Source: a candidate division WOR-1 bacterium RIFOXYB2_FULL_45_9
GTDB taxonomy: Bacteria > Margulisbacteria > WOR-1 > O2-12-FULL-45-9 > XYB2-FULL-48-7
Assembly: GCA_001771575.1 (NCBI GenBank)
Contig: MEUD01000001.1
Coordinates: 124,001-188,000 of the forward strand
Direction: 5' to 3'
DNA length: 64,000 bases
Within the stretch, counting starts at the first letter, position 1; every line of letters begins with the position of its first letter. This document shows positions 1 through 64,000 of this stretch, one piece after another. A model generated the notes under the pieces. It saw only the letters and a program-made list of their open reading frames with translations, was not told the DNA's origin and did no database searches. A program made the position numbers and the translations under genes.

Positions 1-454
1 GGACGTAATTTTGCGAGAGATATTGCATGCCCGCCAGGGTCGCCTCCTTGGCTACCAGCGGATCGCCGATAAAACCGGAAAATTTTACGGTTTCGATGCG
101 GTAATCGCGCATGCCTTGCGCTCCATTTTCCGTATAACTCTCACGGACTTTGTAGTCGACTATCCCGGCGACGACCTTGAGCATGTCCTGCGGTTTTCTT
201 AGGGCGTTGGGCAGGCGGATAACCCGGTTGGCGTTTTGGATGCTTTCGCCGATGCACCAGATGCAGCTGATGTTGCAAGCGCTTGAAGGCTGGATTTCTA
301 CTTCATATGGTGGGACGACTTTTCCCTGCAGCGCTTTGATAACACGCGGCCATTGCCGTTGCACCAGGTGCCTTTCATAATTCATGGGGGTATTGTCTCC
401 GGGACGAACAAACCGCCTTATTATTTCCTGCCCCTTCAAGATTGTTGGCGGCAT
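1..454 (-). CDS. Radical SAM protein, partial (C-terminus outside the window)
   Basis: Not in the ORF track because it has no stop inside the window. Reading the reverse strand from an ATG at 454 gives 151 open codons to the left edge. A strong Shine-Dalgarno (AAGGAGGGG) lies 6 nt upstream. Residues 60-67 read CNISCIWC, the CxxxCxxC motif that binds the radical SAM [4Fe-4S] cluster, preceded by EIQPSSA, typical of the first strand of the barrel. A later FSGFIGDPL fits the glycine-rich SAM-contact strand (GGEP-like). It begins 1 nt after the SDR gene stops, so the two are almost surely co-transcribed. The family is clear, the substrate is not: the part that would identify it lies outside the window. 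The + strand ORFs 11-202 and 177-380 are its shadows. Confidence 0.88.
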   Translation of the reverse strand, partial: MPPTILKGQEIIRRFVRPGDNTPMNYERHLVQRQWPRVIKALQGKVVPPYEVEIQPSSACNISCIWCIGESIQNANRVIRLPNALRKPQDMLKVVAGIVDYKVRESYTENGAQGMRDYRIETVKFSGFIGDPLVAKEATLAGMQYLSQNYV

Positions 455-455
455 T

Positions 456-1508
456 TTATTCCCCTCCTTGAGCGGCCATGACATTTTTAAGTCCCTCTGC
501 TATTGATGTGAAGTTAGCGGTGTAAAGGTCCGGGTATCTAGACGCAAAATCAATTTCCGGTTCGGAGATGTTTTCATTGAGAATAACGCGGGAGAGAGAG
601 CCTGGAAAGTTCGAACTTATTTCCCGTGCCAGGTCGGGGAGAGGGACCGTGCATCCAGGGGCGAAAATATTGATTGGACCGACTGGCGCCTCGTTCCGGG
701 AGATAACGCGGCCCAGTAAATATTCGAAATCAGCCCAGTAAATAAAATTGCGCGAAAGAAGGTGAACAACCACATCCTGGCCGGCGGCAAACTTCCTGAT
801 GAACGAAGGGATAATACGCGGGCCGTTGTCCCCAGCGTTATAGAGGTTGGCTACCCGGAGGAGCCTTCTGTTTTGAGGGGGGAGCCACTTTGCTACGCTA
901 GCTTCAGCCAGGTACTTTCCCAGGGAATAGGCGAGGCGAGTACTTTTGATGTTTTCCAGCAAAGACTGGGGGAAAACGCCATTTCCGCGGACGAGCGCTT
1001 CACTTGTTTGGTGGATCCGGAACCTGGCGATCCCGGCTTCGGCCATTTCAAGCAGTTGGGTCGGGAGCTCAAGCGGCGAGTCTTCATTTGCCAGCTTGAC
1101 TTGCGGGGAAAGAAATTGATAATAGACCGCCATGCTCGAAAACGAAACAAACATTTGTACCCCCGCTTCAGCGGCGGTTTGCGCCAGCTGATCGGTGTGG
1201 AGGAGGTTGCCGGCCAGACTCATGGCCACAGCTTCAGGGCTCAATTCTCCGTAGCCGCTGGGGGAACCAACAGCATTCAGACAGGTCCGCGAATCAGCAA
1301 GAGCGGTTTGCAGGCTTTTTTTGTCATAGGGGTTGCGGGAAATCTGGCGAGGTTTTTTTTCTCCTTTTTCCTGAATAAAAATGCCGCCGCGATTTTGCAA
1401 GTATAACTTATCAGTCTTCCCGGCCAGGCTCGCTTGAAGCGCGCCGCCCAGAAAACCGGAAAAGCCGGCAATAAAAATATGATGACCGATCGAATAATTA
1501 TTTAGCAT
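456..1508 (-). CDS. NAD-dependent epimerase/dehydratase (extended SDR)
   Basis: A 350-residue extended short-chain dehydrogenase/reductase. The N-terminal Rossmann motif GFSGFLG (residues 15-21) fits GxxGxxG, and YSLGK (194-198) supplies the catalytic YxxxK, with a serine-rich strand end (SFSS, 122-125) as expected. Such enzymes act on nucleotide sugars or similar NAD(P)-linked substrates in the cytoplasm. The start at 1508 has an AGGGAG Shine-Dalgarno about 12 nt upstream. The next gene, a radical SAM protein, starts 1 nt after the stop, so a two-gene operon is likely and the SDR product may be linked to a radical step. Substrate not predictable from sequence. The 762-1406 + strand ORF is a shadow. 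Confidence 0.85.
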   Translation of the reverse strand: MLNNYSIGHHIFIAGFSGFLGGALQASLAGKTDKLYLQNRGGIFIQEKGEKKPRQISRNPYDKKSLQTALADSRTCLNAVGSPSGYGELSPEAVAMSLAGNLLHTDQLAQTAAEAGVQMFVSFSSMAVYYQFLSPQVKLANEDSPLELPTQLLEMAEAGIARFRIHQTSEALVRGNGVFPQSLLENIKSTRLAYSLGKYLAEASVAKWLPPQNRRLLRVANLYNAGDNGPRIIPSFIRKFAAGQDVVVHLLSRNFIYWADFEYLLGRVISRNEAPVGPINIFAPGCTVPLPDLAREISSNFPGSLSRVILNENISEPEIDFASRYPDLYTANFTSIAEGLKNVMAAQGGE

Positions 1509-1590
1509 ACTTGCGCGTCTCCCTCTGTTTAATTATCGCTACTTTAAGGGGAAATTTCACACGTTTTAAATGAGGACGTTGATTTTTTTA

Positions 1591-1599
1591 TGCTATAAT
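1591..1599 (+). promoter_or_regulatory. Extended -10 promoter, leaderless cimA
   Basis: TGCTATAAT, an extended -10 element, ends 6 nt before the ATG at 1606. Transcription would start at or next to the A of the start codon. No Shine-Dalgarno and no convincing -35 are seen. It also selects the ATG at 1606 over the upstream ORF start at 1570. Confidence 0.7.
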
Positions 1600-1605
1600 A
1601 AAGTC

Positions 1606-3165
1606 ATGCTCGTTAAATTATTTGATACTACCTTGCGGGATGGGGCCCAGACGGAAGGGATCAGTTTTTCCCTGGAGGATAAACTTAAAATAACGAAGCT
1701 TCTGGACGAGCTGGGGGTTCATTACATTGAGGGGGGATGGCCGGGTTCCAACCCCAAAGATATTGAATATTTTAAAGCGGTCAGAGAGATAAAACTTAAA
1801 CAGGCAAAGATCGTTGCTTTTTCTTCGACCAGGCGGGCCAATATCAAAGTCGAGGACGACCAGAACATTAAAACTTTGCTGGCGGCCGAGACCCCGGTCG
1901 TTTCTATCTTTGGCAAGGCCTGGGATTTCCACGTGACCGACGCCCTGAAGACGACGCTTGAGGAGAACCTGGCGATGATCAAAGAGACGATCGCGTACGC
2001 CAAAAAAGCGGGCAAAGAAGTGGTCTTTGACGCCGAACATTTTTTTGACGGGTACAGAGCAAACAAGGAGTACGCCCTGAAAGTTTTAAAAACGGCGGAA
2101 GAAGCGGGGGCCGATCTTCTTTGCCTTTGCGATACCAATGGCGGAACGCTTGCTTTTCAGGGAGAGAGAATCCTGAACGAGATTAAAAGTAAGCTAAGCA
2201 TCCCTTTTGGCATCCATGCCCATAACGATTCCGAATGCGCGGTCTCCCTCTCCGGCATGGCGGTCTATTGCGGCGCCACCCATGTCCAGGGGACGATGAA
2301 CGGACTGGGGGAGCGTTGCGGCAACGCCAATCTTTGTTCGATCATTCCGATGCTCAAATTAAAGATCGGGGCGGATTGCGTCAGCGATGATCAGCTAAAA
2401 AGACTGACCGAGATCTCGCGGCATATCGCCGAGATCGCCAATCTCCCCCAATCGCCGCACCAGCCCTATGTCGGCCGCTCCGCTTTTTCCCATAAGGGAG
2501 GAATCCACGTCAGCGCGGTGGTCAAGCATCCGGGGACCTACGAACATGTCAAACCGGAACTGGTCGGCAATGAACGGCGAATTACCGTTTCCGAACTGTC
2601 GGGCGTCAGCAACCTGCTGGTCAAGGCGCAGGAATATAAAGTTGACCTGAAAAAGGACTCCCCGGAGGTCAAAAAACTGATCACCATGCTGAAAGAACTG
2701 GAGCATGCCGGTTACTCGTTCGAGGAGGGGGAAAGCTCGTTCGAGCTTCTGGTCAAGCGGACGATCGGCGCGTTCAAGCCGTTTTTTGTGCTGGAGTCGT
2801 TCAAGATCGAGACCGACAAGGAAAAAGAAAAAGGGGCGATCGTCACCGCTTATATCAAACTAGAGGTCAAGGGAAAACAATATGATGCTAAAGGGGTTGG
2901 GGATGGGCCGGTTAACGCGTTAGATGACGCTCTGCGCAAAGTGCTGGAGAATATTTATCCGGAAATTAAAACGGTCAAGTTGACCGATTATAAAGTGAGG
3001 GTGCTCAACAGCCAGGCGGGGACGGCGGCCCGGGTCAGGGTTTTGATCGAATCGGCCGATGAAAAGGACGTTTGGAACACGGTCGGAGTTTCAACAAATG
3101 TTATTGAAGCCTCATGGCTGGCGCTCGCCGATTCCTTTGAATACAAGCTGATGAAAGCCCGATAG
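1606..3165 (+). CDS. cimA: (R)-citramalate synthase
   Basis: 519 residues from the ATG at 1606. The ORF-track start at 1570 lies upstream of the -10 element and is unlikely. It opens with [10 protein letters not shown], the metal and substrate motif of the LeuA/HMGL-like family, and also has HAHND and [10 protein letters not shown]. The architecture is a TIM-barrel synthase (about residues 1-280) followed by a LeuA-type C-terminal regulatory domain. The opening up to [12 protein letters not shown] matches the CimA/TIGR00977 subgroup rather than LeuA. Expected reaction: pyruvate + acetyl-CoA to (R)-citramalate, the threonine-independent entry to isoleucine. A separate leuA lies at 29393-30934, which supports the split of roles. 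Converges on the GH16-like gene with a 2-bp gap. Confidence 0.9.
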
Positions 3166-3167
3166 CT

Positions 3168-4478
3168 TTATTCGAAACGGATATTCCTGATCTCGATCTG
3201 ACAAGAGCCTCTTTCGCTGTTTATCTGCCATTGAAGCTTTTGCGCTTTTTCCACATTGCTCCCGAGGTAAATAACAACCTCCGTCCAATCAGCGCTGACG
3301 GAAACCGGATCAAAGCTGATCGTCGGATGGCTCGGGTCATTTTTATCGCTGTAGATCTGGGCGATCAATCTGGCCCCGCTCCCGACCGAGCCTCGAACTT
3401 CAAAACGGACGGTTTTTCGTCCGGCCAGAGGAGCGTTTCCGGCAATAATGCCAAAGCCCGGATCGCGGGAGCCGCTGGCGCTAAAGTAGTAAACCCCGTT
3501 TTCTTCCCGCAGAACGCCTGAATTGTAAGCGTAATTGTTTTGTTGAATTGTCTTGATTGGTAGAGCGGTTGTCGCCGTGGCGGACGACGCGGCTGGGATC
3601 GGACTTCTTGGCGCGAGAGGGAGAGGGGTGGTCACGGCTTGAGGCGAGTATCTTACCCAGTCGTATTGAGTTGCGTACGATCGACCCGGCGTGTAAGCGC
3701 CGAGCCAGCCATTGACCGTTTTGGTCCCGGCCCAAATGTTGGTCATAATTTGTCCGGGCTGTGATGGTATTTCCGCAGTGACCCGATGGACTTCAACACC
3801 ATCTATGAAATAAGTAATACTGTCTGGCCGCCAAGCAAAACCGTAATTATGAAAATCGGCGCAGGGGTCAAAGCCTAACCGGCCTTGATCGATGACCAGT
3901 TCATGGCTGCCGCGGCCTTGGCCATAGTGGTTCAATTGAATGGAACAGTTTTTACCAAGAGCTTCAATATCGATCTCGTGATGGTTTGGCTGGCCATAGG
4001 TCCCGGTATAAGTGAAGAATGAACCGGCCATGAGACCGCTGCCGCTAACAGGCTTCATCCTTACTTCGTAATAACCAAAGCCATATGTTTTGATCGTTCG
4101 GTATTCCGCGCACTCCCCGTTCATTAAAGAGAGTTTCAATAGGCCGTTAGAGAAAGAAATTTGGTCAGGTTTGAAGACGCAATTGAAAGGATCGCCGTTG
4201 GCGCCACCGCGTCGTTCCCATTGTCCTTGATCCTCCCGATCAAACTCGTGGACTTCAACCGGTACGATCCCCAGGGTAGTGAAAAGGGAGTTGGCGATTG
4301 CAGGACCGACTGCCGGGGAAATTATTGTTGAAGCAGATGCTGATGGAATAGTTGTGGCAGGACCGCTGGGATTGGTTTTTTGTCCTCCACAGGTTGAACT
4401 GCAAGAAGCGAGAGCTGTGGCACCGGCCAGAACAAGGGACCTGGTGATCTTGCGAGGTGGGGTCAGGTTAAGTTTCAT
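3168..4478 (-). CDS. GH16-like beta-glucanase lipoprotein
   Basis: 436 residues from the ATG at 4478, chosen because AGGAGT lies 4 nt upstream and the protein then begins with a lipoprotein signal peptide (lipobox LASC, Cys26). The track start at 4529 would add 17 residues ahead of it. Residues 168-172 read EIDIE, the GH16 catalytic ExDxE motif with the nucleophile and acid/base glutamates, inside a beta-sandwich domain (about 75-290). A Ser/Thr/Pro/Ala linker leads to a C-terminal beta-rich domain (about 320-436) that looks like a carbohydrate-binding module. Probably a membrane-anchored hydrolase for a laminarin- or lichenan-type beta-glucan. The exact linkage cannot be read from sequence. 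It diverges from lysA. Confidence 0.85.
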   Translation of the reverse strand: MKLNLTPPRKITRSLVLAGATALASCSSTCGGQKTNPSGPATTIPSASASTIISPAVGPAIANSLFTTLGIVPVEVHEFDREDQGQWERRGGANGDPFNCVFKPDQISFSNGLLKLSLMNGECAEYRTIKTYGFGYYEVRMKPVSGSGLMAGSFFTYTGTYGQPNHHEIDIEALGKNCSIQLNHYGQGRGSHELVIDQGRLGFDPCADFHNYGFAWRPDSITYFIDGVEVHRVTAEIPSQPGQIMTNIWAGTKTVNGWLGAYTPGRSYATQYDWVRYSPQAVTTPLPLAPRSPIPAASSATATTALPIKTIQQNNYAYNSGVLREENGVYYFSASGSRDPGFGIIAGNAPLAGRKTVRFEVRGSVGSGARLIAQIYSDKNDPSHPTISFDPVSVSADWTEVVIYLGSNVEKAQKLQWQINSERGSCQIEIRNIRFE

Positions 4479-4562
4479 GTTTACTCCTATTTTAATTGTG
4501 CCGTACACATGGTTATCCGCTCCCATCAACGCAAATTTCAGTTATTTTTGATCTATTTTTTG

Positions 4563-4571
4563 TGATATAAT
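4563..4571 (+). promoter_or_regulatory. Extended -10 promoter, near-leaderless lysA
   Basis: TGATATAAT ends 8 nt before the ATG at 4580, giving a predicted leader of 0-2 nt. No Shine-Dalgarno is present. A -35 is weak (TTATTT, 18-nt spacer). Confidence 0.65.
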
Positions 4572-4579
4572 TCAATTAT

Positions 4580-5842
4580 ATGTTAGCTGAAAATATGCCC
4601 AAAACTGCGAAAATCAACGCTTCCGGCCATTTGGAGATCGGTGGCCGCGATCTGCTTGATCTGGCCAAAGAATTTGGGACGCCGCTTTATCTTTTGGACG
4701 AAGAGACGATCCGCGGACAATGCCGGACTTACGTGAACTCATTTCGCGAGCACTATCCTAATTCTGAAATTATTTTTGCCAGCAAAGCTCTTTGCGCGAT
4801 CGGAGCGGCCAAGGTTATCGCCTCTGAAGGATTGGGCTTTGACGTCTCTTCCGGTGGGGAGCTATTTACCGTACTCAAAGCCAAGGCCGATCCGCGCAGG
4901 ATCTATTTTCACGGCAACAATAAATCAATAAAAGAGATCGAAGAAGGGCTCAAGGCCGGGGTTGGACGTTTTGTCGTAGACAATCAATATGAGCTGGCCA
5001 ATCTGGCTGACGCGGCGGACCGTTTGGGCCGGGATGTTTCGGTCCTGATCAGGATCAATCCCGGGATCGAAGCCCATACTCATGAGTTCATTCAGACCGG
5101 GCGGATCGATTCGAAATTTGGGGTGCCGCTCGATCAACTGGATGACCTGGTAAAAGAGGTCGGCAAACGAAAACGGCTCAAACTGGCCGGTTTTCACGCC
5201 CACATCGGTTCGCAGATCTTTGACGTTGAGCCTTTCATCGCCGAAGCAAAACTGCTTGTCTCTTTGACGCGGAAATACGGGACGGAAGAACTAAGCCTGG
5301 GGGGAGGGATCGGGATCCCATACTTGAGCGGCGAAAAAGCGCCGGATATTCCTGACTTTGCCCGGAAGATCGCGGCCGAGATCGGAAAAACCAACGCCAA
5401 ACTGATCCTGGAGCCGGGGCGCTCGATAGTTGGGCTGGCCGGAATGACCCTCTACACCGTTGGCGCGGTCCGCGACATTCCCGGAGTGAGAAAATATTTG
5501 ATCGTCGATGGAGGGATGTCGGACAATCCCCGCTTTATTTTGTACCAGGCGAAATATGAGGCCTTTTTGGCCAGGGACCCGGGAGGGGAAAAAAGCGAAA
5601 CGGTGACGATCGGCGGCCGGTTTTGCGAATCAGGCGACCTGGTGATCAAGGACGGTCTCCTGCCGCCGGCAAAAGTCGGCGATGTTCTCGCCATCGCCTG
5701 TACCGGCGCCTACAATTATTCAATGGCTTCAAATTATAACCGGGTCCCTCGTCCGGCCATGGTTATGGTCGGCGGCGGCAAGGCTAAAATAATCGTCAAA
5801 CGGGAACAATACAAGGACTTGATCATCAATGATGCCGATTGA
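4580..5842 (+). CDS. lysA: Diaminopimelate decarboxylase
   Basis: 420 residues, fold-type III PLP enzyme. The PLP lysine sits in FASKA (Lys69). HAHIGSQ, GGGIGIPY, EPGRSIV and CESGD mark the cofactor and substrate pockets, and GAYNYSMASNYN is the conserved C-terminal segment. It converts meso-diaminopimelate to lysine, the last step of the DAP pathway, which fits a peptidoglycan-making bacterium. The start at 4580 is supported by a -10 element 8 nt upstream; an ATG at 4595 is the alternative. The stop overlaps cdaA by 14 nt, and this gene heads a long overlapping run (lysA-cdaA-panB-tRNA-aroK-aroB-tyrS-holA-PBP). Confidence 0.93.
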   Translation: MLAENMPKTAKINASGHLEIGGRDLLDLAKEFGTPLYLLDEETIRGQCRTYVNSFREHYPNSEIIFASKALCAIGAAKVIASEGLGFDVSSGGELFTVLKAKADPRRIYFHGNNKSIKEIEEGLKAGVGRFVVDNQYELANLADAADRLGRDVSVLIRINPGIEAHTHEFIQTGRIDSKFGVPLDQLDDLVKEVGKRKRLKLAGFHAHIGSQIFDVEPFIAEAKLLVSLTRKYGTEELSLGGGIGIPYLSGEKAPDIPDFARKIAAEIGKTNAKLILEPGRSIVGLAGMTLYTVGAVRDIPGVRKYLIVDGGMSDNPRFILYQAKYEAFLARDPGGEKSETVTIGGRFCESGDLVIKDGLLPPAKVGDVLAIACTGAYNYSMASNYNRVPRPAMVMVGGGKAKIIVKREQYKDLIINDAD

Positions 5843-6644
5843 ATTTCGCTGGGTCGACCTGATCGATATTTTCACGGTCACGGTCTTCATTTATTATTCA
5901 CTTCTCTGGCTCCAGGGGACCAGGGCGATGACCCTGATCCGCGGCCTGATCTTTTTGATCTTTGTTTACGCGACCGGGCGGTTCATCGGGCTTTATACGA
6001 TCAACTGGCTGTTTGAAAAATTCGCTCCGGCGATCGCGGTCATGCTGGTTGTTCTGTTTCAGCCGGAACTCCGGCGGACGCTGGAGCGCTTCGGCCGCGG
6101 CCGGCTCCTGGGGCTTTTTTCGCTCGCCCCGGTCCGCGAGGGGAGCTACTACGTCAGAAGCGTCGTCAGGGCGGTCGAGCAGTTAGCGGAGGAAAAGATC
6201 GGCGCTCTGATCGTCATTGAACGGATGATGGGGATGACCGAACATTTGGAGTCCGGCGTTCGGCTTGACGCGTATCTTTCGACCGAACTCCTTCTCTCGA
6301 TCTTTGAACCCCGGTCGCCGCTCCATGATGGGGCGGTCATTGTTCAGGGTGAGAGGATCATTTCGGCGAGCTGTCTCCTCCCGATCTCCGACAGCCGGCT
6401 CCTTGATCACCGTTTGGGGACAAGGCATCGGGCGGCGGTCGGCCTCTCCGAAGTCTCGGATGCGCTGGTGATCGTCGTTTCAGAGAAGACCGGGATCATT
6501 TCGGTCGCGGAGAACGGCAACCTGATCAGGCATTTGACCAGCGAGCTACTGGAAGAAAAGCTCTTTTCCATCTATCGAATGGAGAAATCACGGCTCGATC
6601 TTTTTGGTTGGGGTCATGGCAAAATTAAACGCGCTCAATATTAA
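5829..6644 (+). CDS. cdaA: Diadenylate cyclase, CdaA type
   Basis: 271 residues. Three hydrophobic helices (about 12-75) precede a DisA_N cyclase domain with both signature motifs: DGA (167-169, in PLHDGAVIV) and RHR (199-201). It condenses two ATP into cyclic di-AMP at the membrane; c-di-AMP usually controls potassium, osmotic balance and wall synthesis. The usual partners ybbR/cdaR and glmM are not next to it. It overlaps lysA by 14 nt and panB by about 29 nt, so expression is tied to lysine and cofactor genes. A second ATG at 5832 is equally possible. Confidence 0.93.
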   Translation: MMPIEFRWVDLIDIFTVTVFIYYSLLWLQGTRAMTLIRGLIFLIFVYATGRFIGLYTINWLFEKFAPAIAVMLVVLFQPELRRTLERFGRGRLLGLFSLAPVREGSYYVRSVVRAVEQLAEEKIGALIVIERMMGMTEHLESGVRLDAYLSTELLLSIFEPRSPLHDGAVIVQGERIISASCLLPISDSRLLDHRLGTRHRAAVGLSEVSDALVIVVSEKTGIISVAENGNLIRHLTSELLEEKLFSIYRMEKSRLDLFGWGHGKIKRAQY

Positions 6645-7362
6645 ACAAGCGGACCATAAGCTGGCCATGCTGACCGCTTATGACTTTCAATTCGCCAGGC
6701 TTTTGGATGAGTCCGACGTCGATATTGTTCTGGTCGGCGATTCGCTCGGAAACGTCGCGCTTGGCTATAAAAATACCATTCCGGTGACCATGGAAGAGAT
6801 GGAGGTCCACGTTCGGGCGGTTGCCCGGGGGGTCAAGCGGGCGCTGACCGTTGCCGATATGCCTTTTGGTTCTTTCCAGGCTGACCCGATAACGGCTGTC
6901 GCTAATGCCATCCGTTTGGTGAAAGCGGGAGCCGACGCGGTTAAAATTGAAGGGGCGGCGCATCTATCCGCGGTCCGTAAAATAATTGAAGCCGGGATCC
7001 CGGTTATGGGGCATCTTGGCTTTACGCCGCAATCGGTCAAACAGCTTGGCTACAAAGTCCAGGGGAAAGAGCGGCGGTCGGCCGCGAAGATCCTGGCTGA
7101 CGCCAGAGCGTTGGAAAAAGCCGGTTGTTTTGCCGTTGTGCTGGAAATGGTCCCCGAAGGACTGGCGGCTAAAACCGCCAGGTCATTAAAGGTCCCGGTG
7201 ATCGGGATTGGCGCTGGAAAGAAGGTTGACGGTCAGGTACTGGTGACCAGCGATCTGATCGGCCTTTACGAGAACCCGCCAAGCTTCGTGAAAAAACGGG
7301 CCGACGTGGCTGGGGCGGTCCGCCGGGCGGTTGGCGAATTTATCAAAGAAGTCGGGAAATAG
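6616..7362 (+). CDS. panB: 3-methyl-2-oxobutanoate hydroxymethyltransferase
   Basis: 248 residues from the ATG at 6616. The track start at 6604 is a TTG, and MAKLN is the natural N-terminus. Family motifs are clear: LTAYDFQFARLLDE, VLVGDSLGNV (metal site) and IEAGIPVMGHLGFTPQS. It transfers a hydroxymethyl group from methylene-THF to 2-oxoisovalerate, the first committed step to pantothenate and CoA. The start lies 29 nt inside cdaA, so translational coupling is likely. A tRNA gene follows the stop after 2 nt. Confidence 0.93.
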   Translation: MAKLNALNIKQADHKLAMLTAYDFQFARLLDESDVDIVLVGDSLGNVALGYKNTIPVTMEEMEVHVRAVARGVKRALTVADMPFGSFQADPITAVANAIRLVKAGADAVKIEGAAHLSAVRKIIEAGIPVMGHLGFTPQSVKQLGYKVQGKERRSAAKILADARALEKAGCFAVVLEMVPEGLAAKTARSLKVPVIGIGAGKKVDGQVLVTSDLIGLYENPPSFVKKRADVAGAVRRAVGEFIKEVGK

Positions 7363-7364
7363 GT

Positions 7365-7438
7365 GCCCCCGTAGCTCAGTTGGATAGAGCGACGGTTTCC
7401 TAAACCGCAGGCCGCAGGTTCGATCCCTGTCGGGGGCA
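7365..7438 (+). tRNA. tRNA-Arg (anticodon CCU)
   Basis: A 74-nt cloverleaf. The acceptor arms GCCCCCG and CGGGGGC pair perfectly and are followed by discriminator A. D arm GCTC/GAGC; anticodon loop TTCCTAA gives CCU, which reads AGG; T loop TTCGATC has a 5-bp stem. The 27-43 pair at the base of the anticodon stem is A-C. CCA is not encoded. It lies between panB and aroK in the same orientation with only short flanks, so it is probably processed out of the operon transcript. Confidence 0.96.
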
Positions 7439-7452
7439 TTTTTAAATTACGT

Positions 7453-7956
7453 ATGAACATAATATTGATCGGTTTTATGGGTTCCGGCAAGTCTTCGGTC
7501 GGCAAAGCGCTGGCCAAAAGATTGAACTTCGAGTTCCTTGATACCGACGAACTGATCGAGGGGGCGGAGAAGAAGAAGATCGGCCGGATCTTTGAGGAAA
7601 ACGGCGAAGAGTATTTTCGAGCGCTGGAGACCGACACGTTAAAGACCCTGGCGAGCTATGACGGTTTTATCTTGTCGACCGGCGGCGGGATTGTCACCAG
7701 ACGGGAGAACGTTGACTTGCTCAAGGAGCTGGGAAAGGTGGTCCTGCTCTGGGCCGAACCGGAAGAGATCTATAAACGGGTCGGTCGGGAAAAGCACCGA
7801 CCGCTTTTAAACGTTGACGATCCCCAGGCCGAGATCGTCAAGCTTTTGGAGCGGCGGCGGCCAAGCTATCAGGCGGTGGCCGATCTGACGATCGATACGA
7901 CCAGGCTTTCCGTGGCGGAAGTGGTCGAAAAAATAACCAAGGAATTACAAATATGA
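7453..7956 (+). CDS. aroK: Shikimate kinase
   Basis: 167 residues, the usual family size. Walker A GFMGSGKS lies at residues 7-14, followed by DTDELIE (shikimate/Mg site), FRALE and STGGGIV. It phosphorylates shikimate at the 3-OH in the chorismate pathway. It starts 14 nt after the tRNA with no clear Shine-Dalgarno, and overlaps aroB by 4 nt (ATGA), so the two chorismate genes are translationally coupled. Confidence 0.95.
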   Translation: MNIILIGFMGSGKSSVGKALAKRLNFEFLDTDELIEGAEKKKIGRIFEENGEEYFRALETDTLKTLASYDGFILSTGGGIVTRRENVDLLKELGKVVLLWAEPEEIYKRVGREKHRPLLNVDDPQAEIVKLLERRRPSYQAVADLTIDTTRLSVAEVVEKITKELQI

Positions 7957-9062
7957 ACAAGATCAGGGTTAATTTGAAGGAGCACAGTTACGATATTTTG
8001 ATCGGGACCGATATCCTTGCGGAGCTTGGCGGGATCGTTGAGGCCAACAACTGGGGGAAAGAGATCTTTTTGATCACCGATCCGCTCGTCAACGACCTCT
8101 ATGGCGACCGGGTCAGAAAAGGATTTAAAGGAAAACTGACGTTGATCGAGACCAGGCGGGGAGAAAATCACAAGACCCTGTCTGAAGCGGCCAGGGTGTT
8201 CGACCTGCTTGTCCGCCACGGCGCCCACCGGGACAGCCTGATCGTTGCGCTGGGGGGCGGGGTCGTGGGAGACCTGGCCGGTTTTGTCGCCGCCAACTAC
8301 ATGCGCGGCATTCCCTATATCCAGGTGCCGACCACTTTGCTCGCGCAGGTCGACGCCGCGATCGGCGGTAAAACGGCGGTCAATCATCCCAAGGGGAAGA
8401 ACCTGATCGGCGCTTTCTATCAGCCCTGGCTCGTATTTATCGACGTTAAGACGCTCACCTCCCTCCCGGCCAGGGAATTACGGACGGGACTTGCCGAGAT
8501 CGTCAAATACGGCATGATCAAGGATGCCGGTTTCTTTAAGTTCCTGGAAGAGAACGCACACCATCTCAATACCAAGGCTTTTGAAAAAGAGGACACCCTG
8601 AGGGCCGCCTTGAAACTTTGGCAGACGATCGTCGCCGAATCGGCCAAGATCAAGGCGGAGGTGGTGGAGAAGGATGAAAAAGAAGCGAAACTTAGGATGA
8701 TCCTAAACTTTGGGCATACTTTCGGCCACGCCATTGAATCGCTGACCCATTATCGCTCTTATAACCATGGAGAAGCTGTCGCCATCGGGATGGTTGCGGC
8801 GGCCCTGGTTGCGCAAAAGATCGGAATCCTGGAGCCAAACGTCACGGCGCGGCTTAGCCGGCTCCTTGATAAGCTTGGCCTGCCGTCCGAGATAAAAAAC
8901 TTTCAGGTCGCCAGGCTCATGGCCGGGATAAATATCGATAAAAAAGTCCTGGGGGGGAAGGTCAATTTTGTTCTGCCGGAGAAATTAGGGAAAGTCGTTA
9001 TCCGCGATAACGTGCCGGCTCAAGCGGTGAAAAAAGTCTTGATCGAATTGGGGGCAAAATGA
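7953..9062 (+). CDS. aroB: 3-dehydroquinate synthase
   Basis: 369 residues. The NAD-binding [14 protein letters not shown], the [21 protein letters not shown] substrate loop and the zinc ligands in GHTFGHAIE are all present. It converts DAHP to 3-dehydroquinate. Joined to aroK and to tyrS by 4-nt ATGA overlaps, which places two chorismate enzymes next to the synthetase for one end product, tyrosine. Confidence 0.95.
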
Positions 9063-10228
9063 AAAGTTACGCTGACCAGTTGGAAATTATCAGACGGGGA
9101 GCGGTGGAGATCATCCCCGAGAGCGAGCTGATCGAAAAGCTGAAGCTTGGCCTGCCGCTCCGGGTCAAGTTTGGTGCCGATCCGTCGGCGCCGGACATCC
9201 ATCTGGGTCATACCGTTGTTTTGAACAAACTGCGTCAGTTTCAGGACCTGGGCCATCATGTTATCTTTTTGATCGGTGATTTTACTGCCATGATCGGTGA
9301 TCCGACCGGCAAATCGGAAACCCGCAAACCGCTCTCCAAAGAGCAGGTCGAGGCTAACGCCGGATCATACAAAGAGCAGATCTTTAAGATACTTGATAAA
9401 CATAAGACAGAGATCGTTTACAATTCTCACTGGCTGGAAAAGATGAGCCTGATGGATGTTTTTAAGCTTTCCGCACAGTACACGGTCGCCCGCATGCTGG
9501 AGCGAAAAGATTTTGCCGCCCGTTTTGAGGGAGAAAAAGATATCTCGATACTGGAATTCCTTTATCCTCTTTTACAAGGACATGATTCAGTCCATCTCAA
9601 GGCCGATATCGAGATCGGTGGAACAGATCAAAAGTTTAATTTGTTGATGGGGCGGACACTGCAACAAAAGGCGGGACAGACGCCTCAAGTGGTCTTAACC
9701 ATGCCTCTGCTCGAGGGGACCGACGGGGTTCAGAAGATGAGCAAGTCCCTTGGAAACTACATTGGTATTACCGATCCGCCGAGCGAGATTTTCGGGAAGA
9801 CGATGTCGATCTCCGATCCGTTGATGCTCCGCTATTATGAGCTTTTGACCGACGAGCCGCTTGAAGAGATAAAAGCGCTCCATCCCATGGAAGCAAAAAA
9901 AAGGCTGGCTCGCCGGCTGGTCGCCCGTTTCTATGATAAAAAGGAAGCTGCGGCGGCCGAAGAGAGTTTTACCTCCGTTTTTAAGAAAGGGGAAGTTCCC
10001 CGGGAAGTCGAACTTTTTACCGCCGGACACCCGAAGATGCCGCTCCTTGACCTGCTTACTGAATCCGGGCTGGCGCCGTCGCGCTCGGAAGCCAAGCGGC
10101 TGGTCCAGCAGGGGGGGGTCTCCCTGGACGGTAAACCGATCACCGACGAAAAGGCGATCGTCACGCTCGATACGGAGAAGACGATCAAGGTCGGCAAACG
10201 AAAGTTCCTGCGCGTTAAGAATGGCTAA
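9059..10228 (+). CDS. tyrS: Tyrosyl-tRNA synthetase
   Basis: 389 residues, class I synthetase. HLGH (48-51) is the HIGH motif and KMSKS is intact. [13 protein letters not shown] is typical of TyrRS of the TyrZ-like group. A C-terminal S4 RNA-binding domain (about 330-389) begins [18 protein letters not shown]. Charges tRNA-Tyr in the cytoplasm. Overlaps aroB (4 nt) and holA (8 nt). Confidence 0.93.
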
Positions 10229-11165
10229 TCAACTTCAATTGATCTACGGCGACGAAAGGTTTTTGGTCGAAGAGAAGCTCTCCGCGTTTAAGCGGTCGGT
10301 TGACGACCCCTCCCTTAACCTGGAGATCCTGGAAGGAGAAAAAGTGACCCCGGCCGCGCTCTCTTCCGCCCTGCAAACCCAAACCCTTTTAGGCGGGGAC
10401 AAGGTCGTCATTGTCCGGGACGTTGAAGTGACCTCCGAAAATCAGGCCGATTTCATCGCCCCTCTGCGCGATCTTCCCCCTGGAGTGACGGCGGTCTTTT
10501 GCTTCTCCGCGATCGACAAACGAATGAAGTTTTTTAAATTCCTGACCGACCGGGCGGAAGCGACAGAATGCCGTTCCTTCGCGCCTTGGGAGACCGAGAA
10601 GATCGAGAACTGGATCTGGGAACGGGCGAAAAAAAACGGTAAAAAAATAATTGGCGACGCCGGTCGGCTGCTGGTCGAGATTTGCGGGACCGATCTGGCT
10701 TTTTTGGCGAGCGAGATCGACAAGCTTGCCACCTATGTCGGGAAAAAGCCGGAGATCAATTCAACTGATGTTAGAATGGCCGCTTTGCAAGGGGAAGTCC
10801 AGGTCTTTGCCCTGATCGACGCCCTCCGTTACAAAGACCTGCCGCAGGCGCTGGCCCTTTTTCAAAACCTGCTTCACAACCGGGCGCCGCTCCTGCCGCT
10901 TTTGGGTCTTTTGCGGACCCAATACCGCCTGATGCTCCAGATCAAAGCGCTTCCCGGACGGGACAAAAATCCCTATAATGTCGCCAAAGCGATTGGCGGC
11001 AACGCTTTCAACGTCAGGAAATGCCTGGAAACGATCGACCGCTTTTCCCTGGGCGAATTAAAGGATAACATTTCTCTATTGCTCGAGACGAACTTAAAGC
11101 TTAAGTCGGGGGCGTCGCCGCCGGTCGTTTTTGAGCTCCTGCTGACGGCGTTGTGCGGGGCTTAA
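10221..11165 (+). CDS. holA: DNA polymerase III delta subunit
   Basis: 314 residues from the ATG at 10221. The track ORF opens far upstream at 9933 only because that frame has no stop inside tyrS. The protein begins [17 protein letters not shown], the usual HolA N-terminus, followed by the AAA+-like fold and C-terminal collar domain. The ATP-binding P-loop is absent, as normal for delta. It opens the sliding clamp within the clamp-loader complex. The start overlaps the tyrS stop by 8 nt. Confidence 0.9.
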
Positions 11166-11168
11166 GGG

Positions 11169-12761
11169 ATGCGCCTTAAAACGCGCCTTAGGCTGGTTTT
11201 TCTCTTTTTTCTGATCGGGTTCGCGGCGGTCGTTATCCGGCTGGTCGATCTCCAGATCATCCACCATAAATTCTATTTGGAAAAATCACAGAACCAGCGC
11301 CTGCGTATTATTCCGATCTCGACGAACCGCGGGGATATCCTGGACGCGAGCGGCGACATTTTGGCGACGACGATCGATTCGTATTCGGTCTTTACCAATA
11401 AAAAGGGGTTTTCCTGGATCGTCCGGAAGGTTTCCGAAGCGGAGGCGGCCGGGGCGCTTGCCAAAAATCCCAAAGAATACCGGATGATCAAAGAAAAGAA
11501 ACGGATCTATCCCAAGGAGCGGCTCTGCGCCCAACTGCTCGGCTTTGTCGGTGTCGACAACCAGGGACTTTCCGGGATCGAGGTTTCCTGGGACAAATAC
11601 CTGCAGGGTAAAACGGGGAAAGTGGTGACCGAAGGTGATCCGACCGGGCGTGAGCTTTACGGAGCGGTCCGCGAGATCGAGCCGAGCGGCGACGGGATGA
11701 ACGTTACCCTGACGATCGACAGCGCGATTCAATATATCGCCGAACGGGAGCTGACCAAACAGATCAAGGGGACCGGTGCGGTTTCCGGCATGATCCTGGT
11801 CATGAACGCCAAGAACGGGGAGATCCTTGCCCTGGCGAGCAAACCAGACTTCAATCCCAACTATTTTGGGAAAGCGGAGTCCCGGCTCTGGCATCCCCGT
11901 TTTCTCGATCCGTACGAACCGGGCTCGACTTTTAAGCTGGTCCTGGCGGCAGCCGGGCTCGAGCAGGGAGTTATTAACCTCGATACCAAATTAAATGCGC
12001 TTGACCTGATCGAGATCGGCGGACGGAAGGTCACCAACTCCCACCGCATCGACTGGAAAAGCTCAACCGTTTCCATCTCCGAAATGCTTGAGCAATCGAT
12101 CAATACCGCGACCGTTCAGGTTGGGGTTTTGCTGGGGGCGAGAAAGTATTACGAGGGGATCAAGCGTTTTGGTTTTGGCGAACCGATCGGTTTTGGCCTG
12201 GCCGGAGAATCGCGCGGCATTCTCATGGATTGGCGCAAATGGCCTAAAGCGATGATCGGCATGTCGACCTTTGGCCAGGGGTTGGCGGTGACGCCGCTTC
12301 AGCTTCTTCAGGCGGTCTCCGCTTTTGCCAATAAAGGGAAAATGGTGAAGCCGCACGTCGTTAAAAAGATCGAAGGGAGCGACGCCAACTTCGTGAAAGC
12401 GTTTGACGAGCGGCCCGATAAGCGGGCCGTTTCCGAAAAAACCGCCCGCGAAGTCCTCTCTTTGATGCGAAACGTCGTCCTGCGCGGGACCGGCAAGAAA
12501 GCGGCCATGGCTTATTTTACCGTTGGCGGCAAGACCGGGACCGCGCAAAAAGCGGCGCCGGGAGGGCGGGGATATCTAAAGAATTCCTACATTACTTCTT
12601 TTATCGGCCTGGCTCCGTTAAACGATCCGGAGGTGATCACGCTGGTGATCGTCGACGCGCCGCAAACCTCGATCTGGGGGGAAACGGTTGCCGTTCCGCC
12701 GTTTAAAACAGTCACCGAATATACTCTTCGTTATTTGAACGCTAAGCCGGATATGTTGTAG
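11169..12761 (+). CDS. Class B penicillin-binding protein (FtsI/SpoVD-like transpeptidase)
   Basis: 530 residues. One N-terminal transmembrane helix (about 8-28), a pedestal/dimerisation domain, then a transpeptidase domain carrying all three active-site motifs: STFK (253-256), SIN in EQSINTATV, and KTGTAQ near residue 456. It cross-links septal or side-wall peptidoglycan in the periplasm. The length and lack of PASTA domains favour the FtsI form. It ends the lysA-to-PBP run. None of the usual division neighbours (mraY, murE, ftsL) is adjacent, so whether it serves division or elongation is open. Confidence 0.87.
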   Translation: MRLKTRLRLVFLFFLIGFAAVVIRLVDLQIIHHKFYLEKSQNQRLRIIPISTNRGDILDASGDILATTIDSYSVFTNKKGFSWIVRKVSEAEAAGALAKNPKEYRMIKEKKRIYPKERLCAQLLGFVGVDNQGLSGIEVSWDKYLQGKTGKVVTEGDPTGRELYGAVREIEPSGDGMNVTLTIDSAIQYIAERELTKQIKGTGAVSGMILVMNAKNGEILALASKPDFNPNYFGKAESRLWHPRFLDPYEPGSTFKLVLAAAGLEQGVINLDTKLNALDLIEIGGRKVTNSHRIDWKSSTVSISEMLEQSINTATVQVGVLLGARKYYEGIKRFGFGEPIGFGLAGESRGILMDWRKWPKAMIGMSTFGQGLAVTPLQLLQAVSAFANKGKMVKPHVVKKIEGSDANFVKAFDERPDKRAVSEKTAREVLSLMRNVVLRGTGKKAAMAYFTVGGKTGTAQKAAPGGRGYLKNSYITSFIGLAPLNDPEVITLVIVDAPQTSIWGETVAVPPFKTVTEYTLRYLNAKPDML

Positions 12762-12862
12762 TGCGTCGAATTCTTGCCACCTTTCGTACCCCCTTTTTGA
12801 GCCTGCACTCTAATTGTAGCTGGTACAGTTTTTGGGGGGAAGATCAGAGAAGCTGTAATTTG

Positions 12863-12871
12863 TGTTATAAT
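12863..12871 (+). promoter_or_regulatory. Extended -10 promoter for trpS
   Basis: TGTTATAAT ends 14 nt before the trpS ATG, predicting a leader of about 8 nt with no Shine-Dalgarno. The rest of the 12762-12885 gap holds a C-run (about 12790) and a G-run (about 12833) but no convincing terminator. Confidence 0.6.
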
Positions 12872-12885
12872 TACCTTTAATTATT

Positions 12886-13866
12886 ATGGATAAAAAACGC
12901 GTTTTATCGGGGATCCAGCCGACTGGAAAGCTTCACCTAGGTAACCTTATCGGGGCGGTGGAGAACTGGGTTGAATTGCAAAAAGAACATGACTGCTTCT
13001 TTTTCATCGCCGATTTTCATGCTCTGACGACCGCTTATACCGAGACCAAACAACTTCACGCCTGCGTTCAGCAGTTGACCATTGATCTTTTATCGGCCGG
13101 GATCGATCCCGAGAAGGCGGTCCTTTTCCGCCAGTCCGACGTGCCGGAGCATGCCGAGCTTCACCTGATCTTTTCGATGATCACCCCCCTTTCCTGGCTT
13201 GAGCGGGTCCCTACCTATAAGGGGAAGATCGATGAAATGAAAGAGAAGGACCTGGGGACCTACGGTTTTCTCGGTTATCCTCTTCTTCAGGCGGCTGATA
13301 TCCTGATCTATAAAGCCGACCTGGTCCCGGTCGGCGAAGACCAATTGCCACATCTTGAGCTGACCCGGGAAGTCGCGCGGCGTTTTAATTTTCTCTACAA
13401 AGAGACTTTTCCGGAGCCGAAGGACGCGCTTACCAATTTTCCGGTCCTGCCGGGGATCGACGGACGGAAGATGAGCAAATCTTACGGCAACACCATTGCC
13501 ATTTCCGACTCCCCGGAAGAGCTTCGGAAAAAGGTCGGGTCTATGATCACCGATCCGGCCCGGGTTAAAAAAGATGATCCCGGCCATCCTGAAGTCTGCC
13601 CGGTCTACGCGTATTACCAGGTCTTTGGCAAGGACGTTGCCTCTGTCGTGGCGGAAGAATGCCGCCTGGCCAAACGTGGATGCGTCGCTTGTAAAAAAGA
13701 GCTGGCGGAAATTTTGATAAAATATCTGGCACCGATCCATACTCGTCAGGAACACTACCGGAAGGACAACGCATTGGTCGCCAGGATATTAGCCGACGGC
13801 GCGGCCAAGGCCAGGGAGGTTGCTTCCAGGACGCTCAAGGAAGCTAAACAGGCGGTCGGCTTATGA
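12886..13866 (+). CDS. trpS: Tryptophanyl-tRNA synthetase
   Basis: 326 residues, class I synthetase. SGIQPTGKLHLGNLIGA holds the HIGH-like HLGN, and KMSKS is present in RKMSKSYGN. Charges tRNA-Trp. Heads an operon trpS-scpA-scpB-dprA joined by 4-nt, 14-nt and 1-nt junctions, so it sits with chromosome-segregation and DNA-uptake genes. Confidence 0.95.
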   Translation: MDKKRVLSGIQPTGKLHLGNLIGAVENWVELQKEHDCFFFIADFHALTTAYTETKQLHACVQQLTIDLLSAGIDPEKAVLFRQSDVPEHAELHLIFSMITPLSWLERVPTYKGKIDEMKEKDLGTYGFLGYPLLQAADILIYKADLVPVGEDQLPHLELTREVARRFNFLYKETFPEPKDALTNFPVLPGIDGRKMSKSYGNTIAISDSPEELRKKVGSMITDPARVKKDDPGHPEVCPVYAYYQVFGKDVASVVAEECRLAKRGCVACKKELAEILIKYLAPIHTRQEHYRKDNALVARILADGAAKAREVASRTLKEAKQAVGL

Positions 13867-14633
13867 TGACGGAAGGCGCCTTGCTCAACAGGGAGAATTA
13901 CCAGATAAAGCTTGAGGTCTTTTCAGGACCGTTCGATCTCCTGCTCAAAGCGATCGACGACGGCAAGCTTGAGGTCGCGGTCGTTTCGATCTCGGACATC
14001 ATCTCTTCCTATTTTGAATATTGGAAAAACTTTAAACCCGGGCTAATTGCCGCGTCCGACTTTCTGTATATGGCCGCTTATTTGATCGAACTTAAGACGA
14101 GAGGGCTATTGCCGGTCAGGCAGGCGGAAGATGAGGCGGAAAACGACCTGAAGATCGAAGAGTCACTGATCTCGCACATCCACGAATACGCCGCCTATAA
14201 GCGGATCGCCATCAACTTGCGCCAGCGCAAAGAGAGGTTTGACAAGATCTATTCCCGGCACGAAGGGGAAAAGGTCGAGAAAGAGATCAAACTTGTCGAT
14301 GTCTCTCTCCGCGACCTGGTGGTCGCCTTTAAAAAAGTATACGACGAAGCGGTCGAGCGGGAGAACGTTCTGCGGATCAAACCGGAAGAGATCACCCTGG
14401 AAGAGCGGATCGTCGAGATCAGGGAGATATTGACCAGGTCGCCGGCCGGGGTCCCTTTTGAGGAACTGTTCATTCGCAAGACCAGGCTGGAAGTCGTGGT
14501 CACTTTCCTGGCGATCTTAGAGCTGGCCAAACAGGGGAATCTGGAAATCAAACAGGACCGCCGTTTCGCGACGATCATGATCAGCCTCGGCGCGCAGTCC
14601 GGGGCGGGAGGGGAGAGCAATGGAAACAATTGA
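13863..14633 (+). CDS. scpA: Segregation and condensation protein A (kleisin)
   Basis: 256 residues. The N-terminus VFSGPFDLLLKAIDDGKLEV is the conserved ScpA start, which binds the SMC neck; a winged-helix region (about 185-245) would bind the SMC head. Bridges the SMC dimer and recruits ScpB in chromosome condensation. Overlaps trpS by 4 nt and scpB by 14 nt. No smc gene in the window. Confidence 0.93.
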   Translation: MMTEGALLNRENYQIKLEVFSGPFDLLLKAIDDGKLEVAVVSISDIISSYFEYWKNFKPGLIAASDFLYMAAYLIELKTRGLLPVRQAEDEAENDLKIEESLISHIHEYAAYKRIAINLRQRKERFDKIYSRHEGEKVEKEIKLVDVSLRDLVVAFKKVYDEAVERENVLRIKPEEITLEERIVEIREILTRSPAGVPFEELFIRKTRLEVVVTFLAILELAKQGNLEIKQDRRFATIMISLGAQSGAGGESNGNN

Positions 14634-15225
14634 CCAGTCGAGGATAAAAGGGATAATTGAATCGGTCCTATTCGTAGCCCGCAAGCCATTGTCGCCGGAC
14701 CAGCTGGCGGAAGTTCTGGAACTTTCTCCTGATGTTTTTCAGCCGGTTTTGGATGAATTACTGGCCGAGTATCAGGCGAAAGGGATTACGATCTTATCGG
14801 TTGCCGGCGGTTACTTGATGGGGACAAACGCCGAGAACGCCGATTACGTGCAAAAGGTCCTCCGCCCCAAGGTTGAAACGACCCTTTCCCCGCAAGCTCT
14901 CGATACTTTGGCGGTGATCGCTTATAAACAACCGGTGACCAGGGGAGAAGTGGAGCGTGTCCGCGGGGTAAACTCCGATTACATTATGGACACCCTCATC
15001 TCGAAACGGTTGATCAAAGAGGCCGGCCGGAGCGAGGCGCTGGGCCACCCATATATATATGTTACGACCGAGGACTTTCTCCGCCATTTTGGACTGAAAG
15101 ACCTCTCTGAACTCCCTCCACTCCCATTCGACATCAACGAAGAGCCGGTCGATTACCGGTCGGTTTTGCCGGAAGAACAGGTTTCAACCGTGGAGGAACC
15201 GGTGGGAGAAGCAACTATCGCTTAA
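14620..15225 (+). CDS. scpB: Segregation and condensation protein B
   Basis: 201 residues with two tandem winged helices. The conserved stretches IESVLFVARKPLS and ALDTLAVIAYKQPVTRGEVERVRGV are typical. Binds ScpA as a dimer in the SMC complex. The overlap with scpA matches the coupling seen in many bacteria. The acidic C-terminal tail (about 170-201) is poorly conserved in the family. Confidence 0.94.
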   Translation: METIDQSRIKGIIESVLFVARKPLSPDQLAEVLELSPDVFQPVLDELLAEYQAKGITILSVAGGYLMGTNAENADYVQKVLRPKVETTLSPQALDTLAVIAYKQPVTRGEVERVRGVNSDYIMDTLISKRLIKEAGRSEALGHPYIYVTTEDFLRHFGLKDLSELPPLPFDINEEPVDYRSVLPEEQVSTVEEPVGEATIA

Positions 15226-15226
15226 T

Positions 15227-16246
15227 ATGCTGCGTTACTGGGTGGGGTTGAATATGGTGGAGGGGGTGGGGCCGATCAAACTGCGTCAGCGTTTGGAGCG
15301 GGGGGATTCGCTTGAGTCTCTTTGTGCCGAATTTAAAGCCCCTCTCGACCTGGCCGATCAACAAATAACTGCCGCGGAAAAGAACAACATCCATATCCTC
15401 CAACTTGCCGACCCTAAATACCCGGAAATTCTAAAACAGATCCATGACCCGCCGCAGGTCCTCTATCTTAGGGGAGAGCTGGTTAAGGGAGAGACGGCGG
15501 TGGCGATTGTCGGGACCAGGAGAGCTTCCGCTTACGGTTTGGAATGCGCCCGGCGTTTGGCTTCCGGATTAGCCGGTTGCGGCTTGACCGTTGTCTCGGG
15601 GTTGGCAATGGGGATCGATGCCGCCGCTCACGAAGGAGCATTGGCGGCCGGCGGCCGGACAATCGCGGTCCTGGGGGGTGGAGTCGACGCGCCGACGCCA
15701 TATTGCAACGCCAACCTGGCGGTTGAAATAAGCAAAAGTGGGGCGGTGCTTTCCGAATACCCGTTGGGGCAAAAGCCGCGGACCTGGAGCTTTCCGCGGC
15801 GTAACCGGATCGTTTCCGGACTTTGCCGGGCGGTGATCGTGGTGGAAGGGGGAGAAAAAAGCGGCGCGCTGATCACCGCGCGAATGGCGATGGAACAAGG
15901 GCGGGAGGTCATGGCGGTCCCGGGACGGATCGATTCGGAATTAAGCCGCGGTCCGCATTCTTTGATCAAAGACGGGGCTAAGCTGGTGGAAACGATCGAC
16001 GATGTCCTGGTTGAATTGAATATGAGCCCAATAAAAACCGAAGCCTCCACGAGGCCTCCGGCAGTTTCCCAATTAACTTTAGAGGAGGAGCGGATACTGG
16101 TGCTCCTGGGCCGGGAGCCGAAGCATTTGGATGTTCTTGCCGCTGACCTTTCTGTCCCCGGATATACTCTTTCAGCTCTGCTCCTTTCTTTGGAAATGAA
16201 GAAAGCGGTGCAACAGCTCCCGGGCCAATATTACGTTGTGCTATAA
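15227..16246 (+). CDS. dprA: DNA-processing protein DprA
   Basis: 339 residues. The Rossmann-like core has VAIVGTRRAS, VSGLAMGIDAAAH and FPRRNRIVSGL, the DprA signatures. The N-terminal helix-hairpin region (1-70) and C-terminal winged helix (about 285-339) are both present. It loads RecA onto incoming single-stranded DNA during natural transformation. With comF at 37492 this hints at competence, though both are also widespread in non-competent bacteria. Starts 1 nt after the scpB stop. Confidence 0.93.
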   Translation: MLRYWVGLNMVEGVGPIKLRQRLERGDSLESLCAEFKAPLDLADQQITAAEKNNIHILQLADPKYPEILKQIHDPPQVLYLRGELVKGETAVAIVGTRRASAYGLECARRLASGLAGCGLTVVSGLAMGIDAAAHEGALAAGGRTIAVLGGGVDAPTPYCNANLAVEISKSGAVLSEYPLGQKPRTWSFPRRNRIVSGLCRAVIVVEGGEKSGALITARMAMEQGREVMAVPGRIDSELSRGPHSLIKDGAKLVETIDDVLVELNMSPIKTEASTRPPAVSQLTLEEERILVLLGREPKHLDVLAADLSVPGYTLSALLLSLEMKKAVQQLPGQYYVVL

Positions 16247-16247
16247 T
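16239..16247 (+). promoter_or_regulatory. Extended -10 promoter for the PRC-MgtE_N-CBS gene
   Basis: TGCTATAAT overlaps the dprA stop codon and is followed by an 86-nt leader to the ATG at 16334. The leader ends in a strong Shine-Dalgarno (GGGGGGA). A CCCC segment near 16305 could pair with that G-run and hide it, but this is too short to call a riboswitch, and it does not match the length of an M-box. Confidence 0.5.
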
Positions 16248-16333
16248 GACAACGCAGGGCTAGGTGATCTGGTGATTTTGCTCAAACCTCTCTAGATTCC
16301 CCAGTCCGACAAATTTGTTGGGGGGACTTCAAC

Positions 16334-17590
16334 ATGGTCTTATTTTCCGAAATGTTCGCTTCGGAGCTGATCGGTATTCCCGTTGTCGACCGCGTGCAGG
16401 AAAACATCGGCAAAGTCAAAGATATTATTATTGCTTTGGGAGAATCTTTCCCGAAAGTTTCCGGCCTGCTTATTGACATGGTTGAGGGGGAAGAGAAGGT
16501 CCTGTTGATCGGCGAGATCGATCTGATCGGCCGGCGTTTTGTCTCTACCCGCGGTCCCAGGGAACAGGTCGCGCTGGCGGCGCGGCGCGAAGGCGAGGTC
16601 ATGCTGATGCGCGATATCGTCGATAAACAGATCGTCGACCTGGAAGGGGCGAGGGTCATTCGGGTCAACGACCTGAAGCTGGCCAAGATGAACCAGGATG
16701 TCCGGCTGATCGCCGCCGACGTTGGAGTGCGCGGGATGCTGCGCCGCCTGGGGTTGGAGGGAGCGGCAAATTGGCTTGCCGCGGTATTCCGCCGCCGGAT
16801 CCAGGAGAGCCTGATCGGCTGGGACCATGTCCAGTGGTTGTCGGGAGGTAAGATCGCCATTCCGAGCAAGACCATCTCCGATCTCCATCCTGCGGACGTC
16901 GCCCAAATTATTTCCCAGCTTCACGTTGACGAAAAGACCGCGATATTTTCTTCGCTGGCCGACAAGACCGCGGCTGAAGCCCTGCACGAACTGGAGCCGA
17001 TGCTTGGCGCGATCATTGTCTCCAACATCGATACGAAAAAGGCGCTCGGCGTTTTGGAGAAAATGCCGGTTGACGAAGCGGCCGACATTATCGGCGATCT
17101 TGCGGAAGAAAAGGCTGAAGAACTTTTACGGTTGATGAAAGTCGGCAAAGCGGGGAAGATCCGCGAACTATTAAAGCACCACGATCAGACTGCCGGGGGA
17201 CTCATGACCACCGAATTTATCACTTTTCCGCAGAACATGACGATCGAAGAAACGATCGCGAAACTGCGTGAGATCGCCCCGGGAGCGGAGACGATCTATT
17301 ACCTTTATGTGGTCGACGACCAGCGGCATTTAACCGGGATCCTAAGCTTGAGAAATTTGATCATTTCTCCGCCTGACCGCCTCATTTCCGACATCATGAT
17401 CAAGGATTTTGTGACCCTGAAGCCGGAGATGAAGGAAAAGGAGACTGCCGAGATCTTCTCCAAATATAATTTGCTGGCGGTCCCGGTCGTCGACGAAGAG
17501 CGGAATATCATGGGGATCGTGACGATCGACGACGTGGTCGATTACATTCTGCCCCCGGTCGCCCGCCGCAAAAGGCAAAGGATAGGCTAA
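16334..17590 (+). CDS. PRC-barrel / MgtE_N / tandem CBS cytosolic sensor protein
   Basis: 418 residues with no transmembrane helix. The order is a PRC-barrel-like domain (1-80), a charged linker (80-170), an MgtE N-terminal helical repeat domain (about 178-275, with ADIIGDLAEEKAEELLRLM) and two CBS domains (about 285-405, with GIVTIDDVVDYI). MgtE_N plus CBS is the Mg2+-sensing module of MgtE channels, but here the C-terminal pore domain is missing. The NRAMP-like carrier starts 1 nt after the stop, so I infer a sensor or regulatory subunit for that carrier. The Mg2+ link comes from the family, not from an experiment. Confidence 0.85.
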   Translation: MVLFSEMFASELIGIPVVDRVQENIGKVKDIIIALGESFPKVSGLLIDMVEGEEKVLLIGEIDLIGRRFVSTRGPREQVALAARREGEVMLMRDIVDKQIVDLEGARVIRVNDLKLAKMNQDVRLIAADVGVRGMLRRLGLEGAANWLAAVFRRRIQESLIGWDHVQWLSGGKIAIPSKTISDLHPADVAQIISQLHVDEKTAIFSSLADKTAAEALHELEPMLGAIIVSNIDTKKALGVLEKMPVDEAADIIGDLAEEKAEELLRLMKVGKAGKIRELLKHHDQTAGGLMTTEFITFPQNMTIEETIAKLREIAPGAETIYYLYVVDDQRHLTGILSLRNLIISPPDRLISDIMIKDFVTLKPEMKEKETAEIFSKYNLLAVPVVDEERNIMGIVTIDDVVDYILPPVARRKRQRIG

Positions 17591-17591
17591 A

Positions 17592-18821
17592 ATGCTGCGC
17601 TACTGGTGGATGAGGGGGCTTCTTTTTTTATCGGTTATCGGTCCGGGGATTATCACCGGGACCGCGGACAATGACGCCGGCGGAGTGGCGACCTATTCGA
17701 TCGTCGGCGCCCATTTCGGCTACCGGATGCTCTGGATCCTGATCCTGATCACCGTCATGCTTTACGTGACGCAGGAGATGGGGATGAGGCTTGGGGTGGT
17801 GACCGGGAAAGGGCTGGCCGACCTTATCAGGGAAAAGCTTGGGTTAAAGACCGCGTTGATCCTGATCGGGCTGGTCTTTCTGGCTAATTTTTCAAACATT
17901 TTAGCGGACGTAGCCGGTATCGCCTCGGTCGCCGATATCTATGATCTGCCGCGTTTTATTTTTGTACCGATCTTCAGCGTGTTGGTCTATTATATTATTG
18001 TTAGAGGAAGCTTTAACCTGGTCCAGAACATCTTTTTGACCTCATGCCTTTTATTTTTTGGTTACATAATTAACGGCTTTATTGCCCGGCCCGACCTGCC
18101 GGAAATGGTCAGGGGGAGTTTTGTCCCTTATTTGCCGATGAACCGGGAATACATTTTTATGGCGACCGCCTTGATCGGGACCACCCTGACCGTTTGGGGG
18201 CAATTCTTCGTTCAATCGTACTTTGTTGACAAAGGGATAACCAAGAAGCACCTGAAAAATGCCAGGCTGGACGTGATCTTTGGGGCTATCTGGACCGATC
18301 TGGTCGCTTATTTTATAATTATTTCCTCCGCCGCGACCCTTTATGTGAAAGGGATCAGGATCGAGACTGCTCTTGACGCGGCCCGGGCCCTGGGGCCTCT
18401 GCTTGGCGATTTTGCCAGGCATCTTTTTGCTTGGGGGCTCCTTAACGCTTCACTTCTTGGTGTTTCGGTCATTTCCATGGGGACCGCTTACGCCATTACC
18501 GAGGTCCTGGGGACGGAGCGGAAGGTCAACGCCTCTTACCGGGACGCGCCGCTCTTTTATTTGATCATCGGGTTCTGCATTTTTGTTTGTACTTTTTTGG
18601 TCCTCCTGCCGGGACTGCCGATCATGTTCATCCTGGTCGCGTCGCAAGCGCTTAATACGGTCATTTTACCGATCATATTTGTAGTGATTTTGCGCCTGAT
18701 TAACGATAAAAAGCTGATGGGGGGGCACGTCAATGGTCGGCTGGCCAACGCCATCGCCTGGTTGACGATCGTCTCTTTTTCCATTATTTCATTGATCATG
18801 CTCTATTTGACCTTATTTTAA
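17592..18821 (+). CDS. NRAMP-like divalent metal transporter with atypical motifs
   Basis: 409 residues, about 11 transmembrane helices, inner membrane. The overall pattern fits the NRAMP superfamily, with helix 1 in IGPGIITGTADNDAGG. Where canonical Mn/Fe carriers have DPGN, this one has DNDAGG (residues 26-31). In the helix-6 region I read GTTLTVWGQFFVQS, with no MPH metal-selectivity motif. Changes there are known in NRAMP-related magnesium (NRMT) and other non-Mn branches, so Mg2+ or another ion is plausible. The upstream MgtE_N/CBS partner supports Mg2+. Ends about 20 nt before accC, which has its own promoter. Confidence 0.85.
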   Translation: MLRYWWMRGLLFLSVIGPGIITGTADNDAGGVATYSIVGAHFGYRMLWILILITVMLYVTQEMGMRLGVVTGKGLADLIREKLGLKTALILIGLVFLANFSNILADVAGIASVADIYDLPRFIFVPIFSVLVYYIIVRGSFNLVQNIFLTSCLLFFGYIINGFIARPDLPEMVRGSFVPYLPMNREYIFMATALIGTTLTVWGQFFVQSYFVDKGITKKHLKNARLDVIFGAIWTDLVAYFIIISSAATLYVKGIRIETALDAARALGPLLGDFARHLFAWGLLNASLLGVSVISMGTAYAITEVLGTERKVNASYRDAPLFYLIIGFCIFVCTFLVLLPGLPIMFILVASQALNTVILPIIFVVILRLINDKKLMGGHVNGRLANAIAWLTIVSFSIISLIMLYLTLF

Positions 18822-18835
18822 TTCCATGATAACAT
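18807..18835 (+). promoter_or_regulatory. Sigma-70-type promoter, leaderless accC
   Basis: TTGACC, a 17-nt spacer, then TAACAT with an upstream TGA (extended -10). The -10 ends 7 nt before the ATG at 18843. No Shine-Dalgarno. The -35 lies inside the end of the transporter gene. Confidence 0.75.
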
Positions 18836-18842
18836 TCGGCGA

Positions 18843-20186
<1,344 letters not shown>

Positions 20187-21275
20187 TCAGCCCAACTCCG
20201 TCCCGATCCTTCTGAAATTATCGGCGATCTCGCGCATGTTGATTGGCCGTTGATTTATATCAGGATGCATCAATTGAAAAATATAGCGAGCAAAAGAAGT
20301 CTCTTTTAGTTCCGCCGGCAGATTGCTTTCTTTGATCAATTCCGCGACCCCCGCGCTCCGATACGCCCAGATATTTTCGACAAAATTATATACCGTGTCG
20401 ACCGGTAAACGTTCCCCGTAATTAATATGTCCGCCGCCGGAAGCCAGGGTGAAGGCGGTGCTTCCTATTGAGTAGGCATCGATCCTTGGATCTTCTTTCT
20501 CCGGCGGCTCAAACACATATTCAGGCGGGAAAAATGCTAATGTCCCGAAGTGGCCGTTTATTGGCCGGTCGGCAATCCTGGTTGAAGAGCCGAAGTCGAT
20601 CAGGCCAACAATCTGTTCTTCCTGGTCGTATAGAATATGGGCGGGTTTTAGGTCTCGATGGATAATGCCGTGATCATGGACCCTGGCCAGCAGTTCAGCC
20701 GCCCCGGCAAGCACCGTGCCAGTCAACCAACCGAGCCTTTGTCTGCTTGGTACAAATTTGAGTGTTTGGTCGCTAAAGGCGTTCATTGCTGTTCCATTTA
20801 CTGAAGAGATAACGATAAACGGTATTTTATAAGGATATGGAGGTTGATTTCCATTTTTAAGCCAATCATGCCAATCCTGGCCGAAGCGCTGGTATTCGAT
20901 AATGTCAGCTTGTCCGGCGGCCAAAAACCGCGGTACTCTGGGGATGTCAATTAAGGTGGTCAAGGTCTCTTTTTCTTTTTCCAACCATTCGTAGAGGCCG
21001 ATTTCAGGTCCGTGAGGAAATTTGATGAAAATCGGTTCAGGCTGACAAGGATGGCCAAGAGGTGTTTCAGGCGATATCAAAAAACCGCGATAAGCGGGAG
21101 CGTTCCCATGTTTGATCCGGCCTTCAACGTCAAGAACAACCAGCCGCCTGTTATTGGTGTCACCAATTATTCTATAATTATCTGGGTTGCGCCAAATGGG
21201 CAAGCCGGCTCTACGGCAGGCCGTTACCGATAGGCTTGGCGCGCTAAAACCAATATATGATTGAAGATATGTCAT
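20187..21275 (-). CDS. Ser/Thr protein kinase-like protein, no clear glycine loop
   Basis: 362 residues. HRDLKP (206-211) is the catalytic loop with its Asp, and DFG (227-229) the metal-binding motif; the activation segment continues to a PPEY-like site. IFIKF (Lys85) is a candidate for the ATP-anchoring lysine, with a nearby EKEKE helix. I see no GxGxxG loop ahead of Lys85, and residues 1-80 do not resemble a standard N-lobe. No transmembrane helix, PASTA or other sensor domain. The start at 21275 has AAGGAT just upstream. Substrate unknown; it diverges from nusB. Confidence 0.8.
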   Translation of the reverse strand: MTYLQSYIGFSAPSLSVTACRRAGLPIWRNPDNYRIIGDTNNRRLVVLDVEGRIKHGNAPAYRGFLISPETPLGHPCQPEPIFIKFPHGPEIGLYEWLEKEKETLTTLIDIPRVPRFLAAGQADIIEYQRFGQDWHDWLKNGNQPPYPYKIPFIVISSVNGTAMNAFSDQTLKFVPSRQRLGWLTGTVLAGAAELLARVHDHGIIHRDLKPAHILYDQEEQIVGLIDFGSSTRIADRPINGHFGTLAFFPPEYVFEPPEKEDPRIDAYSIGSTAFTLASGGGHINYGERLPVDTVYNFVENIWAYRSAGVAELIKESNLPAELKETSFARYIFQLMHPDINQRPINMREIADNFRRIGTELG

Positions 21276-21302
21276 GATCCTTGCTATTTATCGTCATAAA
21301 TG

Positions 21303-21332
21303 TTGGATAATTTCAGACTTGAATGATATACT
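21303..21332 (+). promoter_or_regulatory. Sigma-70-type promoter, leaderless nusB
   Basis: TTGGAT, an 18-nt spacer, then TATACT with upstream TGA (extended -10). It ends exactly 6 nt before the ATG at 21339, so the transcript should begin at the start codon. Confidence 0.75.
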
Positions 21333-21338
21333 GAAGTT

Positions 21339-21737
21339 ATGGGCAAACGAACAACTTCCCGCCGGTTGGCGATGCAGGCGCTCTATCAGGCGGAAATAGC
21401 CAATTCCACCGTCGAAGAGTCGCTCAAGAACCTGTTTGAGTCGGAAAAGTTCATCGCCGAAACGATCGATTTTTCCGAAAAGCTTGCTAAACAAGCCTGG
21501 ACCGATCGGGCCGAAAGCGACAAAGTGATAACCGCTCTTTCGGTCGATTGGCCGCTGGAGAGGATTGGGAAGGTCGACCGGAGCATTCTCCGTTTGGCCA
21601 TTAGCGAGCTCAAAAGCGGGGAGACCCCCCAGTCGGTTGTGGTCAATGAGGCGGTTGAACTGGCTAAAAAATACAGCTCCGAGGAAGCGGCCAAGTTTAT
21701 CAATGGGATCCTTGGCTCTCATCTCCGCTCGCGATAA
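21339..21737 (+). CDS. nusB: Transcription antitermination protein NusB
   Basis: 132 residues, all-helical NusB fold. SRRLAMQALYQAE at the N-terminus and ILRLAISEL plus VVVNEAVELAKKYSSEEAAKFINGIL near the C-terminus are family hallmarks. With NusE it binds boxA RNA for rRNA antitermination. A leaderless start is predicted. The pairing of nusB with riboflavin genes is common in bacteria; here a second promoter lies between them. Confidence 0.95.
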   Translation: MGKRTTSRRLAMQALYQAEIANSTVEESLKNLFESEKFIAETIDFSEKLAKQAWTDRAESDKVITALSVDWPLERIGKVDRSILRLAISELKSGETPQSVVVNEAVELAKKYSSEEAAKFINGILGSHLRSR

Positions 21738-21746
21738 ATCCCCGGC

Positions 21747-21775
21747 TTGAGTAGGACGCTAAAACGTGGTAAAAT
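21747..21775 (+). promoter_or_regulatory. Sigma-70-type promoter, leaderless ribE
   Basis: TTGAGT, a 17-nt spacer, TAAAAT with upstream TGG (extended -10). It ends 6 nt before the ATG at 21782. There is therefore no room for an FMN riboswitch in the 44-nt nusB-ribE gap. Confidence 0.75.
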
Positions 21776-21781
21776 ATCCTT

Positions 21782-22441
21782 ATGTTTACCGGAATTATTG
21801 AGCAAGTAGGGAGCGTGGCTTCTCTTGTCAGGCAAGGGAACGCGGCCAAGCTGGTCGTGTTCAGCCGGAAATATTTTGAAGGGACCAAGGTCGGGGAAAG
21901 CATCGCCGTTAACGGCGTCTGTCTGACCATTACCCACATCCGCCGCGACTATGTTGAATTCGACCTCTCCCCGGAAACTCTAAAAAAATCCGCTCTGAAT
22001 GAGCTTCGGATCAGCGACAAAGTCAATTTAGAAAAGGCTTTGCTGGTTACCGCCCGGCTTGGCGGGCATATCGTCACCGGCCACATTGACGGGGTTGGCG
22101 AGGTCCGCGAAACCGTTCGTTCTGATGGAGGGATCGATCTCTTCCTTGCCGTGCCGAGCGATCTCATGAATTACTTTGTGACCAAAGGCTCGATCGCACT
22201 TAACGGAGTTAGTTTGACCGTGGCTGGTTTTCGGCAGGGACTGTTGCGTGTTTCCGTTATCCCTTTGACTTTAAAGCAGACCACTCTCGGGACGCTCTCC
22301 GCCGGGGACAAGGTCAACATTGAAGTCGATATTTTCTCTAAATACATCGAGCATCACCTCCGGCGCGAAGAGGGGGCCGAGATGCTTGACGATCCGATGA
22401 TGCGGGTCGGATTTTTGCCGATGGGGTGGATAGAGAATTAA
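21782..22441 (+). CDS. ribE: Riboflavin synthase, alpha chain
   Basis: 219 residues, two tandem lumazine-binding domains. [10 protein letters not shown] is the diagnostic N-terminus, with VNGVCLTI in the first repeat and LNGVSLTV in the second. It dismutates two 6,7-dimethyl-8-ribityllumazine into riboflavin. The first gene of ribE-ribBA-ribH. The stop overlaps the ribBA start (TAATG). Confidence 0.94.
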
Positions 22442-23724
22442 TGACCAATGACAACCGCCAAATGAATGTAAAGCCAAAATTTAATAAGATTGAGGAAGCC
22501 ATCGATGAGATCAGAAACGGCAAGATGCTTGTTGTTGTCGATGACGCCGATCGGGAGAACGAAGGGGACCTGGTTGTCGCGGCCGAAAAGATCACCCCGG
22601 AAATAGTTAATTTCATGATCTCCCACGCCAAAGGATTGGTTTGCGTTCCTCTGTCGGGAGAGCGGGCGGACGAGTTGGAGCTTGACCAGATGGTCGGCAA
22701 TAATCGGGAGAAACTCCGGACCGCGTTTACGGTCTCGGTTGACGCGCATCATCGCCATGGGGTGACGACCGGTATTTCGCCGTCCGACCGGGCGAAAACT
22801 ATCGAAGTCTTGATCAATCCTAAATCCAGGGTCAATGACCTGGTAAAACCGGGCCACGTTTTTCCCCTCCGCGCCGTTGAAGGCGGGGTCTTGAGGCGGG
22901 CCGGGCACACCGAAGCTTCGGTTGACCTGGCCAGACTGGCCGGACTTTATCCGGCCGCGGTCATTTGCGAGATCATTAATCAGGACGGTAGTATGGCTCG
23001 CGTTCCCCAGCTCATGGAATTTGCTCGCTGGCACAAACTTAAAATTATAACCGTCGCCGACCTGATCTCTTATCGGATGAAGCACGAAAAACTGGTCAAG
23101 CGGATCTCGACGGTAAAGCTCCCCACCAAACACGGGGAATTCTCGGCCATCGGCTACGAGGACATTCTTAGCGGCGAATGCCATGTCGCCCTGGTCAAGG
23201 GGAAGGTCAAAGGGAAAAAGGATGTCCTGGTCCGGGTCCATTCGGAATGTTTGACCGGCGATGTCTTTGGCTCCCTCCGCTGTGATTGCGGGGAACAGCT
23301 TGACCGGGCGCTCGAAAAGATCGAATTTTGCGGCCTGGGGGTTTTGCTGTACATGCGGCAGGAGGGGCGGGGGATCGGGCTGAAAGACAAATTGCGCGCC
23401 TACGAACTGCAGGAAAAGGGGTATGATACCGTTGAAGCGAACGAAATGCTCGGTTTTGCTCCGGACCTGCGCGATTACGGGATCGGGGCGCAGATCCTTT
23501 GCGACCTGGGACTGACCTCGATCAAGCTTTTGACCAACAATCCGAAAAAAGTGGTCGGTCTGGAAGGGTACGGCCTAAAGATCTCCCGGCGCTTGCCGCT
23601 GGAAGTGGGATCGAACATTTTTAACGAGAAATACTTGCGGACAAAGTCCCGCAAGCTGGGCCATTTATTAGAGGGGGTAGGTAAACATGGTAAAAATGAT
23701 CGCCGGAAATCTGGAAGCAAGTAA
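22441..23724 (+). CDS. ribBA: Bifunctional DHBP synthase / GTP cyclohydrolase II
   Basis: 427 residues from the ATG at 22441, chosen over the in-frame GTG at 22426 because TAATG couples it to ribE. An ATG at 22462 is a third option. The N-terminal RibB domain (about 1-210) has [11 protein letters not shown] and a HRHGVTTG-like site. The C-terminal RibA domain (about 215-420) has the zinc cysteines in [15 protein letters not shown] and the RQEGRGIGL loop. It makes both precursors of lumazine, from ribulose 5-phosphate and GTP. The C-terminus overlaps ribH by 38 nt. Confidence 0.92.
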
Positions 23725-24142
23725 ACTTAAATTTTGTCTGGTCGTTTCCCGCTTCAATGAAATGATCTCGAAAGGTTTGGTTGGAGGTGCGGAAGACTGC
23801 CTGAAACGCCACGGGGTCAAAGACGAGAATGTGACGATCGTTTGGGTGCCGGGCGCTTTTGAGATGCCGCTGATCGCGCAGAAGCTCGCGAAAAACTACG
23901 ACGCGGTTATTTGTCTTGGCGCGGTGGTCAGAGGAGGAACTCCTCATTTTGAATATGTCGCTTCCGAAGCGGCTAAAGGGATCGCCCAGGTCAGCCTGCA
24001 GACCGGCGTTCCGGTGATCTTTGGCGTCCTAACGACCGACAGTTTGGAGCAGGCGCTGGAGCGTTCCGGGGTCAAATCAAACAAGGGTTTTGCCGCCGCT
24101 CAAGCGGCCATAGAAATGGCAAACCTGGGTAAGGAGATCTAA
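23687..24142 (+). CDS. ribH: 6,7-dimethyl-8-ribityllumazine synthase
   Basis: 151 residues. [17 protein letters not shown] and [14 protein letters not shown] are conserved active-site segments. It joins 5-amino-ribitylaminouracil and DHBP to form lumazine, usually as a 60-mer shell. Start at 23687 with GGGGGTAGG upstream; an ATG at 23696 is possible. ribD, needed for the deaminase/reductase steps, is not in this cluster or window. Confidence 0.95.
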
Positions 24143-24146
24143 GCCA

Positions 24147-25253
24147 GTGGCAAAAGTCGTATTAGAGAACGTATTTAAATATTTCGACGATGTCGTCGCG
24201 GTCAAGAGCGTTAATCTGGAGATCAAGGACAAGGAGTTTGTCGTTCTGGTCGGACCGTCGGGCTGCGGCAAAACGACCACCCTGCGCATGATCGCCGGGT
24301 TGGAAGAAGTCTCCGAAGGGAAGATCTACATCGGCGACCGGCTGATCAACGATGTTCCTCCCAAGGACCGAAACATCGCCATGGTCTTCCAATCTTACGC
24401 CCTTTATCCCCACATGAAAGTTTACGATAACATGGCGTTCGGTCTCAAGCTTAGGGGATTGCCGAAAAAAGAGGTCGACGAACGGGTCAAGGAGGCTGCT
24501 GAAAGCCTGGAGCTGACCAAGCTCCTCGACCGGCTTCCAAAACAGCTTTCCGGCGGCCAGCGCCAGCGGGTCGCCCTTGGCCGGGCGATCGTCCGCAATC
24601 CACAAGTCTTTTTAATGGACGAACCTCTCTCCAATCTGGACGCCAAACTGCGGGTCCAGATGCGGGCGGAGCTCCAGAGGCTCCACAAGCGCCTGGAAAC
24701 GACAATAATCTACGTGACCCACGACCAGGTCGAAGCGATGACCCTGGGCCAGAGGGTCGCTGTTATCCTTAACGGCGAACTTCAACAGGTCGACAATCCG
24801 GTCAGCATTTACGAGAAACCGGCCAATCGTTTTGTCGCCGGTTTCCTTGGCTCTCCCCAGATGAATTTCATCAAAGGGGTGATCAGGAAAAAAGCCGGTA
24901 AATATAGTTTTGAGGCCGAGGCCTTCACTTTTGTTGTTCCGCCGGAGGTTGATGGATTGCTGGCCGCCAACGTCGACAAGGAAGTGATATTTGGGATGAG
25001 GCCGGAAGACCTTTGGGACGTTCCTTCTTCCACCTGGCTTGAAGAACAGCATCGCTTCAACATCAAGGTCAAAGTTGATTTCCGGGAGATGATGGGTTCC
25101 GACATCAATGTCTACGTTAAAGCCGGCAAAGACCAGATGATCGGCCGGATCGGGACTTTTGCCGACCCGAAACCGGGAGCGGAACTCGACCTGGTTATGG
25201 ACCTGCGCAAGATCCATTTCTTCGATCCGGAGACCCAGAAAGCAATTATTTAG
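24147..25253 (+). CDS. ABC importer ATP-binding protein, MalK/UgpC type
   Basis: 368 residues with a GTG start preceded by GGAG. Walker [12 protein letters not shown]-loop, signature [12 protein letters not shown], Walker B VFLMDEP and switch His in YVTHDQ are intact. The C-terminal third (about 245-368) is the TOBE/MalK regulatory region of CUT1 sugar importers. No permease or binding protein is adjacent, so it may be a shared multitask ATPase. It follows ribH by 4 nt. Confidence 0.88.
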
Positions 25254-25278
25254 GAAGAATAGGGGATTAGGGAAATAG

Positions 25279-26745
25279 GTGAATAGGGATAAGTTGATAT
25301 TTGAGAAGTCAGTGCCCGGTGCGGTCGGGTTTTCCCTGCCTGATCTTGATGTTCCGCCGGAAGAGATTGAAAAGCTTGTCCCCCCCGAGCTGATCAGATC
25401 CGATCTTAACCTGCCGGAGCTTTCCGAACTTGACGTTGTTCGCCATTTTACCAGGTTGTCGCAAAAAAATGTTTCCGTTGACACGCATTTTTATCCTCTC
25501 GGTTCCTGCACCATGAAATACAATCCCAAGGTGAACGAAGAAGCGGCCAACCTTCCCGGATTTACCGGGATTCACCCCTTGCAGGACGAAAAAGAGATCC
25601 AGGGGATCTTGGCCCTGCTTTATGATTTTGAGCGTTCCCTTTGTTCGATATTCGGCTACGAAGCGTTCACCCTTCAACCGGCGGCCGGCGCCCACGGTGA
25701 ATTGACCGCTTTGATGATGATCAAAGAATATCATCGGAGCAGGGGGAAAGGGGCTCGGAGCAAGGTCATAATTCCTGATTCTTCGCACGGAACTAATCCG
25801 GCGTCGGTGGCGATCGTCGGTTATGAACCGGTTGTCATTAGATCGAACGGACGGGGAAATATCGACGTGGCGGCTCTCAAGAGCGCGCTGGGGACCGATA
25901 CCGCTGCGCTGATGCTGACCAATCCCAACACCCTGGGCTTATTTGACGAGCATATCCTTGAGGTCGCGGAGCTGGTCCATAAGGCGGGAGGGCTTTTATA
26001 TTACGATGGCGCCAATGCCAACGCTAATCTCGGGATCTGCCGTCCGGCCGATCTTGGTTTTGACGTCGCCCACTTCAATCTTCATAAGACTTTTTCCACT
26101 CCTCATGGCGGCGGCGGGCCGGGGGCCGGACCGGTAGGGGTCAATAAAAAATTGGTACCGTTCCTTCCCACCCCCCGGATCGTAAAAAAGGGAAAGAAAT
26201 ATAAATTCTCTTCCAACGTTTCCCCAAAATCGATTGGCCGCGTCCATCCTTTCCACGGCAATATTAACGTGATCATTAAGGCTTACGCGTATATCCGCTC
26301 TTTGGGGGGAGAAGGATTAAAAAAAGCTTCGGAGCAGGCGGTTGAGAACGCTAATTACATGATGAACAGGCTCAAGGAGTATTACTGGCTCCCATATGAT
26401 CGCCCCTGCCAGCACGAATTTGTCCTGTCGGCCAAGTGGCAGAAAGAAAAGTATGGGGTAAAAGCTTTGGATATTGCCAAACGATTGATTGACTATGGGT
26501 TTCATCCGCCGACGATATATTTTCCGCTGATCGTCGAGGAATCGCTGATGATCGAACCGACCGAGTCGGAGTCGCGCGCGACCATTGATGAATTTTGCGA
26601 TGCCATGATCTCCATTGCCAAAGAATGCGAGGTTTCCCCTGAGCTGGTCAAGAATGCCCCTCAAACGACTCCGGTGAAAAGGCTTGATGAAGCAAAGGCG
26701 GCAAGGGAGCTTAATTTGCGCTGGTTACAAGAGCCCCTTAAGTAG
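25279..26745 (+). CDS. gcvPB: Glycine dehydrogenase (decarboxylating) subunit 2
   Basis: 488 residues, PLP-dependent P2 subunit of the split glycine cleavage P-protein. The PLP lysine lies in [16 protein letters not shown], and [11 protein letters not shown] is diagnostic for this subunit. The start is GTG at 25279. The preceding 25 nt are a purine-rich AGGG-type run that may act as a Shine-Dalgarno. gcvPA, gcvT and gcvH are not adjacent. A lipoate ligase 1 kb downstream could supply lipoyl-GcvH. Overlaps the convergent transglutaminase gene by 21 nt. Confidence 0.92.
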
Positions 26746-27699
26746 TCCGGCAAGAAAAGGGCCTCCGTTTAAATTTACCAGGTTTCTCCGCGCCGATTCG
26801 TTCCCTGGTTCTCTGTCGAGTATCTCGTTGAAAATTCTTTTGGCCTCATCTCTTTTTCCTTCTTTAATCAAGAGGACCGCCGCGTTGTTCAGGGCGACGC
26901 TGTTATCCGGCTCCAGGGACAGAGCTTTTTTAAACGCGGCCATCGCTTCATTCGCCGAACCCTGTCCGTTAAGTTCGAGGAGGATCGCTCCATAGTTGAT
27001 CCAGGCCTCGGCGAGGTCGGGAGCGATCTCTATCGCGGTCTTAACTTCCATTAGGGCCTTTTCCCGGTGACGCTGTTGTTTCAGTACCTCGGCTTTGTTT
27101 GAATGAAATAGTCCAAGGGTCAAACGCTCCGATAGATACTCAACCGGTCCTGGAAGAAGTTCAAACCTTGGGGGGAGCTTTTTATCGATATAGAAAGCGT
27201 CGAGCTTGTACCATTCCCCCCCCAGCCTGGCCGCGGCGTAAGTATGGAGCAGTCCGTCTTTGACCAGATGGGCCTCAAGATCAGCCGCCCGCAACAGAGA
27301 GATCAACAGGAATGAATATTCAACGCATTTAGCGATCCTTGAGGCGTCATGCTTTGGCGCGTTGATGATATCGGTAGGAAGAGGAAGCCCGTTTGTTTGC
27401 CGTCTTAACCGGTTATTGCAGTCGGTATTACAGTAGACATTAAGTCCGCCGCTTTCAGCGGGGAGACCTGAATAACTGGTCCCACCAAAAGAAAAGGATT
27501 GGCCGGCGGGGATGACCGAGCGGAACAGCAGGAGGGCTCGATCGATCGTTGAGACGCGATTATGGTCAGGGAGCAAGCCGCCAACGTGCCGTCTGATCTC
27601 CGGCGTCAGCGCCAGCGGATCAACTCCGCCATTCCGCCGCGAGAGATGAATGGCCCTTGCTTGATCAAGCATTCGTATGGAGCTGATCATAACGCTCAT
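26725..27699 (-). CDS. Transglutaminase-like / TPR protein
   Basis: 324 residues. The middle has a transglutaminase-like papain-fold core: Cys125 in KCVEYSFLL, His152 in LHTYAAARL and Asp167 in YKLDAF form a plausible triad. The C-terminal part (about 205-310) is three TPR repeats (e.g. [13 protein letters not shown] and [15 protein letters not shown]). There is no signal peptide; a Cys pair at 90 and 94 is unexplained. It could be a peptidase or an inactive protein-interaction form. It diverges from lplA with 55 bp between starts. Function unknown beyond domains. Confidence 0.78.
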
Positions 27700-27742
27700 A
27701 ATGGTACATAAATATCGACAAAAAATCGGCTTAATTTCAAGG

Positions 27743-27748
27743 TATAAT
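27743..27748 (+). promoter_or_regulatory. -10 element, leaderless lipoate ligase
   Basis: TATAAT ends 6 nt before the ATG at 27755. It selects that ATG over the track start at 27677, which would lie upstream of the promoter. No clear -35 or Shine-Dalgarno. Confidence 0.7.
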
Positions 27749-27754
27749 TATCAT

Positions 27755-28474
27755 ATGAGTAAATGGCGATTGATCGCGGCTCCAGAAATGACCGGGGCCG
27801 ATAATATGGCGTATGATCTCAAGCTTTTTTCTGATTTTGAGAAAATGCCAGGCCAGCCGGTCCTGCGGATCTACTCCTGGCGGCCCAAAGCTATTTCCCT
27901 TGGCTATGCCCAGAAAGTCGACCGCGAGATCGATTTGGAGATGGCAAAAGCGCTTGGTTGGGATGTCGTGGTCAGGCCGACCGGCGGGGGGATCGTCTTT
28001 CATAATGAAGCGGAAGTGACTTATTCGTTAGTGATTGGGAAAGATGACCCTTTGTTGCCAAAGGGATTGATTCCAGCTTATAGGAAGATTTCCACGGCTT
28101 TGATTGCCGGGCTGGCTATTCTAGGGATTAAATCAGAAATATCCCCCTCTCCATCTATGATGGAGAGGGGTGCCGAGCGCAGGCGAGGCGGGGTGAGGGG
28201 GCTTTGTTTTAATTATCCAGCCGAATATGAAGTAGTAGCGGCAGGGAAAAAGATCGTCGGGAGCGCGCAGAAAAGAGGAAAAACAGCCCTTCTCCAGCAG
28301 GGGTCGATCTTTATTCGCCAAACACCACCGGGCGATCTCTCTTGTTTGAAGGCGTCGGTCGCGGAAGTGAATGCGGTCAGCGTTGAAGATTTGCTTGGGC
28401 GGGAAGTTTCATTCAATGAAGTTGCCGCCGCGTTGGAATCTGGGTTCCGGAAGGTTTTTAACTCTCTTTTTTAG
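27755..28474 (+). CDS. Lipoate-protein ligase A family protein with an in-frame palindromic insertion
   Basis: 239 residues from the ATG at 27755 (promoter-supported). BPL/LplA-fold core: RPTGGGIVFH (74-83) binds the lipoyl-adenylate and GKKIVGSAQKR (about 164-174) holds the catalytic lysine. It would attach lipoate or octanoate to GcvH or a dehydrogenase E2. Residues about 130-149 (rich in Ser/Pro, Arg and Gly) are encoded by a palindromic element that interrupts the usual short loop between GIKSE and CFNYPAEYEV without breaking the frame. Overlaps the convergent DUF502 gene by 17 nt. Confidence 0.87.
   Translation: MSKWRLIAAPEMTGADNMAYDLKLFSDFEKMPGQPVLRIYSWRPKAISLGYAQKVDREIDLEMAKALGWDVVVRPTGGGIVFHNEAEVTYSLVIGKDDPLLPKGLIPAYRKISTALIAGLAILGIKSEISPSPSMMERGAERRRGGVRGLCFNYPAEYEVVAAGKKIVGSAQKRGKTALLQQGSIFIRQTPPGDLSCLKASVAEVNAVSVEDLLGREVSFNEVAAALESGFRKVFNSLF
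28143..28201 (+). repeat. Palindromic interspersed repeat inserted in frame in the lipoate ligase
   Basis: Perfect 12-bp inverted arms, CCCCTCTCCATC (28144-28155) and GATGGAGAGGGG (28159-28170), with a 3-nt loop. A G-rich tail follows (TGCCGAGCGCAGGCGAGG and so on, ending GTGAGGGGG). The composition differs from the surrounding gene. I recognise the pattern as a common intergenic palindrome of many environmental genomes. The net insertion must be a multiple of 3. No second full copy seen in this window. Confidence 0.75.
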
Positions 28475-29081
28475 GCGGCATCTCGTTGGGGAGATCACTG
28501 GGCTTGAGCACCCCGCCGGAAATAACATATTTGAAAGCGGCGTCGATCTTCATTTCGAGCAGGATGACCTCTTTGGCTGGGACCATGATCAGGAACCCGG
28601 TCGCCGGGGTCGGAGTGTTGGCAATAAAAACGTTGATCATCTTCTCTTTGGTTTTGGCTTCGATCTCGGCCGCGGCGTCGGAAGTGATGAACCCGATCGA
28701 CCAGATCCCTTTTCTTGGGTATTCGATCAGGCAGGCGCGCCTAAACTCTTCGGTCCCTTTATGCACAAAAAGGACGTCGTTGATCTGTTTGGCCGAGGCG
28801 TAAATGTGCTTGACGATCGGGATCTTATAAATGATCTCTTCCCCAAGCTGAAAAAGCTTGGCGCCGAAGATGTGGGTCGCCGAATAACCGGAGAGAAAGA
28901 TCAATAGAATGGTGACGATCAGTCCCAGGCCGGGGATCGAATGGCCCAGGAGCAGGGTGATAAAATTTCCCAGAATTCCATCCAGGAAAGAGAACATGAA
29001 CCAGAGGAGCCAAATCGTGATCAGGGCCGGGAGCAGGGTGATCAATCCCCTGAAGAAATAAGCGCCTATTTTCTGCCACAT
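28458..29081 (-). CDS. DUF502 family membrane protein
   Basis: 207 residues from the ATG at 29081. I prefer this to the track start at 29099 because a promoter places the transcript start near 29082. Two transmembrane helices (about 10-32 and 45-70), then a soluble domain with the DUF502 features KIPIVKHIYASAKQINDVL, RKGIWSIGFIT and FIANTPTPATGFL. Function unknown; relatives are conserved in bacteria and plants. It overlaps the convergent lplA by 17 nt and diverges from the RAM-domain gene. Confidence 0.87.
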   Translation of the reverse strand: MWQKIGAYFFRGLITLLPALITIWLLWFMFSFLDGILGNFITLLLGHSIPGLGLIVTILLIFLSGYSATHIFGAKLFQLGEEIIYKIPIVKHIYASAKQINDVLFVHKGTEEFRRACLIEYPRKGIWSIGFITSDAAAEIEAKTKEKMINVFIANTPTPATGFLIMVPAKEVILLEMKIDAAFKYVISGGVLKPSDLPNEMPPKKES

Positions 29082-29089
29082 AATGATAA

Positions 29090-29118
29090 ATTGTATCATC
29101 TTGGCTTGTCATTTGCAA
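29090..29118 (-). promoter_or_regulatory. Sigma-70-type promoter, leaderless DUF502 gene
   Basis: On the reverse strand TTGCAA, a 17-nt spacer, TACAAT with upstream TGA. The -10 ends 8 nt before the ATG at 29081. Confidence 0.7.
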
Positions 29119-29129
29119 TTTGCTATACT
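29101..29129 (+). promoter_or_regulatory. Sigma-70-type promoter for the RAM-domain gene
   Basis: TTGGCT, a 17-nt spacer, TATACT with upstream TGC. A leader of about 16 nt follows with an AGGGGG Shine-Dalgarno before the ATG at 29152. It overlaps the divergent DUF502 promoter. Confidence 0.7.
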
Positions 29130-29151
29130 CCTTCCATAAGGGGGAAAAAAT

Positions 29152-29385
29152 ATGACCAGTGCCTACATTTTAATTGAAGCCATGCCCGGGAAAGCTTTGG
29201 AATTAACGAACATAATCAGGGAGTTAAAAGGAGTAAAAACGGTCCATCTGGTTACCGGTCCTTACGATATTATTGCCTTTGTCGAATCATCGGACCTTAA
29301 AACAATGGGGGAGATGATCGTTCGCAAAATTCAGTCGACCGGCTTTGTCGCCCGGACTCTGACCTGCATAACAGTAGAAGAATAA
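29152..29385 (+). CDS. Stand-alone Lrp/AsnC ligand-binding (RAM) domain protein
   Basis: 77 residues forming only the alpha/beta RAM domain of Lrp/AsnC regulators (AYILIEAMPGKALEL, VTGPYDIIAFVESSDL), with no DNA-binding helix-turn-helix. Such small proteins oligomerise and bind amino acids. It converges on leuA with a 7-bp gap; a link to branched-chain amino acid sensing is possible but only inferred. Confidence 0.88.
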   Translation: MTSAYILIEAMPGKALELTNIIRELKGVKTVHLVTGPYDIIAFVESSDLKTMGEMIVRKIQSTGFVARTLTCITVEE

Positions 29386-29392
29386 AACCCGA

Positions 29393-30934
29393 TTAGTCGA
29401 GCCCCTTGGCCTGGTTTTGTGCCTGGAGAAAGATCATCCGATTGATCGCCGCGACGTATGCTTTGGCGCTGGCTAAAATGATATCGGTCGAGGCGCCGTG
29501 CCCCACATAGACCTGTTCGCCTTCTTTTAACCTGACGGTCACTTCCCCCTGGGCATCAGTCCCGCCGGTAATCGCCTGGATGATGTAATCGACCAGGTTT
29601 GGTTTAAGTCTGGTTATTTTATCGATCGCCCGGTAGACCGCGTCGACCGGACCGGCCCCTTCGGCGGTCTCAACAGTCGTGCTGTTCTTATATTGAAGCT
29701 TGACCTTGGCGCTTGGTTTCCGCTCCGTGCCGGAGCAGACCTCGATCAACTCGATCTTGAAAGTTTCAGGGACAATGTTGATCTCTTCGGAGACGATCGC
29801 CGCGAGGTCCGCTTCTCCGACCTCTTTCTTCATGTCGGCCAATTGTTTGAAGCTGGTAAAGGCTTTTTCCAGGTTATCTTCGGTCAGATTATAGCCCATT
29901 TCTTTTAATTTGTCGGCGAAAGCGTTTCGGCCGGAGTGTTTTCCCAGGACCAAGCGGCTTTCGGTCAGTCCGATGTCTTCGGGGAGCATGATCTCGTAGG
30001 TTAGTTTGTCCCGGAGCATACCCGCCTGGTGGATCCCGGATTCATGGGCGAAAGCGTTGGCGCCGACGATCGCTTTATTGGGCTGGACCAGAAGACCGGT
30101 CAAATTGCTGACCATCCGGCTGGTCCGATAGATCTCTTTGGTGTTGATGCCGGTCGAGCAGTCAAAATAATCGCGCCGCGTTTTTAGGGTCATGACGACC
30201 TCTTCGAGCGAAGCGTTACCCGCCCGCTCGCCAATTCCGTTGATCGTGCACTCCACCTGATTGGCCCCGGCTTTGATCGCCGCCAAGGAATTGACCGCCG
30301 CCATTCCCAGGTCATTATGGCAATGGACCGAGATGGTGACATTATTCGTCTTGATCTGCGGGACATTGGCAATAACGTTCTCGATCAATTTGCCGAATTC
30401 CCAGGGGGTATTGTAGCCGACAGTGTCGGGGATGTTGATGGTCGAAGCGCCCGCCTCAATGGCGGCGGCGACGACTTTATAAAGGAACGCCGGTTCCGAG
30501 CGGCCGGCATCCTCGGCTGAAAATTCAATATCATTACAGAGCGATTTCGCGTAGGCGACCATTTCTTTGGTAGTCGCCAGGACCTGAACTGGTGTCATGC
30601 GAAGTTTCTTTTCCATATGGATGGGAGAGGTCGCCAGAAAAACGTGGATCCGCGGCCGATCAGAATATTTGATCGCTTCCCAGGCGCTTTTTATGTCCTC
30701 TTTTTTGGCCCGGGCAAGACTGCAAATGATCGGGCCTTTGATCTGTTGGGCGATCTGCTTGATCGAGTCAAAATCGCCGGGGGAGGCGATGGCAAAACCG
30801 GCTTCAATGGCGTCAACTCCAAGCTTGGCGAGCTGGCGGGCGATATCAAGTTTTTCTTCCGGATTAAGAGAGGCTCCGGGGCATTGTTCTCCGTCGCGCA
30901 AGGTGGTATCGAAAATCTTGATCTGCCTGGTCAT
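29393..30934 (-). CDS. leuA: 2-isopropylmalate synthase
   Basis: 513 residues. [28 protein letters not shown] and NGIGERAGNA are the catalytic and metal-site motifs. The C-terminal leucine-binding regulatory domain (about 385-505) is complete. It condenses acetyl-CoA with 2-oxoisovalerate, the first step to leucine. Shine-Dalgarno AGGAGC lies upstream, preceded by a perfect 30-bp palindrome. Other leu genes are not adjacent. Confidence 0.93.
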   Translation of the reverse strand: MTRQIKIFDTTLRDGEQCPGASLNPEEKLDIARQLAKLGVDAIEAGFAIASPGDFDSIKQIAQQIKGPIICSLARAKKEDIKSAWEAIKYSDRPRIHVFLATSPIHMEKKLRMTPVQVLATTKEMVAYAKSLCNDIEFSAEDAGRSEPAFLYKVVAAAIEAGASTINIPDTVGYNTPWEFGKLIENVIANVPQIKTNNVTISVHCHNDLGMAAVNSLAAIKAGANQVECTINGIGERAGNASLEEVVMTLKTRRDYFDCSTGINTKEIYRTSRMVSNLTGLLVQPNKAIVGANAFAHESGIHQAGMLRDKLTYEIMLPEDIGLTESRLVLGKHSGRNAFADKLKEMGYNLTEDNLEKAFTSFKQLADMKKEVGEADLAAIVSEEINIVPETFKIELIEVCSGTERKPSAKVKLQYKNSTTVETAEGAGPVDAVYRAIDKITRLKPNLVDYIIQAITGGTDAQGEVTVRLKEGEQVYVGHGASTDIILASAKAYVAAINRMIFLQAQNQAKGLD

Positions 30935-30951
30935 TTTACATCAGCTCCTAG

Positions 30952-30981
30952 TTTAACCGTGCAATTAATTGCACGGTTAAA
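30952..30981. promoter_or_regulatory. Perfect 30-bp palindrome in the leuA leader
   Basis: Arms TTTAACCGTGCAATT and its exact complement meet with no spacer, 17 bp upstream of the leuA start and between its -10 and Shine-Dalgarno. Candidate operator for a dimeric regulator, or a 5' hairpin in the leuA mRNA. There is no U-run on the leuA side, so it is not an obvious terminator. Confidence 0.65.
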
Positions 30982-31005
30982 AATGATCATTTTGTTGAAT
31001 ATTTA

Positions 31006-31014
31006 ATTTTAACA
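31006..31014 (-). promoter_or_regulatory. Extended -10 for leuA
   Basis: Reverse-strand TGTTAAAAT, placing the start near 30999, about 18 nt upstream of the palindrome. It overlaps the -35 region of the divergent pfkA promoter. Confidence 0.5.
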
Positions 31015-31036
31015 TAACGGTTAAATGATGTATACT
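31008..31036 (+). promoter_or_regulatory. Promoter for pfkA
   Basis: Weak TTTAAC, 17-nt spacer, TATACT. A short leader follows with Shine-Dalgarno GAGGGG before the ATG at 31059. Confidence 0.5.
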
Positions 31037-31058
31037 ATTGCCGAAAGAGGGGATTAAC

Positions 31059-32036
31059 ATGGCGAAAAAATTAAACACGATTGGGGTTATCACGACCGGC
31101 GGCGACGCTCCAGGGATGAATCCGGCGATCAGAGCGGTGGTCAGGACGGCCGCTTTTTACGGAGTTAAAACATACGGCGTGGAAAAGGGGTGGTTTGGGG
31201 CGATCAATGATCATATCCGAGAGCTGACCGCCCATTCGGTCAGCGGGATAATTCATCATGGCGGAACTTTCCTTCATACCAAACGGTGCCCTGAATTCAA
31301 AGATAAAAATAATCGCCAAAAGGCCCTGGCCAATTTTAAGAAGTACGGGATCGAAGGGATGGTTGTGATCGGTGGTGACGGTTCCATGAGGGCGTCAATG
31401 GCTTTAATTGATGATTTTAAGTTCCCGATCAACGTTGTGCCGGCCTCGATCGACAACGATATCCCCGGGACCGATTTTACGATCGGCTTTGATACCGCGG
31501 TCAATACCGCGATGGAAGCAATCGATAAGATCCGCGACACCGCCGACTCGCACGAGCGTCTTTTTGTCATTGAGGTCATGGGTCGCCACAACGGGTTTAT
31601 CGCCGCCGACGTGGCGCTGGTCTGCGGCGCCGAGATCGTTATCATTCCGGAAGTGAAGCACAATATTGACGCGATCGCGGCTAAGATTAGCAAAGGACGC
31701 CAGCGAGGGAAAGAGAGCTTTATCGTTGTCGTTGCTGAAGGCGCGGAATCGGGTGTTTCTGTCAGGGACAAGTTGGCCAAACGTCTGCCGGATATGGACA
31801 TTAGGGTTTCGGTCCTGGGCCATATTCAGCGAGGGGGATCGCCGAGCGCGTTTTCCAGGGAGTTGGCCGGTAAATTAGGCGCGACCGCGGCCGAGCTGTT
31901 GATCAATGGTAAATACGGCCAGCTGGTCGGGACCAAGTCCGATAAGGTTTGTCCGGTTCCGCTGAACAAAGTTAACCGCCTGGTCAAGAAAGTTGAGATG
32001 GAACAGCTCCGGATCGCAGAAATGCTGTCGTCGTAA
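31059..32036 (+). CDS. pfkA: ATP-dependent 6-phosphofructokinase
   Basis: 325 residues from the ATG at 31059 (GAGGGG upstream; the track start at 31038 is a TTG overlapping the leader). ITTGGDAPGMN at the N-terminus, GGDGS (105-109) with the glycine that marks ATP use, PASIDND (128-134) and IEVMGRHNG. It commits fructose 6-phosphate to glycolysis. A second PFK with PPi-type residues lies 0.7 kb downstream on the other strand. Confidence 0.93.
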   Translation: MAKKLNTIGVITTGGDAPGMNPAIRAVVRTAAFYGVKTYGVEKGWFGAINDHIRELTAHSVSGIIHHGGTFLHTKRCPEFKDKNNRQKALANFKKYGIEGMVVIGGDGSMRASMALIDDFKFPINVVPASIDNDIPGTDFTIGFDTAVNTAMEAIDKIRDTADSHERLFVIEVMGRHNGFIAADVALVCGAEIVIIPEVKHNIDAIAAKISKGRQRGKESFIVVVAEGAESGVSVRDKLAKRLPDMDIRVSVLGHIQRGGSPSAFSRELAGKLGATAAELLINGKYGQLVGTKSDKVCPVPLNKVNRLVKKVEMEQLRIAEMLSS

Positions 32037-32085
32037 TTTGCAAACCGCTTGAAATATTCTTCGGTTGTTGCCGATGATTTAATTG

Positions 32086-32748
32086 ATGATCTTCAATAAA
32101 ATCGGACAAAAAGCCTATCGGGTCGGACTCCTGACTTGCGGGATCATGTCGGTGGCCGGTTGCGTGAAACAACCGACAAAATATGATCTTATTGTTAATG
32201 AAATTAACGCGTTGATCCCACAACGGCCGGTGTCGGTTGTCGCCGATTACAGGACCGGCGATTGCCGCGGCTACTATTCAACCAGCAGCCACCAGGTTGT
32301 AATCGAGGGGGGCGTTCGGGCCAACGGTCCGGATACGATCGTTCATGAGATGGGCCATGCTGTCTTTAGGGTCCTGACCCATTTCGATCCGCGGACTGGC
32401 AGGTCGCAAGATGAACTTTGGAGGAAGATATACGCTTTTTCCCTGACCGCCAACAACTTCGAACTGGTCAGAGATTCAAGGTACAGAGGCGAGCTCAAGA
32501 TCTGTTACGGCCGGATCGAAAGGAATAAGATCGGCCATCCGTGGGAGAACGAAAGCGAATTGTTTGCCAGCTCGTTTATGGTTTATCGTCAGTATCCCGA
32601 TGAATTTGTTGAAAAGATCACTGCTCGCGAGGCAAGCCGTGAGAACCGCGCGTTTGGCCGTTTGGTTTTTGTTTATTTAAGGGATAAAGTATTTAACGGA
32701 CGGACCTTCTCCAAAACAGATCCGTTTAAACATGATAAGATCGATTAA
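32086..32748 (+). CDS. HExxH metallopeptidase-like lipoprotein
   Basis: 220 residues from the ATG at 32086. The signal peptide ends in lipobox SVAGC (Cys26). HEMGH (87-91) is a zinc-binding HExxH motif, with glutamates at ENESE (154-158) placed for a third ligand, and FASSFMVYRQYPDEF after it. The spacing recalls the anthrax-lethal-factor-like / Pro-Pro endopeptidase (M34) group, but that is a guess. Predicted membrane-anchored and extracytoplasmic. No clear promoter or Shine-Dalgarno. Overlaps the convergent PPi-type PFK gene by 4 nt. Confidence 0.75.
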   Translation: MIFNKIGQKAYRVGLLTCGIMSVAGCVKQPTKYDLIVNEINALIPQRPVSVVADYRTGDCRGYYSTSSHQVVIEGGVRANGPDTIVHEMGHAVFRVLTHFDPRTGRSQDELWRKIYAFSLTANNFELVRDSRYRGELKICYGRIERNKIGHPWENESELFASSFMVYRQYPDEFVEKITAREASRENRAFGRLVFVYLRDKVFNGRTFSKTDPFKHDKID

Positions 32749-33953
32749 TAATAATCGACCGCGTTCCGCATTTTGAATAATTGGTGGTCTTGAGGGACGA
32801 ACCGTCCACCCCTGACTTCTAATAAATTGCGGGAGACGATCTGATCGCTTTCCATCCCAGGATAAACCCCGAACTTTCCTTCCAGCATAAAGCCGAAGAT
32901 CGCGTCGCCGTAGCGCAGGCCGAGGATACGGTCCATGACGTGGGCGACGCCGCCGCGGATGGCGTGGCCGCAGTTCTGATAGCGATATTCAAACCCTTTG
33001 GTGTGCTTTTCCAGGATGGAGTGGACATATTCGCCTATCCCGCCAAGCTGTTCGTTGCCAAAGGAGTCTTTTTTCTTCGGCATTTCGTGCCGGGCTTTGA
33101 CCATGGCGTATTTTGGGTCGGCGATCACAGTTTCCAGCATTTTCTGGTGTTTTTGATTGATGGCGTCCGGGTAGCGGGTATCGAATAGCCGTGCCCCTTC
33201 GGAGACGACGACGATGCAGTGCTGTTTCTTGGCGATCGATTTTTCCACCTGTTTAATGACTGTTTCCATATCAAGCACCTCTTCCGGGAGGAGGGTGACT
33301 TCGGCTCCGCCGGCGATTCCGGCCCAGAGGGCGACCCAACCGGCGTGCCGGCCCATGACTTCAATGACGAAACAGCGGTTGTGCGATTCGGCGGTCGTCC
33401 GGCAGTTTTCGATAAAGTGGACCGATTCTTCGACCGATGATTCAAAGCCATAGGTCATCTCGGTCCCAAAAACGTCGTTATCCATTGTTTTGGGTGCGCC
33501 AAACATCGGGAAGGAGTATTGCTGGCCTAGCTTTCCGGCCGCGCCAAGGGTGTCATCGCCGCCTAAAACGACCAAGCAATCGAGACCGAGCTTTTTGATA
33601 TTGGCCATGGCCGTTTCCGGCATTTTGGCTTCGAGGTTTGCTTTGGAAAAGATGTTGGTGCGGGACGACCTCAGAATGGTCCCGGCAACGCTGAACGATT
33701 CTTCAATATCAATGAGGTCCAGCGGTTTGATAATCTTATTAAGCTCTTTTTCCGGGTCGCGAGTGAGCGCTTTCCACCCTTCGAGCAGACCGACCAGTTC
33801 CATTTTCTCACCGGCCGGAAGGGTTTGGTTGGCCTGGCTGATCCGCCGCAGGAGGCCGACAATGACCGCGTTGTGTCCCGCGCAGTCGCCCCCGCCGGTC
33901 AAAATCCCAATCTTCTTAATATTGATTTCTTTTCCCTGATATTTTACTTTCAT
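32745..33953 (-). CDS. 6-phosphofructokinase, probably PPi-dependent
   Basis: 402 residues, longer than PfkA. Phosphofructokinase fold with LTGGGDCAGHN and MGRHAGWVAL. The diagnostic positions read GGDDT (131-135), Asp where ATP enzymes have Gly, and PKTMDND (154-160), Lys where ATP enzymes usually have another residue. Both are the known markers of PPi use. It would interconvert fructose 6-phosphate and fructose 1,6-bisphosphate reversibly with pyrophosphate. Shine-Dalgarno AAAGGAA; 17 nt after fbaA, so the two form a fructose bisphosphate operon. Confidence 0.87.
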   Translation of the reverse strand: MKVKYQGKEINIKKIGILTGGGDCAGHNAVIVGLLRRISQANQTLPAGEKMELVGLLEGWKALTRDPEKELNKIIKPLDLIDIEESFSVAGTILRSSRTNIFSKANLEAKMPETAMANIKKLGLDCLVVLGGDDTLGAAGKLGQQYSFPMFGAPKTMDNDVFGTEMTYGFESSVEESVHFIENCRTTAESHNRCFVIEVMGRHAGWVALWAGIAGGAEVTLLPEEVLDMETVIKQVEKSIAKKQHCIVVVSEGARLFDTRYPDAINQKHQKMLETVIADPKYAMVKARHEMPKKKDSFGNEQLGGIGEYVHSILEKHTKGFEYRYQNCGHAIRGGVAHVMDRILGLRYGDAIFGFMLEGKFGVYPGMESDQIVSRNLLEVRGGRFVPQDHQLFKMRNAVDYY

Positions 33954-33970
33954 GTGACTGCGTTCCTTTC

Positions 33971-34951
33971 TTAAGCTTTACCCGCCGACCCCAACACATT
34001 GGTGTTCTTGGCGACGATCAGCTTCTTCAGTTCTTCGCGCGCCGGTCCCAGGTATTTCCGCGGGTCGAATTCGGAAGGGCTTTCGGCGAAAACCTTTCTG
34101 ATCATCGCGGTCATAACGAGGCGGCCATCGCTGTCGATGTTGATCTTGCAAACTGCTGACTTGGCCGCTTTGCGAAGCTGGTCTTCGGGGATGCCGACCG
34201 CGTTATCCATCTTGCCGCCGAATTTGTTGATCATGGCGACATATTCCTGAACGACGGAAGAAGCGCCGTGCAGGACGATCGGAAAACCGGGTAAGCGTTT
34301 TTCACATTCTTCTAAAATATCAAAGCGGAGCGGGGGGACCGATTCACCCGGTTTGACCTTGAACTTATAAGCGCCGTGGGAGGTACCGATCGAGATCGCC
34401 AGCGAATCGACGCCGGTCCGTTTCACAAAATCTTCGACTTGGGCGGGGTCGGTGTAGGTGTGATGTTCCGCTTTAACGTCGTCTTCAATTCCGGCCAGGA
34501 CCCCGAGCTCGCCTTCGACCGTAACGTCGAACTGATGAGCGTAGTCGACAACTTGTTTGGTCAGCTTGATGTTGTCTTCATAAGTGTGGCTTGAGCCGTC
34601 GATCATGACCGAAGAAAAACCGTAGTCAATGCATGATTTGCATAGTTCAAAAGTGTCTCCGTGGTCAAGGTGGAGGCAGATCGGAATATTGCTCTTCAGG
34701 TCCTTTCGGCACATTTCAACCGCTCCCTGGGCCATGTAGCGGAGGAGTGTCTGGTTGGCGTATTTCCTGGCCCCGCTGCTGACCTGGATAATAACCGGGG
34801 AATTGCTCTCCGCACAGCCGCCGATGATCGCCTGGAGCTGTTCCATATTATTAAAATTATAAGCGGGGACGGCGTACTTTCCCTCCATCGCTTTTTTGAA
34901 CATTTCTTTGCTGTTGACCAATCCTAATTCTTCATATAAACGCTTTGCCAT
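33971..34951 (-). CDS. fbaA: Fructose-bisphosphate aldolase, class II
   Basis: 326 residues. The zinc-binding HLDHGDTFELCKS and IDGSSHTYEDNI, GVLAGIEDD and VLHGASSV are typical of the class II family. Splits fructose 1,6-bisphosphate. Shine-Dalgarno AAGGGG 9 nt upstream. First gene of a two-gene unit with the PPi-type PFK. Confidence 0.92.
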   Translation of the reverse strand: MAKRLYEELGLVNSKEMFKKAMEGKYAVPAYNFNNMEQLQAIIGGCAESNSPVIIQVSSGARKYANQTLLRYMAQGAVEMCRKDLKSNIPICLHLDHGDTFELCKSCIDYGFSSVMIDGSSHTYEDNIKLTKQVVDYAHQFDVTVEGELGVLAGIEDDVKAEHHTYTDPAQVEDFVKRTGVDSLAISIGTSHGAYKFKVKPGESVPPLRFDILEECEKRLPGFPIVLHGASSVVQEYVAMINKFGGKMDNAVGIPEDQLRKAAKSAVCKINIDSDGRLVMTAMIRKVFAESPSEFDPRKYLGPAREELKKLIVAKNTNVLGSAGKA

Positions 34952-34968
34952 AATAAAAATCCCCTTTC

Positions 34969-34983
34969 GTTAACTTTGTTAAC
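34969..34983. promoter_or_regulatory. GTTAAC repeat in the fbaA leader
   Basis: GTTAAC, 3 nt, GTTAAC: each half is itself palindromic. It sits just downstream of the predicted fbaA transcription start. Candidate operator. Confidence 0.45.
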
Positions 34984-34996
34984 ATTATGATGGTTT

Positions 34997-35005
34997 ATTT
35001 TAGCA
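34997..35005 (-). promoter_or_regulatory. Extended -10 for fbaA
   Basis: Reverse-strand TGCTAAAAT; predicted start near 34990. No strong -35 at 17 nt. Confidence 0.55.
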
Positions 35006-35079
35006 TAAGTGATGAAATTGAGCCAGATTCTTGATCATTGCTCGTGAAATTCAGGCGGAGAAAGATCGATAAAAAGTTA

Positions 35080-35994
35080 ATGGCACCTGTAACAACAAAT
35101 TCGATCGCGTTTATCAGGCCCAGGACTTTTCTGGGGGCTGTTCGTTTGACGGGAGCGGATAAGTTAGCCGTTCCGGGCAAGTACCTGGCCTCGGCCCGGA
35201 ACGGTTTCTTGCGGCTAAAAGAGCTTCAGCCAAATACGAAATTGGGGGATCGGCCTATATTTCTCTGCTCCAACCATGGAGAAGCGTTCGGCCAGCTCGC
35301 TTTCGCGTATTTGGCCGGCAAATTGAAGCCAGGATCGGCCTTGCTTCATTTTGACGCTCATCATGATCTGATGGGACTTACCAGGATCAAGCCGTTTCCT
35401 TCTGATCCTCAAGCCGCGCTGGCCGCTTCTTACGATGACGCCGGTTTTATTCACCCTCTTTTTTTTCATGGGTTGGTTTCTCGCTATCTTTGGGTTTTAC
35501 CTCAGGGGGTTGATAGAGTAAATATGGACCAATATCTGAAATATTTTGCCGGTTTGCCTCATAATCCTTTTCCGATCACCGCTGACTTGTTCCCTCCGAC
35601 AAGAGCCGGTTTTCCTTATCCGGTTAACAGGGAGGGATCAATTCCTTTGCCGTGCCGGCCAAAGCAGGCTGTAGTTTTGGAAGTAGTGCTGGCCGCGGAA
35701 TTGGAGGAAAGGACCCGCCGGCTTAAGGAAGAAATTGTTTTAGATTTCGATCTGGATTATTTTGGAAGCGTGAACTCGCAATTTGGCGATGAATTGGCTC
35801 CGGAGATCGCCGGGTTCTTTCCGAGCGATCCGCTTCTTGGGGTGAGCCAGTCCGTCCAATTATTAATGCGGTCGCGGATCAGGCCGGCGGCCTGTGTGAT
35901 GGCGATGTCGCCGGAGTATTTTTCCCGGCCGGAAAGGTTAAGTGACACGGCGGCCGTTTTAGCTCAAGGCTTGATGAATTTGGCTAATATTTAA
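35080..35994 (+). CDS. UPF0489 family protein
   Basis: 304 residues from the ATG at 35080. The frame stays open to a TTG at 35038, and no start has a good Shine-Dalgarno, so the N-terminus is uncertain. LLHFDAHHDLMG and EIVLDFDLDYF match the UPF0489 (C5orf22-like) family, whose Asp/His pattern recalls arginase-type metallohydrolases. Substrate unknown. It sits between fbaA and tpiA but on the other strand and overlaps tpiA tail to tail by 11 nt. Confidence 0.8.
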   Translation: MAPVTTNSIAFIRPRTFLGAVRLTGADKLAVPGKYLASARNGFLRLKELQPNTKLGDRPIFLCSNHGEAFGQLAFAYLAGKLKPGSALLHFDAHHDLMGLTRIKPFPSDPQAALAASYDDAGFIHPLFFHGLVSRYLWVLPQGVDRVNMDQYLKYFAGLPHNPFPITADLFPPTRAGFPYPVNREGSIPLPCRPKQAVVLEVVLAAELEERTRRLKEEIVLDFDLDYFGSVNSQFGDELAPEIAGFFPSDPLLGVSQSVQLLMRSRIRPAACVMAMSPEYFSRPERLSDTAAVLAQGLMNLANI

Positions 35995-36733
35995 CGATCT
36001 TGGCGAAATTGTCGGCTTTTAAGCTCGCGCCGCCGACCAGCCCGCCGTCAATATCAGCCTGGGACATCAGGATTTTGATGTTATCTGGGGTGACCGACCC
36101 GCCGTAAAGGATCCGGACTTCATCGGCCGTTGCCTGATCAAAAAGTTCAACGATCAGTTTGCGGATAAAGGCGTGGACTTCCTGGGCCTGTTCCGGCGAA
36201 GCGGTCTTGCCTGTTCCGATCGCCCAGACCGGTTCATAGGCGACGACTGTTTTGCCCATCTGTTCTTTCGGCAACCCATTTAAACTCCCTTTGATCTGGG
36301 TTTCAATGACCTGCAAGGTCTTATTTCCTTCGCGTTCCGCCAAAGTTTCCCCAACGCAAACGATAGGCAAAAGCCCATGTTTGTGAGCGGCATTAAGTTT
36401 CTTGTTGACTGTAGCGTCGGTTTCCCCGAAAAATTGCCGTCGTTCCGAATGGCCGATAATCACGTAAGTAGCGCCGACCGATTTCAGCATTCCGCCTGAA
36501 ACCTCGCCGGTAAAAGCCCCTTTGTCTTCCCAGAACATATCCTGGCCGCCGACCATGACGACCGAGTCGCGCAGGGTGTCGGCCACCTGGCTGATGGCGG
36601 TAAAGGGGGGGCAAACTAAAATATCCCGGTCGTTAACCTCCGCGACTAAATTTTTCAGATCGATTGCTAATTTGACTGATTCCTGGGAGATAGTGTTCAT
36701 TTTCCAGTTGCCGGCCAAGAGAGGTTTACGCAT
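35984..36733 (-). CDS. tpiA: Triosephosphate isomerase
   Basis: 249 residues. AGNWKMN (catalytic Lys), IIGHSERRQFFGE (catalytic His) and AYEPVWAIGTG (catalytic Glu) are intact. Interconverts dihydroxyacetone phosphate and glyceraldehyde 3-phosphate. Shine-Dalgarno GGAGC about 10 nt upstream. It has its own strong promoter with an inverted repeat in the leader. Confidence 0.95.
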   Translation of the reverse strand: MRKPLLAGNWKMNTISQESVKLAIDLKNLVAEVNDRDILVCPPFTAISQVADTLRDSVVMVGGQDMFWEDKGAFTGEVSGGMLKSVGATYVIIGHSERRQFFGETDATVNKKLNAAHKHGLLPIVCVGETLAEREGNKTLQVIETQIKGSLNGLPKEQMGKTVVAYEPVWAIGTGKTASPEQAQEVHAFIRKLIVELFDQATADEVRILYGGSVTPDNIKILMSQADIDGGLVGGASLKADNFAKIVKY

Positions 36734-36761
36734 GATTAATTGCTCCTATATTTATTTTTAA

Positions 36762-36779
36762 CCGAGAATTTATTCTCGG
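36762..36779. promoter_or_regulatory. Inverted repeat in the tpiA leader
   Basis: CCGAGAAT, 2 nt, ATTCTCGG, directly after the predicted tpiA transcription start. It is followed on the tpiA strand by TTAAA and AGGAGC, the same arrangement as downstream of the leuA palindrome. Confidence 0.55.
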
Positions 36780-36789
36780 GTTTTGTTCC

Positions 36790-36818
36790 ATTATATCCGA
36801 GAGTTAAAGGATTGTAAA
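36790..36818 (-). promoter_or_regulatory. Sigma-70-type promoter for tpiA
   Basis: On the reverse strand TTTACA, 17-nt spacer, TATAAT. Start expected near 36783. Confidence 0.75.
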
Positions 36819-36825
36819 ATGCTTG

Positions 36826-37455
36826 TTAATCAACGACCGCTTCGATCGGCAGGGGCGTATATCTTGTCGACCGCCCGGCCCCTTCGCTTTGGACCAGGTT
36901 TTTATTAACCAGCAGGGTTAATTCGATGTGGGCGGTTTTATGTGACACGTCAAACGCTTCCCGGTACTCCCGATTGGTGATACTGCCGTGCTCGGTGATG
37001 ATCTGCATCGACCGGAGCTGACGTTTGTTTAGTCCTTTGCCGGACCAGGGGGAAGCCAGGGCCCTGACTTCCTGCTCTTCGGCCGGCCGGGAGATGTTGG
37101 CGTCGCGGATATAGCAGATATCATCCGTTCGGTATGGTTTATCCTCTCCTTCTTGGACGTGCAGGACGACGATCTTTTTTTCGAAACGATCGACCACTTC
37201 CACGGTGACGTTGATGGGTGGCTGGCAGTGAGTTTTCGCGATGTTTTTTATCCAGTTGTCAAAATCTTCGCGGAGGGCGACGCCGAGGAGGTGTTTGCTT
37301 TTGTCGTCGAGACCGTAAATGATCTTCCCGCCGTCAGCGTTGGAGAAACCGACCAGTTCTCTGGCGATATCGTCCTCTGACGGGACATTTTTTTCAAATT
37401 CTACCGACGGGCCTTCTCCCTGGATCAAGAGTCTTAGAATATCTTCCCAGGTCAT
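36826..37455 (-). CDS. AlbA_2 (Schlafen-like) domain transcriptional regulator
   Basis: 209 residues from the ATG at 37455. The track start at 37473 would fall inside the promoter. N-terminal AlbA_2 domain (about 1-125): VEFEKNVPSEDDIARELVGFSNADGGKIIYGL and a YIRDANISRPA strand are typical. The C-terminal part (about 140-200) is a winged helix (ITNREYREAFDVSHKTAHIELTLL). Probably a DNA- or RNA-binding regulator; target unknown. It diverges from comF with only 36 bp between start codons. Confidence 0.85.
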   Translation of the reverse strand: MTWEDILRLLIQGEGPSVEFEKNVPSEDDIARELVGFSNADGGKIIYGLDDKSKHLLGVALREDFDNWIKNIAKTHCQPPINVTVEVVDRFEKKIVVLHVQEGEDKPYRTDDICYIRDANISRPAEEQEVRALASPWSGKGLNKRQLRSMQIITEHGSITNREYREAFDVSHKTAHIELTLLVNKNLVQSEGAGRSTRYTPLPIEAVVD

Positions 37456-37463
37456 GGTAGAGC

Positions 37464-37492
37464 ATAATACCATATGTTATAATCGCAAGCAA
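37464..37492 (-). promoter_or_regulatory. Sigma-70-type promoter, leaderless AlbA_2 gene
   Basis: On the reverse strand TTGCTT, 17-nt spacer, TATTAT with upstream TGG, ending 8 nt before the ATG at 37455. The -35 overlaps the start codon of comF. Confidence 0.65.
37475..37483 (+). promoter_or_regulatory. Extended -10, near-leaderless comF
   Basis: TGTTATAAT ends 8 nt before the comF ATG at 37492. It lies inside the spacer of the opposing AlbA_2 promoter, so the two polymerase sites must exclude each other. Confidence 0.65.
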
Positions 37493-38142
37493 TGTTTTGG
37501 CAATCACTGCTCGATCTGATCTTTCCGCCCCGCTGTGAGGTCTGTAAAAAAGCGGGGAGCGAGGCGCTTTGCCCTGAATGTTTTAACCAGGTCTCTTTCA
37601 TGAAACCGGCGCTGGGGATCTATTCGGCGACCAAATACGCCGGCGTCATCAGGCATGCCATTCAACGGTTAAAATTCGCTAAACGCCGCCGGCTGGCGGA
37701 ACCGCTTGGCGTCCTGCTGGTCAAATATGTCAGCCATACCCCGGTCCTTAACATGAGAGAGATCGACACCCTGGTCCCGGTCCCGCTCCATCCCCGCAGG
37801 CATAAACTGCGCGGTTTTAACCAGGCCGAGCTTTTGGCCGGTTCATTAGCTAAATATTACGACACCCCGACGATTAATGCCCTGGCGCGGGTCAAAGAGA
37901 CTTCTCCCCAATTCGATCTGCCGCGCGATGCCAGGCTGGTGAACGTCAAAGGGGCGTTTAAAGTGGCGGAGCCGCGGTCGGTTTACAATAAAAGAATATT
38001 GTTGGTGGATGATATATATACTACCGGGGCGACGATTGCTGAATGTTCCAGGAGCCTGATGATCGCCGGGGCCAGGCGGGTTGAAGTCCTGACCCTTTCA
38101 AGGGCGATAAACGATATGGACTCACCACTGCTTAAAAATTAA
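37492..38142 (+). CDS. comF: ComF family phosphoribosyltransferase-like protein
   Basis: 216 residues. N-terminal zinc-finger-like cysteines (CEVCKKAGSEALCPEC) and a C-terminal PRTase signature ILLVDDIYTTGAT. Linked to DNA uptake in naturally competent bacteria, where it is thought to act on incoming single-stranded DNA. Converges on the next gene with an 11-bp gap. Confidence 0.92.
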   Translation: MFWQSLLDLIFPPRCEVCKKAGSEALCPECFNQVSFMKPALGIYSATKYAGVIRHAIQRLKFAKRRRLAEPLGVLLVKYVSHTPVLNMREIDTLVPVPLHPRRHKLRGFNQAELLAGSLAKYYDTPTINALARVKETSPQFDLPRDARLVNVKGAFKVAEPRSVYNKRILLVDDIYTTGATIAECSRSLMIAGARRVEVLTLSRAINDMDSPLLKN

Positions 38143-38153
38143 CCACGTAAATC

Positions 38154-39392
38154 CTACGGGTTTGTAAAAGTTCCCGTCAAGGCCATTTGCAATATAGCTC
38201 GCTCGGAGCGGAGAAAATCCCGCACCGAGTCCAAATATTTATAGACCGTATCTTTGTTAGCCGCAGCAACCGACGGCAGAGGGCCAAGGCTGGAAAAGTA
38301 AAGATTGGCCGCGGTATAGGTCGAGCTAAGAGAGGTGTAAGCGCTGTTCACCCGATCAAGCTCGGTTTGAAGCAGATTTTTCCAAGGGACAGTATTAGTA
38401 TCATTAGGCGCTGTCCAGACCAGCCTTTGCATTTCATTCGCTTCATCGCGCATAGCGTCGGCTAGGTTGTTCAATGACGGAGCGAGGTCGTAAGTAAAGG
38501 CATTTTTAACGTGCCAGGCGTTGAATTGGTTCTTAAGCTGGTCTGCTGCGCCGGTTAGCGTGTTCTTTGCCCAGGTTCCCCAGGAGTAAGCTTGAGCGAC
38601 CGCTCCGACCCCGGTCAGGAGGCCACTGGTTGCCAGGTTGCCAAAAGTGTTGGAGGCCAGTTCCAGCGCGCCCAACCCCGCGTCCTGCGCGTAATCGCTT
38701 GGACTGGTCGGACCAAATAGGGCGCCGCAACTGACGATCAGTTTCGCCATCTCCTGGTCAAAATCAACGGATGAACTTGGGTTCTTCATTTTAGTGTACT
38801 CATTTGCCAGCGAGCGGAGCATTAATGCGCGCTCATATCGGCCAATTATCCAGGCGGGAGCCGCGTTGCGGACATTGGTGCTGCGAACGCCTACCGGCTG
38901 GATCCGGACAACGTAAAGCTCTCTTGATTCATTCCTGGTTGGCTTTCCTTTGGTATCGGCCATGGCGTTATATTTATATTTTGTCACCGGCATTGGCTGG
39001 TTCAAAGGGATCCGCCAGGTCCCGTAATTGTTATACTTGCCGGTCCTGGTGTTACTCCCCTTGATGCTGTTTCCTCCACCTCCTGGTATCCAGGACCAGG
39101 AACTAAAATTATAGGCCTCAACACCGAAAGAGACCGCGCATGGATAACCAGTTGTTCTTGAGTCGTCTTTGCTTTGCCAGTTTACATTTATGTCCGGGTC
39201 TTTGCCGACATTGACCCAGTTGCAGACCTTGGGAGGGCTTGTGACCCACCAGGTGATCGAAGCGGTCGAGCTGACCGGCGAATCGACGATCGCCTTGGTC
39301 TCGCAGACAGTTCCGATCACTTCGGAGACCGCGAGGGCCGGCATTGTTAGGGACAAAGAAGAGAGGAGTATTGTTGCAATAATGTTTTTCAT
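38154..39392 (-). CDS. Secreted protein of unknown function
   Basis: 412 residues from the ATG at 39392, chosen because TGGAGG lies 7 nt upstream and the product then starts with a Sec signal peptide (cleavage likely after ALA, residue 21). The track start at 39410 is upstream of this. The N-terminal half is aromatic- and glycine-rich, probably beta (ITWWVTSPPKVCNWV, SFGVEAYNFSSWSWIPGGGG), with several cysteines; the C-terminal half (about 190-412) looks helical. I recognise no family. Confidence 0.75.
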   Translation of the reverse strand: MKNIIATILLSSLSLTMPALAVSEVIGTVCETKAIVDSPVSSTASITWWVTSPPKVCNWVNVGKDPDINVNWQSKDDSRTTGYPCAVSFGVEAYNFSSWSWIPGGGGNSIKGSNTRTGKYNNYGTWRIPLNQPMPVTKYKYNAMADTKGKPTRNESRELYVVRIQPVGVRSTNVRNAAPAWIIGRYERALMLRSLANEYTKMKNPSSSVDFDQEMAKLIVSCGALFGPTSPSDYAQDAGLGALELASNTFGNLATSGLLTGVGAVAQAYSWGTWAKNTLTGAADQLKNQFNAWHVKNAFTYDLAPSLNNLADAMRDEANEMQRLVWTAPNDTNTVPWKNLLQTELDRVNSAYTSLSSTYTAANLYFSSLGPLPSVAAANKDTVYKYLDSVRDFLRSERAILQMALTGTFTNP

Positions 39393-39470
39393 TTTTTTGC
39401 CTCCAGACAAAGCTTACTTTAACATTATGGAAATGCAAGCGGTATTTATGCTTTATGATGTTAGTATAAG

Positions 39471-39499
39471 TTGAGCTTAAGGCTGTTATTTGCTACAAT
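39471..39499 (+). promoter_or_regulatory. Sigma-70-type promoter for the hpf-secA-prfB-glycan run
   Basis: TTGAGC, 17-nt spacer, TACAAT with upstream TGC, then a short leader with Shine-Dalgarno AGGAGG before the hpf ATG at 39518. No other obvious promoter is seen before 53648. Confidence 0.7.
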
Positions 39500-39517
39500 T
39501 GCCGCAGGAGGAAAATC

Positions 39518-39880
39518 ATGCAACTAACTATCACCGGACATGGATTGGAAATGAGCCAGCCTTTGAAGGATTACGTCAACGAAAAGGCGGCCAAATTTGA
39601 AGAGTTTTTCGGCAATATTCAAAAAACAGAAGTCGTTTTGGACGCCCGCTCCAACGCCAACGCCGATCAGCGGCAGGTCGCTGAATTCAGGGTTTGGGCG
39701 GCCGGACATAAGATGATCATGGCGACCGAAGCGGGCCGCGACATGTACACCGCGATCGATCTGGCGGCCGACGAGGTCAAACGCCAGCTGGAAAAACATA
39801 AGGAAATGATCGTTAAAGAGCACCGCCGCCAGGGAACAAAACTGAAACAGCTTTCCCGGGAAATACCCGCGTCAGAATAA
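39518..39880 (+). CDS. hpf: Ribosome hibernation-promoting factor (short form)
   Basis: 120 residues, a single S30AE/RaiA domain ([50 protein letters not shown]). It lacks the C-terminal dimerisation domain of long HPF. Binds the 30S decoding centre in stationary phase. The hpf-secA-prfB order is common in Firmicutes and related groups. Strong AGGAGG site. Confidence 0.93.
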
Positions 39881-39887
39881 TAACCGC

Positions 39888-42401
39888 ATGATCTTACAAT
39901 GGATCGCCAAACTGATCGGTTCTTCCGATGAGAAGAAGATCAATGAGCTTCTTCCGATCGTCGAGAAGATCAACAGCCTCGAACCGGAGCTGAAAAAACT
40001 TTCGGATGAAGAACTGCGCGGCAAAACGGCCGAATTCAGAAAGCTTTTGGCCGAAGGCAAGACTTTGGACGAGATTCTCCCCGAAGCGTTTGCCGCTGTC
40101 CGCGAAGCCTCGGTCCGGACGATCGGTCTGCGCCATTTTGACGTCCAGCTCCTGGGGGGGATCGTCCTTCATCAGGGGAAGATCGCCGAGATGCGGACAG
40201 GAGAGGGGAAGACCCTGGTCGCGACCCTGCCGGTCTACCTTAACGCTTTAAGCGGCAAAGGGGTCCATGTCGTCACCGTCAACGACTATCTCGCCAAACG
40301 GGATAGCGACTGGATGGGGCCGATCCATCGCGCGCTCGGGCTCGAGGTCGGAGTGATCCAGCATTCGATGGAGCCGCCGGAGCGCCGCCTCGCGTATGCC
40401 GCCGATATAACTTACGGGACCAACAACGAATTCGGTTTCGATTACCTGCGCGATAACATGGCGATCTCGCTTGACGACTGCGTCCAGCGTCCGCTCCATT
40501 ACGCGATCGTCGACGAGGTAGACAGTATTTTAATTGATGAAGCCAGGACCCCGCTGATCATTTCCGGCATGCTTGAAGAGGCGGCGACCAATTACCAAAA
40601 AGCCAACGACATTGCCCGCCGTTTGGCCAAAGCGACCGATTTTATCGTCGATGAAAAAACCCGCAACGTCTCTCTGACCGAGCATGGGATCAAGAAGGTT
40701 GAAAAGACCCTGGGGGTCGAGTATTTATACGACATCGGCAACATCGGCATCGCGCACCAGATCACCCAGTCGCTGGTCGCCTGGAATATTTTCGAAAAAG
40801 ACGTCGATTACGTGGTCAAAGAAGGGGAAGTGATCATCGTTGATGAGTTTACCGGTCGCCTGATGCAGGGACGGCGCTACTCCGAAGGGCTCCATCAGGC
40901 GATCGAAGCCAAAGAAGGGGTGGAGGTCCAGAACGAATCGCAGACCCTGGCGACGATCACCTTTCAGAACTATTTCCGGCTCTACGATAAGATCGCCGGG
41001 ATGACCGGGACCGCCAAGACCGAGGAAGGGGAGTTCTGGAAGATCTACAAATTAGAGGTCCTGTTGGTGCCGACCCATCGCAAGATGGTCAGGCTCGATT
41101 ACCCGGACCTGATCTTTAAGAACAAACGGGCGCGTTTCCGGGCGGTGGTCAATGAAATAATCGAATGGCATAAAAAAGGCCGGCCGGTCCTGGTCGGGAC
41201 GATCTCGATAGATAATTCAGAACTGGTTTCGGAAATGCTCCGCCGCCGCGGTATCTCTCACCATGTTCTTAACGCTAAACAGCATGAACGCGAAGCCGAG
41301 ATCATTGCCAAAGCGGGACAGAGAGGGATGGTGACGATCTCAACAAACATGGCTGGACGCGGGACCGACATTGTTTTAGGTGAAGGGGTCGCCGATCTGG
41401 GAGGACTGCACGTTATCGGGACCGAGCGGCACGAGAGCCGCCGGATCGACAACCAGCTCCGCGGCCGTTCCGGCCGTCAGGGTGACGCCGGCTCCACCAG
41501 ATTTTACGTTTCTCTTGAGGACGACCTGATGCGCTTATTCGGTTCCCAGCGGATCTCCGGGGTTATGGAGCGGCTTGGCCTGGAAGAGGACGTGCCGATC
41601 GAGCATAATTTGATCTCACGGGCGTTGGAGAACGCGCAAAAAAAAGTTGAGCAATACCACTTCGGCATCCGCAAGCAGGTCCTGGAATTCGACGACGTCA
41701 TGAACAAACAGCGCGGGTCGATCTACTCTTTGCGCCGCCGGATCCTGGAAGGGAAAGATTTAAAGCAAAAGATATATGAAATGATGGAACAAGTGGTCGG
41801 CGAGACCGTTGATGCTTTTTTAGTCGATAAGATCGCTCCGGAAGAGTGGGATTGGGATGGGCTCTTTAAGGCGATAAGCGAGTTGATCGCGATCGAAGGA
41901 TTGGATCGGCTGAAAGAAGAAAAGAGCCGCAATGAAGTTAAGCGAAAGGTCCTCGCCTTGTTCGAGCAAGCTTATCAGGAGAAGGAGAATGAATTTGGCG
42001 AAGAAATGACCCGCTCGCTGGAGCGGGTGGTCATGCTCAAAACAATTGATGCCGCCTGGATCGAACAACTCCATAACATGGACGTCTTGCGCGAAGGGAT
42101 CGGCTTGCGCGGCTACGGCGGCAAGGACCCGCTGGTCGAATACAAGATCGAAGGGTATTCGATGTTCCAGGAAATGATGCGCGGCGTCAGGGCGCAGATC
42201 ATCAGCCTGATGCTCCGGGTCCAGAAAGCGGAAGGGCCGATCGAAGAGGTCAATCGCCCGCGTCGCCGGGCCTTAACTTACGGAGCGCCGGAAAAAATGG
42301 AAAAGCCGGCTACTGTTAGAGCGGCGGAAAAAGTCGGCCGGAACGATCCCTGTCCCTGCGGGTCCGGCAAGAAGTATAAAAGATGCTGCATGAAGAGCTA
42401 A
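39888..42401 (+). CDS. secA: Preprotein translocase ATPase SecA
   Basis: 837 residues, full length. [17 protein letters not shown] (Walker A), [20 protein letters not shown] (Walker B), [12 protein letters not shown] and the [11 protein letters not shown] helicase motif VI. The C-terminus [17 protein letters not shown] is the SEC-C zinc motif that binds SecB or the ribosome. Drives export through SecYEG. Starts 7 nt after hpf with no clear Shine-Dalgarno; the stop overlaps prfB by 19 nt. Confidence 0.96.
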
Positions 42402-43468
42402 AAGAGCAATTGGCTGTCCTGAAGCAAAAGTCCCTGGAGCTTGAGAAGGTCCTTTCGATCGACGAAAAGAAAAAATCTCTCGGTGAGATCGAGACCAGGA
42501 GCGCCGATCCCAATCTCTGGGCCGACCAGGAGCGGGCCAGGAAGCTAATGCAGGAGAAAAGCCTGTTGGAGAAAGAGATCAAGCAATGGGAGGCTTTGCG
42601 CGACCGGGTCGACGAACAGCTTCTGTTATTGGAAATGGCGAGCGAAGAGGAGCTTGGCCAGCTGGGCCTGGAAGTCAAAAAATTGCATGACCTGGCGGCT
42701 GAAGTCGAGACCGCGACCCTTTTTACCGAAGAATACGACCAGAATAACGCCATTCTTTATATTAATGCCGGCGCCGGCGGGACCGACGCGCAGGATTGGG
42801 GAGAGATCCTTATGCGGATGTATACCCGCTGGTGCGAGAAAAAAGGATTTTCCGTGGAATTGCCCGACATTTCTTACGGCGAAGAAGCCGGAATAAAAAG
42901 CGCGACCTTAATGATCTCCGGACCTTACGCTTACGGTTATTTAAAAAATGAGGCCGGGGTCCATCGCCTGGTCAGGATCTCCCCGTTTTCTTCCGAAGGG
43001 AAAAGGCATACCTCGTTCGTGGCGGTCGAAGTGACCCCCGAACTGACCGAAGATATCAAGATCGAGATCAACCCGAACGATTTACGGGTCGATACTTATC
43101 GCGCTTCCGGACCGGGGGGGCAAAACGTCAACAAGGTCAGTTCGGCGGTCCGGATTACTCATCTTCCGACCGGGATCGTGACGCAAAGCCAATCCGACCG
43201 CTCCCAGCACGCCAATCGCGACACGGCGCTCCGCCTGCTTAAAGCTAAACTTCACGAGATGATGCTCCGGCAAAGGAAAGAGAAGATCGAAGAATTGGCC
43301 GGCGAAAAACGGAAGATCGAATGGGGGAGCCAGATCCGTTCATATGTTTTTCAGCCTTACACTCTGGTCAAGGATAATCGAACGGGGGTGGAAGTGGGGG
43401 ACGTGCAGGGAGTTGTCGACGGTGAGATTGACCCATTTATTGAAGCGGCTTTGCGCGCTAAAATTTAG
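42383..43468 (+). CDS. prfB: Peptide chain release factor 2, no programmed frameshift
   Basis: 361 residues in one frame. SPF (200-202) reads UGA and UAA stops, and GGQ (245-247) triggers peptide release. The full N-terminal domain is present from the ATG at 42383. Where E. coli has the CTTTGA +1 frameshift site, this gene reads straight on ([11 protein letters not shown]), so the autoregulatory frameshift is absent. Translation starts inside secA (19-nt overlap) and so depends on secA translation. UGA is used as a stop elsewhere in the window, consistent with an active RF2. Confidence 0.95.
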
Positions 43469-43476
43469 GTGGAGCA

Positions 43477-45402
43477 ATGATAAAAAAAATTGTTTTCGGG
43501 CTTTTAAAGATCAGCTTGATCGTTTCTGTACTGGTCGGATGTTATTCGATCCTTGGTCGCTACTTGAGCGAGCAGGAGACCCGCTCGGTCCGGGTCGTTA
43601 TTGACCTTAACGACCTCAAAAAAGTGGCCGCTTTTGAAAAAGTCCCTTTGGATAAGGTCTTAAAACAGGTCAAGAAGATCGGCTTCTTCGAGCTGGGGGT
43701 GTTTGAAGAGACCCTTCCAGACGCTAACGCTCAAGGGGAGATCTATTACGCTAAAGGTGGGAGCATCAAAAAATTATCCGCTTTTTCTCCGGTCTTTACC
43801 GATCGATTAAAGGAGATCAGGCCCGATCGGACCTATATTTTTGCCCCGTTCAAGGAGCCGCGCAAGCGGATCTACGATCAGCTTAATTGGGCGCTGGGGG
43901 AGAGGGCGGTCCGTTTTCTCGGACAGGAAGTGATCGAGGTTGATGAGGCAGAGGAGGAACTGCGAACGCTCGGCCTGGGGATTTCGGAAATACAGCGGAA
44001 CTATCTTGGAAAACTCGGCTTTAAGATCGTCCCCAGGGTTTGGAACGACTCGCGATATCATTTGGGGAATATCGAGGCGAAAGTCTCCGCGCTTAAAAAC
44101 TATAAGACGGTTATTTTTGACGGAGAGGAGATCCTTGGCTATCCGGAAGGGATAGCCTCGCTGGCCGCGGCGCTTAATAAATTCAATCTAAAATACGGTT
44201 TTGTCGAGATCGTTAAGCAGGATGGGGATGTTTTGCTCAAAAACCTTATGCGGGAGCGGGTCGTTCGGGTCCACAGCGTTCCCAAGGACGAACTCAAGAA
44301 ACTGGAAAAGCCCGAAGTGCTTGACCGCTATCTCCGGGCGGTCAGGGAGCGTCAGGTCAAACTTATTTATGTCCGTCCGTTTCTTCCCCCAAGGATAGAC
44401 GCGATGCCGGTTGATTTTAACCTTAGGTTCTTTGCCGAATTAAAAGATAAGCTGGCCGGGGCAAAAATATTGGTTGGAGGGGAGACCGAATCGTCCTCCC
44501 TTAACATGACCAGCTGGCAGATCGTCCTGATCGGCTGGGGGGTTATGGTTGGCGCGCTCCTCCTTCTTAACGCCTTTATTGTTCTTCCGCTATGGGCTTT
44601 GGCGATCCTGGTCCTGGCGGGGGTCAATACGCTCCTTTTTCTCGCTCCCAAGATCATTGTCCTCCAAAAGGTCCTTGCCTTCGCGGCGGCGGTGGTTTTT
44701 CCTTCGCTGGCGGTCATCAGTTCCGCGCGAAAGCTCGACCGCGGACGGGGGTTTGGTTTTCTGCAAGCGTTGTTCTTTTTTATCAGAACGATGGTCATTA
44801 CCGCGGTTGGGATCGTCTTTTTAGTCGGTCTGCTGGCTGATTCGCGATATATGTCCGGGGCGGCGGTCTTTCCGGCGGTTAAAGCGGCGCTGGTCCTCCC
44901 CATGATCATTGTGGCGGGGTATTTCCTTCTAAAAGACGGGAACATGAACATCTGGCAAAAGTGGAAAGAACTTTTGGCGACCAGGATCAGCGTGGCCAAC
45001 GTCCTGGTCGGCTTTTTTCTGCTGGCTGCTTTGGGCGTGTTTCTCGCCCGTTCCGGAAATTTTGTCCTGCCGGTCCCCGGCGCGGAAAAAATGTTCCGCA
45101 ATTGGCTGGAGATGGTCCTTTTTGTCCGGCCGCGGACAAAAGAGTTCCTGGTCGGCTACCCGTTCTTGTTCTTTGCGGCAGTATATTTTCTTAAAGCGAG
45201 GAGCCGCGATTGGCTTTGGGTCTTGATGGCGATCGGGACGATCGCGCCGGTATCGGTGATGAATACTTTTTGCCACATTCACACGCCGCTGACGATCTCT
45301 CTGGTGCGTACCATCAATGGTTTGGTTCTGGGGCTGTTTTTTGGTATCATTACAGCGTTGATCGCCGGCTGGCGGATAAAAACCTCAAAAGAAGGTGGAT
45401 AA
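43477..45402 (+). CDS. DUF5693 family polytopic membrane protein
   Basis: 641 residues. One N-terminal helix (5-25), a large extracytoplasmic alpha/beta domain (about 30-340), then about nine transmembrane helices (345-635). It matches DUF5693, known as a neighbour of csaB. Role unknown; the linkage suggests a part in S-layer or secondary-polymer assembly. Starts 8 nt after prfB with GGTGGAG upstream; followed 4 nt later by csaB. Confidence 0.85.
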   Translation: MIKKIVFGLLKISLIVSVLVGCYSILGRYLSEQETRSVRVVIDLNDLKKVAAFEKVPLDKVLKQVKKIGFFELGVFEETLPDANAQGEIYYAKGGSIKKLSAFSPVFTDRLKEIRPDRTYIFAPFKEPRKRIYDQLNWALGERAVRFLGQEVIEVDEAEEELRTLGLGISEIQRNYLGKLGFKIVPRVWNDSRYHLGNIEAKVSALKNYKTVIFDGEEILGYPEGIASLAAALNKFNLKYGFVEIVKQDGDVLLKNLMRERVVRVHSVPKDELKKLEKPEVLDRYLRAVRERQVKLIYVRPFLPPRIDAMPVDFNLRFFAELKDKLAGAKILVGGETESSSLNMTSWQIVLIGWGVMVGALLLLNAFIVLPLWALAILVLAGVNTLLFLAPKIIVLQKVLAFAAAVVFPSLAVISSARKLDRGRGFGFLQALFFFIRTMVITAVGIVFLVGLLADSRYMSGAAVFPAVKAALVLPMIIVAGYFLLKDGNMNIWQKWKELLATRISVANVLVGFFLLAALGVFLARSGNFVLPVPGAEKMFRNWLEMVLFVRPRTKEFLVGYPFLFFAAVYFLKARSRDWLWVLMAIGTIAPVSVMNTFCHIHTPLTISLVRTINGLVLGLFFGIITALIAGWRIKTSKEGG

Positions 45403-45406
45403 AAAA

Positions 45407-46504
45407 ATGCGCGTATTGATATCCGGCTACTATGGTTATGGGAACGTTGGGGACGAAGCGGTCCTGGAAGCGATTGTCGGCGGCTTTCTCCGTCAGGACC
45501 CGACCCTGAAGATCACTGTCCTTTCCGCGGCTCCCGAGATGACCGCTCATTTTTACAAGGTCAAAGCGATCGGCCGCTATTCCTGGTTCAACTTCCTGGT
45601 CGAGATGATCAAAACGGACGTTTTTATCAGCGGCGGCGGGACCCTGTTCCAGGATTCAAGCAGTAATCGGAGCTTTTGGTATTACATCGGACAGGTCCTT
45701 CTGGCAAAATTATTGTTTAAAAAAGTCATGGTCTTTGCCCAGGGATTTGGACCGCTTACCGGACGGATCAACCGGCTGATCGCCGCGCTCGCCTTAAAAA
45801 GGCTCAACGTAATTACGGTCCGCGACGAAGAGTCAAAGAAAAAAATGTCGGAGATCGGGGTCGATCCAAACAAGATCACGGTCACCGCCGATCCGACTTT
45901 TCTTTTAAGCAACCCATCTTCCGTTGAAGGGCGGAAGGTCCTGGCGCTGGAAGGGGTCGCGACCAACAAACCCCTCCTGGGGGTTTCAGTACGCGGTCTT
46001 CCCAAAAAGAAGGGGATAGAGCTCCCGTTCTATCGGGCCCTGGCGGAAATGCTTGACTCGTTCGCGGAGAAGAACGGCCATCAGGTCGTTTTTCTGTTGC
46101 TGCATTGTCCGGAGGATATGAGAGAAACCTCCAAAGTGATCAACTTTATGAGCCATAAATCGAATGTGATCTATAAGATCTGTTCACCGCAGGAGATGCT
46201 ATCGGTTATTTCCCAGTGCGACTTCCTGATCGGGATGCGTCTTCACGCCTTGATCTTTGCGGTCAAATCGATCGTTCCGGCTTTTGGGCTCTCCTACGAC
46301 CCCAAGGTAAAGTCGTTCATGGACAGCGTCGGCTCCCCTTGCGTGACGGTTGACGAGACGGTCGACCGGGCCAGACTGGAGAAGTTGGTCGAAGCGCAGT
46401 TTGCCATTAGGGACGCCAGCAAAAAGATGCTGGAAAAAGTATTGATCCATTTACGGGAGAAAGCGGAAGAAAATTTCTCGATCTTTTTCCGGACTTTTAA
46501 GTAG
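45407..46504 (+). CDS. csaB: Polysaccharide pyruvyl transferase CsaB
   Basis: 365 residues from the ATG at 45407 (GAAGGTGG upstream; the track start at 45395 is an in-frame GTG inside the preceding gene). LISGYYGYGNVGDEAVL at the N-terminus and FLIGMRLHALIFAV near residue 275 are CsaB hallmarks. It adds pyruvate ketal to a cell-wall or secondary polymer, the ligand of SLH domains, so SLH-anchored surface proteins are expected in this organism. Confidence 0.9.
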   Translation: MRVLISGYYGYGNVGDEAVLEAIVGGFLRQDPTLKITVLSAAPEMTAHFYKVKAIGRYSWFNFLVEMIKTDVFISGGGTLFQDSSSNRSFWYYIGQVLLAKLLFKKVMVFAQGFGPLTGRINRLIAALALKRLNVITVRDEESKKKMSEIGVDPNKITVTADPTFLLSNPSSVEGRKVLALEGVATNKPLLGVSVRGLPKKKGIELPFYRALAEMLDSFAEKNGHQVVFLLLHCPEDMRETSKVINFMSHKSNVIYKICSPQEMLSVISQCDFLIGMRLHALIFAVKSIVPAFGLSYDPKVKSFMDSVGSPCVTVDETVDRARLEKLVEAQFAIRDASKKMLEKVLIHLREKAEENFSIFFRTFK

Positions 46505-46512
46505 ATTATTTC

Positions 46513-47385
46513 ATGAAGTTCATGGTTATTGGGGCGGATGGTCAGCTCGGGACGGATCTGCTTAAAGTTATTCCGATGGAAGAGGTTCTCCCCTTGACTG
46601 CCGCCGATCTTGATATTACCGATCGGAACAAAGTTTTCGAGCTGGTATATAAACATAAACCCGAAATGATCGTCAATACCGCGGGGTATTCTCGGGTTGA
46701 TGAAGCGGAGAGTGACGCTGAAGGGGCTTTCGCGGTCAACGTCGAAGGGGCCAGGAATTTAGCCCAGGCCGCCCGGGAAATAGGGGCCGGTTTGGTCCAT
46801 ATTTCGACCGATTATGTCTTTAGCGGTAAAAAGAACTCACCCTATCAAGAATCCGATCGTCCAGAACCTTTATCGGTTTATGCCCGGTCAAAACTGGCTG
46901 GAGAAGAAGCGGTTGCCGGGACCCTAAATCGATCTTTTATCATCAGGACATCCGGTTTGTTCGGGGTTGCGGGGTGTCTGGGTAAGGGGGGGGGGAATTT
47001 TATCGACAGCGTGATCGCTAAGGGGAAAATGGGGCGGCCATTTAGCGTGGTCGACGATCAATTCTTTTCTCCAACCTATACGATGGACCTGGCGCGCAAA
47101 ATTAGCCAGCTCTCCCGGACCGAAAAATTCGGCTTATTTCATGTCGTCAATCACGGCGCCTGCTCCTGGTATGAGCTGGCGGTAAAAACGTTTGAACTGA
47201 TCGGGCTGACGATTAATTTTTCACCGTCCAGATTTGCCGAGCTCAATGCCGCGACAGCGGCCAAACGTCCGTCTTATTCGGTCCTGGACAACGCCCATTT
47301 GCGGGCGGTTGGCTTAGACGACATGCGGCCATGGCCGGAAGCTTTGTCGGCTTATCTGCTTGAAAAAGGGGTTGCCGCTCAATGA
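46513..47385 (+). CDS. rfbD: dTDP-4-dehydrorhamnose reductase-like SDR
   Basis: 290 residues. GADGQLGTDL (8-17) is the NAD(P)-binding loop; STDYVFSG and YARSKLAGE supply the YxxxK site. The family makes dTDP-L-rhamnose, a glycan precursor. rfbA, B and C are not in the window, so the exact sugar is inferred. Overlaps the glycosyltransferase by 4 nt. Confidence 0.9.
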   Translation: MKFMVIGADGQLGTDLLKVIPMEEVLPLTAADLDITDRNKVFELVYKHKPEMIVNTAGYSRVDEAESDAEGAFAVNVEGARNLAQAAREIGAGLVHISTDYVFSGKKNSPYQESDRPEPLSVYARSKLAGEEAVAGTLNRSFIIRTSGLFGVAGCLGKGGGNFIDSVIAKGKMGRPFSVVDDQFFSPTYTMDLARKISQLSRTEKFGLFHVVNHGACSWYELAVKTFELIGLTINFSPSRFAELNAATAAKRPSYSVLDNAHLRAVGLDDMRPWPEALSAYLLEKGVAAQ

Positions 47386-48473
47386 AGATCGCGATCGTTC
47401 ACGATTATTTGAACCAATTTGGCGGTGCGGAAAGAGTGGTCCAGGAACTGCATGATATTTTCCCTGAAGCGCCGATCTACACCTCGATATATGACCGAAA
47501 CAAAATGCCGGCGGGGATCAACGACGCCAGGATCGTTACTTCGTTCATGCAAAATATTCCGGGGATCTTAAAGCATTACCGGAAATATTTTTTCCTGTAT
47601 CCGCTGGCGTTTTCTCTGTTTGACCTGTCCAAGTATGATGTAATTTTGTCGTCCAGTTCAGCTTTTGCCAAAGGGGTCAGAAAAAGAAAAGGCCAGCTCC
47701 ACATTTGTTATTGCTATACACCAATGCGCTTTGTCTGGCGCTACCGCGATTACGTGAAAAGAGAAAGGTTTTCCCGGCTGACAAAAATGCTTTTGCCGAT
47801 AATGCTGTATCCGATCAAACTTTGGGACCTGGCGACGGCCAGGCGGGTCGATTTTTTTGTCGCGATCTCAAGGACGGTTGCCGATAGGATCAGGCGATAT
47901 TATGGCCGGGGATCGGATATAATATATCCGCCGGTCAATTGTGACTATTTCCTGCCGAGCGGAGAAGACGGCGATTATTTTCTTGAAGTTGTCAGGCTGA
48001 ATCCTTATAAAAGGATCGACTTGGTGGTTGAAGCGTTTAACCGGCTGGGACATCGTTTGAAGATCGTCGGCGATGGCCCGGACCGGGAGAGATTGCAGGG
48101 GTTGGCTAAAGGGAACATCGAGTTCCTGGGGAAGATCTCCGACGCGGAGCTTTTATCGATTATTGCCGGTTGCCGGGCGCTTATCTTTCCCGGGGAAGAA
48201 GATTGGGGGCTGGCGCCTCTTGAAGCGATGTCGTGCGGCAGGCCGGTCATCGCGTTTAAAGGGGGAGCGGCCGTGGAGTTTGTGAAAGAGCCGGAGACCG
48301 GTTGCTTTTTTGATCAGCCGACGGTCGAGTCGTTGACTCGGGCCGTCGAAAAGTTTGCCGCTAATAAATTCGATAAGAGAGTGATCAGAGAACACGCCCT
48401 GCGCTACGACCGCGTCAAATTCAGGGAACAGATCAAAGCTTATATCGCGCAAAAGTATAAAGGATATCGTTGA
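47382..48473 (+). CDS. Glycosyltransferase, GT4 family
   Basis: 363 residues, GT-B fold. The N-terminal HDYLNQFGGAERVVQELHDIFP is typical; the C-terminal nucleotide-sugar part has VRLNPYKRIDLVVEAF, FLGKISDAELLSIIAGC and the EDWGLAPLEAMSCGRPVIAF motif with its catalytic Glu. Transfers a sugar in the cytoplasm during surface-glycan assembly. Acceptor unknown. Confidence 0.9.
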   Translation: MKIAIVHDYLNQFGGAERVVQELHDIFPEAPIYTSIYDRNKMPAGINDARIVTSFMQNIPGILKHYRKYFFLYPLAFSLFDLSKYDVILSSSSAFAKGVRKRKGQLHICYCYTPMRFVWRYRDYVKRERFSRLTKMLLPIMLYPIKLWDLATARRVDFFVAISRTVADRIRRYYGRGSDIIYPPVNCDYFLPSGEDGDYFLEVVRLNPYKRIDLVVEAFNRLGHRLKIVGDGPDRERLQGLAKGNIEFLGKISDAELLSIIAGCRALIFPGEEDWGLAPLEAMSCGRPVIAFKGGAAVEFVKEPETGCFFDQPTVESLTRAVEKFAANKFDKRVIREHALRYDRVKFREQIKAYIAQKYKGYR

Positions 48474-48476
48474 GCC

Positions 48477-49706
48477 ATGGAAAAACAAAAAAAACAGATC
48501 GCGGTCGGTGAATTTGTCATTGATCAGGAAGAAAAACGCCTGGTCAACCAGGTTTTAGAGAGCGGACGTATCTCCGAAGGGAAGATGACCCAACAGTTTG
48601 AGCGGATGTTCAGGGATTATATCGGTGTGAAACACTGCGTGGCGGTCAATTCGGGGACCAGCGCCCTGATCGCCGGCTTTTTGGCCCTTCTGCAGGATAA
48701 GCGATTTAAAAAAGCGGCGCGAGGGGCCAGGGTCATTACCACTCCCTTGACCTACGTCGCGGACGCGAACGCCATTGTCCTGGCCGGGATGGAACCGGTC
48801 TTTGTTGATGTTGATCCCCTACGGTTCTCGATCCTTCCCGAACTGATAGAGGCCAAGGTGAAAGAGCTGGGCAAAGATAATGTCGCGATCGTCCTGCCGG
48901 TCCATCTTATGGGGTATATGTGCGACATGGACAGGATCAATTCCCTGGCGGACAAGAACGATTTGGTCGTCTTTGAGGACTCGGCCCAGGCGCACGGCAG
49001 TCTCTATCATGGGAAAAAAGCCGGTTCTTTGGCTACCCTGGCCGCTTTTTCTTTTTATATCGCGCACAATATCCAGGCTGGAGAAATGGGGGCGCTGACC
49101 ACCAGCGACGACTTGCTTTATAAAAACCTCAAAAAGATCAAAGCGAACGGCCGCGATTGCGATTGCGAGGTTTGTTCCCGAAAGACCAGCGGCTGTGTGA
49201 AACCTGGGGGGGATAAAGAGCTTGATTATGACCCGAGATTCTCGCACAGTTTGATCGGAGCCAACTTTAAGACCATGGAGTTCCAGTCGGCCCTGGGGGT
49301 CGCCCAAATGGAGAAAGCTGATCGGATCTTTGTCCAAAGACAAAAGAACGTAAAATATTTAAACGAAAAGCTGGCGGAATACGGAGATCTTTTTATCCTT
49401 CCGGAGTTTTCCGACCAGGTCAGTTATTTGGCCTATCCGATCATTTTAAAAAAGAATAAGAGGTTGAGCAGGAGGATTTTGCGCCGCGCGCTTGAAGCGG
49501 CTGGGGTTGAGACCAGGCCATTGTTTGCCTGCATCCCGACCCAAGTGGATTCGTTTAAGAGTCTAATGAACGAATATGCCGGCCAATTGCCAAACGCAGA
49601 ATATCTTGGCAAAAACGCCTTTTACGTCGGCTGTCATCAATACCTGACCGAAGACGACCTGGATTACATGGTTGCCGCTTTCACAAAGATAATTAAAGAG
49701 ATATAA
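48477..49706 (+). CDS. DegT-family enzyme, RfbH/DdhC-like: His replaces the PLP lysine
   Basis: 409 residues, fold-type I. At the position of the Schiff-base lysine the sequence is SFYIAHNIQAGEMGAL (His197). His there is known in the 3-dehydratases ColD and E1/RfbH, which use PMP and do not transaminate. GRDCDCEVC...SGC gives Cys228, 230, 233 and 240, close to the [2Fe-2S] ligands of E1. The ligand 58 residues before the first of these (EDSC in E1) is Ala170 here (EDSA). I infer a 3-deoxysugar-forming dehydratase rather than an aminotransferase. Cluster type is uncertain. Next to GT4 and rfbD. Confidence 0.82.
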   Translation: MEKQKKQIAVGEFVIDQEEKRLVNQVLESGRISEGKMTQQFERMFRDYIGVKHCVAVNSGTSALIAGFLALLQDKRFKKAARGARVITTPLTYVADANAIVLAGMEPVFVDVDPLRFSILPELIEAKVKELGKDNVAIVLPVHLMGYMCDMDRINSLADKNDLVVFEDSAQAHGSLYHGKKAGSLATLAAFSFYIAHNIQAGEMGALTTSDDLLYKNLKKIKANGRDCDCEVCSRKTSGCVKPGGDKELDYDPRFSHSLIGANFKTMEFQSALGVAQMEKADRIFVQRQKNVKYLNEKLAEYGDLFILPEFSDQVSYLAYPIILKKNKRLSRRILRRALEAAGVETRPLFACIPTQVDSFKSLMNEYAGQLPNAEYLGKNAFYVGCHQYLTEDDLDYMVAAFTKIIKEI

Positions 49707-49716
49707 TATCTCAAAC

Positions 49717-52260
49717 ATGAAAAATAATAAACAATCAAAAATTAAACAGTCCGAAAAAAATATTGAAGCAAGACCGTTTTATTTATCGTTTGATTTTTTT
49801 CTCGAGGTCGGGGTATTAATTGTCCTCTTTTTGATACCAATCGTTTTTGACCGCCGGATCGGCATCGTTTTTTCCGGGACCAAGGTCGCCTGGCTCCGCA
49901 ATTTGATCGTTGTTCTCATGAGTTTGTGGGGGATCAAACTGCTGGTGACCGGCCGCCATCGTTTTGTTCGGACCCCGCTCGATTGGCCGGTCCTGACCTT
50001 TTTGCTGACCACGACCGTGGCGGCGCTCACTTCGGTCCACGTCATTACCAGCGTGGCCGGGTTTTATGGAAGATTTGAAGGGCTTTCCACCTGGTACGCA
50101 TATGGGCTTCTCTTTTTTCTGATCACCAATTATGTGCGTTCCATTGACCAGGTCAAACGCTTGATCGTGGCGACCATTCCTGCGGCGACGATCCAGGCGA
50201 TATACGGTATCATCGCTCGGGCGGGGATCGATCCTTATGCCTGGGGTGGGGTTCCAACCGTGATGCGGGTAATTGGTTTGATCGGACAACCGAATTTTTT
50301 TGCCGCGTTTGTGATCATGACCTTCTTTTTAACTCTCGCTTTATTTTTGGATGACCAGCAGGAAGAGCCAAACCGCACTAACTGGTTGCCTTTGGCCGCC
50401 TTCATTTTTGTCAACGCGTTGTTTGTTTTCTTGATTTTTACTCTTGGCGCTTACGATGTCCCACAATGGATTATCGGCTTTATTTTGATGACAGCGGGGA
50501 CTTTATATTTTGCTTTTACTTATCAGCGCCTGCCGCTGATCATTTGGGACGCGACTCTGGTCATTTCCCTGCTTTTAATGTACATGGCCCTTCTTTATAC
50601 CCAGAGCCGTGGCGGATATATGGGATTTTTTACCGGGGCGGTTCTTTTTGCTCTGTGTGCCGGCCGACATCGGATCTTTAATAACCTCAAGAAGCTCTCT
50701 TTTCTTTTGCTCTTAATAGTGGTAGTGACCGGCGTGATCGCTTTTGATCCGACTTTTTCCCCTTTCCAGCGCTTTACTTCGGAAGTGACGATCAAAACAG
50801 AATTTACTCTTGACGATAAATCTTCTGACCAGCAGGAAGCTTCGGCCCGGCTGGAGTTAAAAGGGGCGGCTGGATCCCGTGGGGAGACCTGGAAAAGTGC
50901 CGCCAAGATAATTACCGATTATCCACTTTTCGGCATCGGTCCGGAAGTGTTGAAAATGGTTTTCCCGCGCTACGAAACCGAGATGTTCCGCTTTTTGGAA
51001 GCGTTTCATGTCAAACAGGACCGCTGTCATAATGAGACTTTTGACGTTCCCGTTACCAAAGGTTTGATCACATTGTTCGTTTACCTCTGGCTTTTGGGGA
51101 CCCTGTTTATGGTCGGTATTAAACAGGCCAGGCGGACTTCCGGGACGCGCAACCTTCTCCTCTCCGGCGCCCTGGCCGCGGCGCTCGCCTATTTGATCCA
51201 AAACCAGTTCAGCTTTGGGGTCGTGGCGATTACATCGCTTTTTTGGGCTATTTGGGGGATCGTGATGAGCCTTGCCCGGGGAGAAGAAAATTTGTTGCCG
51301 GAACCGGTCAAAAAAATATCCTGGGAGGATATTCCCTGGCTACCGGTGGCGATCATTATTTCTATCGCCGCCGGTTTGATATATTTTTCTTTTATCCCTT
51401 TCTGGGGAGACAGGGATTTTAAGACCGGCAAGACCTACCTCGAGATGAAAAGAGCCCCGGAAGCGGCTTTAAACCTTGGTCGCTCTTTGGAAATATATCC
51501 GTTCGAAGGGAGCGCGATCTCGCATTTGGGGATCGCGTACTTAAACCAAAACAATTTCAGCGAAGCGATCAAAGCGCTCATCTATGGGACCAAAGTCGAT
51601 CCCTATAACGCCGATAATTATTTAATGCTGGCCAAGGTCGCCCTGGTCCAGTCCGATCAGGGAGTGCCGGGAAAAATGGACGAAGCGATGCGGCTCTGTG
51701 AGATTGGTGTGAAGCTTGATCCATATTATGCCGAGATCTATCAGCTAATGGGCGGTATTTATGAGCGGCGCGGCGAAAAGATAAAAGCGGCTCAAATGTA
51801 CCAAAAAACTTTTATGATCAATCCCAACCTTGGGGAAGCGATGCAGGCGATGGAGCGGGTCGCGCCGCCGGATTTTGTACGCCAAGCCTTTGCCCAGGCG
51901 TTTGAGCGGTACAAAGACAATGTCACCGTGCTGGAGAAGATCGGCGGATATTACTATAATCGGGGAGAGCTGGATAAAGCGCTGAATATTGCCAGGCGGA
52001 TGAGCCGGATCTCGCCGAAGGGGACGACTGCTTATCTTTTGGCCGGTCAGATCTACCTGCGTCAGAACAAACTTGAGCCGGCCCGCGAAACATTCGAGCA
52101 GGTCGTATTCCTTGACCCGAAAAACAGTCCCGCTCTCCAGGCGCTAGGAGGGATCTATCTTAAACGGGGAGAACCGGCCAAAGCGAAAGAACTCTTTAAA
52201 CAGGTCTTGATCGTTGAACCGGGCAACGCGCAGGCCAGGAGAATAGTCGAAGGCCGATGA
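49717..52260 (+). CDS. O-antigen ligase-like membrane protein with C-terminal TPR domain
   Basis: 847 residues. About a dozen transmembrane helices (25-565) with a Wzy/WaaL-type region (QSRGGYMGFFTGA, GIGPEVLKMVF); the large outer loop lies around 350-460. Then a TPR superhelix (about 575-845, e.g. AISHLGIAYLNQNNFSEAI and TAYLLAGQIYLRQNKLEPA). It would polymerise or ligate polysaccharide at the outer face of the inner membrane, with the TPR part recruiting partners. Overlaps the sugar transferase by 4 nt. Confidence 0.87.
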   Translation: MKNNKQSKIKQSEKNIEARPFYLSFDFFLEVGVLIVLFLIPIVFDRRIGIVFSGTKVAWLRNLIVVLMSLWGIKLLVTGRHRFVRTPLDWPVLTFLLTTTVAALTSVHVITSVAGFYGRFEGLSTWYAYGLLFFLITNYVRSIDQVKRLIVATIPAATIQAIYGIIARAGIDPYAWGGVPTVMRVIGLIGQPNFFAAFVIMTFFLTLALFLDDQQEEPNRTNWLPLAAFIFVNALFVFLIFTLGAYDVPQWIIGFILMTAGTLYFAFTYQRLPLIIWDATLVISLLLMYMALLYTQSRGGYMGFFTGAVLFALCAGRHRIFNNLKKLSFLLLLIVVVTGVIAFDPTFSPFQRFTSEVTIKTEFTLDDKSSDQQEASARLELKGAAGSRGETWKSAAKIITDYPLFGIGPEVLKMVFPRYETEMFRFLEAFHVKQDRCHNETFDVPVTKGLITLFVYLWLLGTLFMVGIKQARRTSGTRNLLLSGALAAALAYLIQNQFSFGVVAITSLFWAIWGIVMSLARGEENLLPEPVKKISWEDIPWLPVAIIISIAAGLIYFSFIPFWGDRDFKTGKTYLEMKRAPEAALNLGRSLEIYPFEGSAISHLGIAYLNQNNFSEAIKALIYGTKVDPYNADNYLMLAKVALVQSDQGVPGKMDEAMRLCEIGVKLDPYYAEIYQLMGGIYERRGEKIKAAQMYQKTFMINPNLGEAMQAMERVAPPDFVRQAFAQAFERYKDNVTVLEKIGGYYYNRGELDKALNIARRMSRISPKGTTAYLLAGQIYLRQNKLEPARETFEQVVFLDPKNSPALQALGGIYLKRGEPAKAKELFKQVLIVEPGNAQARRIVEGR

Positions 52261-53648
52261 TAAAAGTACTGATCGATCTTCTGCTGATCAATCTTTCGTT
52301 TATTCTCGCGTATTACTTTCGCTTTAAGGTCCTGATGTTCATCGCTCCGAGCGCGATCCCTGTGTTTGGACAGTATCTTTCTTCCCTGATCTTTATTTCT
52401 CTCGTTTGGCTGGCGGTTTTTCGACTTGTCGGCCTTTATGACCAAAAGAAATTTACCGCTTTAATAGACGAACTTGCCCTTCTGCTCTGGGGGGTGATCG
52501 CCTCCAGTCTTGTTTTGGTCGGTCTCCTTTTTCTCTCCCGGGGTCTCTGGTTTTCCCGTCTGGTCCTGGCCAACGTTTGGTGGATCGCTTTTCTTCTCCT
52601 GGCCGCGAACCGGATCTTTCTCGTTTATGGGAGGCGTTTTCTTTACACGCGTGGCATAGGCCTTAAAAAAACCATTGTTCTGGGCGCCGGTCAGATGGGG
52701 GAGATCATGGCCCGGAAAATGATCGCTGACAAGGGGTTAGGGTATCAGGTCATTGGCATATTAGATGACGATCCCGCGAAGATAGGGCGAAAGGTTGAGG
52801 GGATCCCGGTCCTGGGCCCCTTGCTGGACGTTAAGAGGATCGCTCTTGAGCGGAAGATCGATCATGTCGTGATCGCCAGCGCCAAGATCCCGGCCGAGAC
52901 GACCCTGGATATTATCACCGAATGCGAGAGGTTTGGCCTGGAGTTCAAGATCGTCCCCGGGATTCTGGAGATCATTGCCAGCCGGGTGGACGCGGACGAA
53001 CTGGGCGGGATCCCGATCCTGACGGTCTCGGAGATCAGGCTAAAGAGCTTTAACGCAGTTTTAAAAAGATCGGTCGATCTTGCGCTTTCGACTTTGGCGA
53101 TCATTGTGTTATTACCGATCTATTTGCTTTTTTCCCTGCTGATAAAAGCGTCGTCTCCCGGGCCGGTCTTTTATTGCCAGGAAAGGGTTGGTCGGGATGG
53201 CCAGCCGTTCAGGATGTTTAAATTCAGGTCGATGGTCGATAAAGCGGACGAAAAGATCAGCGAATTGAAAGAGCGGTCGGAAGTCGGCGACGTTCTGTTT
53301 AAAATGAAGAACGATCCCAGAATTACTCCGCTGGGGAGGTTCATGCGCCGCTACAGTATTGACGAATTGCCTCAATTTTTCAACGTCTTTCTTGGGACAA
53401 TGAGCATTGTTGGCCCACGTCCCCCTCTGCCAAGGGAGGTCGCCAGGTACAACGCTTGGCATAATAAACGCTTGCGGGTCAGGCCGGGGATCACCGGGCC
53501 ATGGCAGGTCCAGGGGAGATCCAAACTTCCTTTTGAGGATATGGTCCGTTTGGATATTTACTACATTGAGAATTGGTCGCTCTGGCTTGATTTTAAACTG
53601 CTATGCTTGACGGTCCCGGTAGTTTTGACCGGCAAAGGGGCTTATTGA
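52257..53648 (+). CDS. Polyprenyl glycosylphosphotransferase (WbaP/WcaJ type)
   Basis: 463 residues. Four N-terminal transmembrane helices (about 5-125), a Rossmann-like domain (GAGQMGEIMARKM) and a C-terminal bacterial sugar transferase domain (about 270-463) with FRMFKFRSM, RRYSIDELPQFFNV, GPRPPLPREVARY and RPGITGPWQV. It loads the first sugar phosphate onto undecaprenyl phosphate and so starts the glycan made by this cluster. The 3' end overlaps the convergent secreted-protein gene by 7 nt. Confidence 0.93.
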   Translation: MIKVLIDLLLINLSFILAYYFRFKVLMFIAPSAIPVFGQYLSSLIFISLVWLAVFRLVGLYDQKKFTALIDELALLLWGVIASSLVLVGLLFLSRGLWFSRLVLANVWWIAFLLLAANRIFLVYGRRFLYTRGIGLKKTIVLGAGQMGEIMARKMIADKGLGYQVIGILDDDPAKIGRKVEGIPVLGPLLDVKRIALERKIDHVVIASAKIPAETTLDIITECERFGLEFKIVPGILEIIASRVDADELGGIPILTVSEIRLKSFNAVLKRSVDLALSTLAIIVLLPIYLLFSLLIKASSPGPVFYCQERVGRDGQPFRMFKFRSMVDKADEKISELKERSEVGDVLFKMKNDPRITPLGRFMRRYSIDELPQFFNVFLGTMSIVGPRPPLPREVARYNAWHNKRLRVRPGITGPWQVQGRSKLPFEDMVRLDIYYIENWSLWLDFKLLCLTVPVVLTGKGAY

Positions 53649-56173
53649 TAAATAATTAATTTCCCTCTCATAGATTCATTGCGCCCCCAGCTAAAGATCC
53701 CGATGGTGTAAAGATAAACCCCGTTGGCGGCCAGACTGCCAAAATGATCGCGTCCGTCCCAGGCAAAAACGTTGGCGCCGGAGCCGATAAATTCTTTTTT
53801 CCAGATCAGTTCCCCGGTCAGGTTGAAGATATGGATCCTGATATCCGCCGGCAGGGAGATGCCTGGCGCCAATCGACAAATAAAATACGTTTGTCCGTCC
53901 AGCCGGGGAGAAAATGGATTGGGGGCGTTGCCGACGTCGGAGAGGAGGGCGCCGGAAGCGTGAACGGCGGAAGAAAAACTGATCGTTTGGGAGGAGAGAT
54001 TTCCCGCTTTGTCGCGTCCTTCAACGACGATAGTATTGTTCCCTGGAAGGATCGGGACCTCTTTGCTGAAGGATTGGTTTGGGAAAAAACTATGGACCTC
54101 TTTCCCGTTGCGGGTGATCACCACCGTTAGCAGGTTTTTGTCGGAAACCGTCCCGTTAACGACAATTGTTTGTCGCTCGGTCACTTCAGGTGTCGCCGCT
54201 ATCGCCAGGCTTGGATCGATCGTGTCGAGGCAGTAGAGAAATGACATCTGGGGACTGATATTGCCGACCAGGTCGCGCGGCCGTGTGGTCACCTCAAAGG
54301 TTCCATCCGAGAGCGGGAAGGCAAGGCGGGCGGTAAGAGCTTCGCCGGAACTATAAGTTTCACAGCTGATTCCATTGATCATGACGATCGTTCCCGCCGG
54401 GTCAAGCCCGCTCCCTCCGTCGCTTAAAGGGAGAGGGACCGCGAAGGGGGTATTGCCAAAGACCGTTGCTCCACCAGTTGTCGTCAAAGTTGGCGGAGTG
54501 GAATCGATCTTTATGTCGAGCTGTTTTTCCATCGCTGGCAATTTAATGGTCAGCGCCGCGATGCCGTCGCTGATCTGATCAGGTATCGTGATCAGGCCGG
54601 AGAGTTTCTGCTCCGATTTTTCATAATAGAGGGTTTCGTTGAGCAATTTCCCGTTGATCTTGACCTCGGCTTCGCTCTCATCTTCGACTTCGCTCCTGGG
54701 GTCGGTGACCAGGAGTTCGCAGTAAACGATCGACCCGGGCTTGAGCCAATCGGTCGGGGCCGGTTTAACCAGCTTAAGCTGAAGAGTGGTCGGCAGAGTG
54801 TAATTTATGGTCAAAGTGTTTTTAGCGATATTTCCCGCTTCATCGGTCGTGGTCAAGATGAAAGAGTTAGCCCCAGGTTTGAGGGAGAGCCGGGCTTCAA
54901 ACGTTCCGCTCGAATGAACAGCGAGCTTTTGTCCGTCGATCGACAATATCCCCGGTTCGTTGACCTTCCCTTGAAGTTGATAGGTGTTATCGATCGTTTC
55001 CCGGCTTGTTAAAATGGTAATGATCGGAGGGGTCCGGTCAAGAGAAAACGAGGCCGAGCTGTTGACCAGGGTCGAGGTCTGGCCGTCATTGACGGTGACC
55101 CTGGCCCAATAATTCCCGTCTTGAAGATTGCCGGGAAGGGGAAAGATCTGCTTGTTGGCTCCGGCCGGGACTATCTTATGAGAAAAGATCGTTCGCGGGG
55201 GGAAAAAATCCTGGTCGGGAGATATTTCCAGCGTCCAGATCGACTGGTCCGGCTTTGCCATGGTTAAAATTTCCAGCGAGGAATTGACGGTCGTCGCCTG
55301 GAAGACTCCGCTGTTTTGCGCCGGCGCTGGAAACAGTACCAGCGAGGAAACAGCCAAAGGAGGGGATCCTTTTCCAAAGGCGGTGGAGCGCCATTTTTCA
55401 CCGTCCCAGGAGAGCCTGGCCGGTTGTTCAGGGAGCTCTAGCTTTATTATCGGAGAGAAAGAGCTCCCCCCGTCAATTGAAACGATCGCGAAGCTTTCGC
55501 TTCGGTCCAGATAGCGCTGCTGCCAGAGAATAAGCGGGCCAAACGGTCCCGGAGCGATCATTGCCAGTGTGATCGGGTCAAAGCCATTGGTAATTTTGAC
55601 CAATGATTTGTTTTCCCGGCGATAGAAATATAAAGAATAACGAGATCGGCTCATGGCAGTAAAGACCAGATCGCAATTGTTGTCGCCGCTTGAGGCAAGC
55701 GCGAAATCCCCGATCGCTTCTCCGGTGGCGGGGATTAATTCAGGCTCCAGCCAGGTTTCCCCTTGATCGCTGGAACTTGCCAGGTATAAAGTATCGTTTT
55801 TTTTCCAGGCGGAGAAAAGCGTCCCCCCGCTGGTTATGATCTTAGGGCTTTCCCCATCCCTGGCCAGCAAGCGAGTTTGAGAAAAGTTTAAATTATTACC
55901 GATCGAGAGAAAAACTTCTCTTGAAGTTTGGAAGACCAGATAGTATTTTAGGGCGGATGGGTCGGAGGTCAGGTCATATGCTTCGGCCGAGATCCCCAGA
56001 GATTCCGGCTGGCTAAAGGAGCTTCCCAGATCAAGAGAGCGAGCGGTTTTTATCGATTTCCCATCGAGCCAGCTTTGCAAAATATTCCCTGAAAGGTCAG
56101 TCGTGATCCTGGGTGACGCAAACGCGCCGCCAACCAGCAAAATTATCGATATTAAGCCTAATTTTAGCCGCAC
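53642..56173 (-). CDS. Large secreted protein: sialidase-like N-part, Ig-like repeats, FlgD-Ig tail
   Basis: 843 residues with a GTG start at 56173, fixed by a leaderless promoter. Signal peptide 1-20. The N-terminal part (about 20-270) has BNR/sialidase-like repeats (SSDQGETWLEP, SIDGGSSFSP). The middle holds several Ig-like/Big domains (about 280-730, e.g. SDGGSGLDPAGTI). The C-terminal 100 residues (NAPNPFSP...FNLTGELIW...WDGRD...NGVYLYTI) are an FlgD-Ig-like domain, related to tails of type IX-secreted proteins. Probably exported to the surface. No enzyme activity can be claimed. Confidence 0.83.
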   Translation of the reverse strand: MRLKLGLISIILLVGGAFASPRITTDLSGNILQSWLDGKSIKTARSLDLGSSFSQPESLGISAEAYDLTSDPSALKYYLVFQTSREVFLSIGNNLNFSQTRLLARDGESPKIITSGGTLFSAWKKNDTLYLASSSDQGETWLEPELIPATGEAIGDFALASSGDNNCDLVFTAMSRSRYSLYFYRRENKSLVKITNGFDPITLAMIAPGPFGPLILWQQRYLDRSESFAIVSIDGGSSFSPIIKLELPEQPARLSWDGEKWRSTAFGKGSPPLAVSSLVLFPAPAQNSGVFQATTVNSSLEILTMAKPDQSIWTLEISPDQDFFPPRTIFSHKIVPAGANKQIFPLPGNLQDGNYWARVTVNDGQTSTLVNSSASFSLDRTPPIITILTSRETIDNTYQLQGKVNEPGILSIDGQKLAVHSSGTFEARLSLKPGANSFILTTTDEAGNIAKNTLTINYTLPTTLQLKLVKPAPTDWLKPGSIVYCELLVTDPRSEVEDESEAEVKINGKLLNETLYYEKSEQKLSGLITIPDQISDGIAALTIKLPAMEKQLDIKIDSTPPTLTTTGGATVFGNTPFAVPLPLSDGGSGLDPAGTIVMINGISCETYSSGEALTARLAFPLSDGTFEVTTRPRDLVGNISPQMSFLYCLDTIDPSLAIAATPEVTERQTIVVNGTVSDKNLLTVVITRNGKEVHSFFPNQSFSKEVPILPGNNTIVVEGRDKAGNLSSQTISFSSAVHASGALLSDVGNAPNPFSPRLDGQTYFICRLAPGISLPADIRIHIFNLTGELIWKKEFIGSGANVFAWDGRDHFGSLAANGVYLYTIGIFSWGRNESMRGKLIIYQ

Positions 56174-56179
56174 GCGCAG

Positions 56180-56208
56180 ATTTTAGCATTCTTTACTTGG
56201 TATAGCAA
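56180..56208 (-). promoter_or_regulatory. Sigma-70-type promoter, leaderless (GTG) secreted-protein gene
   Basis: On the reverse strand TTGCTA, 17-nt spacer, TAAAAT with upstream TGC, ending 6 nt before the GTG at 56173. Confidence 0.7.
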
Positions 56209-56220
56209 ATCAGCTATAAT
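56192..56220 (+). promoter_or_regulatory. Sigma-70-type promoter, leaderless flavoprotein gene
   Basis: TTTACT, 17-nt spacer, TATAAT ending 8 nt before the ATG at 56229. It interlocks with the opposing promoter; the two starts are 55 bp apart. Confidence 0.7.
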
Positions 56221-56228
56221 CTCTAAAA

Positions 56229-57374
56229 ATGATGAAAAAACCATCAAAGATCGTGATCGTTGGGGCGGGACCGGTCGGTTGTTATTTGGGGCAACTGCTC
56301 AAACAACAAGGGTTTGACCCGCTCATTTTGGAAGAGCACTCGGAAGTGGGGAAACCGGTCCAATGCGCCGGGATCGTTGGTCGCGGCCTGTTCGAGGACC
56401 TGCGGATCCCTCTTTCCCATGCTTCGATCCAAAATGTCATTGACGGTTCAATAATTTCTTACAGGGACAAGTCATTTGAACTTCACCGCCCCAAGGTTGC
56501 CTATATCGTCGACCGCGAACGTTTTGACAAAGAATTGAGCCATAAACTGAACATTGAATACAACACCCGGCTAAATGAGGTTAAGCGGATAAAGGACGGC
56601 TATCTCCTGGAAACGAGCAATGGAGAGTACTTTACCGAGATCGTGGTCGGAGCGGACGGGCCGAACTCCCGGGTCAGAAAAAGCCTCGCGTTCCACTCGG
56701 AAATGCGTTTGTACCGCGGTTACCAATATCGGGTTAAAATGCCGCTGGCCGCTCAAAATCAAGTAGTGACCGACTACAACGTCCCTTTTTCCTTGTTTAA
56801 TTGGGTGATCCCGGAAGGGGAAAATGGCCTGGTCAGGATCGGCTCGATCTCCAACAATCCTTATCAAGATCTGAACAATTTTGTCGAGCGGCAGGGATAC
56901 AAATTCGAATTGGTCGAGAAAAATGCCGGCGCGATCCCGATCGGGACCTGCCAATTGGTCAAAGAGTGGGGGGCGCTGGTGGGAGATGCCGCCTGCCAGA
57001 TCAAGCCGATCACTTCGGGCGGGATCTATTACGGGTTAAAGTCGGCGGAACTCCTGGCCGACGCGATCAAAGCGGGGAATCTTTCCCAGTACGAGGTCCG
57101 TTGGGGGGAGGAGTTTGGTCAGGAGATCAAGACCTGTCTCCTGATCAGGAACGTCCTGGAGAATATGGACGAGAAGGTCCTGGCCAAAGTATTTGATTAC
57201 GTCCGCGACAACTCCAAAGTTATTGAAAAAATGGGTGATTTTGAGAACCATTCTTCGGTCGTTTGGGGATTGATCTCCAACCCGCGGACCTATTCGACCG
57301 TTGGGACCGTGATGATGGGGATGCTTAAAAATCCCAGGTTCCTGATGCAGTCGTTGTTGAAGTTTCCAAAATGA
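56229..57374 (+). CDS. FAD-dependent oxidoreductase, geranylgeranyl reductase family
   Basis: 381 residues. GAGPVGCYLG (12-21) is the FAD-binding GxGxxG, followed by EEHSEVGKPVQCAGIVG, typical of GGR-like enzymes, and a second FAD motif VGDAACQIKPITSGGI. Relatives reduce isoprenoid chains of lipids or quinones. ispF three genes on supports an isoprenoid link. ATG at 56229 or 56232. Heads a run of six overlapping genes to 60690. Confidence 0.85.
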   Translation: MMKKPSKIVIVGAGPVGCYLGQLLKQQGFDPLILEEHSEVGKPVQCAGIVGRGLFEDLRIPLSHASIQNVIDGSIISYRDKSFELHRPKVAYIVDRERFDKELSHKLNIEYNTRLNEVKRIKDGYLLETSNGEYFTEIVVGADGPNSRVRKSLAFHSEMRLYRGYQYRVKMPLAAQNQVVTDYNVPFSLFNWVIPEGENGLVRIGSISNNPYQDLNNFVERQGYKFELVEKNAGAIPIGTCQLVKEWGALVGDAACQIKPITSGGIYYGLKSAELLADAIKAGNLSQYEVRWGEEFGQEIKTCLLIRNVLENMDEKVLAKVFDYVRDNSKVIEKMGDFENHSSVVWGLISNPRTYSTVGTVMMGMLKNPRFLMQSLLKFPK

Positions 57375-57970
57375 TCAAAAGATTATTGAACATATTGGTC
57401 GCGCTTGCCGTGATCGGGGGAGGTCTATATTTGGCCCACCCGCTGATCTTCAATGCTATGGCCGATTTTTTGGTGGTCCAGGACCAACTGGAAAAGGCCG
57501 ACCTGATCATTGTTCTGGCCGGCGATCACAATGGGGAAAGAGTGAAGCAGGCGGTCCAGCTTTACGGCCGAGGATTGGCGCCAAAGCTGTTAATGTCGGG
57601 CGGACCGGTGGCGTGGAAGTTAACTTACGCCGCCAACATGAAATACGAAGCGATCGCCCTTGGGGTCCCAGCCAAAGCGATCGTCCTTCAAGACCGGTCT
57701 CTCTCCACCATCGAGGATGCCCGGTTTAGTTTGCCGATCGTTAAAGAGCAAAAGGCTTATTCGGTGATCGTGGTGACCTCTCCCCAGCATTCGCGCCGGG
57801 CGGCCAGGGTCTTTCGCAAAGTTTTTGAACCGGAAAAGATCAAGGTCATGGTTCATCCGGTCAAAAACAGCAGTTTTAATCCCGATAAATGGTGGACGAG
57901 GCATGAGGAGAGCTCCGCTGTTCTTTGGGAGTTCGGTTCGCTCTTTTTTTACTTTATGAAGGGGTATTAA
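57371..57970 (+). CDS. YdcF/SanA-like (DUF218) membrane protein
   Basis: 199 residues. One N-terminal helix (about 5-28) and a DUF218 domain: [44 protein letters not shown] and [15 protein letters not shown]. Family members affect envelope permeability; the reaction is unknown. Overlaps the flavoprotein gene by 4 nt. Confidence 0.87.
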
Positions 57971-57972
57971 TC

Positions 57973-58452
57973 ATGAGAATAGGTTTTGGGTATGATGTTC
58001 ATAAGCTGGTCAAAGGGAGGCCGCTGATCATTGGCGGAGTGGAGATCCCGCACGAAAAAGGGCTCCTCGGCTGGTCGGACGCCGATGTCCTTTTGCACGC
58101 CATTATTGACGCGATGATCGGCGCGTTGGGAGAAGGGGATATTGGGGCCCACTTCCCGGCGGGCAATCCAGAGTACAAGGGGATTTCCAGCCTGAAACTG
58201 CTGGAGTTTGTAAATGAGCTTCTGCGAACCCGCGGGTATTCCATCGCCAATATTGACTCGACGATCGTGGCGGAAGAACCTTATTTTGCGCCGCATATCC
58301 CGGAGATGCGCCGGGTGATCGCCGCTAAACTGGAGATCCCTGAATCGGCGGTCAACGTCAAAGGGAAGACCGAAGAGAAGCTTGGATTTACCGGCTCAAA
58401 AAAGGGGATCAAAGCCTACGCGGTTTGTTTGGTGCATAAAGAGATTAAGTGA
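57973..58452 (+). CDS. ispF: 2-C-methyl-D-erythritol 2,4-cyclodiphosphate synthase
   Basis: 159 residues from the ATG at 57973 (GAAGGGG upstream; the track start at 57925 would lie inside the preceding gene). GYDVHKL holds the zinc Asp/His, [24 protein letters not shown] and [11 protein letters not shown] are conserved. Fifth step of the MEP isoprenoid pathway. Overlaps pdxJ by 4 nt. Confidence 0.95.
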
Positions 58453-59171
58453 TAAAACTTGGAGTAAACATCGATCATATCGCGACCCTGCGGGAGGCTC
58501 GAAAGGAGTCGTTCCCGGATCCCTTGGCGGCGGCGCGTGAAGCGCTGGCCGGCGGAGCGGACGGGATAGTCTGCCACTTGAGGGAAGATCGGCGCCACAT
58601 CCAGGATAAGGATGTTTATGGCCTGAAAAAGATGAAGGTCCGGCTTGACCTCGAAATGGCCCCGACTGCGGAGATGCTTGCATTTGCCCTCAAGATCAAA
58701 CCGGAAATGGTTACCCTGGTCCCGGAAAAAAGGGTGGAGATCACCACCGAGGGGGGGCTTGATATCGTCAAATATACGAGGAAACTAAAACCTATTGTCC
58801 ATTCCCTCCGCCGGGCCAGGATCAAGGTCAGCCTTTTTGTTGATCCGGAGGAGAAGCAGATTGCCGCGTCGGCGGCTCTGGGGGCTGATTTTATTGAACT
58901 GCACACCGGGCGCTATGCCCAGGCTTCATACGTCAAGGCAAGATCCGCCGGTTTCAACAAAGAATTTGCCAATCTTAAAAAAGCGGCTGGCCAGGCGGTC
59001 AAACTAGGCTTGCTGGTCAATGCCGGGCACGGCCTAGATTACCAGAATGTCCGGGAGATCGCCGGGATTGATGGGTTGAAGGAGCTGAATATCGGCTTTG
59101 CGATCATTGCCAGGGCGATGTTTGTCGGTTTAAAAAAAGCGACCGCTGAAATGAAGGGAGTCATTAAATGA
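58449..59171 (+). CDS. pdxJ: Pyridoxine 5'-phosphate synthase
   Basis: 240 residues with a GTG start in GTGA overlapping the ispF stop. [33 protein letters not shown] and [10 protein letters not shown] mark the TIM barrel active site. It condenses deoxyxylulose 5-phosphate with 3-amino-1-hydroxyacetone phosphate in DXP-dependent vitamin B6 synthesis, a pathway that shares its precursor with ispF. Confidence 0.95.
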
Positions 59172-59599
59172 AAATCGCGTTAGCTTCGGACCACGCCGGC
59201 TTTGCCGCGAAAGAGCTGGTAAAAAAACACCTCGCGGATAACGGGATCGAATTCAAAGATTTTGGAGCCCATTCGGAAGAATCGGTCGACTATCCCGATT
59301 TCGCATATCCTGCCGCCCGGGCGGTCGCCAAAGGGGAGTTTGACCGGGGGATCTTTGTTTGCGGGTCGGGAGTCGGGGTGACGATCGTCGCCAACAAGGT
59401 CAAAGGGATCAGGGCGGTCAACGCGGGGGACATTTATACCGCGAAACAGAGCCGGGAGCATGGGGACTGCAATGTCCTTTGTTTGGCGGGGAAGCGTTTA
59501 TCCCCGACCGAAGCGCTCGCCATTGTCGATGCCTGGCTTAAGACCGAATTCTCCGGGGACGAGCGGCATCTGCGGCGGATCAGGAAAATAGATCAATGA
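59168..59599 (+). CDS. rpiB: Ribose-5-phosphate isomerase B
   Basis: 143 residues. ASDHAGFAAKELVKKHL, DYPDFAYPAARAVA and CGSGVGVTIVANKVKGIRA (active-site Cys and anion loop) are characteristic. Interconverts ribose 5-phosphate and ribulose 5-phosphate. 4-nt overlaps on both sides. Confidence 0.95.
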   Translation: MKIALASDHAGFAAKELVKKHLADNGIEFKDFGAHSEESVDYPDFAYPAARAVAKGEFDRGIFVCGSGVGVTIVANKVKGIRAVNAGDIYTAKQSREHGDCNVLCLAGKRLSPTEALAIVDAWLKTEFSGDERHLRRIRKIDQ

Positions 59600-60690
59600 A
59601 AGCCCTGATCATGGCGGCCGGCTACGGGACCAGGATGGAGCCGCTCACCTTAGCGGTCCCAAAACCGATGACCCCGATCGTCAATTTACCGACGATGCAG
59701 CACAATATTGAGCTCCTCAAGCGCTGGGGATTTGATGAGTTGACCGCCAACATCCACTACCACCCGGAACAGATCGAGAACTATTTTGGCGATGGGTATA
59801 ATTTGGGGGTCAATCTGACCTATTCATACGAAGAAGAGCTTTTGGGGACGGCGGGGGGAGTGAAAAAAATGGCCGATGAGGTCGCCCAGGCCCGGGAGAC
59901 TTTTTTAGTCCTCTCTTCCGACGCTCTGACCGATATCAACCTCCAGCGGTTGGTCGATTTTCATAAAAGCAAAGGGGCGCTGGCGACTATTGCCCTGGCC
60001 AGGGTGGGGAGCGTCAGCGATTTTGGGGTCGTTTTGCACGACGAAGAAGGTCATATTACCGGTTTTCAGGAGAAGCCGAGCCAGGCGGAGGCCAAAAGCG
60101 ACCTGGTCAACACCGGTATCTATATCTTTGAGCCGGAGATTTTAAAAATGATCCCGGCCGGTTTTTATGACTTTGGCAAACAGCTGTTTCCTGAACTGAT
60201 CGGCAAAAAAGCTCCTGTTTATGGGTACAATATGGTCGAGTACTGGAGCGATGTCGGGGGGCTGGATAAATATATCCAGTCCAATTATGACGCCATGAAA
60301 GGATTGGTCCAGATCAGGGTTCCCGGGAAAAAAGCGGCCAGTTCGACCTGGGTAGGGGAGAGGGAGCGGATAGATCCAAGCGCCAGGTTTGAAGGGGCGG
60401 TCATTATTGGGGACCGCTGTTCAATCGGCAGGGATGTTTATATCAAGGACGCCGTTATCGGCGACAAGTGCGTTATCCGCGATGGGGCTACAGTGACCGG
60501 GTCGGTCCTTTGGTCCGATGTCATTGTCTCTTCCGGTTCAGCGGTCTCGGATTCGGTGATCGGCAACTTTTCCTACGTTGGAGAGAAGGTCAAGGTCCCG
60601 TCCGGCTCGGTGATAGCCAACCGCTCTGTTGTCCGCTCCGGCTCCACGCTTCAGGGCCCCCTCCACCTTAAACCGAACTCAATAGTATAA
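59596..60690 (+). CDS. Sugar nucleotidyltransferase (mannose-1-phosphate guanylyltransferase-like)
   Basis: 364 residues. MAAGYGTRMEPLTLAVPKPMTPI is the nucleotidyl-transferase signature, LGTAGGVKKM the nucleotide loop, and VEYWSDVGGLDKY a GMP/GDP-mannose-type motif. The C-terminal part (about 260-364) is a left-handed beta-helix with hexapeptide repeats. Supplies NDP-sugar for glycans. GDP-mannose is the best guess but the sugar is not certain. Confidence 0.87.
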   Translation: MKALIMAAGYGTRMEPLTLAVPKPMTPIVNLPTMQHNIELLKRWGFDELTANIHYHPEQIENYFGDGYNLGVNLTYSYEEELLGTAGGVKKMADEVAQARETFLVLSSDALTDINLQRLVDFHKSKGALATIALARVGSVSDFGVVLHDEEGHITGFQEKPSQAEAKSDLVNTGIYIFEPEILKMIPAGFYDFGKQLFPELIGKKAPVYGYNMVEYWSDVGGLDKYIQSNYDAMKGLVQIRVPGKKAASSTWVGERERIDPSARFEGAVIIGDRCSIGRDVYIKDAVIGDKCVIRDGATVTGSVLWSDVIVSSGSAVSDSVIGNFSYVGEKVKVPSGSVIANRSVVRSGSTLQGPLHLKPNSIV

Positions 60691-60703
60691 TCATTATAAG
60701 GAC

Positions 60704-60730
60704 GCAAGTTTTACCCCCCGGATCCCGATA
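60704..60730 (+). promoter_or_regulatory. Sigma-28-like promoter for the beta-barrel gene
   Basis: GCAAGTT, 14 nt, CCGATA: same bases and spacing as the two other sites at the right end, and close to the FliA/SigD consensus. A Shine-Dalgarno (GAAGGGG) follows before the ATG at 60753. Confidence 0.7.
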
Positions 60731-60752
60731 AAGAGGGTGAAGGGGTGATCGA

Positions 60753-61661
60753 ATGTTAAAAAAACTCGCGGTCTTTTTCCTGTTAATCGGCCTCGCTATT
60801 CCCTCCTCCGCTCTCGATCTGGGGGCTCGCGCTATGGGGATGGGGGGAGCTTTTACCGGCCTTGCCGACGACGTTAACGCTATTGTGGTCAATCCAGCTG
60901 GTTTGACCTCTATTAACAGGGAATCGAGCCTGATCGCGACGAGGGTTTCGACCGACCGGCAGTCGAGCTTTATCGGCGGGGTCGAAAACACCCCGATTGG
61001 AAATTTTGGCATCGCCTACCTCTCTTCGACCGACCAGGCGTCGATCGGGAGCCTGGATTTTAGTGAGTTTACCTCGGAAAATGTCGTTTCCTACAGCTCA
61101 CAAACCGTTTATCTTTCATACGCCAACGAATTGAATAAAGTTATCCGCGCCCCTTCCAGCCTGGGGGTCCTCTCCTATGGCGTCAACCTGAAGCTTTCCA
61201 GCCGAAAGTTCAACACTTCGCAGGGGCTGGCCCAGGATGCCGGGACCAATGTCGATGTTGACCTGGCGACGATGTTTAGGCCCAACGACAATTTAGCCTT
61301 TGGGATGTCGGTCCAAAATATGATGGGGGGAGAGATGGCCAACCAGAGCGGTGGGTTAACCGCGTCAGACGGCCAGGCGGGTGTCTTGCTTGGCGCTTCC
61401 GGCAAATTGCTTGATGGCGGATTGGTTTGGAGCGCCGACCTGGAAGAGATTGGCTGTGAATGGCGGCCGTCGGAAGGGCTTGCCTTAAGGCTGGGCCGCA
61501 ACAGTGAGAGCGTGACTTCCGGGCTGGGGGTCAATTACCGCGGTTTTAGCGTCGATTACGCCTGCGTCCAAAACGAAGGGTTGGTCCATTACGTTTCCAT
61601 CGCGATCGCTCCCTTTGCCGGCGAAGCCGGAAACAAGCAGGCGAATTTACCGGTTGAGTGA
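60753..61661 (+). CDS. PorV/UPF0164-like outer-membrane beta-barrel protein
   Basis: 302 residues. Signal peptide (1-20, ending SSA). LGARAMGMGGAFTGLADDVNAIVVNPAGLTSI is the N-terminal signature of the FadL/PorV/UPF0164 barrels, followed by alternating hydrophobic strands. It should sit in the outer membrane. The family includes the type IX secretion protein PorV and uncharacterised barrels; which applies here is open. A sigma-28-like promoter lies upstream, unusual for a housekeeping porin. Confidence 0.82.
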   Translation: MLKKLAVFFLLIGLAIPSSALDLGARAMGMGGAFTGLADDVNAIVVNPAGLTSINRESSLIATRVSTDRQSSFIGGVENTPIGNFGIAYLSSTDQASIGSLDFSEFTSENVVSYSSQTVYLSYANELNKVIRAPSSLGVLSYGVNLKLSSRKFNTSQGLAQDAGTNVDVDLATMFRPNDNLAFGMSVQNMMGGEMANQSGGLTASDGQAGVLLGASGKLLDGGLVWSADLEEIGCEWRPSEGLALRLGRNSESVTSGLGVNYRGFSVDYACVQNEGLVHYVSIAIAPFAGEAGNKQANLPVE

Positions 61662-61662
61662 C

Positions 61663-61689
61663 GCAAGTTTTTTGCCGTTTAGTCCGATA
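61663..61689 (+). promoter_or_regulatory. Sigma-28-like promoter for the 61711-63031 gene pair
   Basis: GCAAGTT, 14 nt, CCGATA, directly after the beta-barrel gene stop, followed by AGGAGG 7 nt before the ATG at 61711. Confidence 0.7.
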
Positions 61690-61710
61690 GGATGGCTAGG
61701 AGGATAGTGT

Positions 61711-61992
61711 ATGGCATTTAGTGAAATTAGTTTTAATTCAACTGTTTCTGATCCAAGAGGACAGTATGTTGGGAAAAAACCAGGTTCCCGCGAAGAGGTT
61801 AGAGAGAACGCCAACGAACTTGGCGGCAGTGCTACCGGAGCGATGGGAGCTGGGGCGAGGGTGTTAGAGGGAAATCCGGCCAATCCATATGTTGTTCCCG
61901 AACAGCAGGGAGCAGTTAAACTTCCCGGAGAAGTGGTTGAGGGGATGTCAACGCCTCCTCCCCGTTCATCCGTTGATAATCAAGGAGTGTAA
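61711..61992 (+). CDS. Small protein of unknown function
   Basis: 93 residues with a strong AGGAGG site and a sigma-28-like promoter, so a real gene is likely. Low-complexity, Gly/Pro/Ala/Ser/Glu-rich, probably disordered; no signal peptide, helix or known motif. It precedes the 343-residue gene by 7 nt. The opening AFSEISFNSTV has no match I recognise. Confidence 0.7.
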   Translation: MAFSEISFNSTVSDPRGQYVGKKPGSREEVRENANELGGSATGAMGAGARVLEGNPANPYVVPEQQGAVKLPGEVVEGMSTPPPRSSVDNQGV

Positions 61993-61999
61993 TATTTAA

Positions 62000-63031
62000 A
62001 TGCCACCCGTTGTTGCCAATCCGTCAGCGACCGTGACTGCCAGGATCCCTGGCCGCCAACCGGTTGGGGAAGTCCATCTACCGACCAACCAGATGCAGGG
62101 GGCGGAAGGACGGATCCGCGGGATGCTGGCGGCGATGACCGGCAAAAGCCCCAATGATACCGACAAAGTCAGCTTTGGCGTATTCAGCCGCAATCGAAGC
62201 TTTAGCGAGATGTGGAAAGAGGTCTTCACCAGCGGCCGGGTTACCAGAGAGAATTTTGAAAAACTGATGAAATTTTACGGGGTGGACGAAGTGACCGACG
62301 AGATGTGGGAAGCTTTTGCCGGCGGCAGTCAGTCAATGTCGATCGCTGATTTTGAGCAGGCGCTTTCCACCTACCAAAGGGTTTGCACGATGCGCGGATA
62401 TAATTTTGGCCAGGTTTGCGAGTCGGATAAGATCTATGTTTTACCGACCGCTGAATTTGCCAAGTTATTGAAGGGAAAAGATGTCGCCTGGGTCAATAGC
62501 TTAACGACCAATCCCCAGGTCCGAGGGGCATGGGAGAGGGCTAAAGCTTATACCGGAGTTCGGGAAGGGGGAGAGCCCAACGAACAGACCTGGCGCTGGT
62601 TTGCGATTGAATTGATGCTTAGCTTTGGCGACGCGGTCAGGGAAAACCACGACTTGAGCGATCTCAATACCAAACACCCCCTGGTCCGCAACCTTTTTGA
62701 ACGAGGAGCGCTCCATTGGGCGGAGACAAATGAAGCCCTTACCCCTCAAGCTTTTGACAAGATAGAAGAGCGGAGCGACCGGATCACTGACGTCCAAAAA
62801 CATTATGAGCAGGATCCCCTTCACCGCGCCGCCTATGACCTGCGGGGGATCAGATTGACCGACCGTACGTCGGAAGGACTATTAGATGAGGCGCTGGCCG
62901 CTTTTGACGCGAACAATCATACTTTGTACCTGCAAAAAATAGGGGAGTTAAGAAAACATATTACGCCAGTCGCGATCCCGGGAGAAAATCCCGCCCGCCC
63001 GCTAATTACTCCGCGTCCAGTGACACCGTAA
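62000..63031 (+). CDS. Protein of unknown function (343 aa)
   Basis: Starts 7 nt after the small gene; AAGGAG lies 13 nt upstream. No signal peptide or membrane helix. After a 35-residue flexible N-terminus the protein looks helical and globular, with two EF-hand-length segments (VTRENFEKLMKFYGVDEVTDEMWEAFAGG and MSIADFEQALSTYQ) that do not hold a clear calcium loop. The Pro-rich C-terminus is disordered. I recognise no family. The sigma-28-like promoter upstream suggests a motility- or surface-linked regulon. Confidence 0.75.
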   Translation: MPPVVANPSATVTARIPGRQPVGEVHLPTNQMQGAEGRIRGMLAAMTGKSPNDTDKVSFGVFSRNRSFSEMWKEVFTSGRVTRENFEKLMKFYGVDEVTDEMWEAFAGGSQSMSIADFEQALSTYQRVCTMRGYNFGQVCESDKIYVLPTAEFAKLLKGKDVAWVNSLTTNPQVRGAWERAKAYTGVREGGEPNEQTWRWFAIELMLSFGDAVRENHDLSDLNTKHPLVRNLFERGALHWAETNEALTPQAFDKIEERSDRITDVQKHYEQDPLHRAAYDLRGIRLTDRTSEGLLDEALAAFDANNHTLYLQKIGELRKHITPVAIPGENPARPLITPRPVTP

Positions 63032-63037
63032 TGGTGG

Positions 63038-63066
63038 TTGCATTCACGGTTAAAGTGTGGTAATTT
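63038..63066 (+). promoter_or_regulatory. Sigma-70-type promoter, leaderless 75-aa gene
   Basis: TTGCAT, 17-nt spacer, TAATTT with upstream TGG, ending 6 nt before the ATG at 63073. It differs from the sigma-28-like sites on either side. Confidence 0.6.
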
Positions 63067-63072
63067 CAACCC

Positions 63073-63300
63073 ATGTTTGAAATGATCATTGATTTCCACT
63101 GGCCGACATTCTTTCTTACTATTACTTTTGTTATCATTGGGCTTAATTTATGGTATTTTGTCATCGCCAAGATCAACCAGCAGATCGCCCAAAAACAGGT
63201 TGATAAAGTCGATAAAAGCTTAAATCAGCTCCTCAAAAAAATGGGCGAAGAAAATAAGAAAATCAATGAGATTCTTGGCAAAAACACGCCAAAAAAGTAG
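63073..63300 (+). CDS. Small single-pass membrane protein
   Basis: 75 residues: one transmembrane helix (about 10-32, FFLTITFVIIGLNLWYFVIA) then a charged coiled-coil-like helix (33-70) rich in Lys, Glu and Gln. The topology resembles small membrane anchors or F0 b-like stalks but no family is assigned. Predicted leaderless. Confidence 0.68.
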   Translation: MFEMIIDFHWPTFFLTITFVIIGLNLWYFVIAKINQQIAQKQVDKVDKSLNQLLKKMGEENKKINEILGKNTPKK

Positions 63301-63311
63301 CCTCCAGCCGC

Positions 63312-63338
63312 GCAAGTTATCTCCCTCTGGAACCGATA
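63312..63338 (+). promoter_or_regulatory. Sigma-28-like promoter for the last gene
   Basis: GCAAGTT, 14 nt, CCGATA. An overlapping TATAAT (63339-63344) ends 5 nt before the ATG at 63350, so a sigma-70 start is also possible; the leader is about 5 nt or less either way. Confidence 0.65.
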
Positions 63339-63349
63339 TATAATTAGAG

Positions 63350-64000
63350 ATGCCTATTCAAGGAATTACCCCAAATTATTTTGAAGATATCAAAAGCCGG
63401 GACGATATTGGCGTTCCGGGCGAATCTCCCTACATCCCCAACGGCGATGAGCCGATAACTCCTCAAGAAACCGGCGATGCCGCGTCAGTTGACGGTTCTT
63501 CTTCCAGCAGTCAGCCTGGTTCCACAACCCCGATGAGCGGGGATTATGACTCCGGTTATATCGAGAACAGCGACGAGTACAATAACTCGGTCGGTCACGC
63601 GACAGATTCTCTCGATAACGCCGAAGCGACCGTTGACGACATGTTTGCCGGAATTAACGATAGCGACTATATCAGTGACGCCGGGAACGGTTACCAATCG
63701 GTCAATGGCGATAAATTGGCCAAACTATTAGTCTTTCTTAATCTTCTAACCAACGCACAGTTAGCCTTAAAGATGGTTATGGATTCGCAAGATGAGCTGA
63801 CCAACAAACTTCATGAAATCCTCTTTGAGATCCAGCCCGAAGAAGGCTCTGACGAAGCAACGGCCAGCGCCCGGGAAAAAATGTTCAAAAATGCCAAGGA
63901 AAAACTGAAGATCGTTCAGCAGTATATTTCCAGCCTATACAAGAAAGTATACAATCACAACCTTCAGGTTTACCAGCAAAGGATGCGGGAGATCGAAAAG
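63350..64000 (+). CDS. Protein of unknown function, partial (C-terminus outside the window)
   Basis: Absent from the ORF track because it has no stop in the window: 217 open codons from the ATG at 63350. The N-terminal 115 residues are acidic and Ser/Gly/Asp-rich, with many Tyr, and likely disordered. From about 125 a helical region follows (LAKLLVFLNLLTNAQLALKM, then an amphipathic Lys/Glu/Gln-rich stretch fit for a coiled coil). A disordered acidic N-terminus followed by coiled coils occurs in proteins exported by type III or flagellar-like systems; that is only a resemblance. Confidence 0.72.
   Translation, partial: MPIQGITPNYFEDIKSRDDIGVPGESPYIPNGDEPITPQETGDAASVDGSSSSSQPGSTTPMSGDYDSGYIENSDEYNNSVGHATDSLDNAEATVDDMFAGINDSDYISDAGNGYQSVNGDKLAKLLVFLNLLTNAQLALKMVMDSQDELTNKLHEILFEIQPEEGSDEATASAREKMFKNAKEKLKIVQQYISSLYKKVYNHNLQVYQQRMREIEK

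What the first reader, a model, noticed from the sequence alone, without database searches (positions are those of the whole stretch)
28143..28201. Palindromic repeat inserted in frame in lipoate ligase
A 12-bp-arm hairpin element with a G-rich tail adds about 20 residues between GIKSE and CFNYPAEYE, a loop between the two active-site halves. Frame and catalytic motifs are kept. Repeats of this sequence type are normally intergenic. A protein-coding palindrome recalls Rickettsia palindromic elements. It may be a tolerated surface loop or may change activity.
Basis: partly seen in the sequence, partly recalled or inferred. Interest (0 to 1): 0.65.

Follow-up and report, generated by a model that had tools for sequence, protein, structure and literature searches.

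The report
Genome repeats coded inside enzyme loops
In a little-known bacterium related to cyanobacteria, a short palindromic repeat that normally lies between genes sits, in reading frame, in a flexible loop of a lipoate-attaching enzyme, and related species repeatedly carry their own different repeats in that same loop and in loops of other core enzymes.

Summary
A perfect 12-bp-arm hairpin with a G-rich tail (28143-28201) lies in frame between I129 and C151 of an intact LplA/LipM-fold gene (27755-28474) under purifying selection. It has the architecture of the G/C-rich intrastrand triplex motif (TM) of Holder et al. 2015, always intergenic in E. coli. The genome has 27 TM-type copies: 9 internal to genes (LipM, RsmH, MiaB, YgiQ, HemW twice, a giant gene three times), 11 at gene ends, 7 intergenic. 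The same-genus relative lacks the element. Across 25 class-level homologues this loop is a hot spot: 13 hold a significant hairpin or 7-nt array, usually of a family dispersed in that species' own genome. RsmH, NadB and HemW behave alike. Best explanation: dispersed non-autonomous repeats land widely and survive in genes only where stop-free, frame-neutral and in a disordered loop. This works like Rickettsia palindromic elements but is not one. Hairpin copy number does not follow Y1-transposase presence, so the mover is unknown. The enzyme is probably a LipM octanoyltransferase; the insert abuts its likely catalytic cysteine.

The parts
27755..28474 (+). LipM/LplA-fold gene (239 aa) that hosts the element
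   Evidence: Pfam LplA-B_cat 7.3e-31; 15-sequence alignment with all invariant columns kept; dN/dS about 0.11 vs same-genus homologue
28143..28201 (+). In-frame triplex-type (TM) palindromic element, codes about 19-20 residues (PSPSMMERGAERRRGGVRG)
   Evidence: other copies in genome; absent from same-genus G001
28144..28155 (+). Left arm of hairpin; 28144-28152 is the pyrimidine strand of the triplex motif
28159..28170 (+). Right arm of hairpin; 28162-28170 is the purine strand
28190..28198 (+).
   Evidence: background 22 of 3000 random 110-nt genome windows
28205..28207 (+). Codon of invariant Cys151, two residues after the end of the element; likely catalytic Cys of a LipM-type enzyme (inferred)
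   Evidence: Invariant in A1
25279..26745 (+). gcvPB, glycine dehydrogenase subunit 2: neighbouring gene of the lipoyl-dependent glycine cleavage system
   Evidence: NF003346 737.7 bits, over cut-off

Best explanation
The element is one copy of a dispersed, non-autonomous, triplex-type palindromic repeat that entered a surface loop of a LipM-like enzyme in frame and is tolerated there. Shown: it belongs to a multi-copy genome family; the same-genus relative lacks it; the ORF and all invariant residues are kept under purifying selection; the loop is predicted disordered; the same loop, and loops of RsmH, NadB and HemW, repeatedly hold the lineage's own dispersed repeats (triplex palindromes or 7-nt arrays). 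Inferred: repeats are copied into many sites by an unknown process, most in-gene copies are purged, and those left are stop-free, net frame-neutral and in flexible, length-tolerant loops. The encoded peptide is then an inert linker that drifts or is overwritten by later repeats.
For: 27 TM-type places in the genome, 9 internal to genes, 11 at gene ends, 7 intergenic; internal copies open in 4-6 of 6 frames. Same 9-triad architecture in rsmH, miaB, ygiQ, hemW, rdgB, truB, ligA copies. G001 loop of 12 residues without repeat. 13 of 25 LipM loops significant for hairpin or 7-nt array, about 0.5 expected. Loop repeats recur elsewhere in the same species' genome: G003 array about a dozen places, G021 over twenty, G014 over fifteen. 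RsmH loop: TM in G000 and independently G014, arrays in others. Loop pLDDT<50; dN/dS 0.11; extra residues of RsmH against PDB 1wg8 exactly at the element.
Against: No exact empty site was found: the G001 loop has diverged and is 9, not 19-20, residues shorter, so replacement rather than clean insertion is possible. No target duplication or mover was identified. Translation and activity of the insert-bearing enzyme are not shown.
Confidence: 0.8

Rival explanations
1. REP/REPIN element moved by a RAYT-type Y1 transposase: the hairpin is a substrate of the genome's Y1_Tnp protein, which inserts it through a single-stranded intermediate.
For: The genome has one Y1_Tnp gene and two double-hairpin TM copies lie within 3 kb upstream of it.
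Against: G028, G014 and G006 have 48, 40 and 35 CCCTCTCC hairpins but no Y1_Tnp match, while G027 has six matches and 3 hairpins. The Y1_Tnp here is closely surrounded by another hairpin family (GGAAACC-GCGACGATATTGTCGC-GGTTTCC).
Confidence: 0.1
2. The insert is kept because it works: its stable mRNA hairpin or its DNA triplex slows translation or replication at the loop before the active-site cysteine, or its peptide tunes the enzyme.
For: Arms are perfect; the RNA hairpin is stable, z -2.7; the site is adjacent to the invariant Cys; the loop is repeatedly filled with repeats in relatives.
Against: Loop content differs between genera (palindromes, 7-nt arrays, or none in G001, G020, G027, G029) without a shared sequence or structure; arrays form no hairpin. 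Perfect arms also fit a recent arrival.
Confidence: 0.07
3. A fast-evolving low-complexity loop generated local repeats by slippage; no mobile element is involved.
For: 7-nt arrays can grow by polymerase slippage; heptamers are the commonest unit of long simple repeats in many genomes (work of Mrazek et al. as cited in PMC4679880).
Against: Slippage does not make the same 60-nt palindrome at 27 unlinked places, nor place each genome's own dispersed family in the loop.
Confidence: 0.05
4. Assembly artefact or decaying pseudogene.
For: Genomes of this group are assembled from environmental DNA, and repeats can be mis-assembled.
Against: Single-contig genome; intact frame and invariant residues; dN/dS about 0.11; independent equivalents in other assemblies.
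Confidence: 0.01

Closest known systems
G/C-rich intrastrand triplex motif (TM, TMECO), Holder et al. 2015, PMC4666352
   Same: Pyrimidine arm, purine arm and mirrored G-rich third strand, nearly the same sequence (CCCTCTCC..GGAGAGGG..GGGTGAGGG); many copies per genome; also frequent in Cyanobacteria.
   Different: In E. coli always intergenic; here in frame inside conserved enzymes.
Rickettsia palindromic elements (RPE) and Wolbachia equivalents (Ogata et al., reviewed in PMC2229807)
   Same: Dispersed palindromic repeat, in genes and between them, in frame in conserved enzymes, apparently tolerated.
   Different: RPEs are 105-146 bp; this is about 59 bp with TM architecture, in another phylum. 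The same enzyme loop is re-used by different repeats in different species.
REP elements / REPINs with RAYT transposases (PMC3116915, PMC3733652, PMC12306157)
   Same: Short multi-copy palindromes, about half of the copies at gene ends or between genes.
   Different: Not extragenic; copy number does not follow Y1_Tnp presence.
Intergenic heptamer direct repeats such as TAACTGA in Beggiatoaceae and Cyanobacteria (PMC4679880)
   Same: 7-nt tandem arrays dispersed in the genome.
   Different: Here arrays of other units lie in frame in enzyme loops; TAACTGA arrays are mostly upstream of start codons.
Enterobacterial RU/ERIC elements fused to reading frames (Delihas, PMC2759123, PMC2229807)
   Same: Small mobile repeats carrying open frames, found fused to genes.
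   Different: 103-168 bp MITEs; not reported to recur in one enzyme loop across species.

Membership tests
Intrastrand triplex motif (TM) | Pyrimidine arm, complementary purine arm and third strand mirroring the purine arm | tested here: met
   9 of 9 triads, no mismatch
Intrastrand triplex motif (TM) | Loops of 1-6 nt (search definition of Holder et al.) | tested here: not met
   LipM copy: loop 9, linker 19; rsmH and hemW copies meet it with 3 and 3 (criterion). Hence 'TM-type variant'.
Intrastrand triplex motif (TM) | Folds into a triplex | not testable with these tools
   Needs CD or NMR
Rickettsia palindromic element | In frame inside conserved protein genes, also present between genes | tested here: met
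   9 internal, 7 intergenic; rsmH, miaB, hemW
Rickettsia palindromic element | 105-146 bp element with terminal inverted repeats | tested here: not met
   About 59 bp; size of RPE from PMC2229807
Rickettsia palindromic element | Sequence similarity to RPE families | not tested
   RPE sequences not compared
REP element | Extragenic location | tested here: not met
   Inside an ORF under purifying selection
REP element | Association with a RAYT (Y1_Tnp) gene | tested here: not met
   Hairpin-rich genomes without Y1_Tnp
MITE | Terminal inverted repeats at the ends and a target-site duplication | tested here: inconclusive
   No duplication is visible in the flanks, but no exact empty site exists to prove it
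LipM octanoyltransferase | Invariant cysteine in the active-site loop | tested here: met
   Cys151 invariant in 15 sequences; that it is the catalytic one is inferred from knowledge of LipM
LipM octanoyltransferase | Lipoyl synthase LipA in the genome | tested here: met
   TIGR00510 363.9 bits, over cut-off
LipM octanoyltransferase | Groups with characterised LipM rather than LplA in a tree; octanoyl transfer activity | not tested
   No tree made; sequence search finds LplA structures first, fold search finds LplA, LipB and LipL-like folds

The most novel reading that the evidence does not exclude
In this phylum certain enzyme loops (LipM before the cysteine, RsmH after GGGGH, the NadB and HemW linkers) are recurrent landing pads in which dispersed repeats are written in register and overwrite one another, sometimes without changing loop length, by a templated copying process not yet described. 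Genome-wide non-coding repeats would be a continuous source of new loop sequence in core enzymes.
Probability: 0.2. Interest if true: 0.8.

Novelty: new variant of a known kind. Interest (0 to 1): 0.62.

Why it matters
Protein-coding palindromes are known mainly from Rickettsia and Wolbachia. Here an unrelated lineage next to Cyanobacteria shows the same phenomenon with a repeat class reported as strictly intergenic in E. coli, in core enzymes, and repeatedly at the same loop in different species. That gives natural replicates for asking how repeats move, which protein sites tolerate foreign peptide, and whether non-coding repeats feed loop evolution. It also warns annotators that peptides such as PSPSGRGG, PLSQRERV or QQLTTNN in such genomes are repeat DNA rather than conserved features.

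Tried and rejected
RAYT mobilisation was tested by comparing Y1_Tnp counts with hairpin copy number over 22 genomes and disfavoured. A k-mer repeat census was swamped by GATC-rich codon usage; self-BLAST worked. In the RsmH loop scan the motif search failed on 12 of 27 genomes, so the figure 7 of 15 covers readable ones only. MiaB was checked for a clean insertion against PDB 7mjz, but linker lengths are similar, so it is better described as replacement. The PolA array looks length-preserving only from general knowledge of PolA; it was not aligned here. The whole genome was not available as a file and was read as stretches; gene calls are from an own codon-usage caller, so 'internal' or 'gene end' may be off for single cases. 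Pseudogene and artefact were considered and rejected (see rivals).

Full report
What is there. The window is bases 124001-188000 of a single-contig 1.67-Mb genome. Its nearest named relatives are Saganbacteria/WOR-1 and Margulisiibacteriota, sibling groups of Cyanobacteria (PMC6349859). Bases 28143-28201 hold a perfect 12-bp-arm hairpin with a 3-nt loop, a 19-nt spacer and a G-rich tail; folding and stem statistics exceed chance. It lies inside ORF 27755-28474, which hits the LplA/LipB catalytic domain.

The gene is alive. All residues invariant over 15 homologues are kept, the frame is open, and dN/dS against the same-genus homologue outside the loop is about 0.11. AlphaFold gives a confident LplA-like fold (mean pLDDT 85; best PDB match 2art, TM-score 0.78) in which only residues 136-150, within the insert, form a segment below pLDDT 50. 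Directly after the loop comes invariant Cys151. With lipA in the genome and gcvPB next door, a LipM-type octanoyltransferase is the better reading than lipoate ligase. That is inferred from knowledge of the family, not shown.

What the element is. The purine arm GGAGAGGGG is mirrored by the tail GGGGTGAGG in 9 of 9 class-II triads. This is the architecture of the G/C-rich intrastrand triplex motif that Holder et al. (PMC4666352) describe in E. coli as CCCTCTCCC..GGGAGAGGG..GGGTGAGGG, always intergenic there. The copies in rsmH and hemW fit the E. coli layout closely.

Genome-wide. Counting TM-type elements (including the CTCCCCC variant) gives 27 places: 9 internal to genes, 11 at gene ends, 7 intergenic (lists). 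Internal copies code loop peptides in RsmH (TLTPVPSPKGRGV), MiaB (RPSPLCGEGEPRVRFSGRVVGE), YgiQ (SPSPFPMERGGTSKASDGVR), HemW (TPHPPLPKGEGA and TPSSFPPLAKGENVERSETRGG) and a 13-kb gene. RsmH shows the extra residues against PDB 1wg8 exactly at the element. A second repeat class, 7-nt arrays such as (CTAACAA)n, is also in frame in PolA, ArgC, NadB and ThiL.

Relatives. In the same genus (G001) the LipM loop has 12 residues and no element; here it has 21. So the element most likely arrived after the split and displaced part of the old loop. In the rest of the class the same loop holds other repeats: TM palindromes (G014, G021), other palindromes (G010, G023, G012) and 7-nt arrays (G003, G011, G026, G009, G004, G006, G017, G028). 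Against same-length windows of coding-rich DNA, 13 of 25 loops are significant at p<0.01 (8 arrays, 5 hairpins), where about 0.5 is expected. A search with the loops together shows that loop repeats recur in the same species' genome: the G003 array at about a dozen other places, the G021 palindrome at over twenty, the G014 palindrome at over fifteen, and smaller numbers for others.

Other loops. RsmH behaves the same way: TM in G000 and, independently, in G014; arrays in others; 7 of 15 readable loops at p<0.01. G014 has a TM in the NadB linker where G000 has a 7-nt array. HemW carries different inserts in G000, G003, G004 and G006. ArgC keeps nearly the same loop length while its content differs between genera, which suggests overwriting rather than pure insertion.

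Mechanism. Shown: multi-copy dispersed repeats, in-frame presence, difference from a sister, disorder of the loop, purifying selection on the enzyme, recurrence. Inferred: repeats are copied widely, selection removes those that break frames or structured parts, and those remaining sit in tolerant loops. TM sequences are poor in stop codons (in-gene copies are open in 4-6 of six frames), which helps. What moves them is unknown: hairpin-rich genomes G028, G014 and G006 lack any Y1_Tnp match, and the genome's own Y1_Tnp is surrounded by a different hairpin family. Triplex motifs are linked to genome instability in E. coli (PMC4666352), so template copying during repair is a plausible but untested route.

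Comparison and verdict. It works like Rickettsia palindromic elements (in frame, tolerated, dispersed; PMC2229807) but differs in size and architecture, so it is not filed as one. It is a TM-type repeat behaving as a protein-coding palindrome: a new variant of a known kind, notable for recurrence at the same enzyme loops across a whole class. No earlier report for this group was found in the papers held, though most subscription journals are not in that library.

Noticed in passing
Genome G000:C1:899929-902622, 1367030-1368211, 1557659-1559248, 1585278-1586201: 7-nt (CTAACAA-type) arrays in frame in PolA, ArgC, NadB and ThiL, coding peptides such as QQLTTNN; the ArgC array is shared with the same-genus genome G001.
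   Followed up: partly
Genome G000:C1:234100-235300: A single Y1_Tnp (RAYT-like) gene surrounded by its own hairpin family GGAAACC-GCGACGATATTGTCGC-GGTTTCC, 16 places in the genome, some inside genes.
   Followed up: partly
Genome G000:C1:231948-232009 and 233986-234048: Double-hairpin TM copies form the C-terminal tails of TruB and LigA and overlap or lie next to their stop codons.
   Followed up: no
window 30932-30992: Copy of another palindrome family (TTAACCGCGCAATTAATTGCGCGGTTAA type), 19 places in the genome, mostly intergenic, here at the 5' end of leuA.
   Followed up: no
Genome G000:C1:801096-814322: A 13-kb gene holds three TM copies and one GGAAGCC hairpin in frame.
   Followed up: no
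L018 1242-1940, L019 5001-5699, L013 5001-5768: In these LipM homologues a second loop, just before the RPTGGG motif, also holds repeat-like inserts.
   Followed up: partly
window 25258-25289: Two copies of a 16-nt direct repeat (AATAGGGGAATAGGGA) across the start of gcvPB.
   Followed up: no
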